From: Caldicellulosiruptor bescii DSM 6725
Lineage (GTDB): Bacteria > Bacillota > Thermoanaerobacteria > Caldicellulosiruptorales > Caldicellulosiruptoraceae
Length of the DNA: 64,000 nt
NCBI RefSeq assembly: GCF_000022325.1
Contig: NC_012034.1
Span: 2,231,501 to 2,295,500, forward strand
Direction: 5' to 3'
Shown: positions 1 to 64,000 of the stretch, one piece after another
How the letters are laid out: every line of letters begins with the position of its first letter
How positions within the stretch are numbered: position 1 is the first letter of the stretch
Translations under genes and position numbers: made by a program
The notes under the pieces: generated by a model
What the model was told of the DNA's origin: nothing
Database searches by the model: none
What the model saw: the letters and a program-made list of their open reading frames with translations, nothing else

Positions 1-674
1 GAGATTATAAGAGGCGTTCTTGCCTCATCAATCAAGATTGAGTCAACCTCGTCGATTATTGCATAGTTTAACTCTCTTTGCACAAGTTCTTCTTTGTAAA
101 TTGCCATGTTGTCTCGCAAGTAATCAAACCCAAACTCGTTATTTGTACCATAGGTAATATCACAATTGTATGCTTTTTTCCTCTCTTCATGACTAAGTCC
201 ATGGACTATAACACCAACAGAAAGCCCCAAGAAATTGTAAATAGGTCCCATCCACTCTGCGTCTCTTTTTGCCAAGTAGTCATTGACAGTTACTATATGA
301 ACACCCTTGCCCTCTAATGCGTTCAAGTACGCAGGTAGAGTTGCCACAAGGGTTTTACCTTCACCAGTTTTCATCTCTGCAATCCTGCCCTGGTGAAGAA
401 CTATTCCACCAATAAGCTGAACTCTAAAGTGACGCATCTTTAAAGTCCGCCAAGCAGCCTCTCTCACAGCTGCAAACGCTTCTGGCAGGATATCGTCCAA
501 AGTTTCGCCGTTTTTTAGCCTCTGTTTGAATATATCTGTCTTTTGCCTCAGCTCTGCATCTGTTAATCTTTCATACTCTGGTGCAAGCGACTCTATTTTG
601 TCAACTATTGGCAAGATTTTTTTTATCTCTCTTTCACTGTAGCTACCTATAAGCTTTTCAATTATCTTTAACAT
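1..674 (-). CDS. secA: Preprotein translocase ATPase SecA, N-terminal part (cut by window edge)
   Basis: This is the first ~224 residues of SecA, the cytoplasmic ATPase that drives Sec-dependent export through SecYEG. The Walker A loop MKTGEGKT lies near residue 105, followed by [15 protein letters not shown], the conserved [16 protein letters not shown] block and the DEVD (Walker B/DEAD-like) motif in [19 protein letters not shown] at the window edge. The ATG at 672-674 is preceded by a GAGGGTGG ribosome-binding site. The rest of the gene (preprotein-binding, HWD and C-terminal domains) lies outside the window. Its upstream neighbour is hpf, as in Bacillus (yvyD/hpf-secA), but a strong terminator separates the two. 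Confidence 0.97.
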
Positions 675-751
675 TTTTCCACCCTCGATTTTTGAAAATT
701 TTTTGGACATTTCAAATAATTATTTTATCACTTCTTGAATGCATATTCAAA

Positions 752-787
752 CAAAAATCCGCTCAAAGACAAAACGTCTTTGAGCGG
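752..787 (-). terminator. Intrinsic terminator after hpf
   Basis: A perfect 12-bp stem (759-770 with 776-787, 5-nt loop) is followed on the minus strand by a T-rich tract. It lies between the hpf stop and the secA start, so hpf and secA are probably separate transcripts. Confidence 0.85.
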
Positions 788-829
788 GGGCAGTGATGCT
801 CTAATTTTTTTTCTTTTGTTAAAAAAGTT

Positions 830-1378
830 TTAATATTCAGGTTCAATTAAACCATACGCGCCGTCGTTTCTTCTATATACAACATTTACCTTATCTGTAT
901 CTTGATTCAAAAATACAAAGAAGTTATGACCAAGTAAATTCATTTGCAAAATAGCCTCTTCAACACTCATTGGCTTTATTGGAAACCTCTTTGTTTTAGC
1001 AATTCTAAACTCACTATTTTCTTCTTGAACCTCTTTTTCAGGTTCTTCCAATTCAAATGTCATGTATCGCAAAGACTCTGCGTCTTTTGCCCTTTTTGCT
1101 ATCTTTGTTTTGAACTTTCTAATTTGTCTTTCCAAGGTGTCAACTACCAAATCTATGGCACTGTACATATCGTTGCTTCTCTCTTCAGCTCTCAAAATCA
1201 TTCCATGAAATGGTATTGTCACTTCAACTATATGTGAAATCTTTTCAACACTCAAAGTTACATGAACATCTGTATTTAGTTTTATATACCTCTCAAGTTT
1301 TGAAAGTTTTTTTTCAATCCTCTCTTTTAGTGCATCAGTTACTTCTATGTTTTTACCACTGATAATAAAGTTCATCAT
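830..1378 (-). CDS. hpf: Ribosome hibernation promoting factor, long form
   Basis: This 182-residue protein is a long-form HPF. The N-terminal ~100 residues are the S30AE/RaiA domain that binds the 30S decoding centre (MNFIISGKNIEVTDALKERI start, then IVEVTIPFHGMILRAEE). The C-terminal ~55 residues (KRFPIKPMSVEEAILQMNLLGHNFFVF) are the dimerisation domain that pairs 70S ribosomes into 100S particles. I chose the ATG at 1376-1378 because AAGGA lies 8 nt upstream; an ATG three codons earlier overlaps that site. A TATAAT at 1417-1422 is a likely -10 box without a clear -35. Immediately beyond it lies a cluster of DnaA boxes, which could link hpf expression to DnaA. Confidence 0.93.
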   Translation of the reverse strand: MMNFIISGKNIEVTDALKERIEKKLSKLERYIKLNTDVHVTLSVEKISHIVEVTIPFHGMILRAEERSNDMYSAIDLVVDTLERQIRKFKTKIAKRAKDAESLRYMTFELEEPEKEVQEENSEFRIAKTKRFPIKPMSVEEAILQMNLLGHNFFVFLNQDTDKVNVVYRRNDGAYGLIEPEY

Positions 1379-1416
1379 ATTGACCATCCTTTCTATGTAG
1401 AAAGTTTTGTTTTGAT

Positions 1417-1422
1417 ATTATA
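1417..1422 (-). promoter_or_regulatory. Possible -10 box of the hpf promoter
   Basis: TATAAT on the minus strand about 40 bp before the hpf start. No good -35 hexamer is visible at 16-18 bp, so this is a weak or activator-dependent promoter call. Confidence 0.4.
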
Positions 1423-1459
1423 TATATACCACCAATTTCGACTTATTTACACAAAAATT

Positions 1460-1550
1460 TTTTCCACAAAATTATCCACAATTCACAATAAGCAAATATC
1501 CATTCTGTTTAAAAATAAGCTGTGGATAATGTGGATAACTCTGTGGATAT
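1460..1550. promoter_or_regulatory. Cluster of five DnaA boxes
   Basis: Within 91 bp there are three exact copies of the consensus TTATCCACA: 1472-1480 on the plus strand, and 1521-1529 and 1530-1538 on the minus strand (the last two directly abutting). Two one-mismatch copies flank them: TTTTCCACA at 1460-1468 and TGTGGATAT at 1542-1550. DnaA-ATP binds such sites. No dnaA/dnaN/rpmH genes lie nearby, so this is more likely a DnaA regulatory or titration cluster (like the Bacillus subtilis DnaA-box clusters) than the origin itself. The spacing between the divergently oriented boxes is AT-rich. Confidence 0.75.
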
Positions 1551-1602
1551 GTTATTTCCCAAGTGTCTCTGGTTGTTGAAAAGTCCCTTTCTATTTTTTA
1601 AA

Positions 1603-1645
1603 CAAAAAGGACACATACATCTTCTATTACATGCATGTGCCCTTG
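1603..1645 (-). terminator. Intrinsic terminator after the dnaX-DUF362 operon
   Basis: An imperfect hairpin with G-U pairs (left arm about 1608-1620, right arm about 1631-1644) is followed on the minus strand by TTTTTGTTT. It lies just past the stop of the DUF362 gene. Confidence 0.7.
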
Positions 1646-1659
1646 AGTATGAGTATTTA

Positions 1660-2742
1660 CTATAAATTCTGTTTTAAAAATTCAACAATCTCGTTTGACT
1701 TTGGAGGACATCCCTGTTTGCATATATTAAAATCGCTTGTACAGCTCCCAATTCCTATTCCATCCATAACTTTCCCTTTATAGCCTTGTCCAATGTAGAG
1801 TTTTTTCGAAAGTCTTTTTAAAACCCCCTGCTCGTCTAACCTCATAAGAGCACTTATGAGGTTTGCATAACATACAGAACATGCGTCTTTTTCTTCAATA
1901 TATTTTGTGTATCTTGAAACAATTGAAGACCTTTTTGAAACTCCTGTAGGTTTTTTATCAGAATTTATTTCTATGAGATTATACTCACCTGCTTTCCCAA
2001 CACCTAATTTTTCTGCTAATCTTATGTATTCAATGTCATATGGGTTGTAACCCAAATGCTCGGCGGCAAAGCTGTCTATCAAAACTGGGTCAAAGCCAAG
2101 GGCTATAAAATCCTTCTCAACAGGATTTCCTCCCTCTTCAAAGTCAGGGTCTGGCATAATACTGTCTACCACTACAAGATGCGTTTTTATTGCTTTGTTC
2201 AAGTATGCAATTGGTTTGTGAAGACCAAGTGTGTGAAACCTTCTCTTTTCACTGTCAGGAATAAGCCCTTTGAGATTTTTCAAAGCACAGGTAAGTTGTG
2301 TCTGGCAGTGCCCTTTCAAAAGTGGAACGTTTATTAAAAAGTCGTAGCTATAGACCTGGGTACAAATGTTCAGCTCAAACCCATCAACATTTATCTTCAA
2401 AGGCCTATCGTCTTTTGTGTCAATAAGCTTTACACCGTATTTTTTTGCAATCTCAGTATACCCACAAACTTCAAACGCCCTTTTTGTGGAAGCGCCAAGC
2501 CATGCACCCTCTAAAATTGCAATGTTTTCAAACCCATTTTCCCTCAAGTACTCTATGATTCCTTCAACAATATGTGGATTTGTTGTAGCACCTGAGGTAT
2601 ACGGCTTTGCAACAACCAAGTTGGGTTTTATAGCAATTTTGCTCCCCTGAGGAATATAACTTTTCACATCGGCATACTCAAGAAGCTGTTTTGTCATAGA
2701 TTTAGCATCTTTACCGTAGATAATGTAAATGTTGTTATTCAT
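1660..2742 (-). CDS. DUF362 domain protein
   Basis: This ~360-residue protein belongs to the DUF362 family, often found with iron-sulfur proteins but without an established biochemical role. Visible family signatures are KIAIKPNLVVAKPYTSGATTNP near the N-terminus and INVPLLKGHCQTQLTCALKNLKGL in the middle. The C-terminal part has cysteines in CSVCYANL and in GSCTSDFNICKQGCPP that could bind a metal, but there is no 2[4Fe-4S] ferredoxin domain as in the second DUF362 protein of this window (37947-39074). I chose the ATG at 2740-2742, which has AAAGGAAG upstream. A GTG six codons earlier would overlap the dnaX stop. It is probably co-transcribed with dnaX. Confidence 0.8.
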   Translation of the reverse strand: MNNNIYIIYGKDAKSMTKQLLEYADVKSYIPQGSKIAIKPNLVVAKPYTSGATTNPHIVEGIIEYLRENGFENIAILEGAWLGASTKRAFEVCGYTEIAKKYGVKLIDTKDDRPLKINVDGFELNICTQVYSYDFLINVPLLKGHCQTQLTCALKNLKGLIPDSEKRRFHTLGLHKPIAYLNKAIKTHLVVVDSIMPDPDFEEGGNPVEKDFIALGFDPVLIDSFAAEHLGYNPYDIEYIRLAEKLGVGKAGEYNLIEINSDKKPTGVSKRSSIVSRYTKYIEEKDACSVCYANLISALMRLDEQGVLKRLSKKLYIGQGYKGKVMDGIGIGSCTSDFNICKQGCPPKSNEIVEFLKQNL

Positions 2743-2756
2743 ATTTTTTCTTCCTT

Positions 2757-4361
2757 TCACTCTTTTATAGTAATCTCTGTGTCAGGGAAGATGTCCTTGA
2801 GCTTGTTTATTATCTCTTGGTCAGACACAGTATTTTCTTTAAATGGCTCTTGCTTTTCAACATCAACAGAGACCTCACCTTCATACCCCACAATCCTCTT
2901 TAGAATTGACTTAAAATACTCCATGTTTCTGCTCAAAACCTCTGCAAACACACTATCTTCCTGCTTAAAACATACCTTCACACCATTTTCTAACCTCAGG
3001 CTGGCATTTTGAAGAACATGCGAAAGTCCCGGCTTTTCCTCCTTGATAGCCTCTTTTATTTCCTGCCACCTGCTCAAAATCTCAGACCATGAAAAAGATG
3101 CATTGCTGTCCACACCTTCTGCGCTTTTGTCAGCTATATGCGAGATCTTTTGCTCTTGTTTTGTAGATTGAGCCTTGTCAAGTTTCATGGCTTCAAAAGC
3201 CTTGGGATTTTCGGCAAGCTGAGAAAGCTTTGTCTCAAGTTTTCGAACTCTTTCAATGAGCGTTTCAAATGAGGTGTCAAACTGGCTATCGCAAAGTTTT
3301 ATTGTATTTATCTCAAGCAAAACCTTTGGAAATCTTGTCCAGCGTATCTGGTTGGCAGTGTCAATAAGCATCTTTATGATTGAAACAAGTCTGTTTGAAT
3401 CAACAAGGTTTGATATGTTAATGACAAAATCTTTATCACTTTCAAGCATGTCAACCAAAACATCTTTTGCACCAAGTCGTAAAATCAGTGCACTTCTCAA
3501 AAGCTTCACAGCTTCTTCTAAAAAAGTATTTACATCCATTCCTTCATCCCAAAGCCTATTTATAACTTTGAGTCCTTTGTTGGAATCATTTTCTACAATA
3601 GCAGCAATATATTCTTTCACTATCTCGGTTGATGTAACACCTAAAAGGTTTGCAACAAACTTGTAGGTTATATGTTCATCAGATGTATTCATGCACCTTT
3701 CTAATATGGTCAAAGCATCCCTCAGAGCACCTTCTGCCTTTTGTGAGATCAAATACAGGGCATTATCGTCAATTGATATATTTTCCATCTGAACAATCTT
3801 TTTGAGCCTTTCATATATGTCCTTTACAGAAATCCTTTTAAAATCAAACCTCTGACATCTTGAAAGAATGGTTGCAGGTACTTTTTGAATATCTGTGGTT
3901 GCCAGAATAAAAAGTGCATGGGAGGGGGGCTCTTCAAGGGTTTTTAAAAGCGCGTTGAAAGCCCCTGTTGAGAGCATGTGCACCTCGTCTATTATATATA
4001 CCTTCTTTTTGCAAACAGAAGGTGGGTACCTGACCTCGTCCCTGATTTGCCTCACGTCGTTGACACTTGTGTTTGATGCAGCGTCAATCTCCAAAACATC
4101 AAGCGTCTTTTCATCCAAGATGCTTCTGCATATCTCACATTCGTTGCACGGATTCCCATCCTTGGGATTCAAACAGTTCACAGCTCTTGACATTATTTTT
4201 GCAGTTGTTGTCTTGCCAGTGCCTCTCGGGCCGCAAAAGATGTATGCGTGAGCTACTTTGTCCTGTTTTATTTGATTTTTTAAAGTCCTTGTTATATGCT
4301 CTTGTGCAACAACATCTTCAAACACCTTAGGCCTATATTTCCTGTAAAGTGCTATGTGCAT
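2757..4361 (-). CDS. dnaX: DNA polymerase III subunit gamma/tau
   Basis: This is the clamp-loader ATPase of the replicative polymerase (534 residues). It has the Walker A GPRGTGKTTTAK, a zinc-binding cysteine set (CLNPKDGNPCNECEIC), the Walker B DEVHMLS and the sensor region LATTDIQKVPATILSRCQRFDF. The C-terminal part after residue ~370 is variable, as expected for the tau extension. The start was placed at the ATG 4359-4361 (MHIALYRKYRPKVF), with AAGGGTG 6 nt upstream; an in-frame GTG three codons earlier lies within this site. In many Firmicutes dnaX precedes ybaB and recR, but here it is followed by a DUF362 gene and preceded by rnr. Confidence 0.96.
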   Translation of the reverse strand: MHIALYRKYRPKVFEDVVAQEHITRTLKNQIKQDKVAHAYIFCGPRGTGKTTTAKIMSRAVNCLNPKDGNPCNECEICRSILDEKTLDVLEIDAASNTSVNDVRQIRDEVRYPPSVCKKKVYIIDEVHMLSTGAFNALLKTLEEPPSHALFILATTDIQKVPATILSRCQRFDFKRISVKDIYERLKKIVQMENISIDDNALYLISQKAEGALRDALTILERCMNTSDEHITYKFVANLLGVTSTEIVKEYIAAIVENDSNKGLKVINRLWDEGMDVNTFLEEAVKLLRSALILRLGAKDVLVDMLESDKDFVINISNLVDSNRLVSIIKMLIDTANQIRWTRFPKVLLEINTIKLCDSQFDTSFETLIERVRKLETKLSQLAENPKAFEAMKLDKAQSTKQEQKISHIADKSAEGVDSNASFSWSEILSRWQEIKEAIKEEKPGLSHVLQNASLRLENGVKVCFKQEDSVFAEVLSRNMEYFKSILKRIVGYEGEVSVDVEKQEPFKENTVSDQEIINKLKDIFPDTEITIKE

Positions 4362-4378
4362 ACTTATCACCCTTTTTT

Positions 4379-6529
4379 CTACATTTTGAGTTTCTCAACA
4401 ACAGAAAACTCAATTTGTCTTAGCGGGACATTGGCGTCAATGAGCATTACTTTTACCCTGTCACCTATCTTGTATACCTTTTTGGACTTCTCGCCTATTA
4501 GCTGGTAAGTTTTTTCATTAAAGACATAATAATCATCTTCTAAAGTGCTGACTCTTACTAGGCCTTCTATTGTATTTTCAAGCTCTACAAAAAATCCAAA
4601 AGGCGTGACATTCGAAATAATTCCTTCAAAGACCTGACCAATCTTGTCCTGCATAAATTCAACCTTCTTGAGGTCAATTGTTTCCCTTTCTGCTTCTTCT
4701 GCAACTCTTTCTCTCTGTGACGTCCACTTTGCAATCTCTGGCATTTTAAGTTTTAATTTTTGAGCCTTCTTCTCTGTCATTTTACCTTTTAATACATCTT
4801 TCATAATTCTGTGGATGACAAGGTCAGGATACCTTCTAATTGGAGAGGTAAAGTGACAATAGTATTCTGTAGAAAGGCCAAAGTGGCCAAGATTTTCTTC
4901 ACAGTATCTGGCTTTTTTTAGCGACCTCAAACACAAAGTATGAATGACCCTTTCTTCTGGTGTTCCACGGCTTTGCTCTAAAACCGCCTGCAAAGCTTTG
5001 GGATGTACCTTGTTTGAAATACCTTTTAGAACATACCCCATATTGTATATGAACTCTGCAAATTGATAAATCTTTTCAATATCAGGTTCTTCATGAACCC
5101 TGTACAAAAACGGAACATTTAACCAGTAAAAATGATTTGCAACTGTTTCATTACAAATCAACATAAACTCTTCAATTATTTTATTAGAGATTGTAAGCTC
5201 ATATCGAACAACATCTATAGGTTTGCCGTTTTTGTCCAGTATGACTTTTGTCTCGTCAAAATCAAAGTCCAAAGCCCCTCTTTTCATTCTCTTTTCTCGC
5301 AGGATAAGTGCAAGCTCGCGCATTAGCTCTAAGTCTTCTCTTATATGTTCATACCTTTTCAAAAGCTCCTTGTCCTCTTCTTTAAGAATCTTTGTAACAT
5401 TTGTATAGGTCATTCTCTCTTTGCTTCTTATAACACTTTCAAATATATCATGTTTTACAACATTTCCTTGCTTATCAATCTCCATCATAACTGAAAACGT
5501 CAACCTGTCAACATTGGGATTAAGTGAACAGATACCATTTGAAAGCTTAAACGGAAGCATTGGGATGACTCTGTCAACAAGATACACAGACGTTCCGCGC
5601 CTGTAAGCTTCCTTGTCAAGATGGGTGTTTGGTTTTACATAGTGGCTCACATCTGCAATATGAACACCTAAAAGATAGTTCCCATTTGGAAGTTTTTTGA
5701 TAGACACTGCATCGTCAAAGTCTTTTGCATCTTCACCATCGATTGTAAAGATTGTTAAGTTGCGCAGGTCAACCCTTCCTTCTAAATCCTCTTCTGTCAC
5801 TTCATCAGGAATATTCTCAACTTCTTTTAATACCTCTTTCGGAAATTCCTCGTCAAGTTCATATTTCTTGATTATTGAGAGAATGTCAACACCTTTGGCA
5901 TTTTCATACCCCAAAATCTCAACAATTTTCCCTTCAGGATTTCTTCTTTTTTCAGGATACCTTGTAATCTCAACAACAACCTTCTGACCTGTCTTTGCTT
6001 TATTCTTACCGCTCTTTGGAATATAGATATCATATGTTATCCTCTGGTCATCTGGAATAACAAAACCAAAGTTTTTGCTATCCTCATACCTTCCAACAAC
6101 TTTTGTAATACTCCTTTGTAAAATTCTCTCAACATATCCTTCAATTTTTTTACCCTCAACAGGAACAGCAGAAAGTGCCTTGACAAGCACTCTGTCTCCA
6201 TGCATAGCACCATTCATGTTCTCAGGTGAAATATAAATATCTGGAACATTTGGATTGTCAGGAATCAGAAAACCATAGCCGCGCGGATTTACCTCAAGCA
6301 CTCCAGCAAACAAGTTCATCTCTTCGGCAAGACCAAACCTGCCACGCTTCGTCTTTACAATCTTGCCCTCTTGTTCTAATTCTTCTAATATCTTCCTGAG
6401 AAGCTTTTCATCTTTTTCTTGCCAGTTCAAAATCTCAAGGATTTCTGAAAAGGTCATGGGATGATAACTTTCTTCCTGAAAAAGATTTAAAACCTCCTGT
6501 TTTTTCTCTTCAAATTTAATTTTTTTCAA
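4379..6529 (-). CDS. rnr: Ribonuclease R
   Basis: This 716-residue RNase R is a processive 3'-5' hydrolytic exoribonuclease that degrades structured RNA and takes part in trans-translation quality control. An N-terminal winged-helix region (residues 1-65) is followed by cold-shock/OB domains, and the RNB catalytic domain carries the acidic cluster TIDGEDAKDFDDAVSI. A C-terminal S1 domain contains GQVFEGIISNVTPFGFFVEL. The start appears to be TTG at 6527-6529, with AGGATG 12 nt upstream and no ATG nearby. secG-rnr is a conserved Firmicutes neighbourhood. Here an HD-domain gene and a transposon lie between the two, and smpB/ssrA are not present. Confidence 0.95.
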   Translation of the reverse strand: MKKIKFEEKKQEVLNLFQEESYHPMTFSEILEILNWQEKDEKLLRKILEELEQEGKIVKTKRGRFGLAEEMNLFAGVLEVNPRGYGFLIPDNPNVPDIYISPENMNGAMHGDRVLVKALSAVPVEGKKIEGYVERILQRSITKVVGRYEDSKNFGFVIPDDQRITYDIYIPKSGKNKAKTGQKVVVEITRYPEKRRNPEGKIVEILGYENAKGVDILSIIKKYELDEEFPKEVLKEVENIPDEVTEEDLEGRVDLRNLTIFTIDGEDAKDFDDAVSIKKLPNGNYLLGVHIADVSHYVKPNTHLDKEAYRRGTSVYLVDRVIPMLPFKLSNGICSLNPNVDRLTFSVMMEIDKQGNVVKHDIFESVIRSKERMTYTNVTKILKEEDKELLKRYEHIREDLELMRELALILREKRMKRGALDFDFDETKVILDKNGKPIDVVRYELTISNKIIEEFMLICNETVANHFYWLNVPFLYRVHEEPDIEKIYQFAEFIYNMGYVLKGISNKVHPKALQAVLEQSRGTPEERVIHTLCLRSLKKARYCEENLGHFGLSTEYYCHFTSPIRRYPDLVIHRIMKDVLKGKMTEKKAQKLKLKMPEIAKWTSQRERVAEEAERETIDLKKVEFMQDKIGQVFEGIISNVTPFGFFVELENTIEGLVRVSTLEDDYYVFNEKTYQLIGEKSKKVYKIGDRVKVMLIDANVPLRQIEFSVVEKLKM

Positions 6530-6555
6530 GGGACTATCACATCCTTTTTCTAAAT

Positions 6556-7113
6556 TTACAATCCAAGATCATTAGATATTTTTTGCATAGCTTTAAGGGC
6601 TATTCCCAAAAATTCTTCAAGTTCAAGTCCAAGTTCAGAACATGCTTTCATCTGTTCTCTGTTTGCACCCTTTGCAAAGCTTTTTTCATTAAATCTGTTT
6701 AATAAAAACGGCACTGTCACATCCGAAAGTTTTTTTGATGGTAGAATCAGCGCACCTGCAACAATAAAACCTGAAGTTGGGTCAACACAGTAAAGAGCTT
6801 TATCCAAAAGTGAAAGTCTTGGAAGACCATGTGCGTCGTTGTGAACCTTCACAGCATACACAATGTCCTTGTCAAACCCCAAATCCTCCAAAATTTTTGC
6901 ACCAACTAAGCTGTGTGCATTAGGGTCATTTTTGGTATCTTCATAATCTATATCATGAACAAGCCCACAAATCCCCCACTTGTCCATATCCTGTTCAAAA
7001 TAGCATGCAAGCTCGCGCATGATAGCCTCACAAGCCAGACAATGTTTCAGTAAATTTTGTGTCTTTATTCTCTTTTTGAGCTCCTCAAGTGCAATTTCAC
7101 GTGCAACACTCAT
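6556..7113 (-). CDS. HD-domain hydrolase family protein
   Basis: This 185-residue protein is a small HD-superfamily metal-dependent phosphohydrolase of unknown substrate. The metal-binding pattern is visible: H of LLKHCLACE, the HD pair in CGLVHDIDYEDTKND, HSLVGAK and the later H/D residues in VKVHNDAHG and ALYCVDPTSG. This subgroup (predicted HD hydrolases with VHDIDYE) is common in Clostridia. The ATG at 7111-7113 is preceded by AGGAAAG at about 7120-7126, part of which lies in the 9-bp sequence repeated at the two ends of the adjacent IS607 element. It heads the HD-rnr-dnaX-DUF362 operon, whose promoter is now separated from it by the transposon. Confidence 0.82.
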   Translation of the reverse strand: MSVAREIALEELKKRIKTQNLLKHCLACEAIMRELACYFEQDMDKWGICGLVHDIDYEDTKNDPNAHSLVGAKILEDLGFDKDIVYAVKVHNDAHGLPRLSLLDKALYCVDPTSGFIVAGALILPSKKLSDVTVPFLLNRFNEKSFAKGANREQMKACSELGLELEEFLGIALKAMQKISNDLGL

Positions 7114-7137
7114 TCAAAACTTTCCTGGTCAACCAAA

Positions 7138-7455
7138 CTGTGCAAAATTGCACAGTATTGGCGGCTGGGGTATTTGTAGTCCGCCTTTCAGGCTTTCCCA
7201 GCCCCAGCAGGCGGTATTTGGGAAAGCCATAGCCCCTGCCCCAAGAAACAGGAACTTACGCCCTTACAGGTCTTCCCCACTTGCCCTGAAATCAAAAGCG
7301 ATTTCAAGACAGACATATCACGCAGGACTCTGTCAGGGGAGAGTGGCGTTACCACCGCTACCCTGAGAACTCGCCAGGGATTGTGTTTTTTGCCACGACT
7401 ACCCGCGCTTGTTCCATCCAGAGGCACGGATAGCCTCCCTGGCTCACTCCCAGAG
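7138..7455 (-). ncRNA. Putative TnpB-associated guide RNA (omega RNA) at the element's right end
   Basis: TnpB nucleases use an RNA made from the 3' end of tnpB and the element's right end. This GC-rich stretch, reading from within the tnpB 3' end to the boundary, is rich in complementary segments: 7191-7199 with 7220-7228 (9 bp), 7164-7170 with 7202-7208 (7 bp) and 7181-7186 with 7209-7214 (6 bp). These pairings cross each other, so at least two can form a pseudoknot. The tip carries the inverted repeat 7138-7145/7148-7155. The guide would be the host sequence just past 7124, which is the 5' end of the HD gene. The 5' end given (7455) is approximate, placed where the tnpB reading frame stops looking protein-like. 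Confidence 0.6.
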
Positions 7456-8750
7456 CTTTGTAAAAACTTTATCGCTCTATCTATCGTTTTGAGTTGTTTT
7501 TTCCTCAGATGTTTGTTCTTGACTACCTTCCTTACATACTCTTTTAGCTCTTCCAGGTTGTTTACATCAAGCCTACTAAGAAGCAGCATATAATTGTGCG
7601 GTATCCTTTCTCTCAAACCAAGTCCTCTTCGCGCTATTACATACGCTGCCGCAATATCCTTGCTCACCATATACTGCGGTGCATACTTCAACATCCCTAT
7701 CACAGAAGTATACGCCGGGTCTACTTCTATAACCTCTACTCCTTCCCGTTTTGCCAGAAGTTTTACCTTCTCCAAAAGTAATCTGCTTCCAAAATAGTGC
7801 CTTATCCGTCTTGATTTTCTACCTGAAAAGTCGCCTCTTCTGCCCCTGTCCTGTATGCTAAGGTTCTCAATCACTATCGCTTTTTGCTTCTCTTTCGCCA
7901 TTTGTACTATCATGTGTGCATACTGCCACCTGTAATACTCTCTCTTGCTTGAGCTTCCACTCTCAAGCTTCTCAAGTGGTATTCTGCCATATCCTAGAAA
8001 CTGTCCGTACTCATCTGTTTCTGCCCATGCAACATTCTTTGGATATGCGTTAGTGTCTATCCCTATAACTCCATTTGCTCTCGTTATCGCAGGCTTGGGG
8101 AAAACTTCTTCAACGGTGAAGTAGGCATATACTACACCGTTTTTGAGTTTCAGTTCTACAGAATAAGGTCCACTAAAGCTGCTTATTGCTTGTAGCAGTA
8201 GGTTCCTATCCATGTATGTCTTACCTTTCATCTTCCATCCAGCTTGTATCGTCGCATATACGTACTCTCTTTTTCCTACGTTAATCCTGAGTTTTGTGAA
8301 GTTCCCGTCTATCTCAATCCTTGTATTGAGATTACCTTTCTTGCTCCTGTCTCCTCTTGAGTACAGATTCCCCTTCCTCTTCTCCTGCCACTCTCGTTGA
8401 AGTTTCCTATATACCTTGCCGTTTATGTGCCGCCTCTTTAGTTTTTCAAAAAGTTGCCTACCACCAAAAATGACCTTTTCAGGATTTTCTCCTCTTCCTT
8501 TGCATAAGTTTAAAACACTGTTTGCTTTCATTATTGCATCATCAACGTATCGGGAATTAAGATTAAAAATTCCTTGCAGCTCTCTTTTGAGTTCATTCCT
8601 TTTATGCCTTTCCAGTAGTCTCTTATATGCATACCTCATACAAGAGGACCATCTTCTCATAAGATCTAATACTGCCTTTTTGTCTTCCTCTCTATCGAAC
8701 ACTAACTTCGCCTGAACTGTTACCATGTCTTTTAGCACCTCTTTGTCCAT
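7188..8750 (-). CDS. tnpB: TnpB-family RNA-guided nuclease of IS607 element
   Basis: TnpB is the transposon-encoded, RNA-guided relative of Cas12. The RuvC-like triad appears intact: D232 in VIGIDTNAYP, E295 in AIVIENLSI and D365 in VSKDIAAAYVIARR. The usual four-cysteine zinc finger between the second and third motifs is missing; the region reads VEVIEVDPAYTSVIGMLKYAPQY. Residues beyond ~435 look like translated structured RNA rather than a folded domain. The start ATG at 8748-8750 has GAGG upstream; a TTG five codons earlier is an alternative. The start overlaps the 3' end of tnpA, so translation may be coupled. The 520-residue length is longer than typical TnpB (~400), mostly because of the tail. 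Confidence 0.85.
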   Translation of the reverse strand: MDKEVLKDMVTVQAKLVFDREEDKKAVLDLMRRWSSCMRYAYKRLLERHKRNELKRELQGIFNLNSRYVDDAIMKANSVLNLCKGRGENPEKVIFGGRQLFEKLKRRHINGKVYRKLQREWQEKRKGNLYSRGDRSKKGNLNTRIEIDGNFTKLRINVGKREYVYATIQAGWKMKGKTYMDRNLLLQAISSFSGPYSVELKLKNGVVYAYFTVEEVFPKPAITRANGVIGIDTNAYPKNVAWAETDEYGQFLGYGRIPLEKLESGSSSKREYYRWQYAHMIVQMAKEKQKAIVIENLSIQDRGRRGDFSGRKSRRIRHYFGSRLLLEKVKLLAKREGVEVIEVDPAYTSVIGMLKYAPQYMVSKDIAAAYVIARRGLGLRERIPHNYMLLLSRLDVNNLEELKEYVRKVVKNKHLRKKQLKTIDRAIKFLQSSGSEPGRLSVPLDGTSAGSRGKKHNPWRVLRVAVVTPLSPDRVLRDMSVLKSLLISGQVGKTCKGVSSCFLGQGLWLSQIPPAGAGKA

Positions 8751-9302
8751 AAATCCTCGCTGCAAAAGATGTTACTATCGCTATTAAGTCCTCTGCCAGT
8801 TCTCTGTTTATATCTTCTTCATTTTCTCTGCCATTTAACACTACCAGTTCTACCCCAAAGCTCTCCATGAAAAACTTAAGATATTTAAATCCAAACCTTG
8901 CAAGTCTGTCTGGATACTCTATTACAACTTTTGTAACTTCTCCTCTTTTGATTCTGTTCAAAAGTTTTAATAGTCCTCTCCTGTTTTCATCTACTTTGCT
9001 GGCTATTTCAGATATAACTTCATACTGCCAACCTTGAGAGACTTGGCATATTCTTCAAGTCTTCTAATTTGGTTTTTAAGGTACTCTTCTTGCTTTTTAG
9101 TGGAGACTCTTGCATACAAAACAACGGTTGGTTTTGGTTTTTCCTTTATCATGCCAAGTAGTTTTTCTATGTCTTCTTTTTTATACCTTCTCCTTCCCTT
9201 CGGTGTCCTGAGAGGTGTTATTAACCCTTCCTTCTCCCAGTTTATTAGTGTTCTTCGGCAGATAGAATATATCTTTTTAACTTTTTGCACACTTAGCAAC
9301 AT
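8692..9302 (-). pseudogene. tnpA: IS607 serine recombinase TnpA, frameshifted
   Basis: The first ~90 residues (MerR-like helix-turn-helix SICRRTLINWEKEGLITPLR, then the resolvase start VVLYARVSTKKQEEYLKNQI) read in one frame and stop at 9003. The remainder (GWQYEVISEIASKVDENRRG, then VIEYPDRLARFGFKYL and ELAEDLIAIVTSFAARIYG) continues in another frame to 8692. The break is near 9030-9034, in the codons for SLK-GWQ. One missing G in an AAGG(G)TTGG run would explain it. The catalytic serine (ARVS) is retained, but the two halves are separated, so recombinase is probably not made unless frameshifting occurs. Its ribosome-binding site AGGTGA includes bases of the boundary 9-mer. Confidence 0.88.
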
Positions 9303-9321
9303 TCAATATCACCTGGTCAAA

Positions 9322-9351
9322 ATTATACCTTTTTTGCATTGTTATTTTCAA
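9322..9351 (-). promoter_or_regulatory. Sigma-A promoter, originally of the HD-rnr operon
   Basis: TTGAAA (9346-9351) and TATAAT (9322-9327) are separated by 18 bp. The predicted start site falls at about 9315, inside the 9-mer at the left boundary of the IS607 element. The promoter therefore now transcribes tnpA-tnpB first and can only reach the HD, rnr and dnaX genes by reading through the element. Confidence 0.75.
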
Positions 9352-9407
9352 CTGTTGTGACCTCCTTTTGTATTAAGCATTTTGTAAGATATTGTGAACA
9401 TTTATGG

Positions 9408-9447
9408 TTAAAATAAAAACCCAAGGTTGACATTCAACCTCAGGTTT
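9408..9447 (-). terminator. Intrinsic terminator after secG
   Basis: A hairpin with arms of about 14 bp (two wobble/mismatch positions) centred near 9433 overlaps the secG stop and is followed on the minus strand by TTTTTATTTT. Confidence 0.8.
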
Positions 9448-9683
9448 TACTTTATTACAAAGAACAAAACTATTGATACAATAAAGAACGCTGCTGCAAT
9501 TATCCATGTGTATCTTCCAAGCATAGCATCAAGAGTTCTTCCCTTGTACTTTCCAAAAAATGTTTCAGCTCCACCTGCAATTGAACCAGAAAGTCCTGCA
9601 CTCTTGCCAGACTGCAAAAGCACAACAATTATAAGTGCAATTGCTAAAAGAAGTTCCAACACGGTTAATATTATCTTTGCCAT
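9447..9683 (-). CDS. secG: Preprotein translocase subunit SecG
   Basis: This 78-residue protein has the SecG layout: a first transmembrane helix ([20 protein letters not shown]), the conserved [27 protein letters not shown] loop and a second helix ([18 protein letters not shown]). SecG associates with SecYE in the membrane and stimulates SecA-driven translocation. The start ATG is preceded by TTAGGAGG at a slightly long spacing of ~12 nt. secG upstream of rnr is a common Firmicutes order. Here a terminator and the rnr-operon promoter follow directly. Confidence 0.95.
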
Positions 9684-9740
9684 TGTGTTTTAAAACCTCC
9701 TAAAAAATTTGTATTGACTTGTAAGATTTACAGGTTAAAT

Positions 9741-9905
9741 TTATAAATCCACTTCTCTGCACTTTGTCTCAACAAGTTTGATAGCTCCCTCTTTGTCCTC
9801 ACCTAAAAGTAAATCACACATCTCTTTTGCCTTAGCGTTTGTAAGAAAGATATCTTCTACCTTTTTTCCATCTTTGTATTCAATCTTAACATAAAAGACT
9901 TTCAA
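9741..9905 (-). CDS. Small conserved-looking protein, unknown function
   Basis: I do not recognise this ~54-residue protein. It reads LKVFYVKIEYKDGKKVEDIF followed by a helix-forming, charged C-terminal half (NAKAKEMCDLLLGEDKEGAI and on to CREVDL), with a plausible beta-beta-alpha pattern. The start is probably TTG at 9903-9905, because AAGGTGA lies 6 nt upstream; a GTG at 9912-9914 is the alternative. A longer reading up to 10013 would add a hydrophobic segment, but it overlaps the WG-protein stop and has no ribosome-binding site. It lies between the WG-repeat gene and secG. Confidence 0.6.
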   Translation of the reverse strand: MKVFYVKIEYKDGKKVEDIFLTNAKAKEMCDLLLGEDKEGAIKLVETKCREVDL

Positions 9906-9999
9906 TACATTCACCTTCCCTGCAAAAAGCCATAAAAACCATATTAAAATTATATCACAAGCTGAAAAAAATTCAATCAAAATGATTAATTCAGATATT

Positions 10000-12090
10000 T
10001 TATTCTTCATCAAGCAAAAAACCGTACTTATTGTCTGTTGATTTTAAAAGTACATAACCTAAAAACTGTAAATTACCACCTTCTATTGATTCGAAATTTG
10101 GATCAATTAGAATATTTCCTTTCGAATCAATTAGTCCAGTTCTGTTGTTTTTAATTATAACTCTTAAATCCTTATATCCCATAATATAAACGTTTATCAC
10201 TTCATCATATTGAGGTTTTATTTTAAACCTGCCTTTTTTATCAATAAAACCCCATTTGCCATTCAGTTTGACAGCAGCAGTATCACCAACAAAATACAAT
10301 GCATCTTCATATTGCGGTTTAATTGCAAAATTACCTTTCCTGTCTATATAACCACATTTCCCACCAAGTTTTGCAGGAGCTAACCCTTCTTTGAAAATAC
10401 CCAATTGATTAAACTTAGGTTTGATTATAACTTTCCCACCTTTTTCAATGTACCCCCATTTACCTTTTAGCTTTATTCTTGCCAAACCATCCGCTGTAAA
10501 ATTAGATATTTCTTCAAACTGAGGTTTTATAATGAGCTTTCCGCTTTTATCAATGAAGCCCCACTTACCTTTTTGATTAACTCCTGCAAACCCACAGTCA
10601 TCAAATGGTGTAACACCATCAAACTGTGGTTTGGTTATAATTTTACCATTTTCATTTATAAATCCAATTTTGTTGTTTTCTATAATCTTTGCTACACCAG
10701 AATAAAAATATTCGTCTACACTGTCAAACTGAGGTTGAGTAATAAGTTTCCCATATTTATTTATATAAGTCCACTTACCATCTTTTTTTACAGCAGTTAA
10801 TATAGTAGCATTTTTAGAGGTTGAACAAAATTTAATGACATCAAATTGAGGAGGAACAACAATTTTGTTGTAAATAATTCCTCTTTTTCCTTTCGAGCCT
10901 GTCATCAAAGCATCTTTTTTAGTCGGACCCAAAAAGGGGTCACCGACATAATCATATTGAGGCTCAGCAATAATTTCACCATTCAAATTTGCAACCCCAA
11001 CCTTTTTTCCTTTTTTAATTAATATAAAGTTTTTATCTATCAACCGTTCAAACTCATCATACTTAAAATCAACCTTCACCTTACCGTCGAAAGTTATAAA
11101 TCCCCATTTTCCGTTTTTCTTTGCGATCAATATATTCTTTGAAACAACTGAGATATCTTCATAAGCAGGTTCAAACATAACATGTCCAGTCATAGAAACA
11201 GCACCAATGTGATTATTTTTAGATACTGCTATTATTCGTATATTATCAGATCCTCCAACAATAGAATAGTATTTATCATACTCTGGATTAATGAGAATTT
11301 TTCCACTTATATCTGCAAACCCGATTTTTCCTTCTTTTTTTATTGCAACCAAGTTCTCATTTAGTAGTTCTACTTCTTCAAACTGTGGCTGAACAACTGT
11401 AGTCCCAGCAGCTGAAACATAACCATATTTTTCATCTTTTGAAATTATAATTATTTTGTCATATGGAGGTAAATTTGGTATAACACATTCATCATACATA
11501 GGTTCAGCAATAAACCTTCCAGTTTTATCAATTATGCCCCATTTCCCGTTTTGTTTTACAGGAGCCATGTTTCCAATAAAATATTTAGCGTCTTCAAACT
11601 TGGGCTCAATTTCAATCTTACCATTTTCATTTACAAAACCAAACTTATTGCCAACTTTTATTTTTAAAAGACCGTTGTATATATCATAGACATCATCAAA
11701 TACAGGTTCAACTAATACCTTCACTGTATTATCAATAAATCCCCATTTTTCGTTTTTCTTTACCTTAAACCCGGTGCTTAGCTGTTCTATTTCATCGAAT
11801 TGAGGTTTCACAAGTACTCTTGCTTTTTTTAAAAAAATACCCCATTTACCATCTTTTTTAACCAAAACCCTTATTTCATAGTCTCTTGACCAATCACCAT
11901 GTACCCAATCTAAATATTTAACTTCGGTAAATTGAGGGTGAATATAAACAAATTTCTTAACTGGAAATCTTTCAATTTCAATGTTTGCAAAAGCAACTTT
12001 AAATTCAGTTAACAACAAAATTACAATTGCTATAATTAAAATCAATCTTGATTTGTACAAAATATTATCTTGAATTCTTTTTAAAAACAT
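10000..12090 (-). CDS. Secreted WG-repeat protein
   Basis: This 696-residue protein consists of an N-terminal hydrophobic segment (LILIIAIVILLLTEFKVAFA, a probable signal peptide or anchor) followed by about 18 tandem WG repeats, each ~35 residues, with the pattern KxGKWGFIDKxGKxIIKPQFD. WG (KWG) repeats are predicted to form beta-propeller or solenoid structures and are common in bacterial surface or extracellular proteins of unknown binding partner. The ATG at 12088-12090 has GGAGAGGAG upstream. Immediately upstream lies a decayed IS200/IS605 tnpB, so the promoter is unclear. No cell-wall sorting signal or SLH domain is visible. Confidence 0.85.
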   Translation of the reverse strand: MFLKRIQDNILYKSRLILIIAIVILLLTEFKVAFANIEIERFPVKKFVYIHPQFTEVKYLDWVHGDWSRDYEIRVLVKKDGKWGIFLKKARVLVKPQFDEIEQLSTGFKVKKNEKWGFIDNTVKVLVEPVFDDVYDIYNGLLKIKVGNKFGFVNENGKIEIEPKFEDAKYFIGNMAPVKQNGKWGIIDKTGRFIAEPMYDECVIPNLPPYDKIIIISKDEKYGYVSAAGTTVVQPQFEEVELLNENLVAIKKEGKIGFADISGKILINPEYDKYYSIVGGSDNIRIIAVSKNNHIGAVSMTGHVMFEPAYEDISVVSKNILIAKKNGKWGFITFDGKVKVDFKYDEFERLIDKNFILIKKGKKVGVANLNGEIIAEPQYDYVGDPFLGPTKKDALMTGSKGKRGIIYNKIVVPPQFDVIKFCSTSKNATILTAVKKDGKWTYINKYGKLITQPQFDSVDEYFYSGVAKIIENNKIGFINENGKIITKPQFDGVTPFDDCGFAGVNQKGKWGFIDKSGKLIIKPQFEEISNFTADGLARIKLKGKWGYIEKGGKVIIKPKFNQLGIFKEGLAPAKLGGKCGYIDRKGNFAIKPQYEDALYFVGDTAAVKLNGKWGFIDKKGRFKIKPQYDEVINVYIMGYKDLRVIIKNNRTGLIDSKGNILIDPNFESIEGGNLQFLGYVLLKSTDNKYGFLLDEE

Positions 12091-12124
12091 GCAAAACTAC
12101 ACTCCTCTCCATTTATTTTTTATG

Positions 12125-12640
12125 TGTGCTGTGAACTACCATTCACCTAAAGAGGTGAAGGCATCCTACTTCATCTACCAGACTTGCTATTGATGAGAAA
12201 ATCCTCAGTAATAGAACTCCACTCTCTATAAGCGTAAATTCGGGCAGTTCATCCTACTTATTGCTTATACGAAAAATTCCATAGCTTCATAGATTCTTTG
12301 CTACATTTTCATTCTTATCATGGACAAGTTCCACATTTCGGACATTTCCATATTCTATCTTTCAACTTTAGTTCTTTGCTGATGTTTCCGTTTTTATTAC
12401 TACATATCTTAGAAAATGGAAATGACCTTTCTGCCTATACTCATGCTCCTTTGAAAGTCATTCTCTTACTTCCCCAGTTTTTGGGATCTTCTTTCTTCCT
12501 TGACAATTGCCTCTGCACTCTTTTAAGTCTCTCTTCTGCTTTGATAAAATATTTCAGATATTCAATCTTCAAAGTTTCTGTCTCACTTGTAATTGTTACA
12601 AAACTCTCCAAATTTAAATCTATCCACAACCAGAGAGATT
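12125..12640 (-). pseudogene. Decayed IS200/IS605-family tnpB remnant
   Basis: Minus-strand fragments in several frames match the TnpB order: WIDLNLESFVTITSETETL (RuvC-I region), FIKAEERLKRVQRQLSRKK, then RSFPFSKICSNKNGN and DRIWKCPKCGT (zinc-finger region), then after a frameshift VHDKNENVAKNL and a tail DELPEFTLIESG. The N-terminal ~170 residues and the segment between the helix and the zinc finger are missing, and stop codons interrupt the rest. It is therefore a dead remnant, from a different TnpB lineage than the zinc-finger-less IS607 copy at 7188. It ends about 30 bp before the WG-repeat gene. Confidence 0.75.
12142..12159. repeat. Right-end hairpin of the IS200/IS605 remnant
   Basis: A 7-bp inverted repeat, TTCACCT and AGGTGAA with a 4-nt loop, lies at the distal end of the tnpB remnant, where IS200/IS605 elements carry a subterminal hairpin recognised by the Y1 transposase TnpA. 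No TnpA gene is nearby. Confidence 0.55.
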
Positions 12641-12965
12641 AGTCAATAATTTTATTTTCCAATTTATAATGTTAATTGTAGATCTGAGTTATACTGTTAA
12701 TACATTTTCTAATGCTGAAAAACTCAATTTTTCCATTTTGGGCGGCGTAAGTTCTCTTCTTGTTAAGTAAATATTAATTTCTAAGACTTTGGCAGCTTTA
12801 AAAGTATCCATCTGAACTTACTTCTTGCCTTTTCAATCATGCTATTTTTGCTCACAAGGCGGCGCTTGTTAAAAAGAACATGCTTTCTTAACTTGTAAAG
12901 GCATTTCATATGAACAGAATAAAACTCTGCTTTTTCTGATATTTCAGAAATAAAATTAAGGGTAA
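12640..12965. other. Intergenic stretch without a supported gene
   Basis: This AT-rich ~325 bp lies between two pseudogene remnants. A 74-codon minus-strand reading frame (12781-13005) is present, but it has no ribosome-binding site, no recognisable motif and a biased composition rich in K, R and L, so I do not call it. The stretch is probably decayed sequence. Confidence 0.5.
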
Positions 12966-13171
12966 GTAGGATTTGCAAAAAAGTTTGTCTTCTTAAAATT
13001 TCCAAAGGATTTTGGAGAGCAGTTGGTAACAGATCGGTTTCAACAGCAAAGCTTATAGATTATGAAAACCTTGATATTAAAATTCTTGACAACCTTTATT
13101 CATATGATTTTTATTTGGCAATCTACGATGCAGAAAAAGGAATACTTTATATGTTCAATATTAACACATAA
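12966..13171 (+). pseudogene. C-terminal remnant of a plus-strand gene
   Basis: The plus strand reads VGFAKKFVFLKFPKDFGEQL to about 13034. After a one-base frame change it continues TAKLIDYENLDIKILDNLYS and YDFYLAIYDAEKGILYMFNI, ending at a TAA at 13169-13171 directly on the terminator hairpin. The amino-acid composition looks like real protein, but an in-frame stop lies just upstream and no start is available. I do not recognise the family. Confidence 0.45.
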
Positions 13172-13240
13172 AAAAGCTCCCTTTCTTGGCATTAGCTTTT
13201 ATTTATATCTTACATACAGCCAAGTACAGGGAGCTTTTTG
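13171..13240. terminator. Bidirectional intrinsic terminator downstream of dapF
   Basis: A long hairpin: AAAAAGCTCCCT (from 13171) pairs with AGGGAGCTTTTT (to 13239), and CTTGGC pairs with GCCAAG inside. It has A/T runs on both sides, so it can terminate both dapF (minus) and the plus-strand remnant. Confidence 0.85.
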
Positions 13241-13265
13241 TCTTGTAATTTCCAAAAAATTATCT

Positions 13266-14102
13266 TTAATCCAAATATTCCCCAACAAAAACCTCCTCGG
13301 CAGGTCCTGTCATAAAAACTATACCGTCATCTTGCCACTCTATTTCAAGAATTCCAAAATAAAGGTGGACACTTGCTTTTCTTTCCGCATAGCCATTTAA
13401 GTTTGCTGCTATCACAGAAGCACAAGAACCAGTACCGCATGCAAATGTAGCCCCTGCACCTCTTTCCCAAGTTCTCACTTTTATATTATTCTTGTCAATC
13501 ACCTGAACAAAATTGACATTTGTTTTTCTTGGAAATACCTCATGCTTTTCTATTTTAGGACCTAAAGTATAAATGTCTACCTTTTCTAAATCGTCAACAA
13601 ACAAAATAGTGTGAGGAACACCCATCAAAAGAGATGTAATTCTGTATTCATTGCCATCAACTACAATAGATGTATTTATGGCATCACTTTTTGGGTCGCC
13701 TTGCATTGGTATATCTTCTCTTTTAAAGCTGGGCTTTCCCATATTCACTTTAACTTTATCAACAAGTCCATATTCGTTTACAAAAAGCTCAGGTTCAATT
13801 ATTCCTGCCAATGTTTCAACTTTGAATTTAGTAGATTTTACAATTCCCCTTTCAAATACATACTTTGCAAAACACCTGATTCCATTTCCACACATCTCAG
13901 CTTCAGACCCGTCTGAGTTTATAATTCTCATCCTGATATCAGCAAGCTTCGAATCTAAAACAAGCAATATCCCATCTGCTCCAACACCAATATGGCGATG
14001 ACACATCTTTTTTGCAAGCAAGTTATAATCTATATCTTCTTTACCCCTTGCATCTATCACAATAAAGTCATTGCCAAGCCCGTGCATCTTAGAAAAAAGC
14101 AT
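13266..14102 (-). CDS. dapF: Diaminopimelate epimerase
   Basis: DapF interconverts LL- and meso-diaminopimelate, the last epimerisation before lysine and peptidoglycan precursors. The 278-residue length is typical. The two catalytic cysteines are visible in SEAMCGNGIRCFAKYV-like (SDGSEAEMCGNGIRCFAKYV) and FACGTGSCASVIAA, and the N-terminal MHGLGNDFIVID motif is intact. The ATG at 14100-14102 follows AAGGAGGTACAAAA-type spacing. It is the last gene of a run with the UPF0210 gene 24 bp upstream; whether they form one operon is not certain. Confidence 0.97.
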   Translation of the reverse strand: MLFSKMHGLGNDFIVIDARGKEDIDYNLLAKKMCHRHIGVGADGILLVLDSKLADIRMRIINSDGSEAEMCGNGIRCFAKYVFERGIVKSTKFKVETLAGIIEPELFVNEYGLVDKVKVNMGKPSFKREDIPMQGDPKSDAINTSIVVDGNEYRITSLLMGVPHTILFVDDLEKVDIYTLGPKIEKHEVFPRKTNVNFVQVIDKNNIKVRTWERGAGATFACGTGSCASVIAANLNGYAERKASVHLYFGILEIEWQDDGIVFMTGPAEEVFVGEYLD

Positions 14103-14126
14103 TTTTGTACCTCCTTTTCAAAATTT

Positions 14127-15485
14127 TTAGTTTCTAAGCGAAATTATAGGTGGTGGAACTCTTCCTCCACGTTCAATCAACCTTTTTGGTGAGCTTCTAT
14201 TTATTTTCATCACCTTTGAACCTCCCAAAAGCCCACCAAAGTTAACCTCGTCGCCTTCCTTTTTGCCGTATGCAGGAATCACACGCACAGCTGTTGTTTT
14301 GTTGTTGTAAACACCAATTGCAATCTCATCTGCAATCATAGCAGAGATAACTTCAGCTTCTACATCGCCCGGCACAACTATCATGTCAAGCCCGACAGAA
14401 CATACACTTGTCATAGCTTCTAGTTTTTCCAATGAAAGTGTTCCACTTTCAACCCCTTTTACCATTCCAGAGTCTTCTGATACAGGTATAAACGCGCCAG
14501 AAAGTCCACCTGTGAAACTTGCCGCCATAGCACCACCCTTTTTTACAGCATCATTCAAAAGCGCTAAAGCAAATGTAGTGCCATACCCGCCTACCTTCTC
14601 AACTCCTATCTCTTCAAGTATCTCTGCAATGCTATCACCAACTTTTGGTGTTGGCGCTAAAGACAGGTCTACAATCCCGGCTGGAATTTGAAGCTTTTTG
14701 CTTGCATACTGCAAAACAAGTTGACCAGCCCTTGTTATTTTAAATGCCATCTTTTTTATTGTCTCATAAATCTCATCAATTGAAGCATCTTTCTTCTCTT
14801 CCAATGCTCTTTTCACAACACCAGGACCTGAGATTCCCACATTTATACAGCAATCTCCCTCGCCTGTCCCATGAAACGCACCTGCCATAAATGGATTATC
14901 ATCTGGTGCGTTTGCAAACACAACAAACCTTGCGCAGCCGAAACTGTCTTTGTCCTTTGTTTTTTGTGCAATATCTTTTATTATAAACCCAAGATGGGCA
15001 ATCACATCAAGGTTAATACCCGACCTTGTTGTGCCAACGTCAACCGAAGAACATAGTCTATCTGTTGAGGCCAATGCATCTGGGATAGAAGATATGAATT
15101 TTTTAGTATTTTCATCATAGTTTTTGTGAACAGCCGCAGAGTAACCACCTATCAGATCAACCTCAAGCTCTTTGGCAATCTCATCAATGGCAAGCGCAAC
15201 TTCTATGAGATCTTCATATGAATAAGAAAAGGTCAAAAGAGAAATAGGTGTAAGAGCTACCCTTTTGTTGACAATCGGAAGCCCAAACATATCTTCTATC
15301 TCATTTGCTACATTTTTAAGATTCCCCGCATATTTTATAATCTTTTTTCTCATGTTATCAATAAACCTCTGTGGAATGTCAGAGCTACAATCAAAAAGGC
15401 TTATCCCTACTGTGATTGTTCGAATATCCAAATTGCTTTGCTTTACCATATTGATAGTTTCAATTATCTCCTGTGATGTGAACAT
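14127..15485 (-). CDS. UPF0210/PFL family protein (DUF711)
   Basis: This 452-residue protein belongs to the UPF0210 (DUF711) family, structurally related to pyruvate formate-lyase-like folds but without a proven reaction. Conserved stretches seen here include [55 protein letters not shown] and the C-terminal [20 protein letters not shown]. The N-terminus [20 protein letters not shown] is intact. In Firmicutes this gene is nearly always next to a small ACT-domain gene, as here (31 bp apart), which suggests one functional unit. Confidence 0.9.
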
Positions 15486-15516
15486 TCTGCTTTCATCTCC
15501 TCAAAAAGAAAAATTA

Positions 15517-15786
15517 TTATATTCTGTTTATGCTATTGAAAAGGTCTTCGTGCTGCATATTTACATCAACGCCTATTTCCTCTCCTTTTTTTATGAGAAG
15601 ATCTTTCAGTTCAGAAAACTTCAATTTGCAATCTTTAAGGTCAACAAGCATTATCATCGTAAAAAATCCTTGCATGATCGTCTGGCTTATATCAAGTATA
15701 TTTACATTGTTCTGGGCAAGTAAGCTCGAGATTGCCGCAATTATACCAACCTTATCTTTACCAACAACCGTTATTATTGCTCTCAT
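15517..15786 (-). CDS. ACT-domain protein (UPF0237 family)
   Basis: This ~89-residue protein is a single ACT domain (MRAIITVVGKDKVGIIAAIS, then NNVNILDISQTIMQGFFTMI). ACT domains bind small ligands, often amino acids, and regulate partner proteins. The start MRAII fits the family; an ATG one codon earlier (15789) is equally possible, and both are preceded by GGGGGAAAG. It is paired with the UPF0210 gene, a widespread arrangement whose function is not established. Confidence 0.9.
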   Translation of the reverse strand: MRAIITVVGKDKVGIIAAISSLLAQNNVNILDISQTIMQGFFTMIMLVDLKDCKLKFSELKDLLIKKGEEIGVDVNMQHEDLFNSINRI

Positions 15787-15829
15787 CATTCTTTCCCCCA
15801 AAAGTTTTTATAATAAAGTTTTTTGGACT

Positions 15830-16753
15830 TCAAAGCCTTTCTAAAACCCAACTGTACTCAGGAATTGCGGGAATAGCACCTTTTTTGGTCGCACACAGAG
15901 CCCCTGCTATGTTTGCCTTTCTTACAATTTTAACAATTTCATCTTCTGATAAATTTTCAATTGGCAAAGATTTTGAAATTTCATACAAAACCATACCAAC
16001 AAAACAGTCTCCACAACCAGTTGTGTCAACCACATCAACTTTTATTGTATCAACAAAATATGACTTTCCCTTAAAGAAAACCATGCTACCCTTTTCGCCA
16101 AATGTTACAAGAAAAATCTTTACCTTGTCTTTTATTCTATTATAAAAGTTATTTACATCCTTTTCATATAGCAAAACCTCTTCCTCAGACATCTTCAGAA
16201 TATCAACAAACCCATTTTCAACAGGCTCAATCATGGTATCCAAAGCCTTTTTTTGGCTTTCCCACAGGCTACTTCGGTAATTTGGGTCATATGAGATTGT
16301 GCTGCCACTTTGTCTTGCAATCTTTAAAAGCTCAAAGGTGGTTCTTTTGTTTTGTTCATATGTCATTGAAAGCGAGCCAAAGTGAAATATATCAGCTGAT
16401 TTTATAACATTAACATCAATATCCTCTACCTTTAAGTAAACATCTGCACCATGTTTTCTTGAGAAGGAAAAAGATCTCTCACCACGGCTGTCAAGCTTTA
16501 CAAACGCAAGAGTTGTAAAATACTCATCTGTCATTTTAATATTTGAAATATCAACACCACAGGTAGAAAGGCTATCTATAATCATTTTTCCAAACATATC
16601 ATTTCCAACCTGTGAGATTAAATGGGATTTCCCTCCAAACTTTGCAACTGCTGCTGCCACATTTGCAGGAGCACCGCCCGGGTTTGCTTCAAACAGGTTA
16701 TCTTTTACATTCAAAAAATCTATTAAAACCTCTCCGTAGCAGACAACTTTCAA
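15830..16753 (-). CDS. PfkB-family carbohydrate kinase, probably fructokinase
   Basis: This 307-residue ribokinase/PfkB-family enzyme phosphorylates a sugar, most likely fructose, using ATP. It has the N-terminal PfkB signature GGAPANVAAAVAKFGGKSHL and the C-terminal signature VDTTGCGDCFVGMVLYEIS with the catalytic Asp of GCGD. Overall it resembles ScrK-type fructokinases (CYGEVLIDFL start). The start is TTG at 16751-16753 with AAAGGGG 9 nt upstream. A promoter with a 16-bp palindrome overlapping its -35 lies upstream, suggesting repression by a sugar-responsive regulator. Substrate specificity cannot be proven from sequence. Confidence 0.88.
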   Translation of the reverse strand: MKVVCYGEVLIDFLNVKDNLFEANPGGAPANVAAAVAKFGGKSHLISQVGNDMFGKMIIDSLSTCGVDISNIKMTDEYFTTLAFVKLDSRGERSFSFSRKHGADVYLKVEDIDVNVIKSADIFHFGSLSMTYEQNKRTTFELLKIARQSGSTISYDPNYRSSLWESQKKALDTMIEPVENGFVDILKMSEEEVLLYEKDVNNFYNRIKDKVKIFLVTFGEKGSMVFFKGKSYFVDTIKVDVVDTTGCGDCFVGMVLYEISKSLPIENLSEDEIVKIVRKANIAGALCATKKGAIPAIPEYSWVLERL

Positions 16754-16788
16754 AAACCAATAGCCCCCTTTTCTTTGAGTATAACATT

Positions 16789-16818
16789 ATTATAGAACAT
16801 TTAATATTCACAAGTGAA
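16789..16818 (-). promoter_or_regulatory. Promoter of the PfkB kinase gene
   Basis: TATAAT (16789-16794) with TTCACT (16813-16818) 18 bp away, about 35 bp upstream of the TTG start. The -35 lies inside the palindrome 16805-16820. Confidence 0.55.
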
Positions 16819-16820
16819 TA
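16805..16820. promoter_or_regulatory. Palindromic operator candidate upstream of the PfkB kinase
   Basis: TATTCAC-AA-GTGAATA is a perfect 7+7 bp dyad overlapping the -35 of the kinase promoter. The size and position fit a dimeric helix-turn-helix repressor; the regulator is not identified. Confidence 0.5.
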
Positions 16821-16929
16821 AGATATAGAGGGATAAATAAACCTTGTGAGAAACCTTTTAATATACTCTTAAGCATACTTTTTAAAAGTTCTTTACAGAA
16901 GAAGTGTCAAAATTTTTTATAGCATATTA

Positions 16930-16960
16930 AAAAATAAGGGGCTCTTCTGCCCCTCTCAAA
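16930..16960 (-). terminator. Intrinsic terminator after the immunity-like gene
   Basis: An AGGGGC/GCCCCT hairpin with a short purine loop is followed on the minus strand by TTATTTTTT. It ends the 1831-residue protein / small gene transcript. Confidence 0.8.
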
Positions 16961-16974
16961 AGTCCTCAATATCA

Positions 16975-17568
16975 TTAAACACTTATATCATGCACACTCT
17001 TAATACTTATATTCTTTACCTTCTCCTTCTCAAACACATCCTTTACCCTCTTTGTAACTATTAAAGATATACCATCAAGCAGGTTAAAATCACTGCCGTC
17101 CCAGTCCTCAGGCTCAAAATACCATCCAAACCTCCTTATCTTCTTAGTCCCATCCAGCCTCTCCTCTACTATCTCGCGATATAAATCCCATCTGCTTCTC
17201 AATATATTACTCACAACACTTATTCCCCAGTAACCTTCGCTTATTACACCCTTCTTCTTATCCTTTATCACTACCTTAAATTTCCTCCACCCCGTAAACC
17301 CATACCTCTCCAAAATCTCTATCACCCTGCTCGACACTATCAGTATTTCACTTCCTGTGGTAAGAACATCTGATAACCCTTTATTCCTTATCCTCCAAAA
17401 CTCTATCGCACCTTCTTTTTCCACAATCTCATGCCCTCGTCTTAATATCTCTAAACATTTACCACTTATATAATCTTCCTGTCGCATTTCTACTTGCATT
17501 GAGCGCCAATCAGGTATAAGATGATAAAAATTGTCATAAAAACTAAAATCTAACCCTTGTGAACCCAT
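16975..17568 (-). CDS. Probable immunity protein, DUF1629/Imm11-like
   Basis: This 197-residue cytoplasmic protein resembles the DUF1629 (Imm11, myxobacterial MXAN_0049-type) immunity proteins: an N-terminal alpha-rich half, then GFTGWRKFKVVIKDKKKGVI, GYWGISVVSNIL, the motif WYFEPEDWDGSDFNLLDG and a C-terminal LIVTKRVKDVFEKEKVKNIS. These positions correspond to the family's conserved Trp/Asp-rich core as I remember it; no search was run. The start ATG (17566-17568) lies inside the end of the 1831-residue gene (26-bp overlap), so the two are translationally coupled, the usual toxin-then-immunity order. A later start at MQVEMRQ is possible. Confidence 0.7.
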   Translation of the reverse strand: MGSQGLDFSFYDNFYHLIPDWRSMQVEMRQEDYISGKCLEILRRGHEIVEKEGAIEFWRIRNKGLSDVLTTGSEILIVSSRVIEILERYGFTGWRKFKVVIKDKKKGVISEGYWGISVVSNILRSRWDLYREIVEERLDGTKKIRRFGWYFEPEDWDGSDFNLLDGISLIVTKRVKDVFEKEKVKNISIKSVHDISV

Positions 17569-20500
17569 ATCTATCCGCTATCTCCCTTCCTTTTTCTATC
17601 ACTTCAATTATATCAATATCCTCTATCCGATCTCCATGTTTTCTCAGCAACTTCCTCATTTCCTCTAACCATTCTCTATTATAATCATAACTTTTCTTCA
17701 AATGGTTCTTTGCATCCCACAGCCCTAAAAACCTCACATCGTGGACATTCAACCCCGCTTTTTTAAATATCAGTTCATAACGACCACCTTCCCCAAATAA
17801 ACTCTGTGGAAATATGTGGTGAACTTGATATGCCTTGTTTGCCAAATCCTTTATGTTATCTATACCCAGATATTTATACAAACAATCTCGATAGTTGGAT
17901 TCTTTGAAAGCACTCACACCCAACGACTTTGCCAGCTCATTGCTGCTATTTATAAAATATACTAAATCTTCTTTATTTTTTATCTCTCTTGTATTATTAG
18001 AAATCATAGCCAGTCTTCTTTCGGCATTCTCCAACCCCTCGTGAATGCTCAAATAAACTGCCTCTCTGCCATACTCTTCTGATAATTCCATCAGCTTTTT
18101 GTAATGTGAGTCTATATAGATATTTAATCCCTGGGTAAAAAATTCCCCTATCTTATCATACAGTCTTCCTGCTACTGATATTTCAAAATTCGACAATTTC
18201 CTGCAAATTTTTTCGGCAAACTCAGGTGAATATTTCGCAACAGAGTCCCTGAATTCTTTACTTGAATTTTTCTCTATTTCATCCAAATATTTAAGCCACT
18301 TTTCAATATCATCTGCTCTTCTTATATCATTAGCATTTAAAGTTAAAAACAGTAACCTTTCAACTTTCTCGATACCTGGAATCTCTTCGCCAGTTATGAT
18401 GTCTTCGCCTGCTAATATTTCTATGATATCTTTAATACCACAAGGATCTAATAATCCTAAAATAGCTGAAAATAGAGTTTCGCTTGTTGATGCTCCCTCA
18501 AATTTTACGATAGGCTCTATGGTTTCTAAAAACCGTGTATGTCTATCTACAATAACCTTAGGACTTACTTGGCGTAAAATTGAGCAATATTTGTGCCCTT
18601 CAAATACACAATCATTTATAAATACTATTGTTTTGTGATAATAAGCATGTATTCCAATGCTATTGTTTCTAAATGCACAGGATAAAAATAGAATGTTTTT
18701 TGAGCCTCTTTGCAGTGTTCTAAATGCCGGTTCATCTTTGCTGTTATTGCAGTTTTCGAATATACATTCATCAAACCTCAAATTTGCATCCTTGCTGTCA
18801 ACTATAACAGGGGCACTATAAAATATGCTCTTATTTATCCTGACAGGTTTGATATTTGCGCAAAGCCACAGCCCGGCTGTTGAGCAGCTATGGAATGTGG
18901 TATTTGAAACCAAAAGCTGGGAACCCTGCGGAGAACAAACCGGACTTACATATATACCCGTCTTCACATTCTTGAGTGTGCAACCATCTATCTTAACATA
19001 TCCCTTGTGTCCTATGCTTAAAAAACCCGCAAATGAAGAAAGCTCTATATTCGTAATTTCGCATCTGGGTTGGTTACCACACTCCATTGGGGCTACTACC
19101 GCAAAAATGGTCATTCTTGAAGTATATTCTCTAATTGCTTTGAGTGTATTAGACTTTAATGAATTATTTGGATTTCCTATTTTCACATAAGTTTTTTTGT
19201 TAGGTCCACCTATTTTTAAGGAGCCGTAAACTTTAAACAATTCAGGGTATTTGCTGTTAACATAAATGGTTGAGCCCTCACAAATTATTAACTCTTCATC
19301 CGGTTCAATCAGAAGTTTTTCATCATTTCTTGAGCAAAAAACTATGTTTTTATTCAACATTGTAACTTTGCTTCTTTTTCTGGAATTATTTAAAGTTTGC
19401 TGCTTTTTGTAAAGAGAGCATGTTGTTGTTAAGATTACATCCTCAACTGTGTTTCTTTTCACATAAAGCGGAAGCTCTTCTCTTAAATAGAGGACTGCTT
19501 CTTCATAGTCACATCCCCACAAAGTTGTTTCAGTGTTAGGATCAAAAGCTTCATCACCGGAAAATAGATAAAACTCAACACTATCACTCAAACCATCTTC
19601 ATCGCTATCAACAACAACCGGATTTGTCCCTGCTTCTATTTCCTCAAGATCGCTCAAAAGGTCGCAGTCGGTATCAAAATCGATAGGAGATGTTTTGTAT
19701 TTAAGCACCTCACCGTAATCTGAAAGTCCATCCTCATCACTATCAACTTTGGTTGGATAGCTCACAAAATCCCAAATTTCTAAATTTTCCAGCAATCCAC
19801 CCCACGGAAGTTCCAGTGTTATTTTCTGGGAGTTCTTTAGCTCTTCAGAGTCAGCAAGTCCATCTCCATCAGTGTCGGTAACACTGTCGTTTAAATCTGG
19901 TGCTTTTTTAAGTTTGATTATATCCAGATTGGACAAAACAATCCAGCTGCCATCATTGACATATTGGTTTGCTAAATCAATTAACTTTTCAAGTGTTGAA
20001 GAAAAGTCGGAATAGATGTCTGCAAAAATACCTTTTGTTTGGCTGGAAAAAGCAGAATACAATCCTTCAAACGACGTAGGACTTACAACTGAAACAATAA
20101 TATTATCACTTTTGAGTCTTTCTATTATCTCATCTGCTGACTTTATTCCAAACCTGTTCTCAAGCTTGTAGTTGGCATCTGTTAAAACAACTATGAATTT
20201 TGTGCTGTTTTCTCTAAAGCCAAGCAACCTTGCCGTTTCAAGTGCATCAATCAGCGTCTCAGGTGTATCGCCACCACCATCAACTTTTATACTTCCGAGT
20301 GCATTTTTGAAGTCATCTGCTGATGAGAAAAATCCATGACCTACTGTTGAATTTAGACCATCACATGTTATATCTTTGTATGTTACAAGCCCTAAATTTA
20401 CACTAATATCTTTTGTTTTTAGCTTATCTACAAAATTGTTAATGTTTTGCTTGACAGCATCTATTTCGTCTGACATTGAACCTGTTGTGTCTATAACAAA

Positions 20501-23038
20501 CACAATATCAGCCTGCCCGGAAGGTGAAACAGTCCCACTTTTTAAGCCAGTTATATCTAAATACTTCTTAAGATTTATAAGATAGTATACACTGAAATGA
20601 TTTGTTTCAACAGTAATAGTTTTTGAACTCTCATTATATGTTGCCTTTGGTAAGCTAAACTTGCCACCTTTGGTATCATAGCACACAACCGCAAAATGGC
20701 TCAGCTGACCTCCCTCTAAAACAGTGTCATTTAACCTAAATTGAAGCTGGGCTATTTCAAACGGTTCAAAACATTCAATTTTAACAGGTTCTCCTACTAT
20801 AAAGCCATTTGCAAAAAATGTGGATGAATTGTAAACTTTTTGGACAACAACACTGTTGACTATTTCACCCTTTGCTTTTATCTTGAGTCCAAAGACAACC
20901 TGTTCATTTTGATTAACACTTCTTAGCCTTTCGCCTGATACAACTTGGTAGATACTTTCTTCTCCATCAATTACGCCATTGCCGTCACTGTCTTTGCTAA
21001 GTGGATTTAAACCACTATCTACTTCTGTTTTATCAAACAAACCATCTTCGTCAGTATCTACTTTTATTGGATTTGTTTTTGAGATAAATATTTCATCATA
21101 ATCACTAATTCCATCAAAATCTGTGTCTGCAAAAATTGGAGATGTAAAAGTTTTTTCTTCAGACAAATTATCAAGCTTATCATTGTCAAAATCTTCTTTG
21201 GAATCAATAATGCCATCACTGTCAGAATCAGAAATGAGTGGGTCTGTTTTCGAAATTTCAAGTTCAAAATAATCACTCAGTCCGTCATTATCAGAATCCT
21301 TAGAAAGTGGATTTGTGCCAAGCTCTGCTTCATAACTATCTTCAAGCCCATCTCGGTCACTATCCTGCACTTTGGGGTTCAAACCCTGCATGCTCTCTTT
21401 TTTGTCATTTATGCCATCAAAATCGCTGTCGAGGTTGCGAACATCTACTATTTCTTCGTTTGAATGACTCTCTCCAAAGCTGTTGTAAGCATACACCACG
21501 TAATAATATCTGCCATCTTCATAACATGTTGTATCTACAAAACTTGTATTTTTTGTCTTTGCTATTTCTTTGTAATTCTCTTCAGTTTCTGCTTTTCTCT
21601 TTACAACATAATATTCAGCATTGCAAACTTCATCCCACTCAAGATAAACATCTCCATAGACACTGTCTGCCATAAGAACAAATGGATAAGGATACTTGTC
21701 GTGGACAACAATCCTGCAAACATCAAAACTTCCTGTCTCAGGCAGATTTGCCTTAACCCTTGTCTCTCCTACTGAAACTCCTTTTACATTGCCCTGTGAG
21801 TCCACCTCAGCAATATCAGGATTTAAGCTAATCCACTCAATCTTGCCTTTATACCCTACAGGTTCAATTATATATTCTATCTTTCTGCTTTTGCCAATCT
21901 CTACATCCAAACGAGTCTTTGCAAAAGAAATCTGATATGGCACACCAGACTCTACAACAGTGACTTTACATACAGCCTTATATCCTCCATCCTTAGTTTG
22001 TGCAATTATATTTGTGGTTCCGGCTGCAACTCCTGTTACCATACCTTTTTGGTCTACTTCGGCAATTGAAGGGTTTTCGCTGCTAAAAATTACTTCTTGA
22101 TTATCCGCCCACTCTGGAATAACTTTAGCAAATAAATATAAACTCTCACCTATTTCAATTTCCATTTCCTTCGGCTCTAAGCTGATGCTACAAACTTTTT
22201 TTGAGAATATCTGTATGTAATTTAAAACTGTTTTTGAATTACCGTGAAAAGATGTGCTGAGTGTAAGGTATTCATCATTTAAAATTACTTTCTTTTTTAT
22301 CTGCTGAAATTCACCTCTTTTGAGTTTCAAATTTAAACAGAACTCCTGCCCTTCCACAATAACTGTGTTACATGTGTCCTTATTTGCACTCCCCACACTT
22401 ATTACAACATCATAAGCTCCATTGGGAAGTTTTATCTGCCATTTATTGTTATGTTCTAATATCACGCCGGTACAAACAAGAGGGTCTTTGCAAGCATTAT
22501 CCCTGAAGGTTTTCGCCTTCTTTTCAAATCCAAAATCAAGCCCGAATTGATTTGAAAAAACTTCACCACTGTCTGGTATAAAACCTTCTGTTAAAATATT
22601 ATTTTGTCCTTTTATATACGGCTGAAAATTAATAGATATAAGAGAAGAGTTAAAATCTAAATTTGCAGCCTCTTTGTAAGCTATAGCCCTTTTTTCTTTT
22701 CCCGAAATGTTTTTTATCTCCCAAATCACCCTGTCACCAGTAAATAATGTTGAAAAAGCAGTTGCATGTTTCCCCGGTTCAAATCTGTAAATACAGTCAC
22801 CTCTTTTGATATCGCCAAATAGTTTAGAGTGCCCTTTCGGAAGCATTATTGTACTCTTATTCGGATTTTCATATCCCCATGTTGCTTTATACTGGTTATT
22901 GTCAAGCCTCTCAACTTTTGTCACAAATATTGAAATGTCTTTTAGAACTTTATCTGAATACGAAAAAGCTTGATAGGAAAGAAAAATTGAAATTAAAAAA
23001 GACAAAAGCATAACAAAAGATATTACTCTTTTTGGCAT
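17543..23038 (-). CDS. Giant secreted modular protein with C-terminal HNH-like nuclease: candidate polymorphic toxin
   Basis: This 1831-residue protein starts with a Sec signal peptide (MPKRVISFVMLLSFLISIFL). Domains follow in order: two BIG2-like Ig domains (~283-445, each with SIAEVDQKGMVTGVAAGTT-type motifs), an Fn3-like domain (~448-530), eight Asp-rich calcium-binding thrombospondin type 3 repeats (~531-697), a von Willebrand A domain with MIDAS DTTGSMS at 850-856, four more type 3 repeats (~1048-1175), a right-handed beta-helix region (~1230-1515), a helical linker, and an HNH/Endo VII-like domain with VHHIFPQ (H1740, H1741) and NVHDVRFLGLWDAKNHLKKS. The ATG 23036-23038 has GGTGGGG upstream. 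No LPXTG, SLH or transmembrane anchor is visible. The layout (export signal, long adhesive stalk, variable nuclease tip, overlapping immunity gene) fits a polymorphic toxin; nuclease activity is inferred. Confidence 0.75.
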   Translation of the reverse strand: MPKRVISFVMLLSFLISIFLSYQAFSYSDKVLKDISIFVTKVERLDNNQYKATWGYENPNKSTIMLPKGHSKLFGDIKRGDCIYRFEPGKHATAFSTLFTGDRVIWEIKNISGKEKRAIAYKEAANLDFNSSLISINFQPYIKGQNNILTEGFIPDSGEVFSNQFGLDFGFEKKAKTFRDNACKDPLVCTGVILEHNNKWQIKLPNGAYDVVISVGSANKDTCNTVIVEGQEFCLNLKLKRGEFQQIKKKVILNDEYLTLSTSFHGNSKTVLNYIQIFSKKVCSISLEPKEMEIEIGESLYLFAKVIPEWADNQEVIFSSENPSIAEVDQKGMVTGVAAGTTNIIAQTKDGGYKAVCKVTVVESGVPYQISFAKTRLDVEIGKSRKIEYIIEPVGYKGKIEWISLNPDIAEVDSQGNVKGVSVGETRVKANLPETGSFDVCRIVVHDKYPYPFVLMADSVYGDVYLEWDEVCNAEYYVVKRKAETEENYKEIAKTKNTSFVDTTCYEDGRYYYVVYAYNSFGESHSNEEIVDVRNLDSDFDGINDKKESMQGLNPKVQDSDRDGLEDSYEAELGTNPLSKDSDNDGLSDYFELEISKTDPLISDSDSDGIIDSKEDFDNDKLDNLSEEKTFTSPIFADTDFDGISDYDEIFISKTNPIKVDTDEDGLFDKTEVDSGLNPLSKDSDGNGVIDGEESIYQVVSGERLRSVNQNEQVVFGLKIKAKGEIVNSVVVQKVYNSSTFFANGFIVGEPVKIECFEPFEIAQLQFRLNDTVLEGGQLSHFAVVCYDTKGGKFSLPKATYNESSKTITVETNHFSVYYLINLKKYLDITGLKSGTVSPSGQADIVFVIDTTGSMSDEIDAVKQNINNFVDKLKTKDISVNLGLVTYKDITCDGLNSTVGHGFFSSADDFKNALGSIKVDGGGDTPETLIDALETARLLGFRENSTKFIVVLTDANYKLENRFGIKSADEIIERLKSDNIIVSVVSPTSFEGLYSAFSSQTKGIFADIYSDFSSTLEKLIDLANQYVNDGSWIVLSNLDIIKLKKAPDLNDSVTDTDGDGLADSEELKNSQKITLELPWGGLLENLEIWDFVSYPTKVDSDEDGLSDYGEVLKYKTSPIDFDTDCDLLSDLEEIEAGTNPVVVDSDEDGLSDSVEFYLFSGDEAFDPNTETTLWGCDYEEAVLYLREELPLYVKRNTVEDVILTTTCSLYKKQQTLNNSRKRSKVTMLNKNIVFCSRNDEKLLIEPDEELIICEGSTIYVNSKYPELFKVYGSLKIGGPNKKTYVKIGNPNNSLKSNTLKAIREYTSRMTIFAVVAPMECGNQPRCEITNIELSSFAGFLSIGHKGYVKIDGCTLKNVKTGIYVSPVCSPQGSQLLVSNTTFHSCSTAGLWLCANIKPVRINKSIFYSAPVIVDSKDANLRFDECIFENCNNSKDEPAFRTLQRGSKNILFLSCAFRNNSIGIHAYYHKTIVFINDCVFEGHKYCSILRQVSPKVIVDRHTRFLETIEPIVKFEGASTSETLFSAILGLLDPCGIKDIIEILAGEDIITGEEIPGIEKVERLLFLTLNANDIRRADDIEKWLKYLDEIEKNSSKEFRDSVAKYSPEFAEKICRKLSNFEISVAGRLYDKIGEFFTQGLNIYIDSHYKKLMELSEEYGREAVYLSIHEGLENAERRLAMISNNTREIKNKEDLVYFINSSNELAKSLGVSAFKESNYRDCLYKYLGIDNIKDLANKAYQVHHIFPQSLFGEGGRYELIFKKAGLNVHDVRFLGLWDAKNHLKKSYDYNREWLEEMRKLLRKHGDRIEDIDIIEVIEKGREIADRYGFTRVRF

Positions 23039-23067
23039 CCTCTATACCCCACCATTTTTTTAATTTT

Positions 23068-23097
23068 ATAATATCATATCCAGTTTATTTTTGTAAA
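23068..23097 (-). promoter_or_regulatory. Promoter of the giant secreted protein
   Basis: TTTACA (23092-23097) and TATTAT (23068-23073), 18 bp apart, about 30 bp upstream of the start codon. Confidence 0.6.
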
Positions 23098-23103
23098 TAT
23101 AGC

Positions 23104-23132
23104 TTGAAACAAATTAAAACTTAAGGTATGAT
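23104..23132 (+). promoter_or_regulatory. Divergent promoter of the 377-residue protein
   Basis: TTGAAA (23104-23109) and TATGAT (23127-23132), 17 bp apart. Its -35 is only 6 bp from the -35 of the opposite promoter, so the two compete for or share regulators. Confidence 0.7.
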
Positions 23133-23174
23133 AAAAATATGTAAATATTCGAAAGAGGTGAAAATAAATAATAC

Positions 23175-24308
23175 ATGCTTTTTGATGTTTTCTTCCAAAA
23201 ATATGTTGAGGTTTTATCTGGAAAAAAATATAATAACGGTTTGTTCTATGTTGAGTTTCTTGAAAAAGAAATAGAAAATACTCAGCTGGAAATTTACCAA
23301 AAAGTATATTATGGTTCTGTAAATAAAGTTTTAGGATATTACATTCCTGACAAGCAGATAGGTTTTTTAAGAATTAAAATTGAAGCAGTTTTGCAGTTAA
23401 TGCTTGAAATTTTAAAACTTGTTTACCAAAATGGTTTCACAATAAGTTCAGAAAAAGAACTTGCCCAAGTTGTTTATATTATTTTAAAAACCATTTATTC
23501 TCGCTTCGAATTTTACCACTTCTGTGATGTTTTTGCCAGAATAAATAACTGTAGTCGAATATGGCAGAAAGAAGAAGCTTTTGCTATTGCTTATTCTTAT
23601 AATTTGATTATGGAAGAGAAAAAGAGTATTAAATTTCTGAAAAGAATGAACAAAAATCTTTTTGAATTTTTAATTGACAAGCTGTTCAATTACAGACCTG
23701 TAGAAAGCAATTACGACTGGTATGGATATACTAACAAAAATACTTTTGACAGTGCTTTCAGAAATTATATATATAGTAACAATCCGCATGCAAAAACAGT
23801 TGCAGTTAATTTATTTTTCCCTGATTCCTTTTATGGTTTATGTGCTGGTATGAGAAGAAAACGAATAGAAATATGGAGCCCTAATGAAGTCTTTTTACTT
23901 GCTTGTAAAGAAATTAACAAAGCTTTGAAAGAATCCCCAGTGACCTTTGAAATTTCTTATTTGAATATGTTACTTAAAGAGTTTGCTCGTTCTTATCTGG
24001 GTGAAAACATGTTTAAATGGCAAGATGAAGGATTTATTATTGATAAAAAGAACGGTTATTTAATTATCGACCCTGCTTCGACTGCTCTTTATTTTCAACT
24101 TCCAATTGAGATATTTAACAAGGTTAAATATGATAGTTTCTGTTATGCGAGAGCAAGAGTAGACTTAAATAGTGAAGAAGTGAAAGACAGTAAATATCTT
24201 TATTTTGTATTTATGTTAATACGAAAAGCTTCCACTCTGCACTATATCAAAGTATTGTCACACAGTCTTTATGAAGCTGAAAAAAGGAAACATAAAAATA
24301 GAGAATAA
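23175..24308 (+). CDS. Protein of unknown function, divergent from the toxin-like gene
   Basis: I do not recognise this 377-residue protein. It has no signal peptide or membrane segment and is rich in aromatic residues (many Y and F). Distinctive stretches are FYHFCDVFARINNCSRIWQK, NYDWYGYTNKNTFDSAFRNY, FFPDSFYGLCAGMRRKRIEI and DPASTALYFQLPIEIFNKVK. The ATG at 23175 is the first possible start because an in-frame TAA precedes it; AGAGGTGA lies 13 nt upstream, a long spacing. It is the only intact plus-strand gene in the window. Its promoter lies back to back with that of the giant toxin-like protein, suggesting shared regulation. It could be a regulator, chaperone or second immunity factor, but nothing in the sequence decides this. 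Confidence 0.75.
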   Translation: MLFDVFFQKYVEVLSGKKYNNGLFYVEFLEKEIENTQLEIYQKVYYGSVNKVLGYYIPDKQIGFLRIKIEAVLQLMLEILKLVYQNGFTISSEKELAQVVYIILKTIYSRFEFYHFCDVFARINNCSRIWQKEEAFAIAYSYNLIMEEKKSIKFLKRMNKNLFEFLIDKLFNYRPVESNYDWYGYTNKNTFDSAFRNYIYSNNPHAKTVAVNLFFPDSFYGLCAGMRRKRIEIWSPNEVFLLACKEINKALKESPVTFEISYLNMLLKEFARSYLGENMFKWQDEGFIIDKKNGYLIIDPASTALYFQLPIEIFNKVKYDSFCYARARVDLNSEEVKDSKYLYFVFMLIRKASTLHYIKVLSHSLYEAEKRKHKNRE

Positions 24309-24561
24309 GAAAATTATTTGCTTTTTGAAGTATTAATATTCTAATGTCCTGAATTTAACTTTATTGGTATAATTTAATATTGTTAAATGCCATTTTGTTT
24401 TGGCAATTAGAGGAAATTGACAGGTGTTAATAGTTAAACGAAATTAAAAACTTTGGACAATACCTCTGTTTCTTGAAAAGTAGTTTGCTGTTGATGTCAT
24501 GTTTTTTTTCATTTTCGACACTTTAAGTTTTCAGGATTCAAAGTTTAGTAAATCCAAAAAA
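24309..24561. other. Intergenic region, no gene seen
   Basis: About 250 bp of AT-rich sequence after the plus-strand gene, with only short reading frames and no clear hairpin before the terminator at 24562. Confidence 0.6.
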
Positions 24562-24593
24562 TTGGTGCACAGAAAGTCTTATCTGTGCACCAA
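24562..24593. terminator. Bidirectional terminator between the unknown gene and speD
   Basis: A perfect 12-bp stem (TTGGTGCACAGA with its complement) and 8-nt loop, with T-rich tracts on both strands. It can end both the plus-strand gene and the minus-strand speD transcript, although it lies ~190 bp beyond the speD stop. Confidence 0.85.
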
Positions 24594-24782
24594 AATATTT
24601 TTATTTAAGTAAAGGGGGTCTTTCAGTTAAATATTTTTCCCTTTTTGCATTCTTTAATACATTAAAAAACCTCAAAAAGTAACAATTTAAAAAAGTTATG
24701 TCCTCCTTTTAGATTTCTCAGTTCCACATCCCTTCAAAACTTTAACACTATCTTCTATACCATCAACAAAAAGGAGGTATTA

Positions 24783-25157
24783 TTATAGGTTTGCTACCTT
24801 GACAGGTTGTTCGAACAAACCTCTTTTTACCTCTGTAGTTGTCATGTGGCTAGCTTTGAGCATTTCTGTAATGTAATTGCATGCTTGCCATGGATCAACT
24901 CTTTCACCGCATGTAAATACATCAACTGCTGCATAGCCAAGCTCCGGCCATGTGTGGATTGTCAGGTGTGACTCTGAAATTACAACAACACCGCTTACAC
25001 CCTGTGGTGAAAACTTGTGGAATGCTACCTCTCTTACCTCTGCACCTGCTTTTAATGCTGATTCTACCATTATTTTTTCAATCAATTCGCGGTTGTTGAG
25101 CACTTCCTTGTCACACCCGTAAAGCTCTGCTATTATGTGCCTGCCCAATGCGTGCAT
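24783..25157 (-). CDS. speD: S-adenosylmethionine decarboxylase proenzyme
   Basis: SpeD supplies decarboxylated SAM, the aminopropyl donor for spermidine and longer polyamines that thermophiles use heavily. It is a 124-residue prokaryotic (class 1B) proenzyme that cleaves itself between E62 and S63 ([13 protein letters not shown] region) so that S63 becomes the pyruvoyl cofactor. The catalytic H68 and C83 are present. The start ATG at 25155-25157 follows AAGGAGG 8 nt upstream; a longer reading from 25193 would run through this site and is rejected. No speE is adjacent, so the aminopropyltransferase must be elsewhere. Confidence 0.96.
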
Positions 25158-25205
25158 CTTCCCTACCTCCTTCTTGGAATTTACTCTTTTCAAGTAACAG
25201 AATTT

Positions 25206-25233
25206 ATTTTAGCAAAATTTTTTCAAAAGTCAA
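25206..25233 (-). promoter_or_regulatory. speD promoter
   Basis: TTGACT (25228-25233) and TAAAAT (25206-25211), 16 bp apart, about 50 bp before the speD start. Confidence 0.55.
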
Positions 25234-25341
25234 TATATTTTTTTAAAAAATATCATTTTCCTTTAAATTTTTAAATTAGCTCTCGTTTTCTTATTAAAAT
25301 CTCTGTTTTTCTCTTTCTTATCCTATTATATGATTAAAATT

Positions 25342-26142
25342 TTAAAAATGAACGTTGAATACTTTTTCTATAGCCTGTGCAAAACCGCTATCATCACTCT
25401 TTGCAACAACAAAGTCAGCAGCTTCTTTTAGCTTTTCAACTGCATTTTCAACAGCAACACCTATCCCTGCATATTCAATCATTGAAATATCATTGTCACC
25501 ATCACCAATTGCCATAACCTCTTCTCTTTTCAAACCGTAGTACTCGGTTAAAAACTTAAGAGCATTCCCCTTTGAAACATTGATATCTGTAAATTCCAAG
25601 AAGAAGGGTTTTGAAAACATTATGTTGAATTTCTTCGAAAAATCATCTGGAAGACTTTCTTTCAAATCTTTTAATCTTTCATGTTCATCAAAAAACAAAA
25701 CCTTTGTGACAGGTCTGTCGATAAATTCAAGTAAATTTTTAACTATGTGGGGTTCAAGCTTTGTAAGATTTCTATAGTATTCAGTCTTTTCGTTCATAGC
25801 TTCAACATACCATACATTGTCAATGTAAATATGAACATGAATTCCTTCATCTTTTGCAAGCCTTACAAGTTCTTTTGCGTCCTCTGGCTTAATTTCGCAG
25901 CCATAAAGCTTTTTGTCATTTTTTGGGTCATAAACAAGTGCACCCTGGTATGTTATCATTGGGTAAAAATTTTGAAGGTCATATGCCACATTTTTAATAG
26001 AAGGGTATGGTCTTCCTGAAGCTAATATAAAAATAATATTGTTTTTCTTTAAAAACTCTATAGCGTTTAAATTTTTCTCAGTTATTGTTAAGTCTTTTGA
26101 CAGCAACGTATCATCAAGGTCTGTTGCTACAAGTTTTATCAT
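25342..26142 (-). CDS. Cof-type HAD-IIB sugar phosphatase
   Basis: This 266-residue HAD-superfamily hydrolase has motif I DLDDTLLS near the N-terminus, motif II in ILASGRPYPS, and the C-terminal GDGDNDISMIEYAGIGVAVENA that closes the active site. The capping domain type (between motifs II and III) places it with Cof/YidA-like phosphatases, which dephosphorylate sugar phosphates or related cofactors with loose specificity. It stands alone between speD and the serine operon. A second family member is at 39067-39906. Confidence 0.9.
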   Translation of the reverse strand: MIKLVATDLDDTLLSKDLTITEKNLNAIEFLKKNNIIFILASGRPYPSIKNVAYDLQNFYPMITYQGALVYDPKNDKKLYGCEIKPEDAKELVRLAKDEGIHVHIYIDNVWYVEAMNEKTEYYRNLTKLEPHIVKNLLEFIDRPVTKVLFFDEHERLKDLKESLPDDFSKKFNIMFSKPFFLEFTDINVSKGNALKFLTEYYGLKREEVMAIGDGDNDISMIEYAGIGVAVENAVEKLKEAADFVVAKSDDSGFAQAIEKVFNVHF

Positions 26143-26186
26143 CTTTTAATTTCTCCTTTCTTTATTCATGAAAAAATACAAAAAAC

Positions 26187-26239
26187 GGTTTGGATATTGA
26201 AACCTGAACATTGCTGTTCAAGATATCAACACCCAAACC
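26187..26239 (-). terminator. Terminator of the serine-biosynthesis operon
   Basis: A long, interrupted hairpin (GGTTTGG/CCAAACC outer stem, GAACA/TGTTC inner stem) is followed on the minus strand by a T-rich tract, just past the DUF1015 gene stop. Confidence 0.75.
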
Positions 26240-26260
26240 CTTTTTGTTTTATAAAAACTT

Positions 26261-27535
26261 TTACTTTAAATGAACATACATTACATTTCCTGTCATAAGT
26301 TTTGGATAAAAGTATGTGGACTTTTGAGGCATTTTTTCGCCACTTAAAGATACATCTTTTAATTCCTCAACAAGGGTTGGATTCAAAATAAAACCGTATT
26401 TGGCGCCTTTGTTTACTGTTTCTATTAGTTCCTTATCAGACTTGGTATACTTTATATTTCTTTGATAAAGAATGTGCTCATCTGTAATTTCAAGTACTTT
26501 ATTTAAAACAAGTTTTTGCAATATCACAACATCAAGATTTTTATAAGCTTTACTTCCCTCAATTTCTCTTAAGGAGTTTTCAGGTTCTTTTAAAGTTATT
26601 AGGTAAAAGTTATGGTTATATGTGTAAACCAAAAATGCATATTTCTTCTTTATTTCTAACTTCTCTTTTAATCTTTTGTAATCTCCTTGCTCAACCTCAA
26701 AATCTACTTTTAACTTTTCCACGAATATATCTTCTTCAATATCTGTTGAAAGAACAATCCTGTGTGTGGGTAAAATAACTATTCCCGGGTCTTCTAAGCT
26801 TGTAAGTGTAATCATTATGTAGTTATAATCTGCATCATCTCGTTTGCACTCTTTTTGTTCCATCTCTTTTTTGTATTCAAGGGCTGTTTCATACCTGTGG
26901 TGACCATCTGCAATAAATATCTTCTTATCATAAAAAAGCTGCCTCAATTTTTCAATTGTATCACTGTCAGATACAACCCACATTCTTTCAAATGTGCCAA
27001 TACCATTGTAAGAAACATCTTCTTTTTTCGATTTTATTCTATCCAGAATCTCTTTAATTTCTTTTGTCTTATCTTCATAAAGCCCAAATATGCTGCTGAT
27101 ATTAGCATGTGTCTTTCGCATAAGCTCAAGTCTTTCTTGCTTAGGTTTTGAAAGTGTAAATTCATGAGGTATAACTATACCCTTTTCAAATTCAACAAGT
27201 TCAAGAACCACAATCAGTCCTGTGCGAACATATTTCTTTCCATCCACCTCAAATTCCTGTTCAAGAACATAAATGCAATCATTTGAGTCAAATTTTAAAA
27301 TTCCCTGTTTTATCCAGTTATCCAAATATTCTTTTGCACGGGTAAACTTGTTATTTTCCTGGTTATCATTCTCATACTCTTTCCCAAACTCAATTCGGAT
27401 TATGTTGTATTCACTTTTTCTGTAGAGTTCCTCTCTTTCCTCTTCAGAAATAATATCATAAGGAGGACATATGCACTTGTCAAGTTCAATTTCAGGCGAA
27501 TATCTCAAACCTCTAAAACCTTTGATGTTAGCCAT
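26261..27535 (-). CDS. DUF1015 family protein of the serine cluster
   Basis: This 424-residue protein is a DUF1015 member. Visible motifs are the N-terminal FRGLRYSPEIELDKCICPPYDIISEEER-type start (CPPYD), RIEFGKEYE, IPHEFTLSKPKQERLELMRK and the central IADGHHRYETALEYKKE. The HHRYETAL histidine-rich motif suggests a metal- or nucleotide-binding site (the family includes proteins annotated as kinases acting on serine). It lies downstream of serA and an aminotransferase, 54 bp from serA, a common context in Clostridia and Thermotogae. A role in serine metabolism, perhaps as an ATP-independent or ParB-like serine kinase, is an inference from this context. Confidence 0.8.
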   Translation of the reverse strand: MANIKGFRGLRYSPEIELDKCICPPYDIISEEEREELYRKSEYNIIRIEFGKEYENDNQENNKFTRAKEYLDNWIKQGILKFDSNDCIYVLEQEFEVDGKKYVRTGLIVVLELVEFEKGIVIPHEFTLSKPKQERLELMRKTHANISSIFGLYEDKTKEIKEILDRIKSKKEDVSYNGIGTFERMWVVSDSDTIEKLRQLFYDKKIFIADGHHRYETALEYKKEMEQKECKRDDADYNYIMITLTSLEDPGIVILPTHRIVLSTDIEEDIFVEKLKVDFEVEQGDYKRLKEKLEIKKKYAFLVYTYNHNFYLITLKEPENSLREIEGSKAYKNLDVVILQKLVLNKVLEITDEHILYQRNIKYTKSDKELIETVNKGAKYGFILNPTLVEELKDVSLSGEKMPQKSTYFYPKLMTGNVMYVHLK

Positions 27536-27589
27536 CCTTCTCCATAACCCTTTCTACTTTATATTTTCCATTTCCATACAAAAACCATA

Positions 27590-29185
27590 TTACAGCTTTG
27601 CCATTGTTACTCTTAAAATACCATCCGTATTTTTTAACTTTTCTATAGCCTCATCAGGTAGCTCACCGTCTATCTCACATACCATAACAGCTTTCTCGCC
27701 TTTTTTGTTTCTGGACACTTGCATTGTAGCAATATTGATTCCATATTCACCGACAATTGTACCAATTTTCCCTATCATACCAGGTTTATCTATATTCTGA
27801 ATAAGAAGCATATATTTTTCTGGCTTGAAATCAACCTTGTAGCCAAAGAAATCTATGATTCTACCCTCGTTGTTGTAAACCGTTCCAGAAAGTTCTAAAA
27901 CTTTTTCACTGGTTGTAAACCTTGCGGTTATCATGTTCTTGAACTTTCCGCTCTCTTCTTTTTTGCTCTCAATAACTTCAATTCCCTGTTCTTTTGCCAA
28001 AAGCTGGGAATTTACATAGTTGACATTGTCCTGTACAGAAAATTCAAGATAGCCTTTTAAAAGTGCACGTGTGAGCCATGTTGTTGCTTTCTCATCTATC
28101 TGACCGCTGTACACAATTTCGATTTTATTGGCAAAAGCCCTTTCTGCCTGGATAAAAATCTTGCCCATTGCCTCAGCAAGCTCCAAATATGGCATAATCT
28201 CTTCAAGCTTTTCCTTTTCAAACGCAGGAAGATTGACAGCATTTTTAGCAATGCCGCCTTTTAACACCGCTGCAACCTCTTTCGCAACAGATACAGCCAC
28301 ATTTACCTGAGCTTCCTGTGTCGATGCTCCAAGATGAGGTGTTATTACCACATTGTCAAGTTCTAAAAGAGGGTTATGATATTCTTGCTTTTCAAGCTCA
28401 AAGTTTGGTTCTTTTTCAAGAACATCAAGTGCTGCTGCTGCCACTATACCCTCTTTTATCGCAATGTAAAGGTCATTTTCGTTTATAACACCGCCGCGCG
28501 CACAGTTTACAATTCTGACACCTTTTTTCATCTTTTTGAACTCTTTTTCTGAAATGAGGTTGTACGTCTCTTTTGTCTTTGGTGTGTGAATAGTAATTAA
28601 GTCAGACTCTTTCAAGAGAGTATCAAAGTCTACCTTTTCAACGCCATATTTTTTAAACTTTTCATCAGAAACGTATGGGTCGTATGCAATAACTCTCATC
28701 CCGCAAGCTTTGAGTCGCTCTGCAACAAGCGCTCCTATCTTGCCAAACCCGATTATTCCCGCTGTCTTTTCATAAAGCTCAACACCTTTGAATTTGTTTC
28801 TTCTAAAATCGCCCTGCTTGCAAGACATGTACGCCTGTGGGATGTACCTGAATATGCTAAATATAAGACCAATTGTGAGCTCGGCAGCTGCCATAATGTT
28901 GCCATCTGGAGCATTCACAACAATAATCCCCTGTTTTGTTGCTGCCTCTACATCCACATTGTCAATACCAACACCGGCTCTCGCAATCACTTTTAAGTTC
29001 TTGCCACATTTTATCATCTCTTCGTTTACTTTTGTTGCACTTCTGACAATTAAAGCATCATATTCACCAATTATATCGCAAATTTCTGGGTGAGATAGTC
29101 CTACCTTCTCATCCACTTCAATTCCTTCATTTTTTAAAATATCTATACCTTCCTTTGCGATTCTTTCAGTCACCAAGACCTTCAT
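27590..29185 (-). CDS. serA: D-3-phosphoglycerate dehydrogenase
   Basis: SerA oxidises 3-phosphoglycerate with NAD+, the first step of serine synthesis. The 531-residue protein is the long (type 1) form: substrate-binding domain, NAD-binding domain (AGIIGFGKIGALVAERLKAC; catalytic H in VVITPHLGASTQEAQ), the allosteric substrate-binding (ASB) insertion (~320-450) and a C-terminal ACT domain (MLLIQNIDKPGMIGKIGTIV) for serine feedback. The start ATG at 29185 lies 5 bp after the aminotransferase stop, so the two are one transcriptional and probably translationally coupled unit. Confidence 0.97.
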   Translation of the reverse strand: MKVLVTERIAKEGIDILKNEGIEVDEKVGLSHPEICDIIGEYDALIVRSATKVNEEMIKCGKNLKVIARAGVGIDNVDVEAATKQGIIVVNAPDGNIMAAAELTIGLIFSIFRYIPQAYMSCKQGDFRRNKFKGVELYEKTAGIIGFGKIGALVAERLKACGMRVIAYDPYVSDEKFKKYGVEKVDFDTLLKESDLITIHTPKTKETYNLISEKEFKKMKKGVRIVNCARGGVINENDLYIAIKEGIVAAAALDVLEKEPNFELEKQEYHNPLLELDNVVITPHLGASTQEAQVNVAVSVAKEVAAVLKGGIAKNAVNLPAFEKEKLEEIMPYLELAEAMGKIFIQAERAFANKIEIVYSGQIDEKATTWLTRALLKGYLEFSVQDNVNYVNSQLLAKEQGIEVIESKKEESGKFKNMITARFTTSEKVLELSGTVYNNEGRIIDFFGYKVDFKPEKYMLLIQNIDKPGMIGKIGTIVGEYGINIATMQVSRNKKGEKAVMVCEIDGELPDEAIEKLKNTDGILRVTMAKL

Positions 29186-29190
29186 TTTAT

Positions 29191-30351
29191 TTACCTTACC
29201 TCCTTAGCAATTTCCTGAAGGACTGCTTTTGTTGCCTCTCCAACCTCAAAGTTTTTGTATCCTACTTCTAAAAGCGCAAGTTCAAAGCACTCGATGGTCT
29301 TCAGAAGGTCAAACTCGTCAACATATCCCATGTGACCAATTCTTATAATCTTCCCTTTTAAAGTAGACTGTCCTCCTGTTACCATTATATCATATTTCTG
29401 ATTCATTATCTTTCTTACCTTTTCTATATCCACACCCTCTGGTGACTTGATTGCAGTGATGACTGCAGATGAGTATTCTTTCTTTGGCAAAAGCTCTAAA
29501 TTGAGTTTTTCAGCTGCAAGCTGGGTAAGATGCGCAAGACGGGTGTGACGTTTAAAATTGTTTTCAAGTCCATAATCTAAAATTAGTTTTAGTCCTGCAT
29601 CAACAGCCCTGATTAAGGTAACAGCTGGCGTGAAAGGAGTGTCCTGGCTTTCTTTTAAAAGGTTGTCCTGATACTTTTTAAAGTCCCAGTAAAACTTTCT
29701 AAGTTTTGATGTTTTGTAAAACTCCCATGCTTTTTCTGATACAGAGACAAAAGCAAGTCCTGGAGGGGACATTAAGGCTTTCTGAGAGCCTGTAACAACA
29801 ACGTCAACGCCCCATTCATCAGTCTTCAAATCAATTGCTCCAAGCGAGCTTACCGCATCAACAATTAAGATCTTGTCTGTATTCTTAAGATACCTTGCAA
29901 GCTTTTCAATAGGATTTGTAACACCTGTTGATGTCTCGTTGTGTGTTATAAATACACCTTTTATGTCTTTATTAGATTCAATAATTTCAATTACCTCATC
30001 AATATTTGCAACATCACCATAAGGATACTTCTTCTCAATTACATTTAGACTAAACGTCTTGCATATATTTATAAACCTATCCCCAAAGACCCCTACTGAC
30101 ACAACCAAAACGGTGTCGCCTTCAGAAAAGAAATTGACAGCGCTTGCTTCCATTGCACCAGTTCCTGATGCTGCAAATGTTAAAACATTGTTTTTTGTCT
30201 GGAACACCTTTTTTAAGTTTTCATTCACTCTTGAAAAGATTTCACCAAATTCTTTTGTGCGATGGTGAATAATCTGTTGTGACATGGCAGAGATAACCTC
30301 AGGTGGAAGCGGAGTTGGACCAGGTGTCATCAAAAGTTTTGGTTTTCTCAT
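29191..30351 (-). CDS. Class V aminotransferase, probable phosphoserine/serine-pyruvate type
   Basis: This ~386-residue PLP enzyme is of the alanine-glyoxylate/serine-pyruvate class V type. The PLP-binding lysine is in VVVTGSQKALMSPPGLAFVS and the N-terminal TPGPTPLPPEV motif is present. In organisms lacking classical serC, an aminotransferase of this type next to serA is thought to make phosphoserine (for example Thermotoga). That assignment is by context. The start MRKPKLLMTPGP at 30349-30351 fits the family and has a purine-rich AGAAGAAAG upstream. A longer reading adds 11 unlikely residues. It heads the operon with serA and DUF1015. Confidence 0.9.
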   Translation of the reverse strand: MRKPKLLMTPGPTPLPPEVISAMSQQIIHHRTKEFGEIFSRVNENLKKVFQTKNNVLTFAASGTGAMEASAVNFFSEGDTVLVVSVGVFGDRFINICKTFSLNVIEKKYPYGDVANIDEVIEIIESNKDIKGVFITHNETSTGVTNPIEKLARYLKNTDKILIVDAVSSLGAIDLKTDEWGVDVVVTGSQKALMSPPGLAFVSVSEKAWEFYKTSKLRKFYWDFKKYQDNLLKESQDTPFTPAVTLIRAVDAGLKLILDYGLENNFKRHTRLAHLTQLAAEKLNLELLPKKEYSSAVITAIKSPEGVDIEKVRKIMNQKYDIMVTGGQSTLKGKIIRIGHMGYVDEFDLLKTIECFELALLEVGYKNFEVGEATKAVLQEIAKEVR

Positions 30352-30398
30352 ATTCTTTCTTCTACCCCTTTCAAACAAACTCAATTTGTTTTAAGTTG

Positions 30399-30437
30399 AT
30401 TATATCTAATGCGTGTGACAATGTCAATAATTTGACA
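30399..30437 (-). promoter_or_regulatory. Promoter and dyad operator of the serine operon
   Basis: A strong promoter: TTGACA (30422-30427, minus) and TATAAT (30399-30404), 17 bp apart. The -35 is one arm of a perfect palindrome TGTCAA-TAAT-TTGACA (30422-30437). A repressor bound there would block polymerase. No regulator gene is adjacent. Confidence 0.7.
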
Positions 30438-30532
30438 ATCTTATTATTATACATTTTAAACATAAAAAAGCAGGATGTTTTTGTTTATTTATAACAACCC
30501 CTTGCAACAAATAATTGGTAATATAAACAAAA

Positions 30533-30553
30533 AGCCGGTAAGAAGCACCGGCT
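30533..30553 (-). terminator. Terminator after the acidic zinc-ribbon gene
   Basis: AGCCGGT/ACCGGCT stem, 7-nt loop, followed on the minus strand by TTTTTG. Confidence 0.85.
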
Positions 30554-30578
30554 AAAACCTTCTTTATTGATATAATCT

Positions 30579-31049
30579 TTATTTATCTTTTTTGTCCTCA
30601 TCATCTACTTCGTCTTCATACTCATCATCGTCTTCTTCATCGTCAAACTCTTCTTCAAGTTCGTCAAGATATATTATTTCGTTGCAGTTGGGGCATTCAA
30701 TCTCATCCTCGTTTAAGTACTCGTCTTCTTCTAAATAAAATGTTACCTTGCAGTTTGGACAGGTCACTTCCACTAAGTCTTCGTCATCTTCATCATCATA
30801 GTAGTCATCATAATCCTCATCATAATTTTCATACACTTCATCTTCTAACTTTTCCAAATCCTCGTCAATTGAATCAACAACATCTTCAAGCTCTGCTTGC
30901 TTGACGTCAAGTTCGTTTATCGCATCTGCAAACTCGTCAAGCACATCAATGATACTCAGAAGAAGCCTTCCTTCTTTTGAATCCTCATTTATGCCCAGAC
31001 CCTCTGCAAGCCCTCTTAAGTATGCAACCTTTTCATATAAATTTTCCAT
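30579..31049 (-). CDS. Acidic protein with CD1247-like N-terminus and zinc ribbon
   Basis: This 156-residue protein starts with a helical domain (ENLYEKVAYLRGLAEGLGIN, related to the CD1247 N-terminal domain of Clostridia), then a very acidic coiled region (VDSIDEDLEKLEDEVYENYD), a four-cysteine zinc ribbon (CPNCKVTFYLEEDEY and CPNCNEIIYLDELEE) and an acidic C-terminal tail. The strong negative charge suggests binding to a basic partner such as a ribosomal or nucleoid protein, but this is speculation. It sits alone upstream of the serine operon, with its own terminator. Confidence 0.8.
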   Translation of the reverse strand: MENLYEKVAYLRGLAEGLGINEDSKEGRLLLSIIDVLDEFADAINELDVKQAELEDVVDSIDEDLEKLEDEVYENYDEDYDDYYDDEDDEDLVEVTCPNCKVTFYLEEDEYLNEDEIECPNCNEIIYLDELEEEFDDEEDDDEYEDEVDDEDKKDK

Positions 31050-31153
31050 TAAAGTATCCTCCTACAATACAGAATAAACCTTATCTATACTTAATATTTA
31101 CCCATTAAAATCACTTTATACACACAGCATATAATTGAAAAATGTCAAATCAA

Positions 31154-31711
31154 TTACACTCGTGACAGATACTCTTCTGTTGATGTGTCAATCTTAATTT
31201 TATCGCCAACATTTATAAAAAGTGGAACCTGTATTACAGCGCCTGTTTCAACCTTCGCTGGTTTTGTTGCACCTGTTTGAGTATCACCTTTAAAGCCCGG
31301 TTCTGTATCAATTACCTCAAGCTCCACAAATCTTGGTGGTTCAACCCCAAATACAACTCCATTGTGAGAAAGAACTGTAACTGTCATATTTTCCTTTACA
31401 AACTTGAGTGCATCGCCAACCATCTCTTGATTTAGCGCAATTTGCTCGTATGTCTGTGTGTCCATGAAATAGTAAAGCTCACCGTCGTTGTAAAGGTACT
31501 GCATCTCTCTTCTTTCAATGTGAGCAAGAGGCATTCTCTCATCCGGTCTGAACGTCTTTTCAATCACAGCACCTGTCTTTATATTTTTAAGTTTTGTTCT
31601 AACAAAAGCTGCACCCTTGCCAGGTTTTACGTGTAAAAATTCAATTACCTGAAATATCTGACCATCATACTCTATTGTTAATCCTCTTCGAAAATCGCCT
31701 GCCTCAACCAT
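31154..31711 (-). CDS. efp: Translation elongation factor P
   Basis: EF-P binds between the P and E sites and relieves ribosome stalling at polyproline. The 185-residue protein has three OB/KOW-like domains. The modification-loop region is [17 protein letters not shown], with the lysine between GKG and A as in Firmicutes, and the C-terminal signature is present ([19 protein letters not shown], then [20 protein letters not shown]). The start ATG follows GGAGGGAAGCTG-like sequence. It lies 68 bp downstream of the RNase G gene on the same strand. Confidence 0.97.
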
Positions 31712-31779
31712 CAGCTTCCCTCCGATTTAAAATTTTGCTCTTCTATTTTATCAAAAAAAACATATTTTTTTCAACCAAA

Positions 31780-33495
31780 TTAACACTCTTTTACATCCTC
31801 TTTATCAACCTCATACACATCCAAAATCTTTCCTTTTGAAAGTGTTCCATACACCTTTTCAACCTTTGCATAGATGTACTTGCCAACAAGGTCAGATGCA
31901 TCATCAAGCTCTATTCTATTCTGGTTTACATACCCAACCGCATTTTTTGGATTGAACCTGTCTTCCTCCTCAACAAACGCCAAAACTTCATCTCCTTCAC
32001 AAAGCCAACCACACAACGCCATGTAATGGTCCTCATCCTTTACAGGGCATATGGTAAACTTATTTATGTGAATATTTGAAGAAGCTTTGATATAGATTTT
32101 CTTTTTGTACTTCTGCTCAAGTTCTTTTATCCTGTCAATTTCACCCTTTCTTAAAATCTCACATACTTTTGTGTGTATTTCAACAAAGAACTTGTCTTCT
32201 ACCTTGTTTTTGCAATACCACTCAATCTCTTTCAAAACTTTAAACGCGACGCTCTCAGGAGATAAAATCTTACCTGTACCCTCACAGTAAGGACAGTTTG
32301 ATTGCATAACACATGAAAGTCGTTGTCTTACCTTTTTTCTTGTCATCTCAACAAGCCCAAGAGGCGTTATGTCAACAACCACTGTTTTTGTCTTGTCTCT
32401 TTTGAGAGCCTCTTTCAAAGCATCTAAAACTATCTTCTGATGATCTGGATTTTTCATATCAATAAAGTCAATTATGATTATTCCGCCAATATCTCTGAGC
32501 CTTAGCTGCCTTGCAATCTCCTGTGCAGCTTCAAGATTTGTCTTTAAGATTGTTTCTGCAACATCAGTCTTGCCAACATACTTTCCTGTGTTGACGTCAA
32601 TTACAGTCAATGCCTCTGTCTCATCTATTACTATATACCCACCACTTTTGAGCCACACTCTTTTTGATAAAGCTTTTGAAAGCTTTTGTTCTATCTGAAA
32701 ATATTCGAATATATTTGTTGCAAGGTTAAAATACTCAACTTTACTCTTCAAGCTCGGGGCATAAGAGGATAAAAACTCTATTATCTTGTTATATTTTTTC
32801 CTATCGTTTATAACAAACCTGTCAACCTGATTAGTAAACATGTCTCTTACAGCTTTGAACACAAGGTCATAGTCTTTGTAAAGAAGAACAGGAGCGCTCT
32901 GACAGCTTTTCTGTCTTATTTTTTTCCACATATTCTTTAAAAACTCAAGTTCGCTTTTTAAAATCTCTTCGCTCTTGTTTTCTGCCGCAGTTCTGACAAT
33001 CAAACCCATTCCCTCAGGTCTTATCCTGCAGGCTATCTCTTTAAGTCTCTGCCTTTCTTCTTCACTCTCAATCCTTTTTGAAACACCAACATATTCTGTG
33101 CATGGCAAAAGAACTAAGTACCTTCCTGGCAACGTTATGTTTGTGGTAACCCTTGGACCTTTCTGGTCATACCCTTCCTTTATTACCTGCACAACTATTT
33201 CCTGGCCACACCTTAGGGCAAGCGGATTTGTTTTTATTTCATAATACTCATCAGTATCTCCAAATTCAAGCCTGTTCACATCGCCAAGGTACAAAAAAGC
33301 ATTTTTTTCCTGACCAATATTGACAAAAGCTGCATCCATACCAGGCAGGATGTTTTCAACAACCCCTTTGTAGATATTTCCTACTATGCTTTGACTGTCT
33401 TCCCTCTCGATGTAAATCTCGACAAGTTCTTTGTCTTCCAAAACAGCAACCCTTGTTTGGTTAAAACTTACATCAACTATAATCTCACTTTGCAT
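31780..33495 (-). CDS. rng: Ribonuclease E/G family endoribonuclease
   Basis: This 571-residue protein is an RNase G-type enzyme that cleaves single-stranded, AU-rich RNA from a 5'-monophosphate end. An S1 domain (YKGVVENILPGMDAAFVNIG) is followed by a DNase I-like catalytic region with metal-binding Asp residues in ALTVIDVNTGKYVG and IIIIDFIDMKN, and the Zn-link CPYCEGTG. An additional C-terminal ~60 residues (NAVGYVNQNRIELDDASDLV) look like a TRAM domain, often seen in Gram-positive RNase G. It forms an operon with the two radical-SAM-linked genes upstream (stop and start adjoin at 33495). Confidence 0.94.
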   Translation of the reverse strand: MQSEIIVDVSFNQTRVAVLEDKELVEIYIEREDSQSIVGNIYKGVVENILPGMDAAFVNIGQEKNAFLYLGDVNRLEFGDTDEYYEIKTNPLALRCGQEIVVQVIKEGYDQKGPRVTTNITLPGRYLVLLPCTEYVGVSKRIESEEERQRLKEIACRIRPEGMGLIVRTAAENKSEEILKSELEFLKNMWKKIRQKSCQSAPVLLYKDYDLVFKAVRDMFTNQVDRFVINDRKKYNKIIEFLSSYAPSLKSKVEYFNLATNIFEYFQIEQKLSKALSKRVWLKSGGYIVIDETEALTVIDVNTGKYVGKTDVAETILKTNLEAAQEIARQLRLRDIGGIIIIDFIDMKNPDHQKIVLDALKEALKRDKTKTVVVDITPLGLVEMTRKKVRQRLSCVMQSNCPYCEGTGKILSPESVAFKVLKEIEWYCKNKVEDKFFVEIHTKVCEILRKGEIDRIKELEQKYKKKIYIKASSNIHINKFTICPVKDEDHYMALCGWLCEGDEVLAFVEEEDRFNPKNAVGYVNQNRIELDDASDLVGKYIYAKVEKVYGTLSKGKILDVYEVDKEDVKEC

Positions 33496-34130
33496 TATAT
33501 CACCCTTTTATAGTTAACTTTTACCCTTTCAACCTTTACAATCCTACATTCAATATTATACTCCTGACAAAATTCTCTTAATATATCTTCTGGTTTTATA
33601 TAACTTCCATTCACAACATTTATATGAAAACTTATTTTTATATTCCCAGCCACTTTTTCATATTCATAGCTCAAAATAAAATCAGAAATTTTCTTTACTG
33701 TTACCTTGCCTTCCTTCTCTTTCTTTATAGCAGGACTTTTTTTCATAAACTCATCAAAGTACTTGCAAAATTCTTCCTCAGCTTCAACAAAACATTGATA
33801 ATACATATCACTTACTTGTATTTTATCAGTAGCCAGCTCAACTTTCAACATTTTTAATCCTTCTGGCAAGATTTTATTGAGATTCTCAATGATACTGCTT
33901 TCAAGTTCATTCTCGCATTCAACTTCAAATATCTCTTCTTTCGAACAAAGTCCAACTGGCATTGGAAGAATAAAAACTATCTTTGGGTGAGGATTGAATC
34001 CTTGTGTGAACTTAAGCTTTATATTCAACCTTCTAAATAACCTTTCAAATAACCTTGTCATGTCAAGATGGGATATAAACGCTGCAGGCAAATCACGCGA
34101 AAAGTAAAACCTGTACCTATTTGCCAACAC
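33495..34130 (-). CDS. TIGR03936 family radical-SAM-linked protein (DUF2344)
   Basis: This ~211-residue protein is the DUF2344/TIGR03936 partner of the radical SAM protein encoded just upstream. It shows the family's N-terminal RYRFYFSRDLPAAFISHLDM, then RLNIKLKFTQGFNPHPKIVF and LPMPVGLCSKEEIFEVECE. The start is most likely GTG at 34128-34130 because GAGGGGG lies 5 nt upstream. The gene overlaps the end of the upstream gene by about 14 bp, implying translational coupling. In some organisms the two are fused. Their joint reaction is not established; a role in rRNA or tRNA modification near ribosome genes is a guess from frequent context. Confidence 0.87.
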   Translation of the reverse strand: MLANRYRFYFSRDLPAAFISHLDMTRLFERLFRRLNIKLKFTQGFNPHPKIVFILPMPVGLCSKEEIFEVECENELESSIIENLNKILPEGLKMLKVELATDKIQVSDMYYQCFVEAEEEFCKYFDEFMKKSPAIKKEKEGKVTVKKISDFILSYEYEKVAGNIKISFHINVVNGSYIKPEDILREFCQEYNIECRIVKVERVKVNYKRVI

Positions 34131-35958
34131 AAATTCCCCCTCGAAAAGAAGCTGCACCGCAACCTATGCATCTTTCAAAACACGAACTTGTGGTTTTTGC
34201 TTCATATGCCAAAAGACACTCTTTCTTTAAAAACTCCCTGGTCACACCTGTGTCGATAATGTCCCATGGCAAAACCTCGTTAAAGTTTCTTTTTCGGTCA
34301 GAGTAAAATTTCCAGTCTATATTTTCTGCCTCAAACGCTTTTTCCCATTTTGAAAAGTCAAAAAACTCGCCCCAGTCATCAAACTGACAGCCAAGCTCAA
34401 CTGCTCTTTTAATTACCCTTGAAAGTTTTCTGTCTCCCCGTGAAAGTACCGCTTCAAGCTTGCTAAGATAAAAGTCATGCCAGCTGTACTCAACATCCTT
34501 TACTTTTTTGAGATTCTCCTTCAAATGTTTCATCTTTCTTTGCATGTTTTCAATGCTATCCTGCGCTTCCCACTGAAAGGGCGTGTGTGGTTTTGGCACA
34601 AAAAAGGATGTGGACACTGTTATTCTAACCTTCTTTTTAAGCCCAAGATCTTTGTATATCTCCCTTATATTCTTTGCTATTGTATATATCCCAAGAACAT
34701 CTTCATCTTCTTCAAGAGGAAGGCCAAGCATAAAATAGAGTTTTATGTTCTGAAATCCTCTTTCAAACGCAAGCTTGACTGTAGAGTATATATCTTCTTC
34801 TTTTATATTTTTATTTATAACATCTCTTAGTCTCTGTGTTCCTGCCTCGGGTGCAAAGGTCAGTGTAGGTTTTCTTACCTTTTCAACTTCTTTTAAAAGG
34901 TCTAAAGATGTTGAGTCAAGCCTCAAGGATGGCAAAGAAATGTTTACCTTTTTGTCCTCTGCAAACTTCAAAATTTCCCTTGCAAGTTCATCTATATTCG
35001 GATAGTCACTTGTACTGAGGGATACAAGCGATATCTCATTACACCCACAATTTTCAACAAGTTCTTTTGCATACTGTAAAACCTTTTCTGCCTTTCTGAA
35101 CCTAACAGGTCTGTATATTATACCTGCCTGGCAAAACCTGCACCCTCTTGCACAACCTCTGAAAATTTCCAAGGTTATTCTATCATGAACAACTTCTATA
35201 AGAGGTGTTATCATCTTTGTTGGAAAATAGCTTGTATCTAAATCTTTTACAATTCTCTTTTTTACTTTTGCTGGTACATTTTCTGATACAGGTACTATAG
35301 ACTTTATAGTTCCATCGGTGTTATACTCTACATTGTAAAGTGAAGGAACGTAACATCCTTCAATAGCCGCACATTCATGTAAGAACTCTTCCTTTGTCAT
35401 ATTAGAAAATTTATATCTTTTATAAAGGTCAATAATCTCCAAAATGACCTCTTCGCCCTCACCAATTACAAACACATCTATAAACTCCCAAAGCGGTTCT
35501 GGATTATACGTGCATGGACCTCCTGCAATCACAATGGGCATACCTTTTTCTCTTTTTTGACTTTCAAGAGGAAGACCACCAAGTTCAAGCATCTTCAAAA
35601 CATTTGTATAGCTCATTTCATATGAAAGAGAAAATCCTATTATGTCAAATCTATCAAGTTCAGTAAAAGTTTCAAGTGAAAATAGTTTTATTCCCTCTTT
35701 TTTCATCTTCTTCTGCATATCTACCCATGGCATAAAAGCTCTTTCGCAGTATACATCTTCTCTTTCATTCAAAAGATGATACAAAATTTTGAGACCCAAG
35801 TTAGACATACCAATCTCGTACACATCCGGAAAGCAAAATGCAAACCTTATATCTACCTTTTCAGGATCTTTTTTTACCATATTTATTTCGTTGCCGATAT
35901 ATCTTCCCGGTTTTTCAACATCATAGAGCAGTTTAAATACCTTGTCTTTTACAATCAC
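34117..35958 (-). CDS. TIGR03960 family B12-binding/radical SAM protein
   Basis: This 613-residue protein has an N-terminal cobalamin-binding-like region (AFCFPDVYEIGMSNLGLKIL) and a radical SAM core with the [4Fe-4S]/SAM cluster motif CARGCRFC in LEIFRGCARGCRFCQAGIIY. C-terminal cysteines CFERCIGCGAASFRGGICVG could hold another cluster. This family (TIGR03960) and the DUF2344 partner encoded after it are usually next to rng in Firmicutes. The molecular function remains undetermined. A terminator and the DegV gene lie upstream. Confidence 0.92.
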   Translation of the reverse strand: MIVKDKVFKLLYDVEKPGRYIGNEINMVKKDPEKVDIRFAFCFPDVYEIGMSNLGLKILYHLLNEREDVYCERAFMPWVDMQKKMKKEGIKLFSLETFTELDRFDIIGFSLSYEMSYTNVLKMLELGGLPLESQKREKGMPIVIAGGPCTYNPEPLWEFIDVFVIGEGEEVILEIIDLYKRYKFSNMTKEEFLHECAAIEGCYVPSLYNVEYNTDGTIKSIVPVSENVPAKVKKRIVKDLDTSYFPTKMITPLIEVVHDRITLEIFRGCARGCRFCQAGIIYRPVRFRKAEKVLQYAKELVENCGCNEISLVSLSTSDYPNIDELAREILKFAEDKKVNISLPSLRLDSTSLDLLKEVEKVRKPTLTFAPEAGTQRLRDVINKNIKEEDIYSTVKLAFERGFQNIKLYFMLGLPLEEDEDVLGIYTIAKNIREIYKDLGLKKKVRITVSTSFFVPKPHTPFQWEAQDSIENMQRKMKHLKENLKKVKDVEYSWHDFYLSKLEAVLSRGDRKLSRVIKRAVELGCQFDDWGEFFDFSKWEKAFEAENIDWKFYSDRKRNFNEVLPWDIIDTGVTREFLKKECLLAYEAKTTSSCFERCIGCGAASFRGGICVGK

Positions 35959-35997
35959 TTTTGTCTTACACCTCTTCTTTATATTAAAAATACAATA

Positions 35998-36019
35998 AGC
36001 TACAGGCTACCCTGTAGCT
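35998..36019 (-). terminator. Terminator of the DegV gene
   Basis: A perfect 9-bp stem AGCTACAGG/CCTGTAGCT with a 4-nt loop, then TATTGTATTTTTAAT on the minus strand. Confidence 0.8.
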
Positions 36020-36044
36020 GAAAAGCTTAAAATCTTAAATTTTA

Positions 36045-36887
36045 TTATTCCTCAAAGAAAATAAACGCAAACGTCCCTGGTCCAACATATGTGCCTATTA
36101 CACTACCTATTTGAGTTACTATAAGTTCTCCAGGCGAAAGTTCTTGTTTTATCATATTTATAAGTTCTTCAGCTTCACTTAAATCACCAGCATAACAAAA
36201 ACCACAAACCTGATTTTTAAGGTCTAATCCTTTTTTGTTTACTTCTTCAATTATTCTTGGCAAAGCTCTTTTCATGCCCCTTACTTTGTCAAACGGCTCA
36301 ACAACTCCATCAACTATGTGAAGTATAGGTTTTATGTTTAATATATTTCCTATCGTTGCTTTCGCAGGCGATATTCTTCCACCTTTTTTAAGATATTCTA
36401 AGGTTTCAACTGCAAAAATATGTCTTATAGTATTTGTTTTTTGTATTATCAATGAAGCTATATCTTTTGCTGGCATACCTTTCTCTGCTAACCTTTTAGC
36501 CAAAATAGCTAAAACTCCTGTACCAATCGATGCGCTTTTTCCATCAATAACAAAAATCTTTTGAGGATCTAACATATCCTTAGCCAAACAAGCAGAATTA
36601 TAAGTCCCTGATAATTTTGAAGAAAGATGAATTGACACAACTTCATTACCATTTTCAATCTCTTGTTTAAATACATCCAAAAACTCTTCCGGACTTGGCT
36701 GAGACGTTCTTGGAAGAACTGTTGATGATGCTAATTTTTTGTAAAACATTTCAGGTGTAATTTCTACCCAGTCTTTATAAACTTCATCTTCAAAAAAAAC
36801 TTTTAATGGTACCATTTTGATACCAAATTCATTTAGCATCTGAGGACTCAAATCGCATGTCGAATCTGTAACTATAGTAACACCCAT
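36045..36887 (-). CDS. DegV family fatty-acid-binding protein
   Basis: DegV-family proteins bind fatty acids and in Firmicutes act as FakB-type carriers that present exogenous fatty acids to the kinase FakA for phospholipid synthesis. This 280-residue protein has the family hallmarks: TIVTDSTCDLSPQMLNEFGI at the N-terminus, RTSQPSPEEFLDVF, IHLSSKLSGTYNSACLA, and LAKRLAEKGMPA in the middle. The ATG at 36885-36887 follows AAGGGGGATTTTGG. No fakA is nearby. It is 27 bp after trmL and co-directional, so they may share a transcript ending at the hairpin 35998-36019. Confidence 0.93.
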   Translation of the reverse strand: MGVTIVTDSTCDLSPQMLNEFGIKMVPLKVFFEDEVYKDWVEITPEMFYKKLASSTVLPRTSQPSPEEFLDVFKQEIENGNEVVSIHLSSKLSGTYNSACLAKDMLDPQKIFVIDGKSASIGTGVLAILAKRLAEKGMPAKDIASLIIQKTNTIRHIFAVETLEYLKKGGRISPAKATIGNILNIKPILHIVDGVVEPFDKVRGMKRALPRIIEEVNKKGLDLKNQVCGFCYAGDLSEAEELINMIKQELSPGELIVTQIGSVIGTYVGPGTFAFIFFEE

Positions 36888-36914
36888 CCAAAATCCCCCT
36901 TTTATATCTGTGGA

Positions 36915-37379
36915 TTACACCAGATTAGGAAAACCAAGCTGTCTAAGAGCTTCATATAAAACAATAGCAACCGAATTTGAAAGATTTAAAGACCTTACAT
37001 CGCTTATCATAGGTATTCTGTAAGTCCTGTGTATGTTCTGTTCAATAAGCCACTGAGGAAGACCAGCTGTTTCTTTCCCAAACATAAGGTAGCAATTGTC
37101 TTCATATGGCGCCTGGGTATAATATTGTTTGCCTTTGGTAGAAAAATAGAATACATTTGCTCCTCTATTTTTCTCAAAAAACTCGTTTAAATCCTTGTAG
37201 ATTTTCACATCCAAATATTGCCAGTAGTCAAGCCCTGCTCTTTTCAAGTACTTGTCTTCCAATGAAAAACCAAGAGGCTCTATAAGATGGAGCTTGCTTC
37301 CTGTACATGCACACGTTCTCGCAATGTTTCCTGTGTTGTATGGAATTTCAGGTTCATGCAGTACTATGTTTATTGGCAT
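36915..37379 (-). CDS. trmL: tRNA (cytidine/uridine-34-2'-O)-methyltransferase
   Basis: This 154-residue SPOUT-class enzyme methylates the ribose of the wobble base of tRNA-Leu isoacceptors. Signatures: the N-terminal NIVLHEPEIPYNTGNIARTC, the SAM-binding knot YLMFGKETAGLP, and IPMISDVRSLNLSNSVAIVL. Length and motifs match TrmL/YibK. The ATG at 37377-37379 is clear. It lies between the CheX-like gene and DegV, without obvious functional linkage. Confidence 0.95.
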   Translation of the reverse strand: MPINIVLHEPEIPYNTGNIARTCACTGSKLHLIEPLGFSLEDKYLKRAGLDYWQYLDVKIYKDLNEFFEKNRGANVFYFSTKGKQYYTQAPYEDNCYLMFGKETAGLPQWLIEQNIHRTYRIPMISDVRSLNLSNSVAIVLYEALRQLGFPNLV

Positions 37380-37409
37380 GATATTAGAGAAAAAGCCCCC
37401 CTTTTTAAT

Positions 37410-37886
37410 TTAGTTTTCCATGAACGCAACATCCATATCAATTTTATCACCGTTGTCAAGTAAAAGTGGCACACATATGTTTATCATTTTTGATGTGCTG
37501 AGCGTCATGTTCTCACCTATTAAAATTGAAGGGGGTGTTATCTCAACCTTCAGTCCCTTTTGTGAAAACAGTGTTGAAGTGTTACCCATAATCATATTTG
37601 CCATCTCGCCAATCGCACTTTTTGCAAGTTCATCAAAGTCCGATACAGGAAAACCTCCCATCATCATTGACGCAATTTTTTTTGCTGTCTCAATTGACAT
37701 GCAGAAGTTTACCTGTCCTTTAATATTACCTGTCATTCCAATTATAACAACAACCTGATCAACTTTGTAAGTGGGTTCTTTAATGTACACTTTCCCAAGC
37801 TTAAATTCAATGTTTGCGACCTGTTTTAGTACTTGCTGGCTCGCCTGAATAAACGGATTGATGTACTCAACATTTACACTTGCCAT
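37410..37886 (-). CDS. CheX/CheC-like chemotaxis phosphatase family protein
   Basis: This 158-residue protein belongs to the CheC/CheX/FliY fold. It has NVEYINPFIQASQQVLKQVA at the N-terminus and the CheX-type helix DELAKSAIGEMANMIMGNTS with the E...N pair used to dephosphorylate CheY-P. Only one such helix is present, as in CheX, whereas CheC at 47108 has two. It is outside the motility operon, about 5 kb downstream of its end and separated by groE. It probably tunes CheY-P turnover, but it could act on another response regulator. Confidence 0.85.
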   Translation of the reverse strand: MASVNVEYINPFIQASQQVLKQVANIEFKLGKVYIKEPTYKVDQVVVIIGMTGNIKGQVNFCMSIETAKKIASMMMGGFPVSDFDELAKSAIGEMANMIMGNTSTLFSQKGLKVEITPPSILIGENMTLSTSKMINICVPLLLDNGDKIDMDVAFMEN

Positions 37887-37946
37887 TTTATTTGCCTTGT
37901 CACCCTGCCACTTTATTTGGCAGAATACAAGACTTTCCCCCTTTCA

Positions 37947-39074
37947 TCATTTTAATACTTTCTCAAATAAAAATGATCTTTTGATTTTTATAGCCTTTGA
38001 AGGACAAAGTTCATGACAGCAATAACACCTTATACACTTTTTCAAATCAACATATGCTTTCCTGCTTCTCATCTCAATAGCCTGAGCAGGACATGCATTG
38101 AAACACTCTGCACAACCTATACAAATATTTATGTCGAAAATTGGTCTTGGTGAAAGAAAATTATCCAAAAACCTTGCCAAAAATTGTGGAAGCCTTCCTT
38201 TCACAAAAGATATCTCGGGTCTTAAGACAAGTTCAAAATTTGATGGAGCAACATCTTCAATCCTCTCACCAACAATCTCAACCTTATCAGGATTTAAAAG
38301 TCCTTTTTCATTTGCCACCTCCAAAAGAGGAACATCTTTTATGTCAAGCCCAATGATCTTACAAGCCACATAATCCAAAGCAATTGCATCCTCGGATATT
38401 AGCAAAATACCAAGCTCTTTGGGTTTTCCTGCTGACGGTCCTTCCCCTTCCATTGCAACAATGCCGTCCATAATATTTAGCATTGGCTTTGCTACCGTTA
38501 AGATTTCAAGTAGCATCTCCATAAACCTTCTGACTTCTTGGAATCTAAAATGCATCTCAGCTTTCTGCCCACCTGGAATAAGCCCAAATAAGTTCTTTAC
38601 AGCACCTGTATAGACTGCCATCTGATGGGTTTTAAGTTTTGGAAGATTTATGATCCCCTGGCTTTCAAAGTATGGGGATATCAACGAAAGTTTTTTAAAA
38701 GTTGTAGTTTCAATACTAAGGTCTTTGTAAGATGTATCATAGTTCAAATAAACATTTTCAAGCTTTTCAAGCACTTTAATTCCTGCAGCTTGATATATAC
38801 TTTCAAGCCTCTTTTTGGTATACGGTCCACCTGGACTGTCAGCTATTATAATCTTGCTTGCTTTTTCTTTAATGATTTCCACAGTTGCCTGAACAACAGC
38901 AGGATGAGTGGTAACAGCATCCTCAGGGTTTTTTTTCATAAGAAGATTAGGTTTTACAAGCACGCAGTCTTTTTTTGGAATTTCATACCCTATTAGATTA
39001 ATACCCTTCAAAATTGCCTCTTTTACATCCTGCACTTCATATGTATCACACTTTACAATTGCTACTTTACACAT
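37947..39074 (-). CDS. DUF362 protein with C-terminal 2[4Fe-4S] ferredoxin domain
   Basis: This 375-residue protein combines a DUF362 domain (GINLIGYEIPKKDCVLVKPN, TTHPAVVQATVEIIKE, LPKLKTHQMAVYTGAVKNLF) with a C-terminal bacterial-type ferredoxin: two CxxCxxCxxxCP motifs in CIGCAECFNACPAQAIEMRS and CIRCYCCHELCPSKAIKIKR. It may carry electrons to or from an unknown partner; DUF362 itself has no defined reaction. It overlaps the HAD phosphatase gene by 8 bp, implying co-translation. A hairpin (37905-37923) lies just after its stop but has no T-tract. Confidence 0.9.
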   Translation of the reverse strand: MCKVAIVKCDTYEVQDVKEAILKGINLIGYEIPKKDCVLVKPNLLMKKNPEDAVTTHPAVVQATVEIIKEKASKIIIADSPGGPYTKKRLESIYQAAGIKVLEKLENVYLNYDTSYKDLSIETTTFKKLSLISPYFESQGIINLPKLKTHQMAVYTGAVKNLFGLIPGGQKAEMHFRFQEVRRFMEMLLEILTVAKPMLNIMDGIVAMEGEGPSAGKPKELGILLISEDAIALDYVACKIIGLDIKDVPLLEVANEKGLLNPDKVEIVGERIEDVAPSNFELVLRPEISFVKGRLPQFLARFLDNFLSPRPIFDINICIGCAECFNACPAQAIEMRSRKAYVDLKKCIRCYCCHELCPSKAIKIKRSFLFEKVLK

Positions 39075-39906
39075 TTACCGCTTCCCCCAGAACAAACTTT
39101 TCTATCGCTCTTGCCACCCCGTCGTTTTCGTAAGAGCTTGTCACATAATCGGCTATTTTTTTGAGCTCTTCAATAGCATTCCCCATTGCAACGCCAAGCC
39201 CGGCAAACTCTATCATCTCAAGGTCATTTTCATTGTCACCTATTGCCATCACTTCCTCAGGTGCTATCCCCAAATATGATATTACAAATTCAAGTGCTCT
39301 CTTCTTGTTAACCCCTTCTTTCATAACTTCTAAAATATTAATGTCTGATTTTGTGGTCTCAACACCTGGAATCTCCCTTTCTATTATTTTTCTTACATAA
39401 TTTACTTTTTCTAAGTCTTTATCAATAATGACAAATTTAGTGATTAAATCACCGCAAGCATTAATAGTATTTTCAGAATCGTCAATTATGATATTAATTC
39501 TCTCTTCTTCAGGAAGTTCCTTATTCTTTTCGTAGTAAAATTTAGAGGAATAATCAAGCCTTCTTGCTATCATTGTATCTTGAAAATAATAATGATAATA
39601 GATGTCATTTTCTTTGCAAATTCTGGCAATCTCTAAACTTTTTGAATTTTCAAGTCCAATATAATAGATATCATTGTTCTTCTTCAGGTCTCTTACAATC
39701 GCTCCGTTGCAGGCAACAATAACTTGGTCATAAAGGCCCAAAACCTTTGCAAAATACATCACTCCTTTGAGGATTCTTCCTGAGCACAAAACAATCTGAA
39801 CACCTTTTTGTTTTACAAGTTCAATAGCCCTTTTGTTTCTTGAAGAGATATTTTTATTTTTGTCCAAAAGCGTCATGTCAAGGTCAATTGCAATAAGTTT
39901 ATACAT
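39067..39906 (-). CDS. Cof-type HAD-IIB phosphatase
   Basis: This 279-residue paralog of the enzyme at 25342-26142 has motif I DLDMTLLDK, IVLCSGRILKG, a lysine in the region FVISYLGIAPEEVMAIGDNE, and motif IV GDNENDLEMIEFAGLGVAMG. It likely dephosphorylates a sugar phosphate or cofactor intermediate; the substrate is unknown. One difference from the usual D-x-D-x-T is that the second acidic position reads DLDMT, which keeps both Asp residues. The gene lies just after groEL's terminator and overlaps the downstream DUF362 gene. Confidence 0.9.
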   Translation of the reverse strand: MYKLIAIDLDMTLLDKNKNISSRNKRAIELVKQKGVQIVLCSGRILKGVMYFAKVLGLYDQVIVACNGAIVRDLKKNNDIYYIGLENSKSLEIARICKENDIYYHYYFQDTMIARRLDYSSKFYYEKNKELPEEERINIIIDDSENTINACGDLITKFVIIDKDLEKVNYVRKIIEREIPGVETTKSDINILEVMKEGVNKKRALEFVISYLGIAPEEVMAIGDNENDLEMIEFAGLGVAMGNAIEELKKIADYVTSSYENDGVARAIEKFVLGEAVNV

Positions 39907-39970
39907 CTTTTGCCTTCACCTATTTTAATAAATTTTAAAGATAATTTGTTACAATTTATTATATCAAAAA

Positions 39971-40006
39971 AAAATAAAGGCTGCCAATCATGGCAGCCTT
40001 TATTTT
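39971..40006 (-). terminator. Terminator of the groE operon
   Basis: A perfect 16-bp stem (39971-39986 with 39991-40006, 4-nt loop) whose outer pairs are A/T, immediately past the groEL stop. It is AT-symmetric and could act in both directions. Confidence 0.9.
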
Positions 40007-40011
40007 CAGAA

Positions 40012-41652
<1,641 letters not shown>

Positions 41653-41663
41653 TCAATTCAAAA

Positions 41664-41951
41664 TTAGTCTTCAATAATTGCTAAGACGTCATCTTGTCTG
41701 ATTATTGTGTATTCTTCACCATCAATCTTAATTTCTGTTCCAGCATATTTGCTTACAATTACCTTGTCACCTTTCTTTACAACCATTTCAACCTTCTCAC
41801 CATCTACTATTCCACCAGGACCAACCTCGATTACTTCAGCAATCTGTGGTTTTTCCTTTACAGTATCTGGAAGAACTATGCCACTCTTTGTTACTTCTTC
41901 TCTTTCCTTGAATTTGATGAGTATCCTATCGCCAATTGGTCTTATCTTCAT
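41664..41951 (-). CDS. groS: Co-chaperonin GroES
   Basis: The 95-residue co-chaperonin forms the heptameric lid of GroEL. The N-terminus MKIRPIGDRILIKFKEREEV, the mobile loop region TKSGIVLPDTVKEKPQIAEV and the ending IIRQDDVLAIIED match the family. The ATG at 41949-41951 has AGGGGAAG upstream. Expression is expected to be heat-inducible through HrcA acting at the CIRCE element in the leader. Confidence 0.99.
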   Translation of the reverse strand: MKIRPIGDRILIKFKEREEVTKSGIVLPDTVKEKPQIAEVIEVGPGGIVDGEKVEMVVKKGDKVIVSKYAGTEIKIDGEEYTIIRQDDVLAIIED

Positions 41952-41978
41952 TGAACTTCCCCTCCTTTTTCAAGTTTG

Positions 41979-42005
41979 TTAGCACTCACTTTCAATGAGT
42001 GCTAA
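41979..42005. promoter_or_regulatory. CIRCE operator (HrcA binding site)
   Basis: TTAGCACTC, 9-nt spacer, GAGTGCTAA: an exact match to the CIRCE consensus, located in the transcribed leader of groES-groEL. HrcA represses from here at normal temperature. Confidence 0.98.
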
Positions 42006-42016
42006 TCACAATAAAT

Positions 42017-42046
42017 ACTATAGTATATTCTTCCTTTTCTAATCAA
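42017..42046 (-). promoter_or_regulatory. groES-groEL promoter
   Basis: TTGATT (42041-42046) and TATAGT (42017-42022), 18 bp apart, so the transcript starts near 42010, right before the CIRCE element. Confidence 0.75.
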
Positions 42047-42170
42047 GTCTGATTTTACCCAAAAAAAGCACACTATATTCAATTTTCGCTGAATTTGATG
42101 GGAAAATATTAAAATATCTTCTTCAAACTCTCGTTTTCTCTTTACTGCTCTTATTTTTATATCCCGCTAT

Positions 42171-43019
42171 TCACTTAAAATCCTGTAAAATTTGCTTTCG
42201 ATACTGGGTAGGACTCAGACCTGTGTACTTTTTGAAAATGTCGTTAAACCGCTGAAGTGAAGAAAACCCACACATCATAGCAATATTGCTAATCTTTAGA
42301 TTTGAGATGGTTAGATACTCTTTTGCCTTTTCTATACGCTTTGAAAGTAGGTATTCTTTTGGCAAAATCCCAAAATGATTTTTAAATATCCTCGAAAGAC
42401 TACTTTCAGACATGAAAAATCTCTTTGCAACATCACCCATTTTTATGTCTTCCATGTAGTTATTGTCAATATACTCTTTAATATGTTTTGCAATCAGCGA
42501 ATAATCGTAATTTTTTATCATCTCAAGACTATCAACTTCTCGTGTTATATATATGAAAAGCTCTAAACATTTTATATAAAGAAGAATACTATTTTTGCTT
42601 TCTTTTGCCTCACGGAGAATAGATTCTAAGCAAAAGAAAATATTGCTTCTTTTTCTAACATGAAAAAAATAAAATTTATTTGTTATGTTTTCTAAAACTT
42701 TTAAAAAACCATAAATTTCTTTAAGATCATTTACCTTTGCCTTGTTCTCTGGATTTAAATAAAATCCAATTACAATAAACTCAGCCTTAGTTGAACCTAT
42801 AACCTCGAACTTGTGCTTTGTAAAAGGTTTTATTATCAAAAGGTCACCAGCTTTTAGATCAATTTTTTCTTCCTCTACCCAAAAATCAATGTTTCCTTTC
42901 TTTATGAATATAAGTTCATAACTATCATGAATATTGTAATCCATTTTCCAACTATTATCATGAACTCTCTCAAGCGTCTTTACTATTACGGGCAGAATTT
43001 TATTAATTGCTTCTATCAT
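42171..43019 (-). CDS. AraC-family transcriptional regulator
   Basis: This 282-residue regulator has an N-terminal cupin ligand-binding domain (YELIFIKKGNIDFWVEEEKI, then LKAGDLLIIKPFTKHKFEVI) and a C-terminal double helix-turn-helix AraC domain (IKMGDVAKRFFMSESSLSRI, then ISNIAMMCGFSSLQRFNDIF, ending YTGLSPTQYRKQ). Such proteins in plant-polymer-degrading thermophiles often control sugar-uptake genes, but no transport or glycoside hydrolase gene is adjacent. The ATG has GGTTGGAAG upstream and is 18 bp after the last small gene of the motility operon, so it is probably transcribed with it. Target genes are unknown. Confidence 0.9.
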   Translation of the reverse strand: MIEAINKILPVIVKTLERVHDNSWKMDYNIHDSYELIFIKKGNIDFWVEEEKIDLKAGDLLIIKPFTKHKFEVIGSTKAEFIVIGFYLNPENKAKVNDLKEIYGFLKVLENITNKFYFFHVRKRSNIFFCLESILREAKESKNSILLYIKCLELFIYITREVDSLEMIKNYDYSLIAKHIKEYIDNNYMEDIKMGDVAKRFFMSESSLSRIFKNHFGILPKEYLLSKRIEKAKEYLTISNLKISNIAMMCGFSSLQRFNDIFKKYTGLSPTQYRKQILQDFK

Positions 43020-43037
43020 CTTCCAACCCCGCTTGTT

Positions 43038-43358
43038 CTACTTATGACTTTTATATACTGCTTCAAAAATCTCTTCATACGTCATTGCTTTTGAAAATGT
43101 TATCCTTTGACCTACCAATAAGTTAGAATTCACATTTTTGCTTTTTATAAACCTTTCAAACGACTCTTTATCTTGAACAACTCCATTTTGGTAAAGAACA
43201 TCTGCAATGTTATCAATATTGTCAATATAAATGTCCACCGTATTATTGAGATTTGGTAAAACTTCTTTAGCATTTGAAATAGTAACAAAATACATTGCAC
43301 AAACACCAAGTACCCATCCAACTCCTATCCCCAATAGAAAAAACTTATACCACTTCAG
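43038..43358 (-). CDS. Small membrane protein with MltG/YceG-like segment
   Basis: This ~106-residue protein has one N-terminal transmembrane helix (KWYKFFLLGIGVGWVLGVCA) and an extracytoplasmic part whose pattern VQDKESFERFIKSKNVNSNL followed by LLVGQRITFSKAMTYEEIFE resembles the LysM-like N-terminal region of endolytic transglycosylase MltG (YceG). The catalytic domain is absent. The best start is a CTG at 43356-43358, overlapping the upstream TGA as CTGA and placed 6 nt after GGGAGGGA. A TTG at 43332-43334 is the alternative but would cut into the helix. It lies at the end of the motility operon; function unknown. Confidence 0.65.
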   Translation of the reverse strand: MKWYKFFLLGIGVGWVLGVCAMYFVTISNAKEVLPNLNNTVDIYIDNIDNIADVLYQNGVVQDKESFERFIKSKNVNSNLLVGQRITFSKAMTYEEIFEAVYKSHK

Positions 43359-43885
43359 CTTCTCTCCCTCCCAACTATCCTTATAGCAAGCTTTGCTTCT
43401 CCCTTGCCAATATTTAAGCTCGATGCAATCTCATCTACTGTATACCCCTGTTTGTAAAGCTCAACCGCCTTTCTGTAAAGTTCTTCTTTTGAATGTTTCT
43501 TGCCTTCATCTCTTTGCATATCCTTGCCAGGTTCAATAAAATCTTCTTTTCCTGCATAAGATTTTATCTGATCTGACTTTTCAACTTTTTCCTCAGTGTT
43601 TAGATGTTCAGCATCTCCCTTGACTGGTGCTTTTTCAATATCTAAAATCTCACCTTTTGCCCATCTTACCTTGTTTTCTATTCTTTCAATAATATATTCT
43701 CCAAAACTGTCCAATTCCTCAACTGTCTCAATGGCTTCACTCAAAAGCTGTGATAGAGTTTTTTGAACCTTTTCCGATTCATGTAAAATCTTCCCGCCTC
43801 TTTCTATATCCTTTTTTATCGACCTCAACGACCACAATACTATAATTAACCCAAAAAATATAAACAAAATTACATAGGCGTCCAT
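43355..43885 (-). CDS. SwrB-like (DUF6115) motility operon protein
   Basis: This 176-residue protein has an N-terminal transmembrane helix (YVILFIFFGLIIVLWSLRSI), a charged coiled-coil middle and a C-terminal helix-turn-helix-like segment (ELYRKAVELYKQGYTVDEIA). It matches the layout of SwrB/YlxL proteins, which in Bacillus sit immediately after sigD and activate the flagellar export apparatus during basal-body assembly. Here it is downstream of sigD and a DUF342 gene, and overlaps the next small gene. The assignment rests on layout and position more than on sequence identity. Confidence 0.7.
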   Translation of the reverse strand: MDAYVILFIFFGLIIVLWSLRSIKKDIERGGKILHESEKVQKTLSQLLSEAIETVEELDSFGEYIIERIENKVRWAKGEILDIEKAPVKGDAEHLNTEEKVEKSDQIKSYAGKEDFIEPGKDMQRDEGKKHSKEELYRKAVELYKQGYTVDEIASSLNIGKGEAKLAIRIVGRERS

Positions 43886-43914
43886 TTTCTTCTTATCTTC
43901 TCCTCTACAGAACT

Positions 43915-44178
43915 TTATATTCTAATATCAAACCCTTTCTGTTGCTTTTTAGATTTTTTTGGTTCCTGTTTTTCTCTTTCTTGTTTTTGAGAAAGTCTAA
44001 TCTCAGATGCATTGTCCTTTTCCCTTACTCTTCTCAAATCTTCATCTACTTTTGCCTGGTTTTTCTGGCTATTTATATGCCTTAGCATATTCTCTTTTTG
44101 CTGCTCACCAAGCACAACCTGCGACACCTCTGTCGATTTGGGATACAAAATCTTTACATCAATTGGTCTTATATTCAT
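43915..44178 (-). CDS. Small charged protein of the motility operon
   Basis: I do not recognise this 87-residue protein. It begins NIRPIDVKILYPKSTEVSQV, resembling an N-terminal docking motif, and then becomes a highly charged, probably helical and disordered chain (KNQAKVDEDLRRVREKDNAS, then SQKQEREKQEPKKSKKQQKG) ending in FDIRI. The ATG at 44176-44178 has AGGAGATGATGAAAG upstream. It lies between the DUF342 gene and the SwrB-like gene with short gaps, so it is part of the operon. Small proteins of this size and position occur in other Clostridia motility operons. Confidence 0.65.
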   Translation of the reverse strand: MNIRPIDVKILYPKSTEVSQVVLGEQQKENMLRHINSQKNQAKVDEDLRRVREKDNASEIRLSQKQEREKQEPKKSKKQQKGFDIRI

Positions 44179-44226
44179 CTTTCATCATCTCCTTCTTATC
44201 TACAAAAGCAATAAAAATCCTCAACT

Positions 44227-45612
44227 TTAAGCATACGGCGCTATCTTTATATCAGCATCTTCTCTGTAAATCTTGCAATATTTTACTGGCTCCTTTATAA
44301 GTTTGCACACATTTCCTATGGTTATCTTAACCCCGGGGTAAATGGTATCCTGAACCTTAACAATCCCCTCATTTCTCTCCTCAAGTCTTTTTTCAATTTC
44401 CTCAAATTCACTCTGCAATTCTTTTAATTTTTCTGATGCCGTAATCTTTGACCTTGTAAACTTTTGAAGCATTTCTCTTTTCTCGTCTGTCAAAAGACCT
44501 GCTGCTTCTATCTTCCTCAAAACCTCAATTCCCTGGTCACATTTTTTTATATTTTCTCTTAACTCTGACATCTCTCTCCTTATCTCTCTGTATCTTTCCA
44601 CCATCAGAGGGTCAACCCCAACTTCTATCTCAGTAGCGGTGGAAAGATACGAACCTATTACCTTTGCTTCAACCTCTTTGCCAACCTTGCAAGACCCACC
44701 AACAATAGAAGCTTTCCTGCCAACAAGAATAAGTTTATTCCCGCACTTTACGTCACTGTGAACAATTGCTTCTGCCTGAACATCTTCACCAGCAACAATA
44801 GTAGCATTCTCAATAAACTTTGCAAAAACGCTCTTGCCAGCAACAACTCTACCTTTGCCCATACCTGTAATCCCTTTGTGCAGCACTACATTCCCTTTTG
44901 CTTCAATTTCAGCTGCCTCAACAATACCATCTACTTCTACATTTCCTTCAGCAACAACCTTAAAACCAGATAGCACACTCCCTTTTATATGAACATTGCC
45001 AACAAAGTTTATGTTACCTGTTGAATTGTCTATGTCAGAGTTAATCTCCAATGTATTTAAAACTGTTACCTTGCCCTCAATGATGCACACCTGACCATCG
45101 CACGCAGCTTTTAATGTATGCCCATCAGAATCTATGTATGTATTTTTTCCCCTTGGAAGATTTAACTTTCTCCCTTTTTGCCCTCTTATCACCCCTCCAA
45201 AAACATCCATACCATTTTCTCCATCAACAGGGTCTATCATTGTAACAAGAACATCATCTTTTCGCACATTCTGAACAATTCCCAAGTCTTTGTAATCTAC
45301 TCTTCCATCAGGAAGTTCTTTGGGCCTTATCTCACGTTTGATATCAAAATGATATATGAGTTTTCCATCAACAGGTTTGCCAGGTGGTTTCCCTTGCGCA
45401 ACCACAATAGGTGTTCCAAAAATGGGATTTTCAACAAGTTTTTTTATAGCTTCATCATCAATCCCAAACGTAATTTTATTTTCCCTCAATTTATTCATCA
45501 CATTTTCAAACGTCAAATCCACACCATTTTGATTTTGTACAAGCACCACACTTGCTTTTAGCCTATCAGATGTTACCATAACCTTTATATCAACTTTTTG
45601 TTCACTTAACAT
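44227..45612 (-). CDS. FapA/DUF342 family protein
   Basis: This 461-residue DUF342 (FapA) protein has an N-terminal domain (DGRVDYKDLGIVQNVRKDDV, VDGENGMDVFGGVIRGQKGR), a central right-handed beta-helix built from short valine- and glycine-rich repeats (NINFVGNVHIKGSVLSGFKV, VVAEGNVEVDGIVEAAEIEA) and a C-terminal coiled coil (REIRREMSELRENIKKCDQG). The family contains polymer-forming or scaffold-like proteins; its role in motility operons is not defined. It lies between sigD and small operon genes, 36 bp from sigD. Confidence 0.88.
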   Translation of the reverse strand: MLSEQKVDIKVMVTSDRLKASVVLVQNQNGVDLTFENVMNKLRENKITFGIDDEAIKKLVENPIFGTPIVVAQGKPPGKPVDGKLIYHFDIKREIRPKELPDGRVDYKDLGIVQNVRKDDVLVTMIDPVDGENGMDVFGGVIRGQKGRKLNLPRGKNTYIDSDGHTLKAACDGQVCIIEGKVTVLNTLEINSDIDNSTGNINFVGNVHIKGSVLSGFKVVAEGNVEVDGIVEAAEIEAKGNVVLHKGITGMGKGRVVAGKSVFAKFIENATIVAGEDVQAEAIVHSDVKCGNKLILVGRKASIVGGSCKVGKEVEAKVIGSYLSTATEIEVGVDPLMVERYREIRREMSELRENIKKCDQGIEVLRKIEAAGLLTDEKREMLQKFTRSKITASEKLKELQSEFEEIEKRLEERNEGIVKVQDTIYPGVKITIGNVCKLIKEPVKYCKIYREDADIKIAPYA

Positions 45613-45648
45613 CTCAATCTTTCCCCTTTCCCCGCAAAAAAATAAATA

Positions 45649-46389
45649 TTATTTTTCCAAATACTTTTGTAATGCACTTCTGAGTTTTAAAAGCGCTCGC
45701 GTGTGAAGCTGACTTACACGTGATTCAGATACGCCCAGAACTTTTGCTATCTCTTTTATGCTAAGTTCTTCATAGTAATAAAGTACTATCACCATCCTTT
45801 CATTCTCCAAAAGATTATCTATCTGCTGCCTCAACACTTCTCTAAGCTCTTCATTCTCTATAAAATGTTCTGGCTGGGACACAAAATCTTCAAGCCCGCC
45901 AATTTTGCTTTCATAATTTTGTTCTAAAAAACTTTCCAGTGAAATAATCATCCCACTGGATATCCTGTCTTGCAGTTTCTGAAGTTCCTCTACAGAAATT
46001 CCAATTCTCTTAGCAACTTCTTGATTTGTCGGGGTTTTACCTTCTTTTTCTATCTCAATGTAAACCCTTTCTATCTCTTTTGCTTTCTGTCGAATGCTTC
46101 GTGGCAAAAAGTCCTGGCTTCTAACACAGTCAATTATTGCTCCTTTTATTCTTGTATATGCATACGTCTCAAATTTGACTCCTTTTTGACTATCAAACTT
46201 TTCGATTGCATCAAGAAGACCAATTGAACCATAACTTACCAAGTCATCATACTCAACATTACCACCAAAATAAATGGCCATCCTGCCAGCCACAAGCTTT
46301 ACAAGTGGCATGTATTTTATTATAAGTTGTTCTTTTATTTTAGGGTCTTTTGTCTTTGTAAACTTTTCCCACAAAAGTGCATCATCCAT
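45649..46389 (-). CDS. sigD: Motility sigma factor SigD (FliA/WhiG family)
   Basis: SigD directs RNA polymerase to late flagellar, chemotaxis and autolysin genes, and is held inactive by FlgM until the hook is complete. The 246-residue protein has region 2 (YGSIGLLDAIEKFDSQKGVK, FETYAYTRIKGAIIDCVRSQ with the -10 recognition helix), region 3 (PTNQEVAKRIGISVEELQKL) and region 4 (VLYYYEELSIKEIAKVLGVS). The sequence is closest to FliA/WhiG. It is placed near the end of the fla/che operon as in Bacillus, where position controls how often cells become motile. No flgM is in the window. Confidence 0.95.
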   Translation of the reverse strand: MDDALLWEKFTKTKDPKIKEQLIIKYMPLVKLVAGRMAIYFGGNVEYDDLVSYGSIGLLDAIEKFDSQKGVKFETYAYTRIKGAIIDCVRSQDFLPRSIRQKAKEIERVYIEIEKEGKTPTNQEVAKRIGISVEELQKLQDRISSGMIISLESFLEQNYESKIGGLEDFVSQPEHFIENEELREVLRQQIDNLLENERMVIVLYYYEELSIKEIAKVLGVSESRVSQLHTRALLKLRSALQKYLEK

Positions 46390-46412
46390 ACCTATTCGTA
46401 CCTCTCAGCTAT

Positions 46413-46604
46413 TTAAGGATTATGGTCCTTGTTGTCATTCAATATATCTTTAACTATACTTCCAAACACATAACCTATAATCGACACTAAAGCAGTTGCA
46501 AAAAATGTGTACTCTCCAGATTTTCTTGTAACAAGACATGCAACAAGAACAATACTTCCACCTACAAGTGCTAAAATCTCAGGTAATAGTTGCTCCCCTT
46601 TCAA
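46413..46604 (-). CDS. Small two-helix membrane protein between cheD and sigD
   Basis: A 63-residue protein with two predicted transmembrane helices (EILALVGGSIVLVACLVTRK and FFATALVSIIGYVFGSIVKD) and a short polar tail. I do not recognise it. The spacing (18 bp to cheD, 23 bp to sigD) and direction make it part of the motility operon. It might be a lipid-facing or signalling peptide, but there is no evidence of function. Confidence 0.65.
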   Translation of the reverse strand: MKGEQLLPEILALVGGSIVLVACLVTRKSGEYTFFATALVSIIGYVFGSIVKDILNDNKDHNP

Positions 46605-46621
46605 CTTTCAAGTCTTCTCCT

Positions 46622-47104
46622 TTAAATTGTTTTTGTTCCCTTGCCTATTGTCTTTATTTCAAGCCTACCATCTTCTGAGTAAAATATGATTGTTCTACCA
46701 TAATTTCCTCCAGTATCTTCTGCCACAATGGGTATATTTTGTTCCTGTAAAACTTTTTTAGCAGCCTCCACATTTCTTTTTCCAATGTTCATAAACTCAG
46801 AACGTGTTACCTCAAACATCTGAGCTCCGCCCGCAAGTTTGGCAAACATATTCTTTTTTGCAGCACCAAGTTCTTCCATCTTCTCTATTAGTAGTGGTAT
46901 ACCTGTATCTGCAAACTTTGCAGGATTGGTATTATTTTTTACACCCCAGCTGTAAGGAAGCATAATATGTATCATACCTATTATCTTTGTCTTTGTGTCA
47001 TATATACACACCCCAACGCAAGAACCAAGTCCAAGGGTGGTAAGAGCGTTCGGATAGCCTGTAACATTCAAATCTGCCATGCCTACCTTTATAATCTCCA
47101 TCAT
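46622..47104 (-). CDS. cheD: Chemoreceptor glutamine deamidase CheD
   Basis: CheD deamidates specific glutamines in chemoreceptors and, bound by CheC, adjusts adaptation. The 160-residue protein has the catalytic cysteine region in LTTLGLGSCVGVCIYDTKTK, the histidine in IGMIHIMLPY, and the threonine-containing motif later in FAKLAGGAQMFEV. It is directly downstream of cheC (3-bp gap), its binding partner. The genes for cheB and cheR are not adjacent. Confidence 0.95.
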   Translation of the reverse strand: MMEIIKVGMADLNVTGYPNALTTLGLGSCVGVCIYDTKTKIIGMIHIMLPYSWGVKNNTNPAKFADTGIPLLIEKMEELGAAKKNMFAKLAGGAQMFEVTRSEFMNIGKRNVEAAKKVLQEQNIPIVAEDTGGNYGRTIIFYSEDGRLEIKTIGKGTKTI

Positions 47105-47107
47105 CTT

Positions 47108-47725
47108 TTATGCTACTCCCAGTGCTTTTAACATTTTTTGATATGACTCTATTGTTGGTATAAGAAAAAAATCAGCAACAATTCTATTGCTTTCCTCAAA
47201 AATCTCTGTTTCGATATAAAGCGCAGTATCACCAGTTTCACCAAACTGAATGGCTGGAAAACTTAAAATTGCACCTGCCATGTCTTCAGCAAGCTGCGGA
47301 ACAGACTGAATCATTTTAAAACCTGTGAGAGTTGATAGTGCTGTTAAATACGCCCCTGCTAAAATGTTTCCTATCTCCATCAAAGCAGACTTTTCTATAT
47401 CGGTAAATTCACTGTACCCATTCAAAGTTGTGCCCAATAACATGTTTACAAGAAGGTGGGCAGATGATTGAGACATAACAAACATGATAAATCCTTCTAT
47501 ATCGCCTTCTACATTCAATAAGATTCCAACTACAGGAATCTCTGCCCCGCCAAGTATTTCTGGAACTTCTTGGAGGTTTACCATCTTTACAACAGGAACC
47601 TTCATGTTTATTTTCCTGCCTATCATCATGGCAAGAGCTGACACCGCGTTACCTGTTCCTATGTTCCCCAGCTCTTTTAATACATCTAAATACATTTCGT
47701 TCATTTCGTTATTTGACAAATTCAT
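47108..47725 (-). CDS. cheC: CheY-P phosphatase CheC
   Basis: CheC dephosphorylates CheY-P and regulates CheD. The 205-residue protein carries both active-site helices, each with the E...N pair: DVLKELGNIGTGNAVSALAM near the N-terminus and SALMEIGNILAGAYLTALST in the second half. Two sites distinguish it from CheX-type paralogs such as 37410-37886. It is placed between cheW and cheD as in B. subtilis, with minimal gaps. Confidence 0.95.
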   Translation of the reverse strand: MNLSNNEMNEMYLDVLKELGNIGTGNAVSALAMMIGRKINMKVPVVKMVNLQEVPEILGGAEIPVVGILLNVEGDIEGFIMFVMSQSSAHLLVNMLLGTTLNGYSEFTDIEKSALMEIGNILAGAYLTALSTLTGFKMIQSVPQLAEDMAGAILSFPAIQFGETGDTALYIETEIFEESNRIVADFFLIPTIESYQKMLKALGVA

Positions 47726-47730
47726 AAAAA

Positions 47731-48153
47731 TTAAACCTCCTCGGCTTTCTCAAAAAGCACATCTTCAAGGTTTATGATGTTTATGAGCATCCCATTGTAC
47801 TTTGCAATCGAAAATTTAAACTCATTCCTGTCTCTCGTTGCTTGGTCAAAATCCTCTTTAGAAAGATATACCACATCTAAAACCTCGTCAATTATCAGTC
47901 CTACCTTGAACTCACCTTTCCAGTTAACAATCAAAATTCTTGTCTCTTCACCAAACTCCTCTTTCTCAACACCAATCTTTTCACGAAGGTCTATCACTGG
48001 TACAATCTCACCACGAAGATTTATTACTCCTTTTACATACTGCTTTGTGTGAGGTACACGGGTTATTGGCATTAGTTTTTCAATATTCTCTATATTGTTC
48101 ACATTCAGTCCATAATGCTCATCCGCAAGCCTGAAAACTAAATATTGTTCCAT
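47731..48153 (-). CDS. cheW: Chemotaxis coupling protein CheW
   Basis: CheW links chemoreceptors to CheA in the signalling arrays. The 140-residue protein is a single CheW/SH3-like domain: EQYLVFRLADEHYGLNVNNI, ITRVPHTKQYVKGVINLRGE, IVPVIDLREKIGV and the C-terminal IINLEDVLFEKAEEV. It lies between cheA and cheC, 27 bp from cheA. Confidence 0.96.
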   Translation of the reverse strand: MEQYLVFRLADEHYGLNVNNIENIEKLMPITRVPHTKQYVKGVINLRGEIVPVIDLREKIGVEKEEFGEETRILIVNWKGEFKVGLIIDEVLDVVYLSKEDFDQATRDRNEFKFSIAKYNGMLINIINLEDVLFEKAEEV

Positions 48154-48180
48154 CTTTTTTCACCTCTATACTTTTTTCTT

Positions 48181-50208
48181 TTACACTGTAAGCATGTTAG
48201 GATCAAGTATCATTGCAACAGACCCATCGCCAAGGATTGTTGCACCTGATATGAGTCTAACTCCCTCTAAATACTTTCCAAGCGATTTTATAACAATATC
48301 CTGTTGTCCTAAAAGTTTGTCAACAATGATTCCTGTCAGTTTTTCGCCACGTCTTACTATCACAACTGTAAATTTCTTTTTGTCAAGAACTGGCTCTAAC
48401 CCCACAATAGAATGTAAATGTTTTATTGGAATCACCTGATTTCTCAGCATGATTATTTCCTTTCCTTTTTGAACAACCTTTATATCCTCTTTTGCAACAT
48501 CCACAATCTCTCTGATTGATGCAACAGGAATTGCATATATCTCATCATGTACAGTGACAAGCAATGCCTGAATGATAGCAAGAGTTAACGGAAGTCGTAT
48601 AACAAACTTTGTTCCTTTTCCTTTCTGTGTCTTCACTTCAACCATTCCACCAAGCTGTTCAATCTTGGTCTTTACAACATCAAGTCCAACACCACGTCCA
48701 GAAAGGTTTGTAACCTTGTCTTTTGTTGAAAAGCTTGGCATAAACAGAAAATCTATTATTTCCTGCTCTGTCAATTCTATTTGGTCCTCTTTCAAAAGCC
48801 CCTTTTCTATAGCTTTTTGCTTTACCTTTTCTAAATCAATTCCTTTGCCATCATCTTCAACCTCAATGACAACATTGTTCCCGTCATGATAAGCCGAAAG
48901 TTTAATAAGCCCACTTCTTGGTTTGCCGTTTTTGACCCTCTCATCAGGGTCTTCTATTCCATGGTCGGCAGCATTTCTCAGAAGATGAATAAGAGGATCT
49001 CCAAGCTCGTCCACAATAGTCCTGTCAACCTCAGTATCCTCACCAGACATTACAAGCTCAAATTCCTTTCCAAGTTCTCTTGCTAAATCTCTCATCATCC
49101 TTGGAAAACGTGAAAATACCCTTTCAACCGGGACCATTCGTACCTTCATTACAGCATCGTGTAAACTTGTTGTAATTCTTTCCAAATACTCAATAGACTC
49201 TTCGTATTGTCTATCGTTATACTTTTTTGCAAGTCCTTCTATTCGGCTTTTGATTATAATAAGCTCGCTCACCAAGTTCATAAGAACATCTAATCTTTCA
49301 ATGTCAACTCTAACTGTTTTGCTTGTCTTCTGCAAAGATTCTTGTTTCTGCTGCCTTACAACCTTTACAGTTTCCTGTACTTGTGTCTCTTGCTGTACCT
49401 CTTCAATCTCCTCTTTTTCTTCTGCCATACTTACTTCGCCAGACTTTATCTCAAGCGCTTTTACTTCTCTTATCTCTGAAATTGAAAGAATTCTATCTCT
49501 TATTTTTTCAATCGGCTGCTTGCTTATAACGGTAATAGAAAACTCAAAATCAAACTTTTCATCCTCAATGTCCTGAACCGAGGGTTTAGAATGAATAATT
49601 TCACCAAGTTCCTCAACCGCTCTGAAAACAAGGTATGCACGTGCAGATTTTAAAAGACAGTTCTGGTCAAGCTCAACATCAAATCTGTAAACATTAAACC
49701 CTTGGTCCCAAGCACGTTCTATTGCTCTTACAACAAACTCATCATATTCATATTTCTTACCTGCTTTTGTTGCTGAAGACACCGCCACATCTTCGGCAGG
49801 TTTCCCTAAAATAGCATTTAAAGCATTGACAAGATGCAAATTTGTCTCTTGTCCTTCTGTACCTGTTGCAATTATAACATCTAAGTATGATTCAAGCGCA
49901 TCAACTGTCTTGAAAAGAATATCCATGATATTAGGATTTACTTTTAACTTGCCATCGCGTGCAGCAGCAAGAACATTTTCCATCGCATGTGTAAGCTTTT
50001 GCATATTGACAAATCCCATTGTGCCGGCCATGCCTTTTAAAGTATGGGCTGACCTGAAAATCTCATTTACAATTTGCAAATCCTCCGGGTTTTCTTCAAG
50101 TTTTAGCATATTGTCGTTAAGGCTTTGAATGTGGTCTCTTGCCTCTTCTATAAACATTCCAAGATACTGAGACATATCCATTTTTTCATCACTCTCCTTC
50201 TTTTGCAC
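48181..50208 (-). CDS. cheA: Chemotaxis histidine kinase CheA
   Basis: CheA autophosphorylates on receptor input and phosphorylates CheY. The 675-residue protein has the canonical five parts: P1/HPt with the phospho-accepting His in FRSAHTLKGMAGTMGF, a P2-like linker (~150-290), P3 dimerisation (LDVLMNLVSELIIIKSRIEG), P4 ATPase with N-box LIHLLRNAADHGIEDP and G-boxes DDGKGIDLEKV and SGRGVGLDVVKT, and a CheW-like P5 domain to the C-terminus. The ATG is probably the first (MQKKESDEKMDMSQ), though MDMSQYL is possible. It precedes cheW in the operon. Confidence 0.97.
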   Translation of the reverse strand: MQKKESDEKMDMSQYLGMFIEEARDHIQSLNDNMLKLEENPEDLQIVNEIFRSAHTLKGMAGTMGFVNMQKLTHAMENVLAAARDGKLKVNPNIMDILFKTVDALESYLDVIIATGTEGQETNLHLVNALNAILGKPAEDVAVSSATKAGKKYEYDEFVVRAIERAWDQGFNVYRFDVELDQNCLLKSARAYLVFRAVEELGEIIHSKPSVQDIEDEKFDFEFSITVISKQPIEKIRDRILSISEIREVKALEIKSGEVSMAEEKEEIEEVQQETQVQETVKVVRQQKQESLQKTSKTVRVDIERLDVLMNLVSELIIIKSRIEGLAKKYNDRQYEESIEYLERITTSLHDAVMKVRMVPVERVFSRFPRMMRDLARELGKEFELVMSGEDTEVDRTIVDELGDPLIHLLRNAADHGIEDPDERVKNGKPRSGLIKLSAYHDGNNVVIEVEDDGKGIDLEKVKQKAIEKGLLKEDQIELTEQEIIDFLFMPSFSTKDKVTNLSGRGVGLDVVKTKIEQLGGMVEVKTQKGKGTKFVIRLPLTLAIIQALLVTVHDEIYAIPVASIREIVDVAKEDIKVVQKGKEIIMLRNQVIPIKHLHSIVGLEPVLDKKKFTVVIVRRGEKLTGIIVDKLLGQQDIVIKSLGKYLEGVRLISGATILGDGSVAMILDPNMLTV

Positions 50209-50233
50209 AAAAAGCTTTTTTGGGTATTAATTC

Positions 50234-50935
50234 TTAAAGCAGACCCTTTTGTCTCATCTTTTGTTGCTGAGCAAAAATAAACCTCACTATTTTGTCTATT
50301 TCATTTTGTCTTGCCTCAACAAACTTGCAACCATACATAAACCTGTACGTCGGGTGTTGCACCCTTTCTTTTCTAAGTATCTGTGCTTTTAAGATAAGCT
50401 CTTCTTGTTGAATTGGTATCTTGGCCAAGATTAGCTCACCTATTTCAAACTCTTCTTGTGCTATAAAACAAACACCTCCACCACTGATATCCTTTGTGAG
50501 GGCTTTTACAATTTTCCCTTCTGAAAAGTCATCTGCTGCCCAATCTTCTTGTGTATTTTCCTTTGATATTTTATCAGAGTTTAAAACCTTAACAAATATA
50601 TCTAAATTTATTGGAAGTCTGAAAAACATTCTTCTCTGGATTTTCCTAACATCAGATATCTGCTTGACTTTTACTATGTATTCTGGTTCTTTAAACCTCT
50701 CCTCAACAATTCCATCAAACATCCACACACCGTCGCTTGAAACCTTGTACACCCTCAAAATCTCATCAATGTAAAATGTTACATAAACTCCTTCTTTTAT
50801 GGGCGTGAAGATATAAAAATACTCATCTTTTATATCGGCAATTTTGGAAATATACTGCACATCCTTTTCTTCCCACGTGCGTCTGTCTATTCTGACAATT
50901 TCAATCTTATCACCTACTTTGAAAATCTTTTGCAT
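50234..50935 (-). CDS. YcgR-like PilZ-domain protein, c-di-GMP responsive
   Basis: This 233-residue protein has an N-terminal flagellar-brake (YcgR-type) domain and a C-terminal PilZ domain. The c-di-GMP-binding motifs are visible: RKIQRRMFFRLPINLDIF (RxxxR) and DISGGGVCFIAQEEFE (D/NxSxxG). In other bacteria such proteins slow the motor on binding c-di-GMP. It is encoded between flhG and cheA, the place cheB occupies in B. subtilis, which implies that second-messenger control is built into this operon. Confidence 0.88.
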   Translation of the reverse strand: MQKIFKVGDKIEIVRIDRRTWEEKDVQYISKIADIKDEYFYIFTPIKEGVYVTFYIDEILRVYKVSSDGVWMFDGIVEERFKEPEYIVKVKQISDVRKIQRRMFFRLPINLDIFVKVLNSDKISKENTQEDWAADDFSEGKIVKALTKDISGGGVCFIAQEEFEIGELILAKIPIQQEELILKAQILRKERVQHPTYRFMYGCKFVEARQNEIDKIVRFIFAQQQKMRQKGLL

Positions 50936-50950
50936 AAAAAGCCCCCTCTT

Positions 50951-51847
50951 TTATTTTTCACGAAGTCTTTTGATAATTGAGTCAATAAACCGCGAAAAAC
51001 CACCCCGATTTTTTTCCTCAACATTCTCAGAAGATTTTACAAGTTTCATTGCCACATTTTCAACCTGTCGTGAAATGTTGCTCTTTTCATATGATATCAT
51101 AAATGGTACCTGTTTGATAACTGATTTTGAAACAATACTATTTTCTTCTATATACCCTATATATTCTACTTCTCTTTGCAAAAACCTTTTAATCACGCTA
51201 TTTAGTCTAAAAAAAATCTCTTCTGCTTCCTTGACCCCATTTACCCGGTTTACCAAAAGGTTTATTTTATGATTAAAATCCCTCGCAATAATTGCCTTTA
51301 TTATAGCATAAGCATCTGTGATAGAGGTAGGTTCTGGAGTTGTAATTACAATCACCTCATCTGACATCATTACAAACTCCATAACATTTCTTGAAATCCC
51401 CGCACCTGTATCTATGAGAACTACGTCAAAAGATTTATTTATCAGCTGGGCACACTCAATTAACCTCAAAAGCCTCTCCTCATCCAAATTGGCAAGGTCA
51501 ACTATCCCTGAACCACCTGATATAAAATTGATACCCAGCGGCCCTTCTTCCACAATTGAAAATATATCTTTCTTGCCTTCCAAGACATCTTTTACATTGT
51601 ATTTGGGAGACGTTCCAAGCAAAACTTCAACATTTGAAAGTCCTAAATCAGCGTCAATTATGAGCACTCTTTTACCCATCTTTTTCAAAGCAATTGCCAA
51701 GTTAACAGTAAGATTTGTCTTGCCAACACCGCCTTTACCACTTGTAATGGTCACAACCTTTGATTGCGTACCTTGATAGGCAGGAATATTTGTACTAATT
51801 TCAGCTTTTCTTACAAGGTTTCTCAGCCCCTGTGCCTGGTCTCTCAT
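50951..51847 (-). CDS. flhG: Flagellar number/placement ATPase FlhG (MinD-like)
   Basis: FlhG (YlxH) is a MinD/ParA-like ATPase that controls flagellar number and position together with FlhF. The deviant Walker A is VVTITSGKGGVGKTNLTVNL and Walker B lies in FDVVLIDTGAGISRNVMEF. The N-terminal segment (AQGLRNLVRKAEISTNIPAY) contains the DQAxxLR-type motif that stimulates FlhF GTPase activity, and a C-terminal amphipathic helix (basic, RFIDSIIKRLREK) likely anchors it to the membrane. The gene overlaps flhF by 4 bp (ATGA). Confidence 0.93.
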   Translation of the reverse strand: MRDQAQGLRNLVRKAEISTNIPAYQGTQSKVVTITSGKGGVGKTNLTVNLAIALKKMGKRVLIIDADLGLSNVEVLLGTSPKYNVKDVLEGKKDIFSIVEEGPLGINFISGGSGIVDLANLDEERLLRLIECAQLINKSFDVVLIDTGAGISRNVMEFVMMSDEVIVITTPEPTSITDAYAIIKAIIARDFNHKINLLVNRVNGVKEAEEIFFRLNSVIKRFLQREVEYIGYIEENSIVSKSVIKQVPFMISYEKSNISRQVENVAMKLVKSSENVEEKNRGGFSRFIDSIIKRLREK

Positions 51848-52962
51848 AAAACCTTACTCCCTATGATAAGTTTTGCAAATTGTTCAGGGTTAAACTGTTC
51901 AATATCATCAGGTACATTTTGACCAGTCGTTATATACGCAATTGGCTTTTGTGTAAAGTAGCGGATATTTAATATGTTCCCATAAGTTGATACTTCATCT
52001 ACTTTGGTTACGATAACTTTATAATCATTTAAAAATGAATAGGTATTCACCACCTCTTTGAACACCGACGGCTGGGTTGTTGCACTAAGAAGCAAAAACA
52101 CTTCATCTGGATTTGCTTTGGCGACAAACGCTTTTAGTTCGTCCATATGTTCCTGATTCTTGTGACTTCTTCCCGCAGTGTCAACAAGAACTACATCTGA
52201 GTCAGAAAAGTTTTCAATTATTCTATCATACTCGTCCACCTCATACCACACCTTGGTCTTGATATTCATAATCTCAGCATATGTCTTAAGCTGTTCAACC
52301 GCAGCAATTCTGTATGTATCTGCTGTAATAAATCCTACCTTTTTCCCATCCTCAAACATGAGTTTAGCAGCAATCTTGGCAATTGTGGTTGTCTTGCCAA
52401 CACCTGTTGGCCCTACAAAAAACACAATCTTTGGAATTTTTGAGTTGAATGAAAGCGGTGCTGCCACTCCGAGCATATTCTTTATTCCCTTGTATATATT
52501 GTTTACTACGTTGTTTATTGAAGCTTCTCCGCTTAGGTTTGAAAACAGCATATTTATAATTTCACTTTCCACGCCATTTTTTATTAAATTTTCTCTCATA
52601 ACATCAATAAAATTTTTCTTACTAAGTTCTTTTGTCTGACTAATATCTTCTTCCTGCTCTTTCTTTATAACCTCTTTTAAAACCTTTTCAAGAGAATCAA
52701 TCTTTCTTTCAAGTTCTTTTATCTGGGTCAGTTGGAAGCCCAATGCCAAACTTTCCTGTTTTATAGATTCCTCCTCTTTTTTGACTATCTTTTCATCCTC
52801 GCATGCAGCTGTAACCTCTATTAAGGGTCTTTTGAAAAAACCAAATAGACCTTTCTGTCTTACCTTTTTGGTTGAAAGTATAACTGCATCCTTACCCAAA
52901 TCTGCTTTTATTCTTATTAATGCTTCCTGCATATCATGTGCCAAATACCTCTTGATTCTCAT
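51844..52962 (-). CDS. flhF: Flagellar SRP-type GTPase FlhF
   Basis: FlhF is the third SRP GTPase, directing the site of flagellar assembly. The 372-residue protein has a basic N-terminal B domain (MRIKRYLAHDMQEALIRIKA), a helical N domain and the G domain with P-loop VFFVGPTGVGKTTTIAKIAA, VGFITADTYRIAAVEQLKTY, DVVLVDTAGRSHKNQEHMDE and VTKVDEVS. It lies between flhA and flhG with overlap or 2-bp gaps, the conserved order. Confidence 0.95.
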   Translation of the reverse strand: MRIKRYLAHDMQEALIRIKADLGKDAVILSTKKVRQKGLFGFFKRPLIEVTAACEDEKIVKKEEESIKQESLALGFQLTQIKELERKIDSLEKVLKEVIKKEQEEDISQTKELSKKNFIDVMRENLIKNGVESEIINMLFSNLSGEASINNVVNNIYKGIKNMLGVAAPLSFNSKIPKIVFFVGPTGVGKTTTIAKIAAKLMFEDGKKVGFITADTYRIAAVEQLKTYAEIMNIKTKVWYEVDEYDRIIENFSDSDVVLVDTAGRSHKNQEHMDELKAFVAKANPDEVFLLLSATTQPSVFKEVVNTYSFLNDYKVIVTKVDEVSTYGNILNIRYFTQKPIAYITTGQNVPDDIEQFNPEQFAKLIIGSKVL

Positions 52963-52964
52963 CT

Positions 52965-55001
52965 TTAAACTTCCACCATCCCAACTGTTTTAATCTGCAC
53001 ACTGGGCAGTATCTCATTGTACGAAAGTACTACAACATCAGGAAATATATTTTCTATAAGCCTCCTAAAATATATCCTAACTATCGGCGAACAAATAACA
53101 ATTGGTTGTGATGACATGCTTACCAGCTTTTCTAAAATATTGCTGAGATTGTTTATAAGTTTTTGAATATAATCAGGCGGAAGGTTTAAAAAACTTCCCT
53201 GTTCAGTCTTTTGGATAGAATTCATTATCATATCTTCAACCTCAGGAGAAAGAGTAACCGTTTCGAGTACATTACCAGATACATACTTTTTAGTGATATA
53301 CCTTGACATTGCCTGACGCACATATTCTGTCAAAATATCAGTATCTTTTGTCGTTGGGGCCCAGTCAGCAAGTGTCTCTAATATGGTAACCATATCCCTT
53401 ATTGAAATCCGCTCTTTTAAAAGGTTTGCCAAAACCTTCTGAACTTCCCCAACTGTCATTAGTTTTGGAATGAGTTCATCAACTACAATAGGATTTATTT
53501 CCTTGACATTGTCAATCAGCTTTTGTACATCCTGCCGTGTCAAAAGCTCATGAGCATAGCGTCTTATTATCTCTGTAAGGTGAGTTGCTATAACAGATGG
53601 AAGATCAACCACAGTGTATCCTGCCATCTCGGCTCTTTCTTTAATTGAAGATGGAATCCATAGTGCATCAAGCCCGAACGCAGGCTCTTTTGTTGGTATA
53701 CCTTCTATCTGTTCTGTGACAAAACCAGGATTTATTGCAAGAAGACTGTCACTCATAAGTTCTGCTTTAGCCACTTCAACACCTTTTATGTTAATCCTGT
53801 ACTCGTAAGGTTTTAGTGCCATGTTGTCCCTGAGCCTGATTGTGGGAACAATAATCCCAAGTTCAAGCGCAAGTTGTCTTCTTATCATAACAACCCTTTC
53901 TAAAAGGTCTCCGCCCTGTTCTTTGTCAGCAAGAGGAATTATTCCATATCCAAACTCAACCTCAATAGGGTCGACATATAAAAGATTTACAACATTTTCA
54001 GGTTTCTTTAGTTCTTCAACCTCTTTCTGTTCAACCTGTTTTTCTTCAATACTCTCTATCTTTTTCAGACTACTATTCATTCTAAACCCCATAGCAAACA
54101 TAGCCCCAGATAAGAAAAATAACGAAAGTTTTGGCATTGTTGGAATTAAAGCAAGTACTGCTAAAATACCTCCCACAGTGTAGAGCACTTTTGGGTGAAA
54201 CTCAAACAACTGTTTTATAAGACTTTCTGAGAGCTTGCTCTCATCTGCTGCTTTTGTCACAACAATTCCTGTAGCAGTTGAAATAAGAAGTGCGGGTATC
54301 TGAGCTGCAATTCCATCCCCTACAGATAAAAGAAGATATTTTTGTATAGCCTCGGTGACATCTTCTCCTCTCATAGCAACACCAATTATAAGTCCGCCAA
54401 GCGCGTTGATAAAAGTAATTAATATTGCCGCAATAGCGTCACCTTTGACAAACTTGCTCGCACCGTCCATTGCACCATAAAAGTCTGCCTCTTTTTGAAT
54501 CTTTTTTCTCCTCTCTCTTGCTTCATCTTCAGTTATTATCCCTGCATTGAGGTCTGCATCCACAGCCATTTGTTTGCCCGGCATTGCATCAAGTGTAAAT
54601 CTGGCAGCAACCTCTGATACCCTCTCAGCACCTCTGGTTATCACTATAAACTGGATGATGATTATAATAAAGAATATTATTACACCAACAACAATGTTGC
54701 TACCTATAACAAAATTCCCAAAAGTATATACTATCCTAACATTTTCACCTTGCCCAGTTAATATCTGTCTTGTTGTGGAGATATTTAAAGCAAGCCTGAG
54801 CAATGTTGTAAATAGAAGAAGTGATGGAAATACTGAAAAATCTAAAGCTTCTTTTATGTTTATGCTGTTTAAGAATATAACAAGTGCAAGTGAAAGGTTG
54901 ACAGCAATCAAAACGTCAAGCAAACTCGGTGGTATGGGAAGTATCATCGACAATACTATTACTATCGCAAATACAGAAAAAGTCGCACCTTTAAAATTCA
55001 T
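52965..55001 (-). CDS. flhA: Flagellar export gate protein FlhA
   Basis: FlhA is the large export-gate component of the flagellar type III system. The 678-residue protein has about eight N-terminal transmembrane helices (to ~310), with the conserved cytoplasmic FHIPEP-like loop AARFTLDAMPGKQMAVDADL, followed by the C-terminal cytoplasmic domain that docks chaperone-substrate complexes (VVDLPSVIATHLTEIIRRYA). It overlaps flhB by 4 bp and precedes flhF. Confidence 0.97.
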   Translation of the reverse strand: MNFKGATFSVFAIVIVLSMILPIPPSLLDVLIAVNLSLALVIFLNSINIKEALDFSVFPSLLLFTTLLRLALNISTTRQILTGQGENVRIVYTFGNFVIGSNIVVGVIIFFIIIIIQFIVITRGAERVSEVAARFTLDAMPGKQMAVDADLNAGIITEDEARERRKKIQKEADFYGAMDGASKFVKGDAIAAILITFINALGGLIIGVAMRGEDVTEAIQKYLLLSVGDGIAAQIPALLISTATGIVVTKAADESKLSESLIKQLFEFHPKVLYTVGGILAVLALIPTMPKLSLFFLSGAMFAMGFRMNSSLKKIESIEEKQVEQKEVEELKKPENVVNLLYVDPIEVEFGYGIIPLADKEQGGDLLERVVMIRRQLALELGIIVPTIRLRDNMALKPYEYRINIKGVEVAKAELMSDSLLAINPGFVTEQIEGIPTKEPAFGLDALWIPSSIKERAEMAGYTVVDLPSVIATHLTEIIRRYAHELLTRQDVQKLIDNVKEINPIVVDELIPKLMTVGEVQKVLANLLKERISIRDMVTILETLADWAPTTKDTDILTEYVRQAMSRYITKKYVSGNVLETVTLSPEVEDMIMNSIQKTEQGSFLNLPPDYIQKLINNLSNILEKLVSMSSQPIVICSPIVRIYFRRLIENIFPDVVVLSYNEILPSVQIKTVGMVEV

Positions 55002-56098
55002 CTTGTATTCACCTTCTGGTAATTTTTAAGACTGTATACATATGCTAAGACTTCTGCAACTGCCTGATAAAGTTCTGGCGGAATGAAATCGCCAACCTCA
55101 CACATATTGTAAAGAGCCCTTGCAAGCTCTCTATTTTCAACAATTTCAATCCTGTGTTTTATTGCCTCCTGTTTTATCTTTTGGGCTATGTAATCTTTAC
55201 CCTTTGCAATCACTCTTGGTGCGTCAAATTTTTCAGGTTCATACAAAAGAGCAACCGCATAGTGTGTGGGGTTAGTTATAACAACATCTGCCTTGGGAAG
55301 CTGCTGAAACATACGCTGAAGAGAAATCCTTCTCTGCTTTTCTCTTATCTTGGACTTTATCTGGGGATTCCCTTCTGTCTGTTTGAACTCTTCCTTTACC
55401 TCTTCCTTTGTCATCATTAGCTTTTTTTCATACTGCTGGCGCTGAAAAATAAAATCTATCACAGCTATTCCAAAAAACATTACTGCCATCCATAAAATCA
55501 AATTAATAGCTGAACCAAATGAAAACCTGACAATTGTAAACACATTCATCTCATACATCTCTAAAAGCTTTTTAGCAAAAGTCTGTGTATAGAAATAACC
55601 TGTGTATCCTATTATCAGAACTTTTAGTACAGACTTTATAAGTTCAACAACCGAATTAATTGAAAATATTCTTTTAAATCCTTCAATAGGATTAATCTTT
55701 TGAAAACTCATTTTAAGCGACTGCCCTGTAATGAGAAAACTGCTTTGTGCCCACTCTACAATTACTGCCACAAACATAATTGTAACGCAGAATGGAAGAA
55801 CTATCTTCAAAGAAGTTGTAATTATAAAACTCAAAAGTTTGCTTGCATCGCTTATATCTTCTAAACTATAATTCAAATTGCTAAAAAAATATTTGCTTCC
55901 TTGCTGCAATGGAACGATAATTAAAGAATATCCAAACTTTAAAAAAAGTACACTTATCAATAAAGCAAAAGCAGAGGTAACCTCTCTGCTTTTTGCTACC
56001 ATACCACGTTTTCTTGCTTCCTGACGTTTTCGGGGGGTGGCCTTTTCAGTTTTAGCACTTGCTTCAGAAAACAACTGGATATCAAATTTTAACTTCAC
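54998..56098 (-). CDS. flhB: Flagellar export switch protein FlhB
   Basis: FlhB switches export specificity from rod/hook to filament proteins. The 366-residue protein has four transmembrane helices and a cytoplasmic domain with the autocleavage motif NPTH in PKADVVITNPTHYAVALLYE. The N-terminus KFDIQLFSEASAKTEKATPR is typical. The gene overlaps fliR by 4 bp (ATGA) and flhA by 4 bp. Confidence 0.97.
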   Translation of the reverse strand: MKLKFDIQLFSEASAKTEKATPRKRQEARKRGMVAKSREVTSAFALLISVLFLKFGYSLIIVPLQQGSKYFFSNLNYSLEDISDASKLLSFIITTSLKIVLPFCVTIMFVAVIVEWAQSSFLITGQSLKMSFQKINPIEGFKRIFSINSVVELIKSVLKVLIIGYTGYFYTQTFAKKLLEMYEMNVFTIVRFSFGSAINLILWMAVMFFGIAVIDFIFQRQQYEKKLMMTKEEVKEEFKQTEGNPQIKSKIREKQRRISLQRMFQQLPKADVVITNPTHYAVALLYEPEKFDAPRVIAKGKDYIAQKIKQEAIKHRIEIVENRELARALYNMCEVGDFIPPELYQAVAEVLAYVYSLKNYQKVNTR

Positions 56099-56877
56099 CT
56101 GATACCCCCTCTCAAGGTTTCAAAAGTATATACAGCTATTTTGTCAATTAGTACAAATATCATCTTGTTCATGAAAGGAAAAATTATAACAAGCACCAAA
56201 AAACCAATTGCAATCTTTATAGGAAGCCCTACCATGAACACATTCATCTGTGGAACTGCTCGTGACAACACAGCTAAAATTATGTCCACAATAAGCATGC
56301 TCATTAAAATTGGCAGGCTTATCTCAACCCCTATCAAGAAAAGCTCTGAAAAAAATCTAAAAAAATTCCAAGTAAATTCTCTTCTAAAACCTTCATATCC
56401 AATAGGTACAAGCTTGTAGCTATAAATTACAGCTCTTATAAGAAGATGATGAGCGTCTGTTCCAAAAAAGACAACAAGCATATAAAGGTATAAAAAGTTT
56501 CCTAAAAGAGGAACCTGAACCTCACTCATAGGGTCAATGACGTTTGCCATACCAAAACCTATTGCATTGTCAATGATTTGACCCGCCAAAAGTATAGCTG
56601 AAAATATCATGTATGATATATACCCTATCAAAAGCCCAACAATGAATTCTTTAATCACTACAAATATATACTCCAGCAAATTGGAAGGTGCACTGTAAGA
56701 AAATCTGTAAGTTGAGACAACAAGTAAGCTTAAGAAAAAAGCAAAACCAATTTTAAAATACGCAGGTATATTTCTTCTACCAAATATTGGTGAGACTATA
56801 AAAAGACCACTCATCCTTGCAAGTACAAGAAAAAATATATATGAACTATTTAAAAAAGCGTTAATAATATCTGTCAT
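56095..56877 (-). CDS. fliR: Flagellar export protein FliR
   Basis: FliR is part of the export-gate core (FliPQR). The 260-residue protein is a polytopic membrane protein with hydrophobic segments such as FFLVLARMSGLFIVSPIFGR and FIVGLLIGYISYMIFSAILL. The N-terminal ARMSG motif and overall size fit the family. It lies between fliQ (22-bp gap) and flhB (overlap). Confidence 0.94.
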   Translation of the reverse strand: MTDIINAFLNSSYIFFLVLARMSGLFIVSPIFGRRNIPAYFKIGFAFFLSLLVVSTYRFSYSAPSNLLEYIFVVIKEFIVGLLIGYISYMIFSAILLAGQIIDNAIGFGMANVIDPMSEVQVPLLGNFLYLYMLVVFFGTDAHHLLIRAVIYSYKLVPIGYEGFRREFTWNFFRFFSELFLIGVEISLPILMSMLIVDIILAVLSRAVPQMNVFMVGLPIKIAIGFLVLVIIFPFMNKMIFVLIDKIAVYTFETLRGGIR

Positions 56878-56899
56878 AAGAGTTCTTCCTTAAAAAGAT

Positions 56900-57169
56900 T
56901 TACTTTACAAACTGGTTAATATTTGTCCACAAATATCTCGTAAATTCTATCACTTTTGTGAGCATCCACTGTCCGAAAATCAAAAGCGAAAGTGCAATTG
57001 CAATCAGTTTTGGCACAAAAGTAAGTGTCTGTTCGTTTATCTGAGTAGTTGCCTGCAAAATTGATATAACTATACCTACTACCATTGATATAAGCAAAAT
57101 AGGCCCCGCAACATAAAATGCTGTTAAAATTGCCTGTCTTGCAATCTCAAGCACAACCGTTGTATCCAT
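56900..57169 (-). CDS. fliQ: Flagellar export protein FliQ
   Basis: An 89-residue protein with two transmembrane helices separated by the conserved loop SILQATTQINEQTLTFVPKL, a hallmark of FliQ. It forms the helical export-gate complex with FliP and FliR. Order fliP-fliQ-fliR is conserved. Confidence 0.96.
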   Translation of the reverse strand: MDTTVVLEIARQAILTAFYVAGPILLISMVVGIVISILQATTQINEQTLTFVPKLIAIALSLLIFGQWMLTKVIEFTRYLWTNINQFVK

Positions 57170-57192
57170 CTTTACATCTTCTCACTTTTCTT

Positions 57193-57954
57193 TCATTTAA
57201 AACTTCTCACAAGCGACTCTATAACCAAATTCCAACCATCAACTAAAATAAATAACAAAATTTTGAATGGCAGTGATATCATAACAGGTGGAATCATAAG
57301 CATTCCCATTGACATCAGAATACTTGCTACAACCATATCAATTATTAAAAATGGCACATATATTAAAAACCCCATTTCGAACGCACTTTTGAGCTCGCTT
57401 ATTATGAAAGCAGGAACTACAACTCTTAGTGGAAGGTCTTTTACATTTGTATTTGGATTTACATTGCTAAGCTTTACAAAAAGGTCAAGGTCTTTTTTGC
57501 GCGTATTTTTTAACATAAACTCCTTTAAAGGCTCTTCTGCCCTTTTGAGAGCTTCTTGGGATGTTATTCTTCCATTTATGTATGGCTGATAAGCCTGAAT
57601 ATAAATTTTATCTGTCACAGGCGCCATTACAAAAAAGGTCAAAAACAGTGCAAGCCCAATCAAAATCTGGTTCGGCGGCATTTGCTGGGTACCAAGCGCA
57701 TTTCGAATAAATCCAAGAACAATAAGTATGCGCGTAAATGATGTCATCATTATCAGAATAGACGGTGCCAGGGTTAGGATGGTAAGAAATATTATAAGTT
57801 GCAGGGCAGACGATACATCATTTGGATTTTGCGAATTACCAAGATTTATATTAAGGCTTGCTGCTGCAAAGGCTATCTCTTTTTTTGCACATGTGGTTAT
57901 CAAAATTAAAAGTAGTGTCGATATAATATAAAGAGATTTATTTTTTTTCATCAT
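57193..57954 (-). CDS. fliP: Flagellar export protein FliP
   Basis: FliP forms the pentameric core of the export gate. The ~253-residue protein starts with a signal-peptide-like segment (MMKKNKSLYIISTLLLILIT) and then has the family signatures FTRILIVLGFIRNALGTQQM and PPNQILIGLALFLTFFVMAP, plus DLPLRVVVPAFIISELKSAF. I chose the first ATG of the ATG-ATG pair (57952-57954), preceded by AAAGAGG. A GTG five codons earlier is also in frame. The start overlaps the 3' end of fliO, implying coupled translation. Confidence 0.94.
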   Translation of the reverse strand: MMKKNKSLYIISTLLLILITTCAKKEIAFAAASLNINLGNSQNPNDVSSALQLIIFLTILTLAPSILIMMTSFTRILIVLGFIRNALGTQQMPPNQILIGLALFLTFFVMAPVTDKIYIQAYQPYINGRITSQEALKRAEEPLKEFMLKNTRKKDLDLFVKLSNVNPNTNVKDLPLRVVVPAFIISELKSAFEMGFLIYVPFLIIDMVVASILMSMGMLMIPPVMISLPFKILLFILVDGWNLVIESLVRSFK

Positions 57955-58333
57955 CCTCTTTACCTTCACTGTCTTTAATTAGGTTGTAAAGGTTTAATAC
58001 CTTGTTCTTCAAGTCAAAAGAAGAGTTTATCTGATTATCAATTATGTTTTTAAAACTGTGATGTTGTTCACCTAAATTGAACAGTTGGTCTTTGCTGAAC
58101 TCTTTCAAAAATGTTATGCTCTTTTGTGTCTTACCAAGCAAAATAACCTTGTCACCAATCTCAACAAGCACAAGCATACTATCTTGAGAAAGGGGAAGAA
58201 GGTCAACTATCTTAATGTATTCCCCTTTCCTGCCAAGCATCTTTTTGTTCACAATCCTAAGTACATAGTAGGTAATGTATATGAGAACACATATAACTAC
58301 GAGTGCAAAAACTATCCTAATTCCAAGTTCCAT
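57938..58333 (-). CDS. fliO: Flagellar biosynthesis protein FliO
   Basis: FliO helps assemble the FliP ring. The 131-residue protein has one N-terminal transmembrane helix (IVFALVVICVLIYITYYVLR) and a small cytoplasmic domain with KIVDLLPLSQDSMLVLVEIG and DKVILLGKTQKSI, the standard FliO/FliZ pattern. It is placed between cheY and fliP as in Bacillus. Confidence 0.88.
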   Translation of the reverse strand: MELGIRIVFALVVICVLIYITYYVLRIVNKKMLGRKGEYIKIVDLLPLSQDSMLVLVEIGDKVILLGKTQKSITFLKEFSKDQLFNLGEQHHSFKNIIDNQINSSFDLKNKVLNLYNLIKDSEGKEDDEKK

Positions 58334-58365
58334 TTTTATATTTTTATCTCCTCAAAAATCTATTT

Positions 58366-58731
58366 TTACCCAAGCACTTTTTTGATTGCTTCAACAATTC
58401 TCTCTGCCTGGAACGGTTTTACTATAAAATCACGTGCACCTGCTTGAATAGATTCTATAACCATTGCCTGCTGACCCATAGCAGAACACATGATTATTTT
58501 TGCTTGTGGGTCTATCTTTTTTATTTCTCTTACAGCTTGAATCCCGTCCATTTCAGGCATTGTGATGTCCATCATGACAAGGTCAGGTTTTAGTTCTTTG
58601 TACATCTCCACAGCCTTAGCCCCGTTTTCTGCCTCTCCTGCAACCTCGTAACCGTTTTTTGTAATAATATCTTTTAACATCATTCTCATAAAAGCTGCAT
58701 CATCAACTATCAGAATCCTTTTTGCCATCAA
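58366..58731 (-). CDS. cheY: Chemotaxis response regulator CheY
   Basis: CheY-P binds FliM/FliY at the motor to change rotation. The 121-residue single receiver domain has acidic pocket D9/D10 (RILIVDDAAFMRMML), phospho-acceptor Asp in DLVMMDITMPEMDGIQAV, T/S of IIMCSAMGQQ and Lys in ARDFIVKPFQ. It is placed between fliY and fliO in the operon, as in B. subtilis. Confidence 0.95.
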   Translation of the reverse strand: MMAKRILIVDDAAFMRMMLKDIITKNGYEVAGEAENGAKAVEMYKELKPDLVMMDITMPEMDGIQAVREIKKIDPQAKIIMCSAMGQQAMVIESIQAGARDFIVKPFQAERIVEAIKKVLG

Positions 58732-58817
58732 TCTCTCTCCTTTTCAATGTAGTTCTTTTTTTTAATTGTAGTTTTAAAGTTTAAATCTTGAACACGAAAA
58801 AATAACTTATTTATATT

Positions 58818-59954
58818 TTATAATCTATTTGATGGGTTGACAATATCAGTTATCCTCACACCAAAATTTTCATCAATTACCACAACCTCGCCTTTTGCTA
58901 TGACTTTGCCGTTTACCAAAATGTCAACAGGCTCACCTGCAAGCTTTTCAAGCTCAATAATTGACCCTGTTGAAAATTCCAAAATCTCTCTTACAAGTTT
59001 CTGTGTCCTTCCAAGCTCGACAGTTATCTCAAGCGGCACATCCAAAATGAGTTCAATGTTCTCAGGATACCTTCTTTCCTCTTCCTCATCAAAACTTTCA
59101 AACTGCACAGGCGAAACATTATAAACTTGTTGCGGCTGCTCTTTCCTCTGTGGTGGCGGTGTGTAAGGAGGCTGTGATGCTTTCTTCTGACTCTTTGTAG
59201 TCTGAGAAGAAGTTTGTCTTAATACTTCTTCCTTCACAGTCTCTTGCTGAGTTTGTGTTGATGTTTCTGACTGCGCAGGTGTACCAAGTGTATTTTTGAG
59301 CATAGCATCCACAAGCTGTTTTGCAAAGTCAACAGGTATCAACTGCATAATCTGGCTGTCTATCAAATCTCCTATGGTCATCCGAAAAGCTACCTTGACA
59401 ATCTCGTCAGCTCTTTTTAGCTCAGGTATCATCTCTTCGGCATTCTGGGCAAAGTCAATCACAAAGGCTTCGGGTGGATTTATGTCAATCTTTAAATTTA
59501 GCATGGAAGAAAGCGATGTGGAAGCAGAACCCACCATCTGGTTCATTGCTTCCTGTATTGCCGAAAGCTGAAGTTCTGTCAGCTCATCAGTAAACTCAAT
59601 TTGACCTGTACCGCCCATCATAAGGTCTGCAATAATTTCAACATCCTCTTTTTTAAGAATGAGGAGATTTACGCCGTCAAGCCCTTCCTTGTAAACAACT
59701 TTTATTGCAACATACGGTACAGGAAACTCCTTGGGAAGCTCATCCCATTTTAAAATGCTCACAACTGGTGTTGTAATGTTTACCTTCTGGTTCAGTAAAA
59801 TGCTTAACGTAGTGGCTGCTGTGCCCATTGAGATGTTTCCAATTTCGCCTAAAACATCTTTGTCTTGGTCAGATATTGTAGGTGATGATGGTGATGTTTC
59901 GCTCATTCCCCGCAAAAGAGCGTCTATTTCATCCTGAGAGAGCAAATCGCTCAT
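58818..59954 (-). CDS. fliY: Flagellar motor switch phosphatase FliY (FliN-type)
   Basis: FliY is the Gram-positive C-ring protein that also dephosphorylates CheY-P. The 378-residue protein has an N-terminal CheY-binding motif (SDLLSQDEIDALLRGM), two CheC-like phosphatase helices (DVLGEIGNISMGTAATTLSI and LSAIQEAMNQMVGSASTSLS), a Q/T-rich linker (~230-285) and a C-terminal FliN domain (ILDVPLEITVELGRTQKLVR). The second helix has lost the usual G/N spacing. The start overlaps the fliM stop by 4 bp. Confidence 0.95.
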   Translation of the reverse strand: MSDLLSQDEIDALLRGMSETSPSSPTISDQDKDVLGEIGNISMGTAATTLSILLNQKVNITTPVVSILKWDELPKEFPVPYVAIKVVYKEGLDGVNLLILKKEDVEIIADLMMGGTGQIEFTDELTELQLSAIQEAMNQMVGSASTSLSSMLNLKIDINPPEAFVIDFAQNAEEMIPELKRADEIVKVAFRMTIGDLIDSQIMQLIPVDFAKQLVDAMLKNTLGTPAQSETSTQTQQETVKEEVLRQTSSQTTKSQKKASQPPYTPPPQRKEQPQQVYNVSPVQFESFDEEEERRYPENIELILDVPLEITVELGRTQKLVREILEFSTGSIIELEKLAGEPVDILVNGKVIAKGEVVVIDENFGVRITDIVNPSNRL

Positions 59955-60940
59955 CTAAAATCCTCCCCCTCTTCTACTCGTGTAATCTTTACTGCAATCC
60001 TGCCTTCTTTTCGTCCTGGAACACCATAAAATTTTAATTTGTTCCCGACAAAAACTTCTATCTCCTGGTTCTTTCTTCTGTCAAGCCTCAGTACATCACC
60101 CACCTGAAGCTCTAAAAATTCTCTGACTGTAATCTGTGTTCTGCCAAGCACCGCTTTCACTGTAACCCTCGTTCTTTCAATTTTTTTCTGTAAATACTCT
60201 TTTGTCTCCTCTGATGACTCTTTTGCAGATGTTGAAAACCAGAACTTTGTTGAAAGCCTTGGCATTATCGGCTCTATCACCATATGCGGAAGACAGATAT
60301 TCGCCATCCCTTCTGCCTCGCCAACTTTCATGGCAATTGTAACAAGTGCTACTGTCTCATTAGGTGATACAATCTGGGTAAACTGTGGATTTGTTTCTAT
60401 TTTTTCAAGCCGTGGTCTAAGATCAACAATATTCTCCCACGCTTCTTGGAAATAATTGATGAGTTGTTGAAGTAGCCTTTCTATCAGTGCAAGCTCGATC
60501 TCCGTAAAAGTTCTCACTTTATCTATTCCTTTGCCAAACCCTCCAAGGACTCTATCTATCATGGCAAACGCAATCTCTGGTGCCATCTCAAATACAATAC
60601 TTCCTTTTAATGGCGAAAAATTTACAATACCCATCACAACTGGATTGGAAAGAGAATTGCTGAATTCATAATATGTCAGTTGTTCAACCGACAAAATGTC
60701 CATCTGAACAACTGTCCTTAAATACCCAGATAAAAAGGTGGTGACAATCCGGGCGTAGTTTTCAAATATCATTTGAAGGGTCCTCAAATGGTCTTTTGCA
60801 AACTTACTTGGTCTTTTAAAATCATATACCCTTACATTCTTTTCTTGTTTTGGTTTTTGAATCTCTTCGATTGAAAGTTCACCAGATGTAAGAGAACGCA
60901 AAAGCTCATCTATTTCACTCTGAGACAGTATATCGCCCAT
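59951..60940 (-). CDS. fliM: Flagellar motor switch protein FliM
   Basis: FliM is the C-ring component that binds CheY-P. The 329-residue protein has the N-terminal CheY-binding motif (GDILSQSEIDELLRSL), the CheC-like middle domain (FSPLKGSIVFEMAPEIAFAM, IDRVLGGFGKGIDKVRTFTE) and a C-terminal FliN-like domain (VKAVLGRTQITVREFLELQV). It is followed by fliY with a 4-bp ATGA overlap and preceded by fliL 22 bp away. Confidence 0.97.
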   Translation of the reverse strand: MGDILSQSEIDELLRSLTSGELSIEEIQKPKQEKNVRVYDFKRPSKFAKDHLRTLQMIFENYARIVTTFLSGYLRTVVQMDILSVEQLTYYEFSNSLSNPVVMGIVNFSPLKGSIVFEMAPEIAFAMIDRVLGGFGKGIDKVRTFTEIELALIERLLQQLINYFQEAWENIVDLRPRLEKIETNPQFTQIVSPNETVALVTIAMKVGEAEGMANICLPHMVIEPIMPRLSTKFWFSTSAKESSEETKEYLQKKIERTRVTVKAVLGRTQITVREFLELQVGDVLRLDRRKNQEIEVFVGNKLKFYGVPGRKEGRIAVKITRVEEGEDFR

Positions 60941-60962
60941 ATTCTTACTTTCACCACCTTAT

Positions 60963-61433
60963 TTACTGGATTATAAACTCACCAAAGTTTACATTGTATA
61001 CCTTATTCCCAAATATCTCATTTAACCTGTCTTTAATTTCTTTTCTGACCTTTTCTTTCCCCTCAGGTTTTAAAAGCTCATCTGCTGTCTTGCTTCTCAA
61101 AACACTGTCGATTATATCAGCAATTACTATGTTTTTCTCTTTCATAGTCTCAGGAAGTTTCTTGTCTGTCACCTCAAGTTGGACTGTCACTCTAATAATT
61201 CTTCCTGCATTTGTTTGAGTATCTTGCAGGTTGCTCATAAGAGCTTTACCATCGTTAACATCGTATGTATAAAGCTTTTCTGGTTTTTTCTCAACTGTAG
61301 TAGTCTTTGCAGCTGACGAAGTAGGTGATAGATTTTTCACAACAGTCAAAAATCCTATTCCCATCCCCACCATCATTAGAAGAAGCAGAACAAGTAAAAT
61401 AAGAATTATTGAGTTCATCTTTTCGCCTTTCAT
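60963..61433 (-). CDS. fliL: Flagellar basal-body-associated protein FliL
   Basis: FliL surrounds or stabilises the stator around the motor. The 156-residue protein has an N-terminal transmembrane helix (IILILLVLLLLMMVGMGIGF) and a periplasmic-side domain with RIIRVTVQLEVTDKKLPETM and EIKDRLNEIFGNKVYNVNFG, the family ending. The first ATG overlaps the flbD stop (ATGA); an internal ATG five codons later is also possible. motA and motB, often located between flbD and fliL in Clostridia, are not here. Confidence 0.92.
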   Translation of the reverse strand: MKGEKMNSIILILLVLLLLMMVGMGIGFLTVVKNLSPTSSAAKTTTVEKKPEKLYTYDVNDGKALMSNLQDTQTNAGRIIRVTVQLEVTDKKLPETMKEKNIVIADIIDSVLRSKTADELLKPEGKEKVRKEIKDRLNEIFGNKVYNVNFGEFIIQ

Positions 61434-61663
61434 CCTTCATGCTCCTTTTGCATAGGTTGTATATTAAATATAATACCCTCAAAAATTCTCTTTTTATATT
61501 CAATAACCTTTTCAATAACTTCATCTACAGACTCTTTCACAACAAGTTTTACACCGTTTGTGAGAGTTATAACAGTGTCTGGTGTGGATTCCACAAACTC
61601 TATAAAATCTGCATTTACCACAAACTCTTTGTTGTTTATCCTTCTCAATTTTATCATACACAA
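61430..61663 (-). CDS. flbD: FlbD/SwrD family flagellar protein
   Basis: This 77-residue protein is a FlbD-family (SwrD) member: IKLRRINNKEFVVNADFIEF, then VESTPDTVITLTNGVKLVVK and a helical tail. SwrD increases flagellar motor power in Bacillus. It lies downstream of flgE and overlaps fliL. A strong hairpin lies between flgE and flbD. Confidence 0.93.
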   Translation of the reverse strand: MCMIKLRRINNKEFVVNADFIEFVESTPDTVITLTNGVKLVVKESVDEVIEKVIEYKKRIFEGIIFNIQPMQKEHEG

Positions 61664-61711
61664 TCAACCTCTTAAAGATATTGAAATGAAAAAATACATC
61701 TGTCTTTTTGC

Positions 61712-61758
61712 AAGGGAAGGAGAAAAGATATTACACTGTATCTTTTTCTCCTTCCCTT
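61712..61758 (-). terminator. Strong hairpin after flgE (intra-operon terminator or attenuator)
   Basis: A ~19-bp stem (61712-61730 with 61739-61758, one bulged T) with an 8-nt loop, just past the flgE stop and before flbD. The following minus-strand sequence is only weakly T-rich, so partial termination or mRNA end protection is more likely than full termination. Confidence 0.65.
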
Positions 61759-61771
61759 ACTTTTCACTTAT

Positions 61772-63238
61772 TTACCTTTTAATATTGACCAAATCCTGCA
61801 AAAGTTCATCTGATGCAGTTATCACCCTTGCGTTTGCCTGATACCCTCTCTGAGTTACTATCATGTCTGTAAATTCTTTTGCTAAGTCCACATTTGACAT
61901 CTCAAGCGTTCCCTGAGATATTGTACCTCTTGAGCCAGACCCAGGTGTTCCAATCTCAGGGTCACCTGAGTTTACTGTGTTTATATAAAGATTATCGCCT
62001 ATTCGCTGAAGTCCTGCAGGGTTTGCAAATGTTGCAATCGCAATCTGACCAATTAGCTGGTTCAAACCATTTGAATATACACCTGTTATCTTACCTGATG
62101 CATCAACGTTAAATCCTTGAAGACTTCCTGCACTGTACCCTGTCATCTGCGCAACTCTTATTGAACTTTCCATATTACCAAATTGAGTTATATTCTTCAA
62201 GAAAAAGGCAATGTTTGTGGCATCATTCACATCAAACTGAGAACTATTAACTTTTAATGTAACAGGATTCACAACATTGTTCTTGAAATTAATTGTAAAT
62301 GTACCGTTTTGTGTATTAATAAACCTTCCACCCGTTATAGCAATTCCTTCTACATCAGGTGTATTTTCATCATCAAGCACCTTTCCTGCTTGTCCAAATG
62401 TTATTGTTCCTCTTGCAATAAAGTTGTCATAGTCATTGTTTGCCTCTATCATATCATCAACATATACATATGCTTCTTGTGGATTTTGGGCAGTACCTAT
62501 ATTCTTCTTTACCCTCGGAGCATCCACAAACCATTCCCATGTGTTATCGCCTGTTTTTATAAAAGTGAGCTGTAACGTGTGTTCTTTGCCCTGTGAATCG
62601 AAAATCTTAAAACTTGTTGAATATTTGCTATCGGCAGGCACGTTCAATAAATCTTCAAATTTTGTTATTTGACCTGAATATATTTTTGTATCCGCGCTTA
62701 GGTTCCCGTCAAAACTAATCTTATCTGTTGCCTTTGGAGGTAAAGTTGGAAATGCAAGTATGTTGATCTTTGAAGGCGATTTTGTTGTATCAATTTGATT
62801 GTTTACAGGATCATACATCCATCCCAGAACATTTAATCCTGTTGCGGTCACTAAATTCCCCATCTTGTCTAAACTGAAATTCCCCGCTCTGGTGAATCGC
62901 GGAGCTTTTCCGTCCCCTCCCACAACAAAAAATCCATCACCTTCAATTGCAAGGTCTGTTGGATTATCTGTTCTCTGAAGGCTTCCTCTTGTCATGTTCA
63001 TATCAACAGAGGCAACCGACACACCAAGACCAATCTGCATAGGGTTTGACCCGCCTCGACCTGACGCTGTATCTGGTGCTGACGCTGACTTTAAAACAGA
63101 AGCAAATACAGAGGCAAATGTCACTCTGCTTGACTTAAACCCCACTGTATTTACATTGGCGATGTTATCACCAATAACGTCCATTCTTGTCTGGTGAGCG
63201 CGGAGAGCAGAGATAGATGAAAACATTGACCTCATCAT
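61772..63238 (-). CDS. flgE: Flagellar hook protein FlgE
   Basis: FlgE polymerises into the hook joining rod and filament. The 488-residue protein has the N-terminal axial motif (RSMFSSISALRAHQTRMDVI then GDNIANVNTVGFKSSRVTFA), the FlgE insertion and D2-like domains, and the C-terminal axial motif (SNVDLAKEFTDMIVTQRGYQ, ANARVITASDELLQDLVNIK). No signal peptide is present, as expected for export through the flagellar gate. It is flanked by hairpins on both sides within the operon. Confidence 0.97.
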   Translation of the reverse strand: MMRSMFSSISALRAHQTRMDVIGDNIANVNTVGFKSSRVTFASVFASVLKSASAPDTASGRGGSNPMQIGLGVSVASVDMNMTRGSLQRTDNPTDLAIEGDGFFVVGGDGKAPRFTRAGNFSLDKMGNLVTATGLNVLGWMYDPVNNQIDTTKSPSKINILAFPTLPPKATDKISFDGNLSADTKIYSGQITKFEDLLNVPADSKYSTSFKIFDSQGKEHTLQLTFIKTGDNTWEWFVDAPRVKKNIGTAQNPQEAYVYVDDMIEANNDYDNFIARGTITFGQAGKVLDDENTPDVEGIAITGGRFINTQNGTFTINFKNNVVNPVTLKVNSSQFDVNDATNIAFFLKNITQFGNMESSIRVAQMTGYSAGSLQGFNVDASGKITGVYSNGLNQLIGQIAIATFANPAGLQRIGDNLYINTVNSGDPEIGTPGSGSRGTISQGTLEMSNVDLAKEFTDMIVTQRGYQANARVITASDELLQDLVNIKR

Positions 63239-63285
63239 GGCTTTAATAAAATCCCCCTTTTCATCTGAAATTGCATCCTTTTTGT

Positions 63286-63353
63286 GGGCCTTCCTTCTGT
63301 CAGTCAGAAAGGCCCTTTAATTGGGGGACCTCCTATTTTCAGGTCCATCCCCC
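63286..63353 (-). promoter_or_regulatory. Two tandem hairpins in the flgE leader
   Basis: Between the upstream flagellar gene and flgE lie two imperfect hairpins: 63323-63353 (GGGGGACCT with AGGTCCatCCCCC) and 63286-63315 (GGGCCTT... with ...AAGGCCC). They do not match a riboswitch I recognise. They may be an internal terminator, a processing site or mRNA-stabilising structures for the high-abundance hook protein. Confidence 0.6.
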
Positions 63354-63363
63354 ATTGTCAATT

Positions 63364-63735
63364 TTAAATCATCAGCACACCATCAATATTTGTGAATATG
63401 TTATCTTTCAAGCCTGACATATCTTTTACAGTTACAACAACCTTGTTTTTAATATTTACTATATACGCCTTGTTCCCATCTAAAACCAGTACATCATTTT
63501 TAAGACCTTTTTGCTCAGCCTTCTTCACAGCCTCTTCAATCTTGCTTAAGGTAACCTCATCCAAATTTATATTCTGAAATTTTAACCTTTCGCTTGCATG
63601 TTTTGAGATTTTAAGCGTTTGAGAAAAAATACTTGCAAAACTTTCTGTTGCTTTCTTTGGATTAGTTGAAACAAAACCTTCAAGTTTCCCACCAGTAATA
63701 CCTTTTATATTATTATTTACTGTCATCCTTCTCAT
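63364..63735 (-). CDS. Flagellar operon protein, TIGR02530 family (FlgO/YlzI-region type)
   Basis: This 123-residue protein matches the 'flagellar operon protein' family found between flgD and flgE: N-terminal ITGGKLEGFVSTNPKKATES, then FASIFSQTLKISKHASERLK and the C-terminal VLDGNKAYIVNIKNKVVVTV. The core motif SKHASERLKFQNINLDEVTL is characteristic. Its function in hook assembly is not established. It overlaps flgD by 4 bp. Confidence 0.87.
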   Translation of the reverse strand: MRRMTVNNNIKGITGGKLEGFVSTNPKKATESFASIFSQTLKISKHASERLKFQNINLDEVTLSKIEEAVKKAEQKGLKNDVLVLDGNKAYIVNIKNKVVVTVKDMSGLKDNIFTNIDGVLMI

Positions 63736-64000
63736 TCTCCCTTTTGCAAGGAGCTTAGTATCTCAAGCAGGTCTTCCTTTGAAGGTACTTTACTTAGAAG
63801 ACTTGATATAACCTCCTCAAAATAAGAATGATAAACCTCTTTTACATTATCAAAAAGTACTTCGGTGCCGTTTACTTTTAAATATACCTTGCTACCATCT
63901 ACTCTTATACTGTCAATTCTCCCCTCTATGGTCTTTGATGTGTCTGCCGGATTTGTCGCTACAACATATCTTCCTATCATGCTCTGAGCTTTCAAAAATT
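63732..64000 (-). CDS. flgD: Flagellar hook-capping protein FlgD, C-terminal part (cut by window edge)
   Basis: The C-terminal ~88 residues of FlgD are present: SMIGRYVVATNPADTSKTIE, then GRIDSIRVDGSKVYLKVNGT and a helical tail. FlgD caps the growing hook and is discarded when the hook is complete. The reading frame stays open to the window edge (F at the codon before the TTG at 63993-63995), so that TTG is not a real start. flgD-TIGR02530 gene-flgE is the standard order. Confidence 0.9.
   Translation of the reverse strand, partial: FLKAQSMIGRYVVATNPADTSKTIEGRIDSIRVDGSKVYLKVNGTEVLFDNVKEVYHSYFEEVISSLLSKVPSKEDLLEILSSLQKGE

Follow-up and report, generated by a model that had tools for sequence, protein, structure and literature searches.

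A DnaA-box array upstream of hpf in Caldicellulosiruptor bescii, recurrent in Bacillota, as a candidate DnaA-holding cluster outside oriC

Gene neighborhood and architecture of the array

The window, i.e., the whole 64-kb stretch analysed (C1:2231501-2295500), is part of the 2,919,718 bp chromosome of C. bescii, in which dnaA is located at the chromosome start; coordinates below are those of the window unless a contig or locus name precedes them. On its minus strand, hpf (830-1387) codes for a long-form ribosome hibernation promoting factor with a Ribosomal_S30AE and a C-terminal domain (Pfam), and a gene for a DUF362 protein (1660-2760, minus strand, Pfam) follows dnaX and precedes an array of DnaA boxes. 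The first-pass annotation had placed these boxes upstream of the ribosome-hibernation gene, which is the case, and just past the end of the dnaX transcript, where the actual neighbor is the DUF362 gene. Between the array and the hpf start (1387), the conserved sequence GTATATATATAAT contains a TATAAT (1417-1422, minus strand), the probable -10 element of the hpf promoter, which does not vary within the genus and is also present in the sister genus G012; no convincing -35 element was seen upstream of this TATAAT. After the DUF362 gene, a hairpin-like repeat with a T-run was read from the sequence (about 1597-1645), for which the terminator scan listed no terminator, and the search for RNA elements gave no Rfam match in 1-9000. 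Elsewhere in the window (7188-8961), TnpB-like and serine-recombinase-like ORFs resemble an IS607-type insertion.

The array is intergenic, AT-rich and box-rich. Within 91 bp (1460-1550) it contains three exact and two one-mismatch DnaA boxes, two of them abutting, as the first-pass annotation had stated. Reading the minus strand toward hpf, there is an outer box, B0 (TTTTCAACA, two mismatches, 1574-1582), then, at steps of 32, 12 and 9 bp, B1 (ATATCCACA, one mismatch, 1542-1550), B2 (exact TTATCCACA, 1530-1538) and B3 (exact TTATCCACA, 1521-1529), which abuts B2. A 40-bp spacer separates B3 from two boxes on the plus strand, inverted relative to B1-B3, B4 (exact TTATCCACA, 1472-1480) and B5 (TTTTCCACA, one mismatch, 1460-1468; TTATCCACA in some relatives), followed by the weak box-like ATTTACACA (1445-1453, plus strand). 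Including the weaker outer boxes, the array thus spans about 1445-1582, and its core is characterized by a stereotyped 12-9 bp spacing with the outer box about 31 bp upstream. Judging from the sequence, ATTTACACA may be part of the hpf promoter, since a similar TGTGTAAA is kept at the hpf promoter of the sister genus G012, where the array is absent.

Such a density of boxes is far from what chance would give, as had been proposed. When the 64-kb window was simulated 400 times with an order-2 Markov model and boxes with at most one mismatch were counted, the maximum in any 91 bp was three boxes (five are observed), and no simulation (0/400) placed even two exact boxes together, against the three observed. 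A chance cluster is therefore ruled out by the simulation and by the conservation described below. Pattern searches of the whole genome retrieved 49 exact DnaA boxes, which form clusters solely around dnaA/oriC and at the array; the latter is the sole non-oriC cluster when exact boxes are counted, and the looser TTATNCACA occurs at chance level (156 sites genome-wide, 154 for the reversed control). A further cluster built purely of degenerate boxes might conceivably exist beyond the TTATNCACA matches listed.

A secondary or relict replication origin would also be an AT-rich, box-rich intergenic segment, and an origin lies beside dnaA or at a switch of GC skew. The array is at neither: dnaA (C1:378-869), which has box clusters of its own, is 687 kb distant, at position 1 of the chromosome, and the skew on the two sides of the array is -0.21 (left) and -0.17 (right), with no switch, while at dnaA it is negative just before and positive just after the gene. 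The claim of the first-pass annotation that the boxes are neither next to dnaA nor part of oriC thus holds, its proposed skew check having revealed no sign change with dnaA nearby, and the position of dnaA together with the skew rules out the origin reading, which we consider extremely improbable.

Conservation in Caldicellulosiruptor and across Bacillota

Conservation in close relatives, the other check that had been suggested, gave a clear answer: the boxes were found in all 12 Caldicellulosiruptor genomes, 133-134 bp upstream of hpf and adjoining the conserved hpf promoter. Mean pairwise identity in the genus is 95-98% for B1, B2 and B3 and 94% for B5, against 64% for the flank on the DUF362 side. 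B0 (TTTTCAACA) is invariant in 12/12 genomes amid varying surrounding sequence, and in several species B4 is a weaker or degenerate box. A strictly conserved distance from oriC was also considered and rejected, because the distance varies: for most of the genus it amounts to 0.18-0.28 of the chromosome, but it is 0.50 in G011 and 0.07-0.39 elsewhere (several chromosome sizes being rounded).

For a wider search we used the pattern TTATNCACANNNTTATCCACATTATCCACA, with up to three mismatches, and the reversed pattern as control. It matches 35 of the 37 genomes of the class, with a single match in 33 of these, and 205 of the 398 genomes sampled in the phylum, whereas the reversed control gave no match in either search. 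The two genomes of the class that lack the pattern have a degenerate cluster in the corresponding place upstream of hpf. We compared the positions of array and hpf in 113 array-bearing Bacillota genomes, and in 65 of them, belonging to 17 families, the array is 119-7893 bp upstream of hpf, in all 65 cases in the orientation of hpf; random placement would give an estimated 0.2 such genomes. Only one array in this set is near dnaA. The outer box is part of the layout outside the genus as well, since 34 of 82 non-redundant arrays have a box with at most one mismatch 30-32 bp upstream of B1, compared with a background of 0.05 per offset.

The order of genes at these loci recurs: a fliS/fliT, comF-like or zf_Tbcl gene, the array, an amino-acid ABC transporter (SBP, permease, ATPase), a cold-shock gene, hpf and secA, the transporter and cold-shock genes being optional. 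The gene directly downstream of the array varies (hpf, the csp gene or the SBP-permease-ATPase operon), and a transporter operon of 2.4-3.3 kb often stands between array and hpf. The genes in between share the orientation of hpf and, in some lineages, are separated by short gaps. Boxes upstream of hpf are also present in Moorella, Thermoanaerobacter (2.5 kb upstream), Chengkuizengella and several Paenibacillus; at the Paenibacillus loci they run opposite to the other arrays and, for this reason, could have arisen independently or by inversion. Four Paenibacillus loci (L044, L061, L065 and L079) share an additional DnaA-box cluster on the downstream side of hpf, about 5.5-6.5 kb from its start.

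The array is not universal: the pattern is absent from 193 of the 398 sampled Bacillota genomes (about half), and of 30 genomes without the pattern that were checked, 29 lack any cluster in the 1.5 kb upstream of hpf. A universal link between array and hpf is ruled out on the same ground, a cluster being present there in only 1/30. Recurrence upstream of hpf in at least 17 families suggests, from sequence comparison, that we are probably dealing with an old DnaA-holding site that helps to time replication and not with an accident.

Arrays away from hpf

The sister genus G012 has hpf without the array, its promoter keeping TGTGTAAA...GTATATATATAAT, and carries three arrays elsewhere (L211:8617-8679, L211:10896-10984 and L212:7274-7334). 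One of these, between two carbohydrate-related genes at an unrelated locus, resembles the Caldicellulosiruptor array over about 130 bp, with flank matches of z = 12.5 and 7.5 in two comparisons. Two G012 arrays are 2.3 kb apart and flank one glycosidase-like gene. Genus g6 (nine genomes) likewise has hpf without the array, and those inspected (L207-L209) have one immediately upstream of a UvrD/HelD-like helicase gene; outside the core, the comparison gave no support for homology of these arrays to those at hpf (flank z about 1). All ten genomes of the class without an array at hpf (G012 and the nine g6 genomes) thus carry one to three arrays elsewhere, while in the genomes with an hpf array no second array was found by the TTATNCACANNNTTATCCACATTATCCACA pattern. 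In G020 array and hpf are on different contigs, the array standing before the transporter genes that precede hpf in relatives. Loss at hpf together with presence elsewhere is suggestive of an array that is separable from hpf, and falls short of proof because only two evolutionary events are involved.

Functional interpretation

In line with recognition by DnaA, the boxes match its consensus and the genome encodes a single DnaA, in which the DNA-binding domain is conserved. We propose, with a probability of roughly 0.55, that the array is an extra-oriC DnaA-box cluster of the titration type. Such clusters (DBCs) were described in B. subtilis by Okumura et al. (2012), as reported in PMC5295017 and PMC4447404, and deletion of six of them leads to early initiation (PMC5295017). 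Like them, the array is a compact intergenic DnaA-box cluster away from oriC and beyond chance, in the same phylum, and some of the B. subtilis clusters are in promoters as well. The strongest non-origin DnaA regions of B. subtilis (ywcI/vpr, gcp/ydiF, trmE, ywlC, yqeG/sda and yydA; PMC4447404) do not include hpf (yvyD), so that the array has no orthologous position among them, a feature that does not define the type. It also differs from the B. subtilis clusters in being one locus that is kept in many families and has a fixed 31-12-9 arrangement. The kind is already known, while the conserved hpf-side locus is absent from the literature searched, in which we also found no report of a link between DnaA and hpf.

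According to this proposal the array would be replicated well after oriC, and its head-to-tail core B1-B2-B3 with the flanking boxes would allow cooperative binding of several DnaA molecules. We infer that the bound DnaA would lower the amount of free DnaA and so help to keep initiation from occurring too early or more than once, the joint effect of the six clusters in B. subtilis. The place upstream of hpf would be the ancestral position in Bacillota, mostly retained by synteny, of an array that is itself mobile. Three observations fit titration less well: the position is better conserved than pure titration needs, about half of the sampled Bacillota genomes are without the pattern, and in the genus the array adjoins the hpf promoter.

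The last of these bears on the alternative that the array is a DnaA-responsive operator, at which DnaA represses or activates hpf, or the operon of ABC transporter, csp and hpf, tying ribosome hibernation to the replication state. The adjoining promoter in 12/12 genus genomes, the invariably upstream and co-oriented placement of the hpf-linked arrays, and the co-oriented, in some lineages closely spaced, intervening genes are in line with it, and B. subtilis DnaA regulates genes with clustered boxes, e.g., sda, ywlC and vpr (PMC4447404). The linkage to the hpf promoter gives a mixed picture, being constant in the genus, whereas elsewhere the 2.4-3.3 kb transporter operon often separates the two or the array is lost. 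Unlike at DnaA-regulated promoters such as that of sda, where a box cluster also stands beside a promoter, the adjoining gene is not constant among relatives. Further points against an operator are that the core promoter of hpf is retained in G012 although the array is gone, the g6 array stands at the helicase gene, the Paenibacillus boxes in the corresponding place are reversed, and 29/30 pattern-negative genomes have hpf without a cluster. DnaA control of hpf, raised in the first-pass annotation, is thus a tentative and rather unlikely explanation, less supported than titration given the transporter operon in between and the loss from hpf in two lineages, although a holding function and control of hpf could coexist in one array. 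We favor a titration cluster, a portable chromosomal site for DnaA binding, over an operator specific to hpf, since the array left hpf in two lineages, arrays occur elsewhere and one copy matches over about 130 bp.

Among 80 non-redundant arrays, 12 have a heptamer, TTCGACA, at +65 to +68 relative to the array start. All 12 are at hpf loci (L196, L198, L199, L201-L203, L205, L206, L215, L216, L219 and L024), and the C. bescii array lacks the heptamer. We take it to be possibly a Spo0A box, and it could also be a weak DnaA box. An unlikely extension of the operator idea is a DnaA switch, ancestral to much of Bacillota, that sets hpf by the replication state, possibly together with Spo0A; if true, it would couple replication initiation to ribosome hibernation.

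The proposal of a titration or reactivation site in the first-pass annotation survives in its first half, which fits best, while DARS-type reactivation drew no specific support. A site similar to datA or DARS would change the nucleotide state of DnaA instead of just holding the protein, and the head-to-tail core with inverted boxes, the fixed spacing and the conserved spacer do point to a defined nucleoprotein complex and not to loose boxes. Like the array, datA and DARS1/DARS2 of E. coli are non-coding DnaA-box loci outside oriC with a conserved position, but they have another architecture, act on the nucleotide state of DnaA and depend on E. coli partners, IHF and Fis. B. subtilis has neither IHF nor datA/DARS loci (2026 review, PMC13220808), and we regard this explanation as very unlikely.

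Knowledge of how DnaA is restrained is scant outside B. subtilis and E. coli. As a single, deeply conserved and stereotyped array that one pattern can find, the preferred titration cluster would be easy to target by deletion, with one cluster to remove in place of six, in those Clostridia and Thermoanaerobacteria that are genetically tractable, where deletion would separate titration from control of genes by DnaA. Its recurring place beside hpf raises the question of whether dormancy and replication control have a common site.

Other DnaA-box clusters

DnaA-box clusters were also observed beside a 5-formyltetrahydrofolate cyclo-ligase gene in G157 (L224:4203-4369) and G049 (L223:3401-3562), that of G157 lying between the cyclo-ligase gene and tsaD/gcp. 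They may represent a second conserved cluster, since B. subtilis has a strong DnaA site downstream of gcp. In E. coli, ribonucleotide reductase is under DnaA control, and an array of G049 (L222:3711-3740) is about 20 bp upstream of a ribonucleotide reductase gene.
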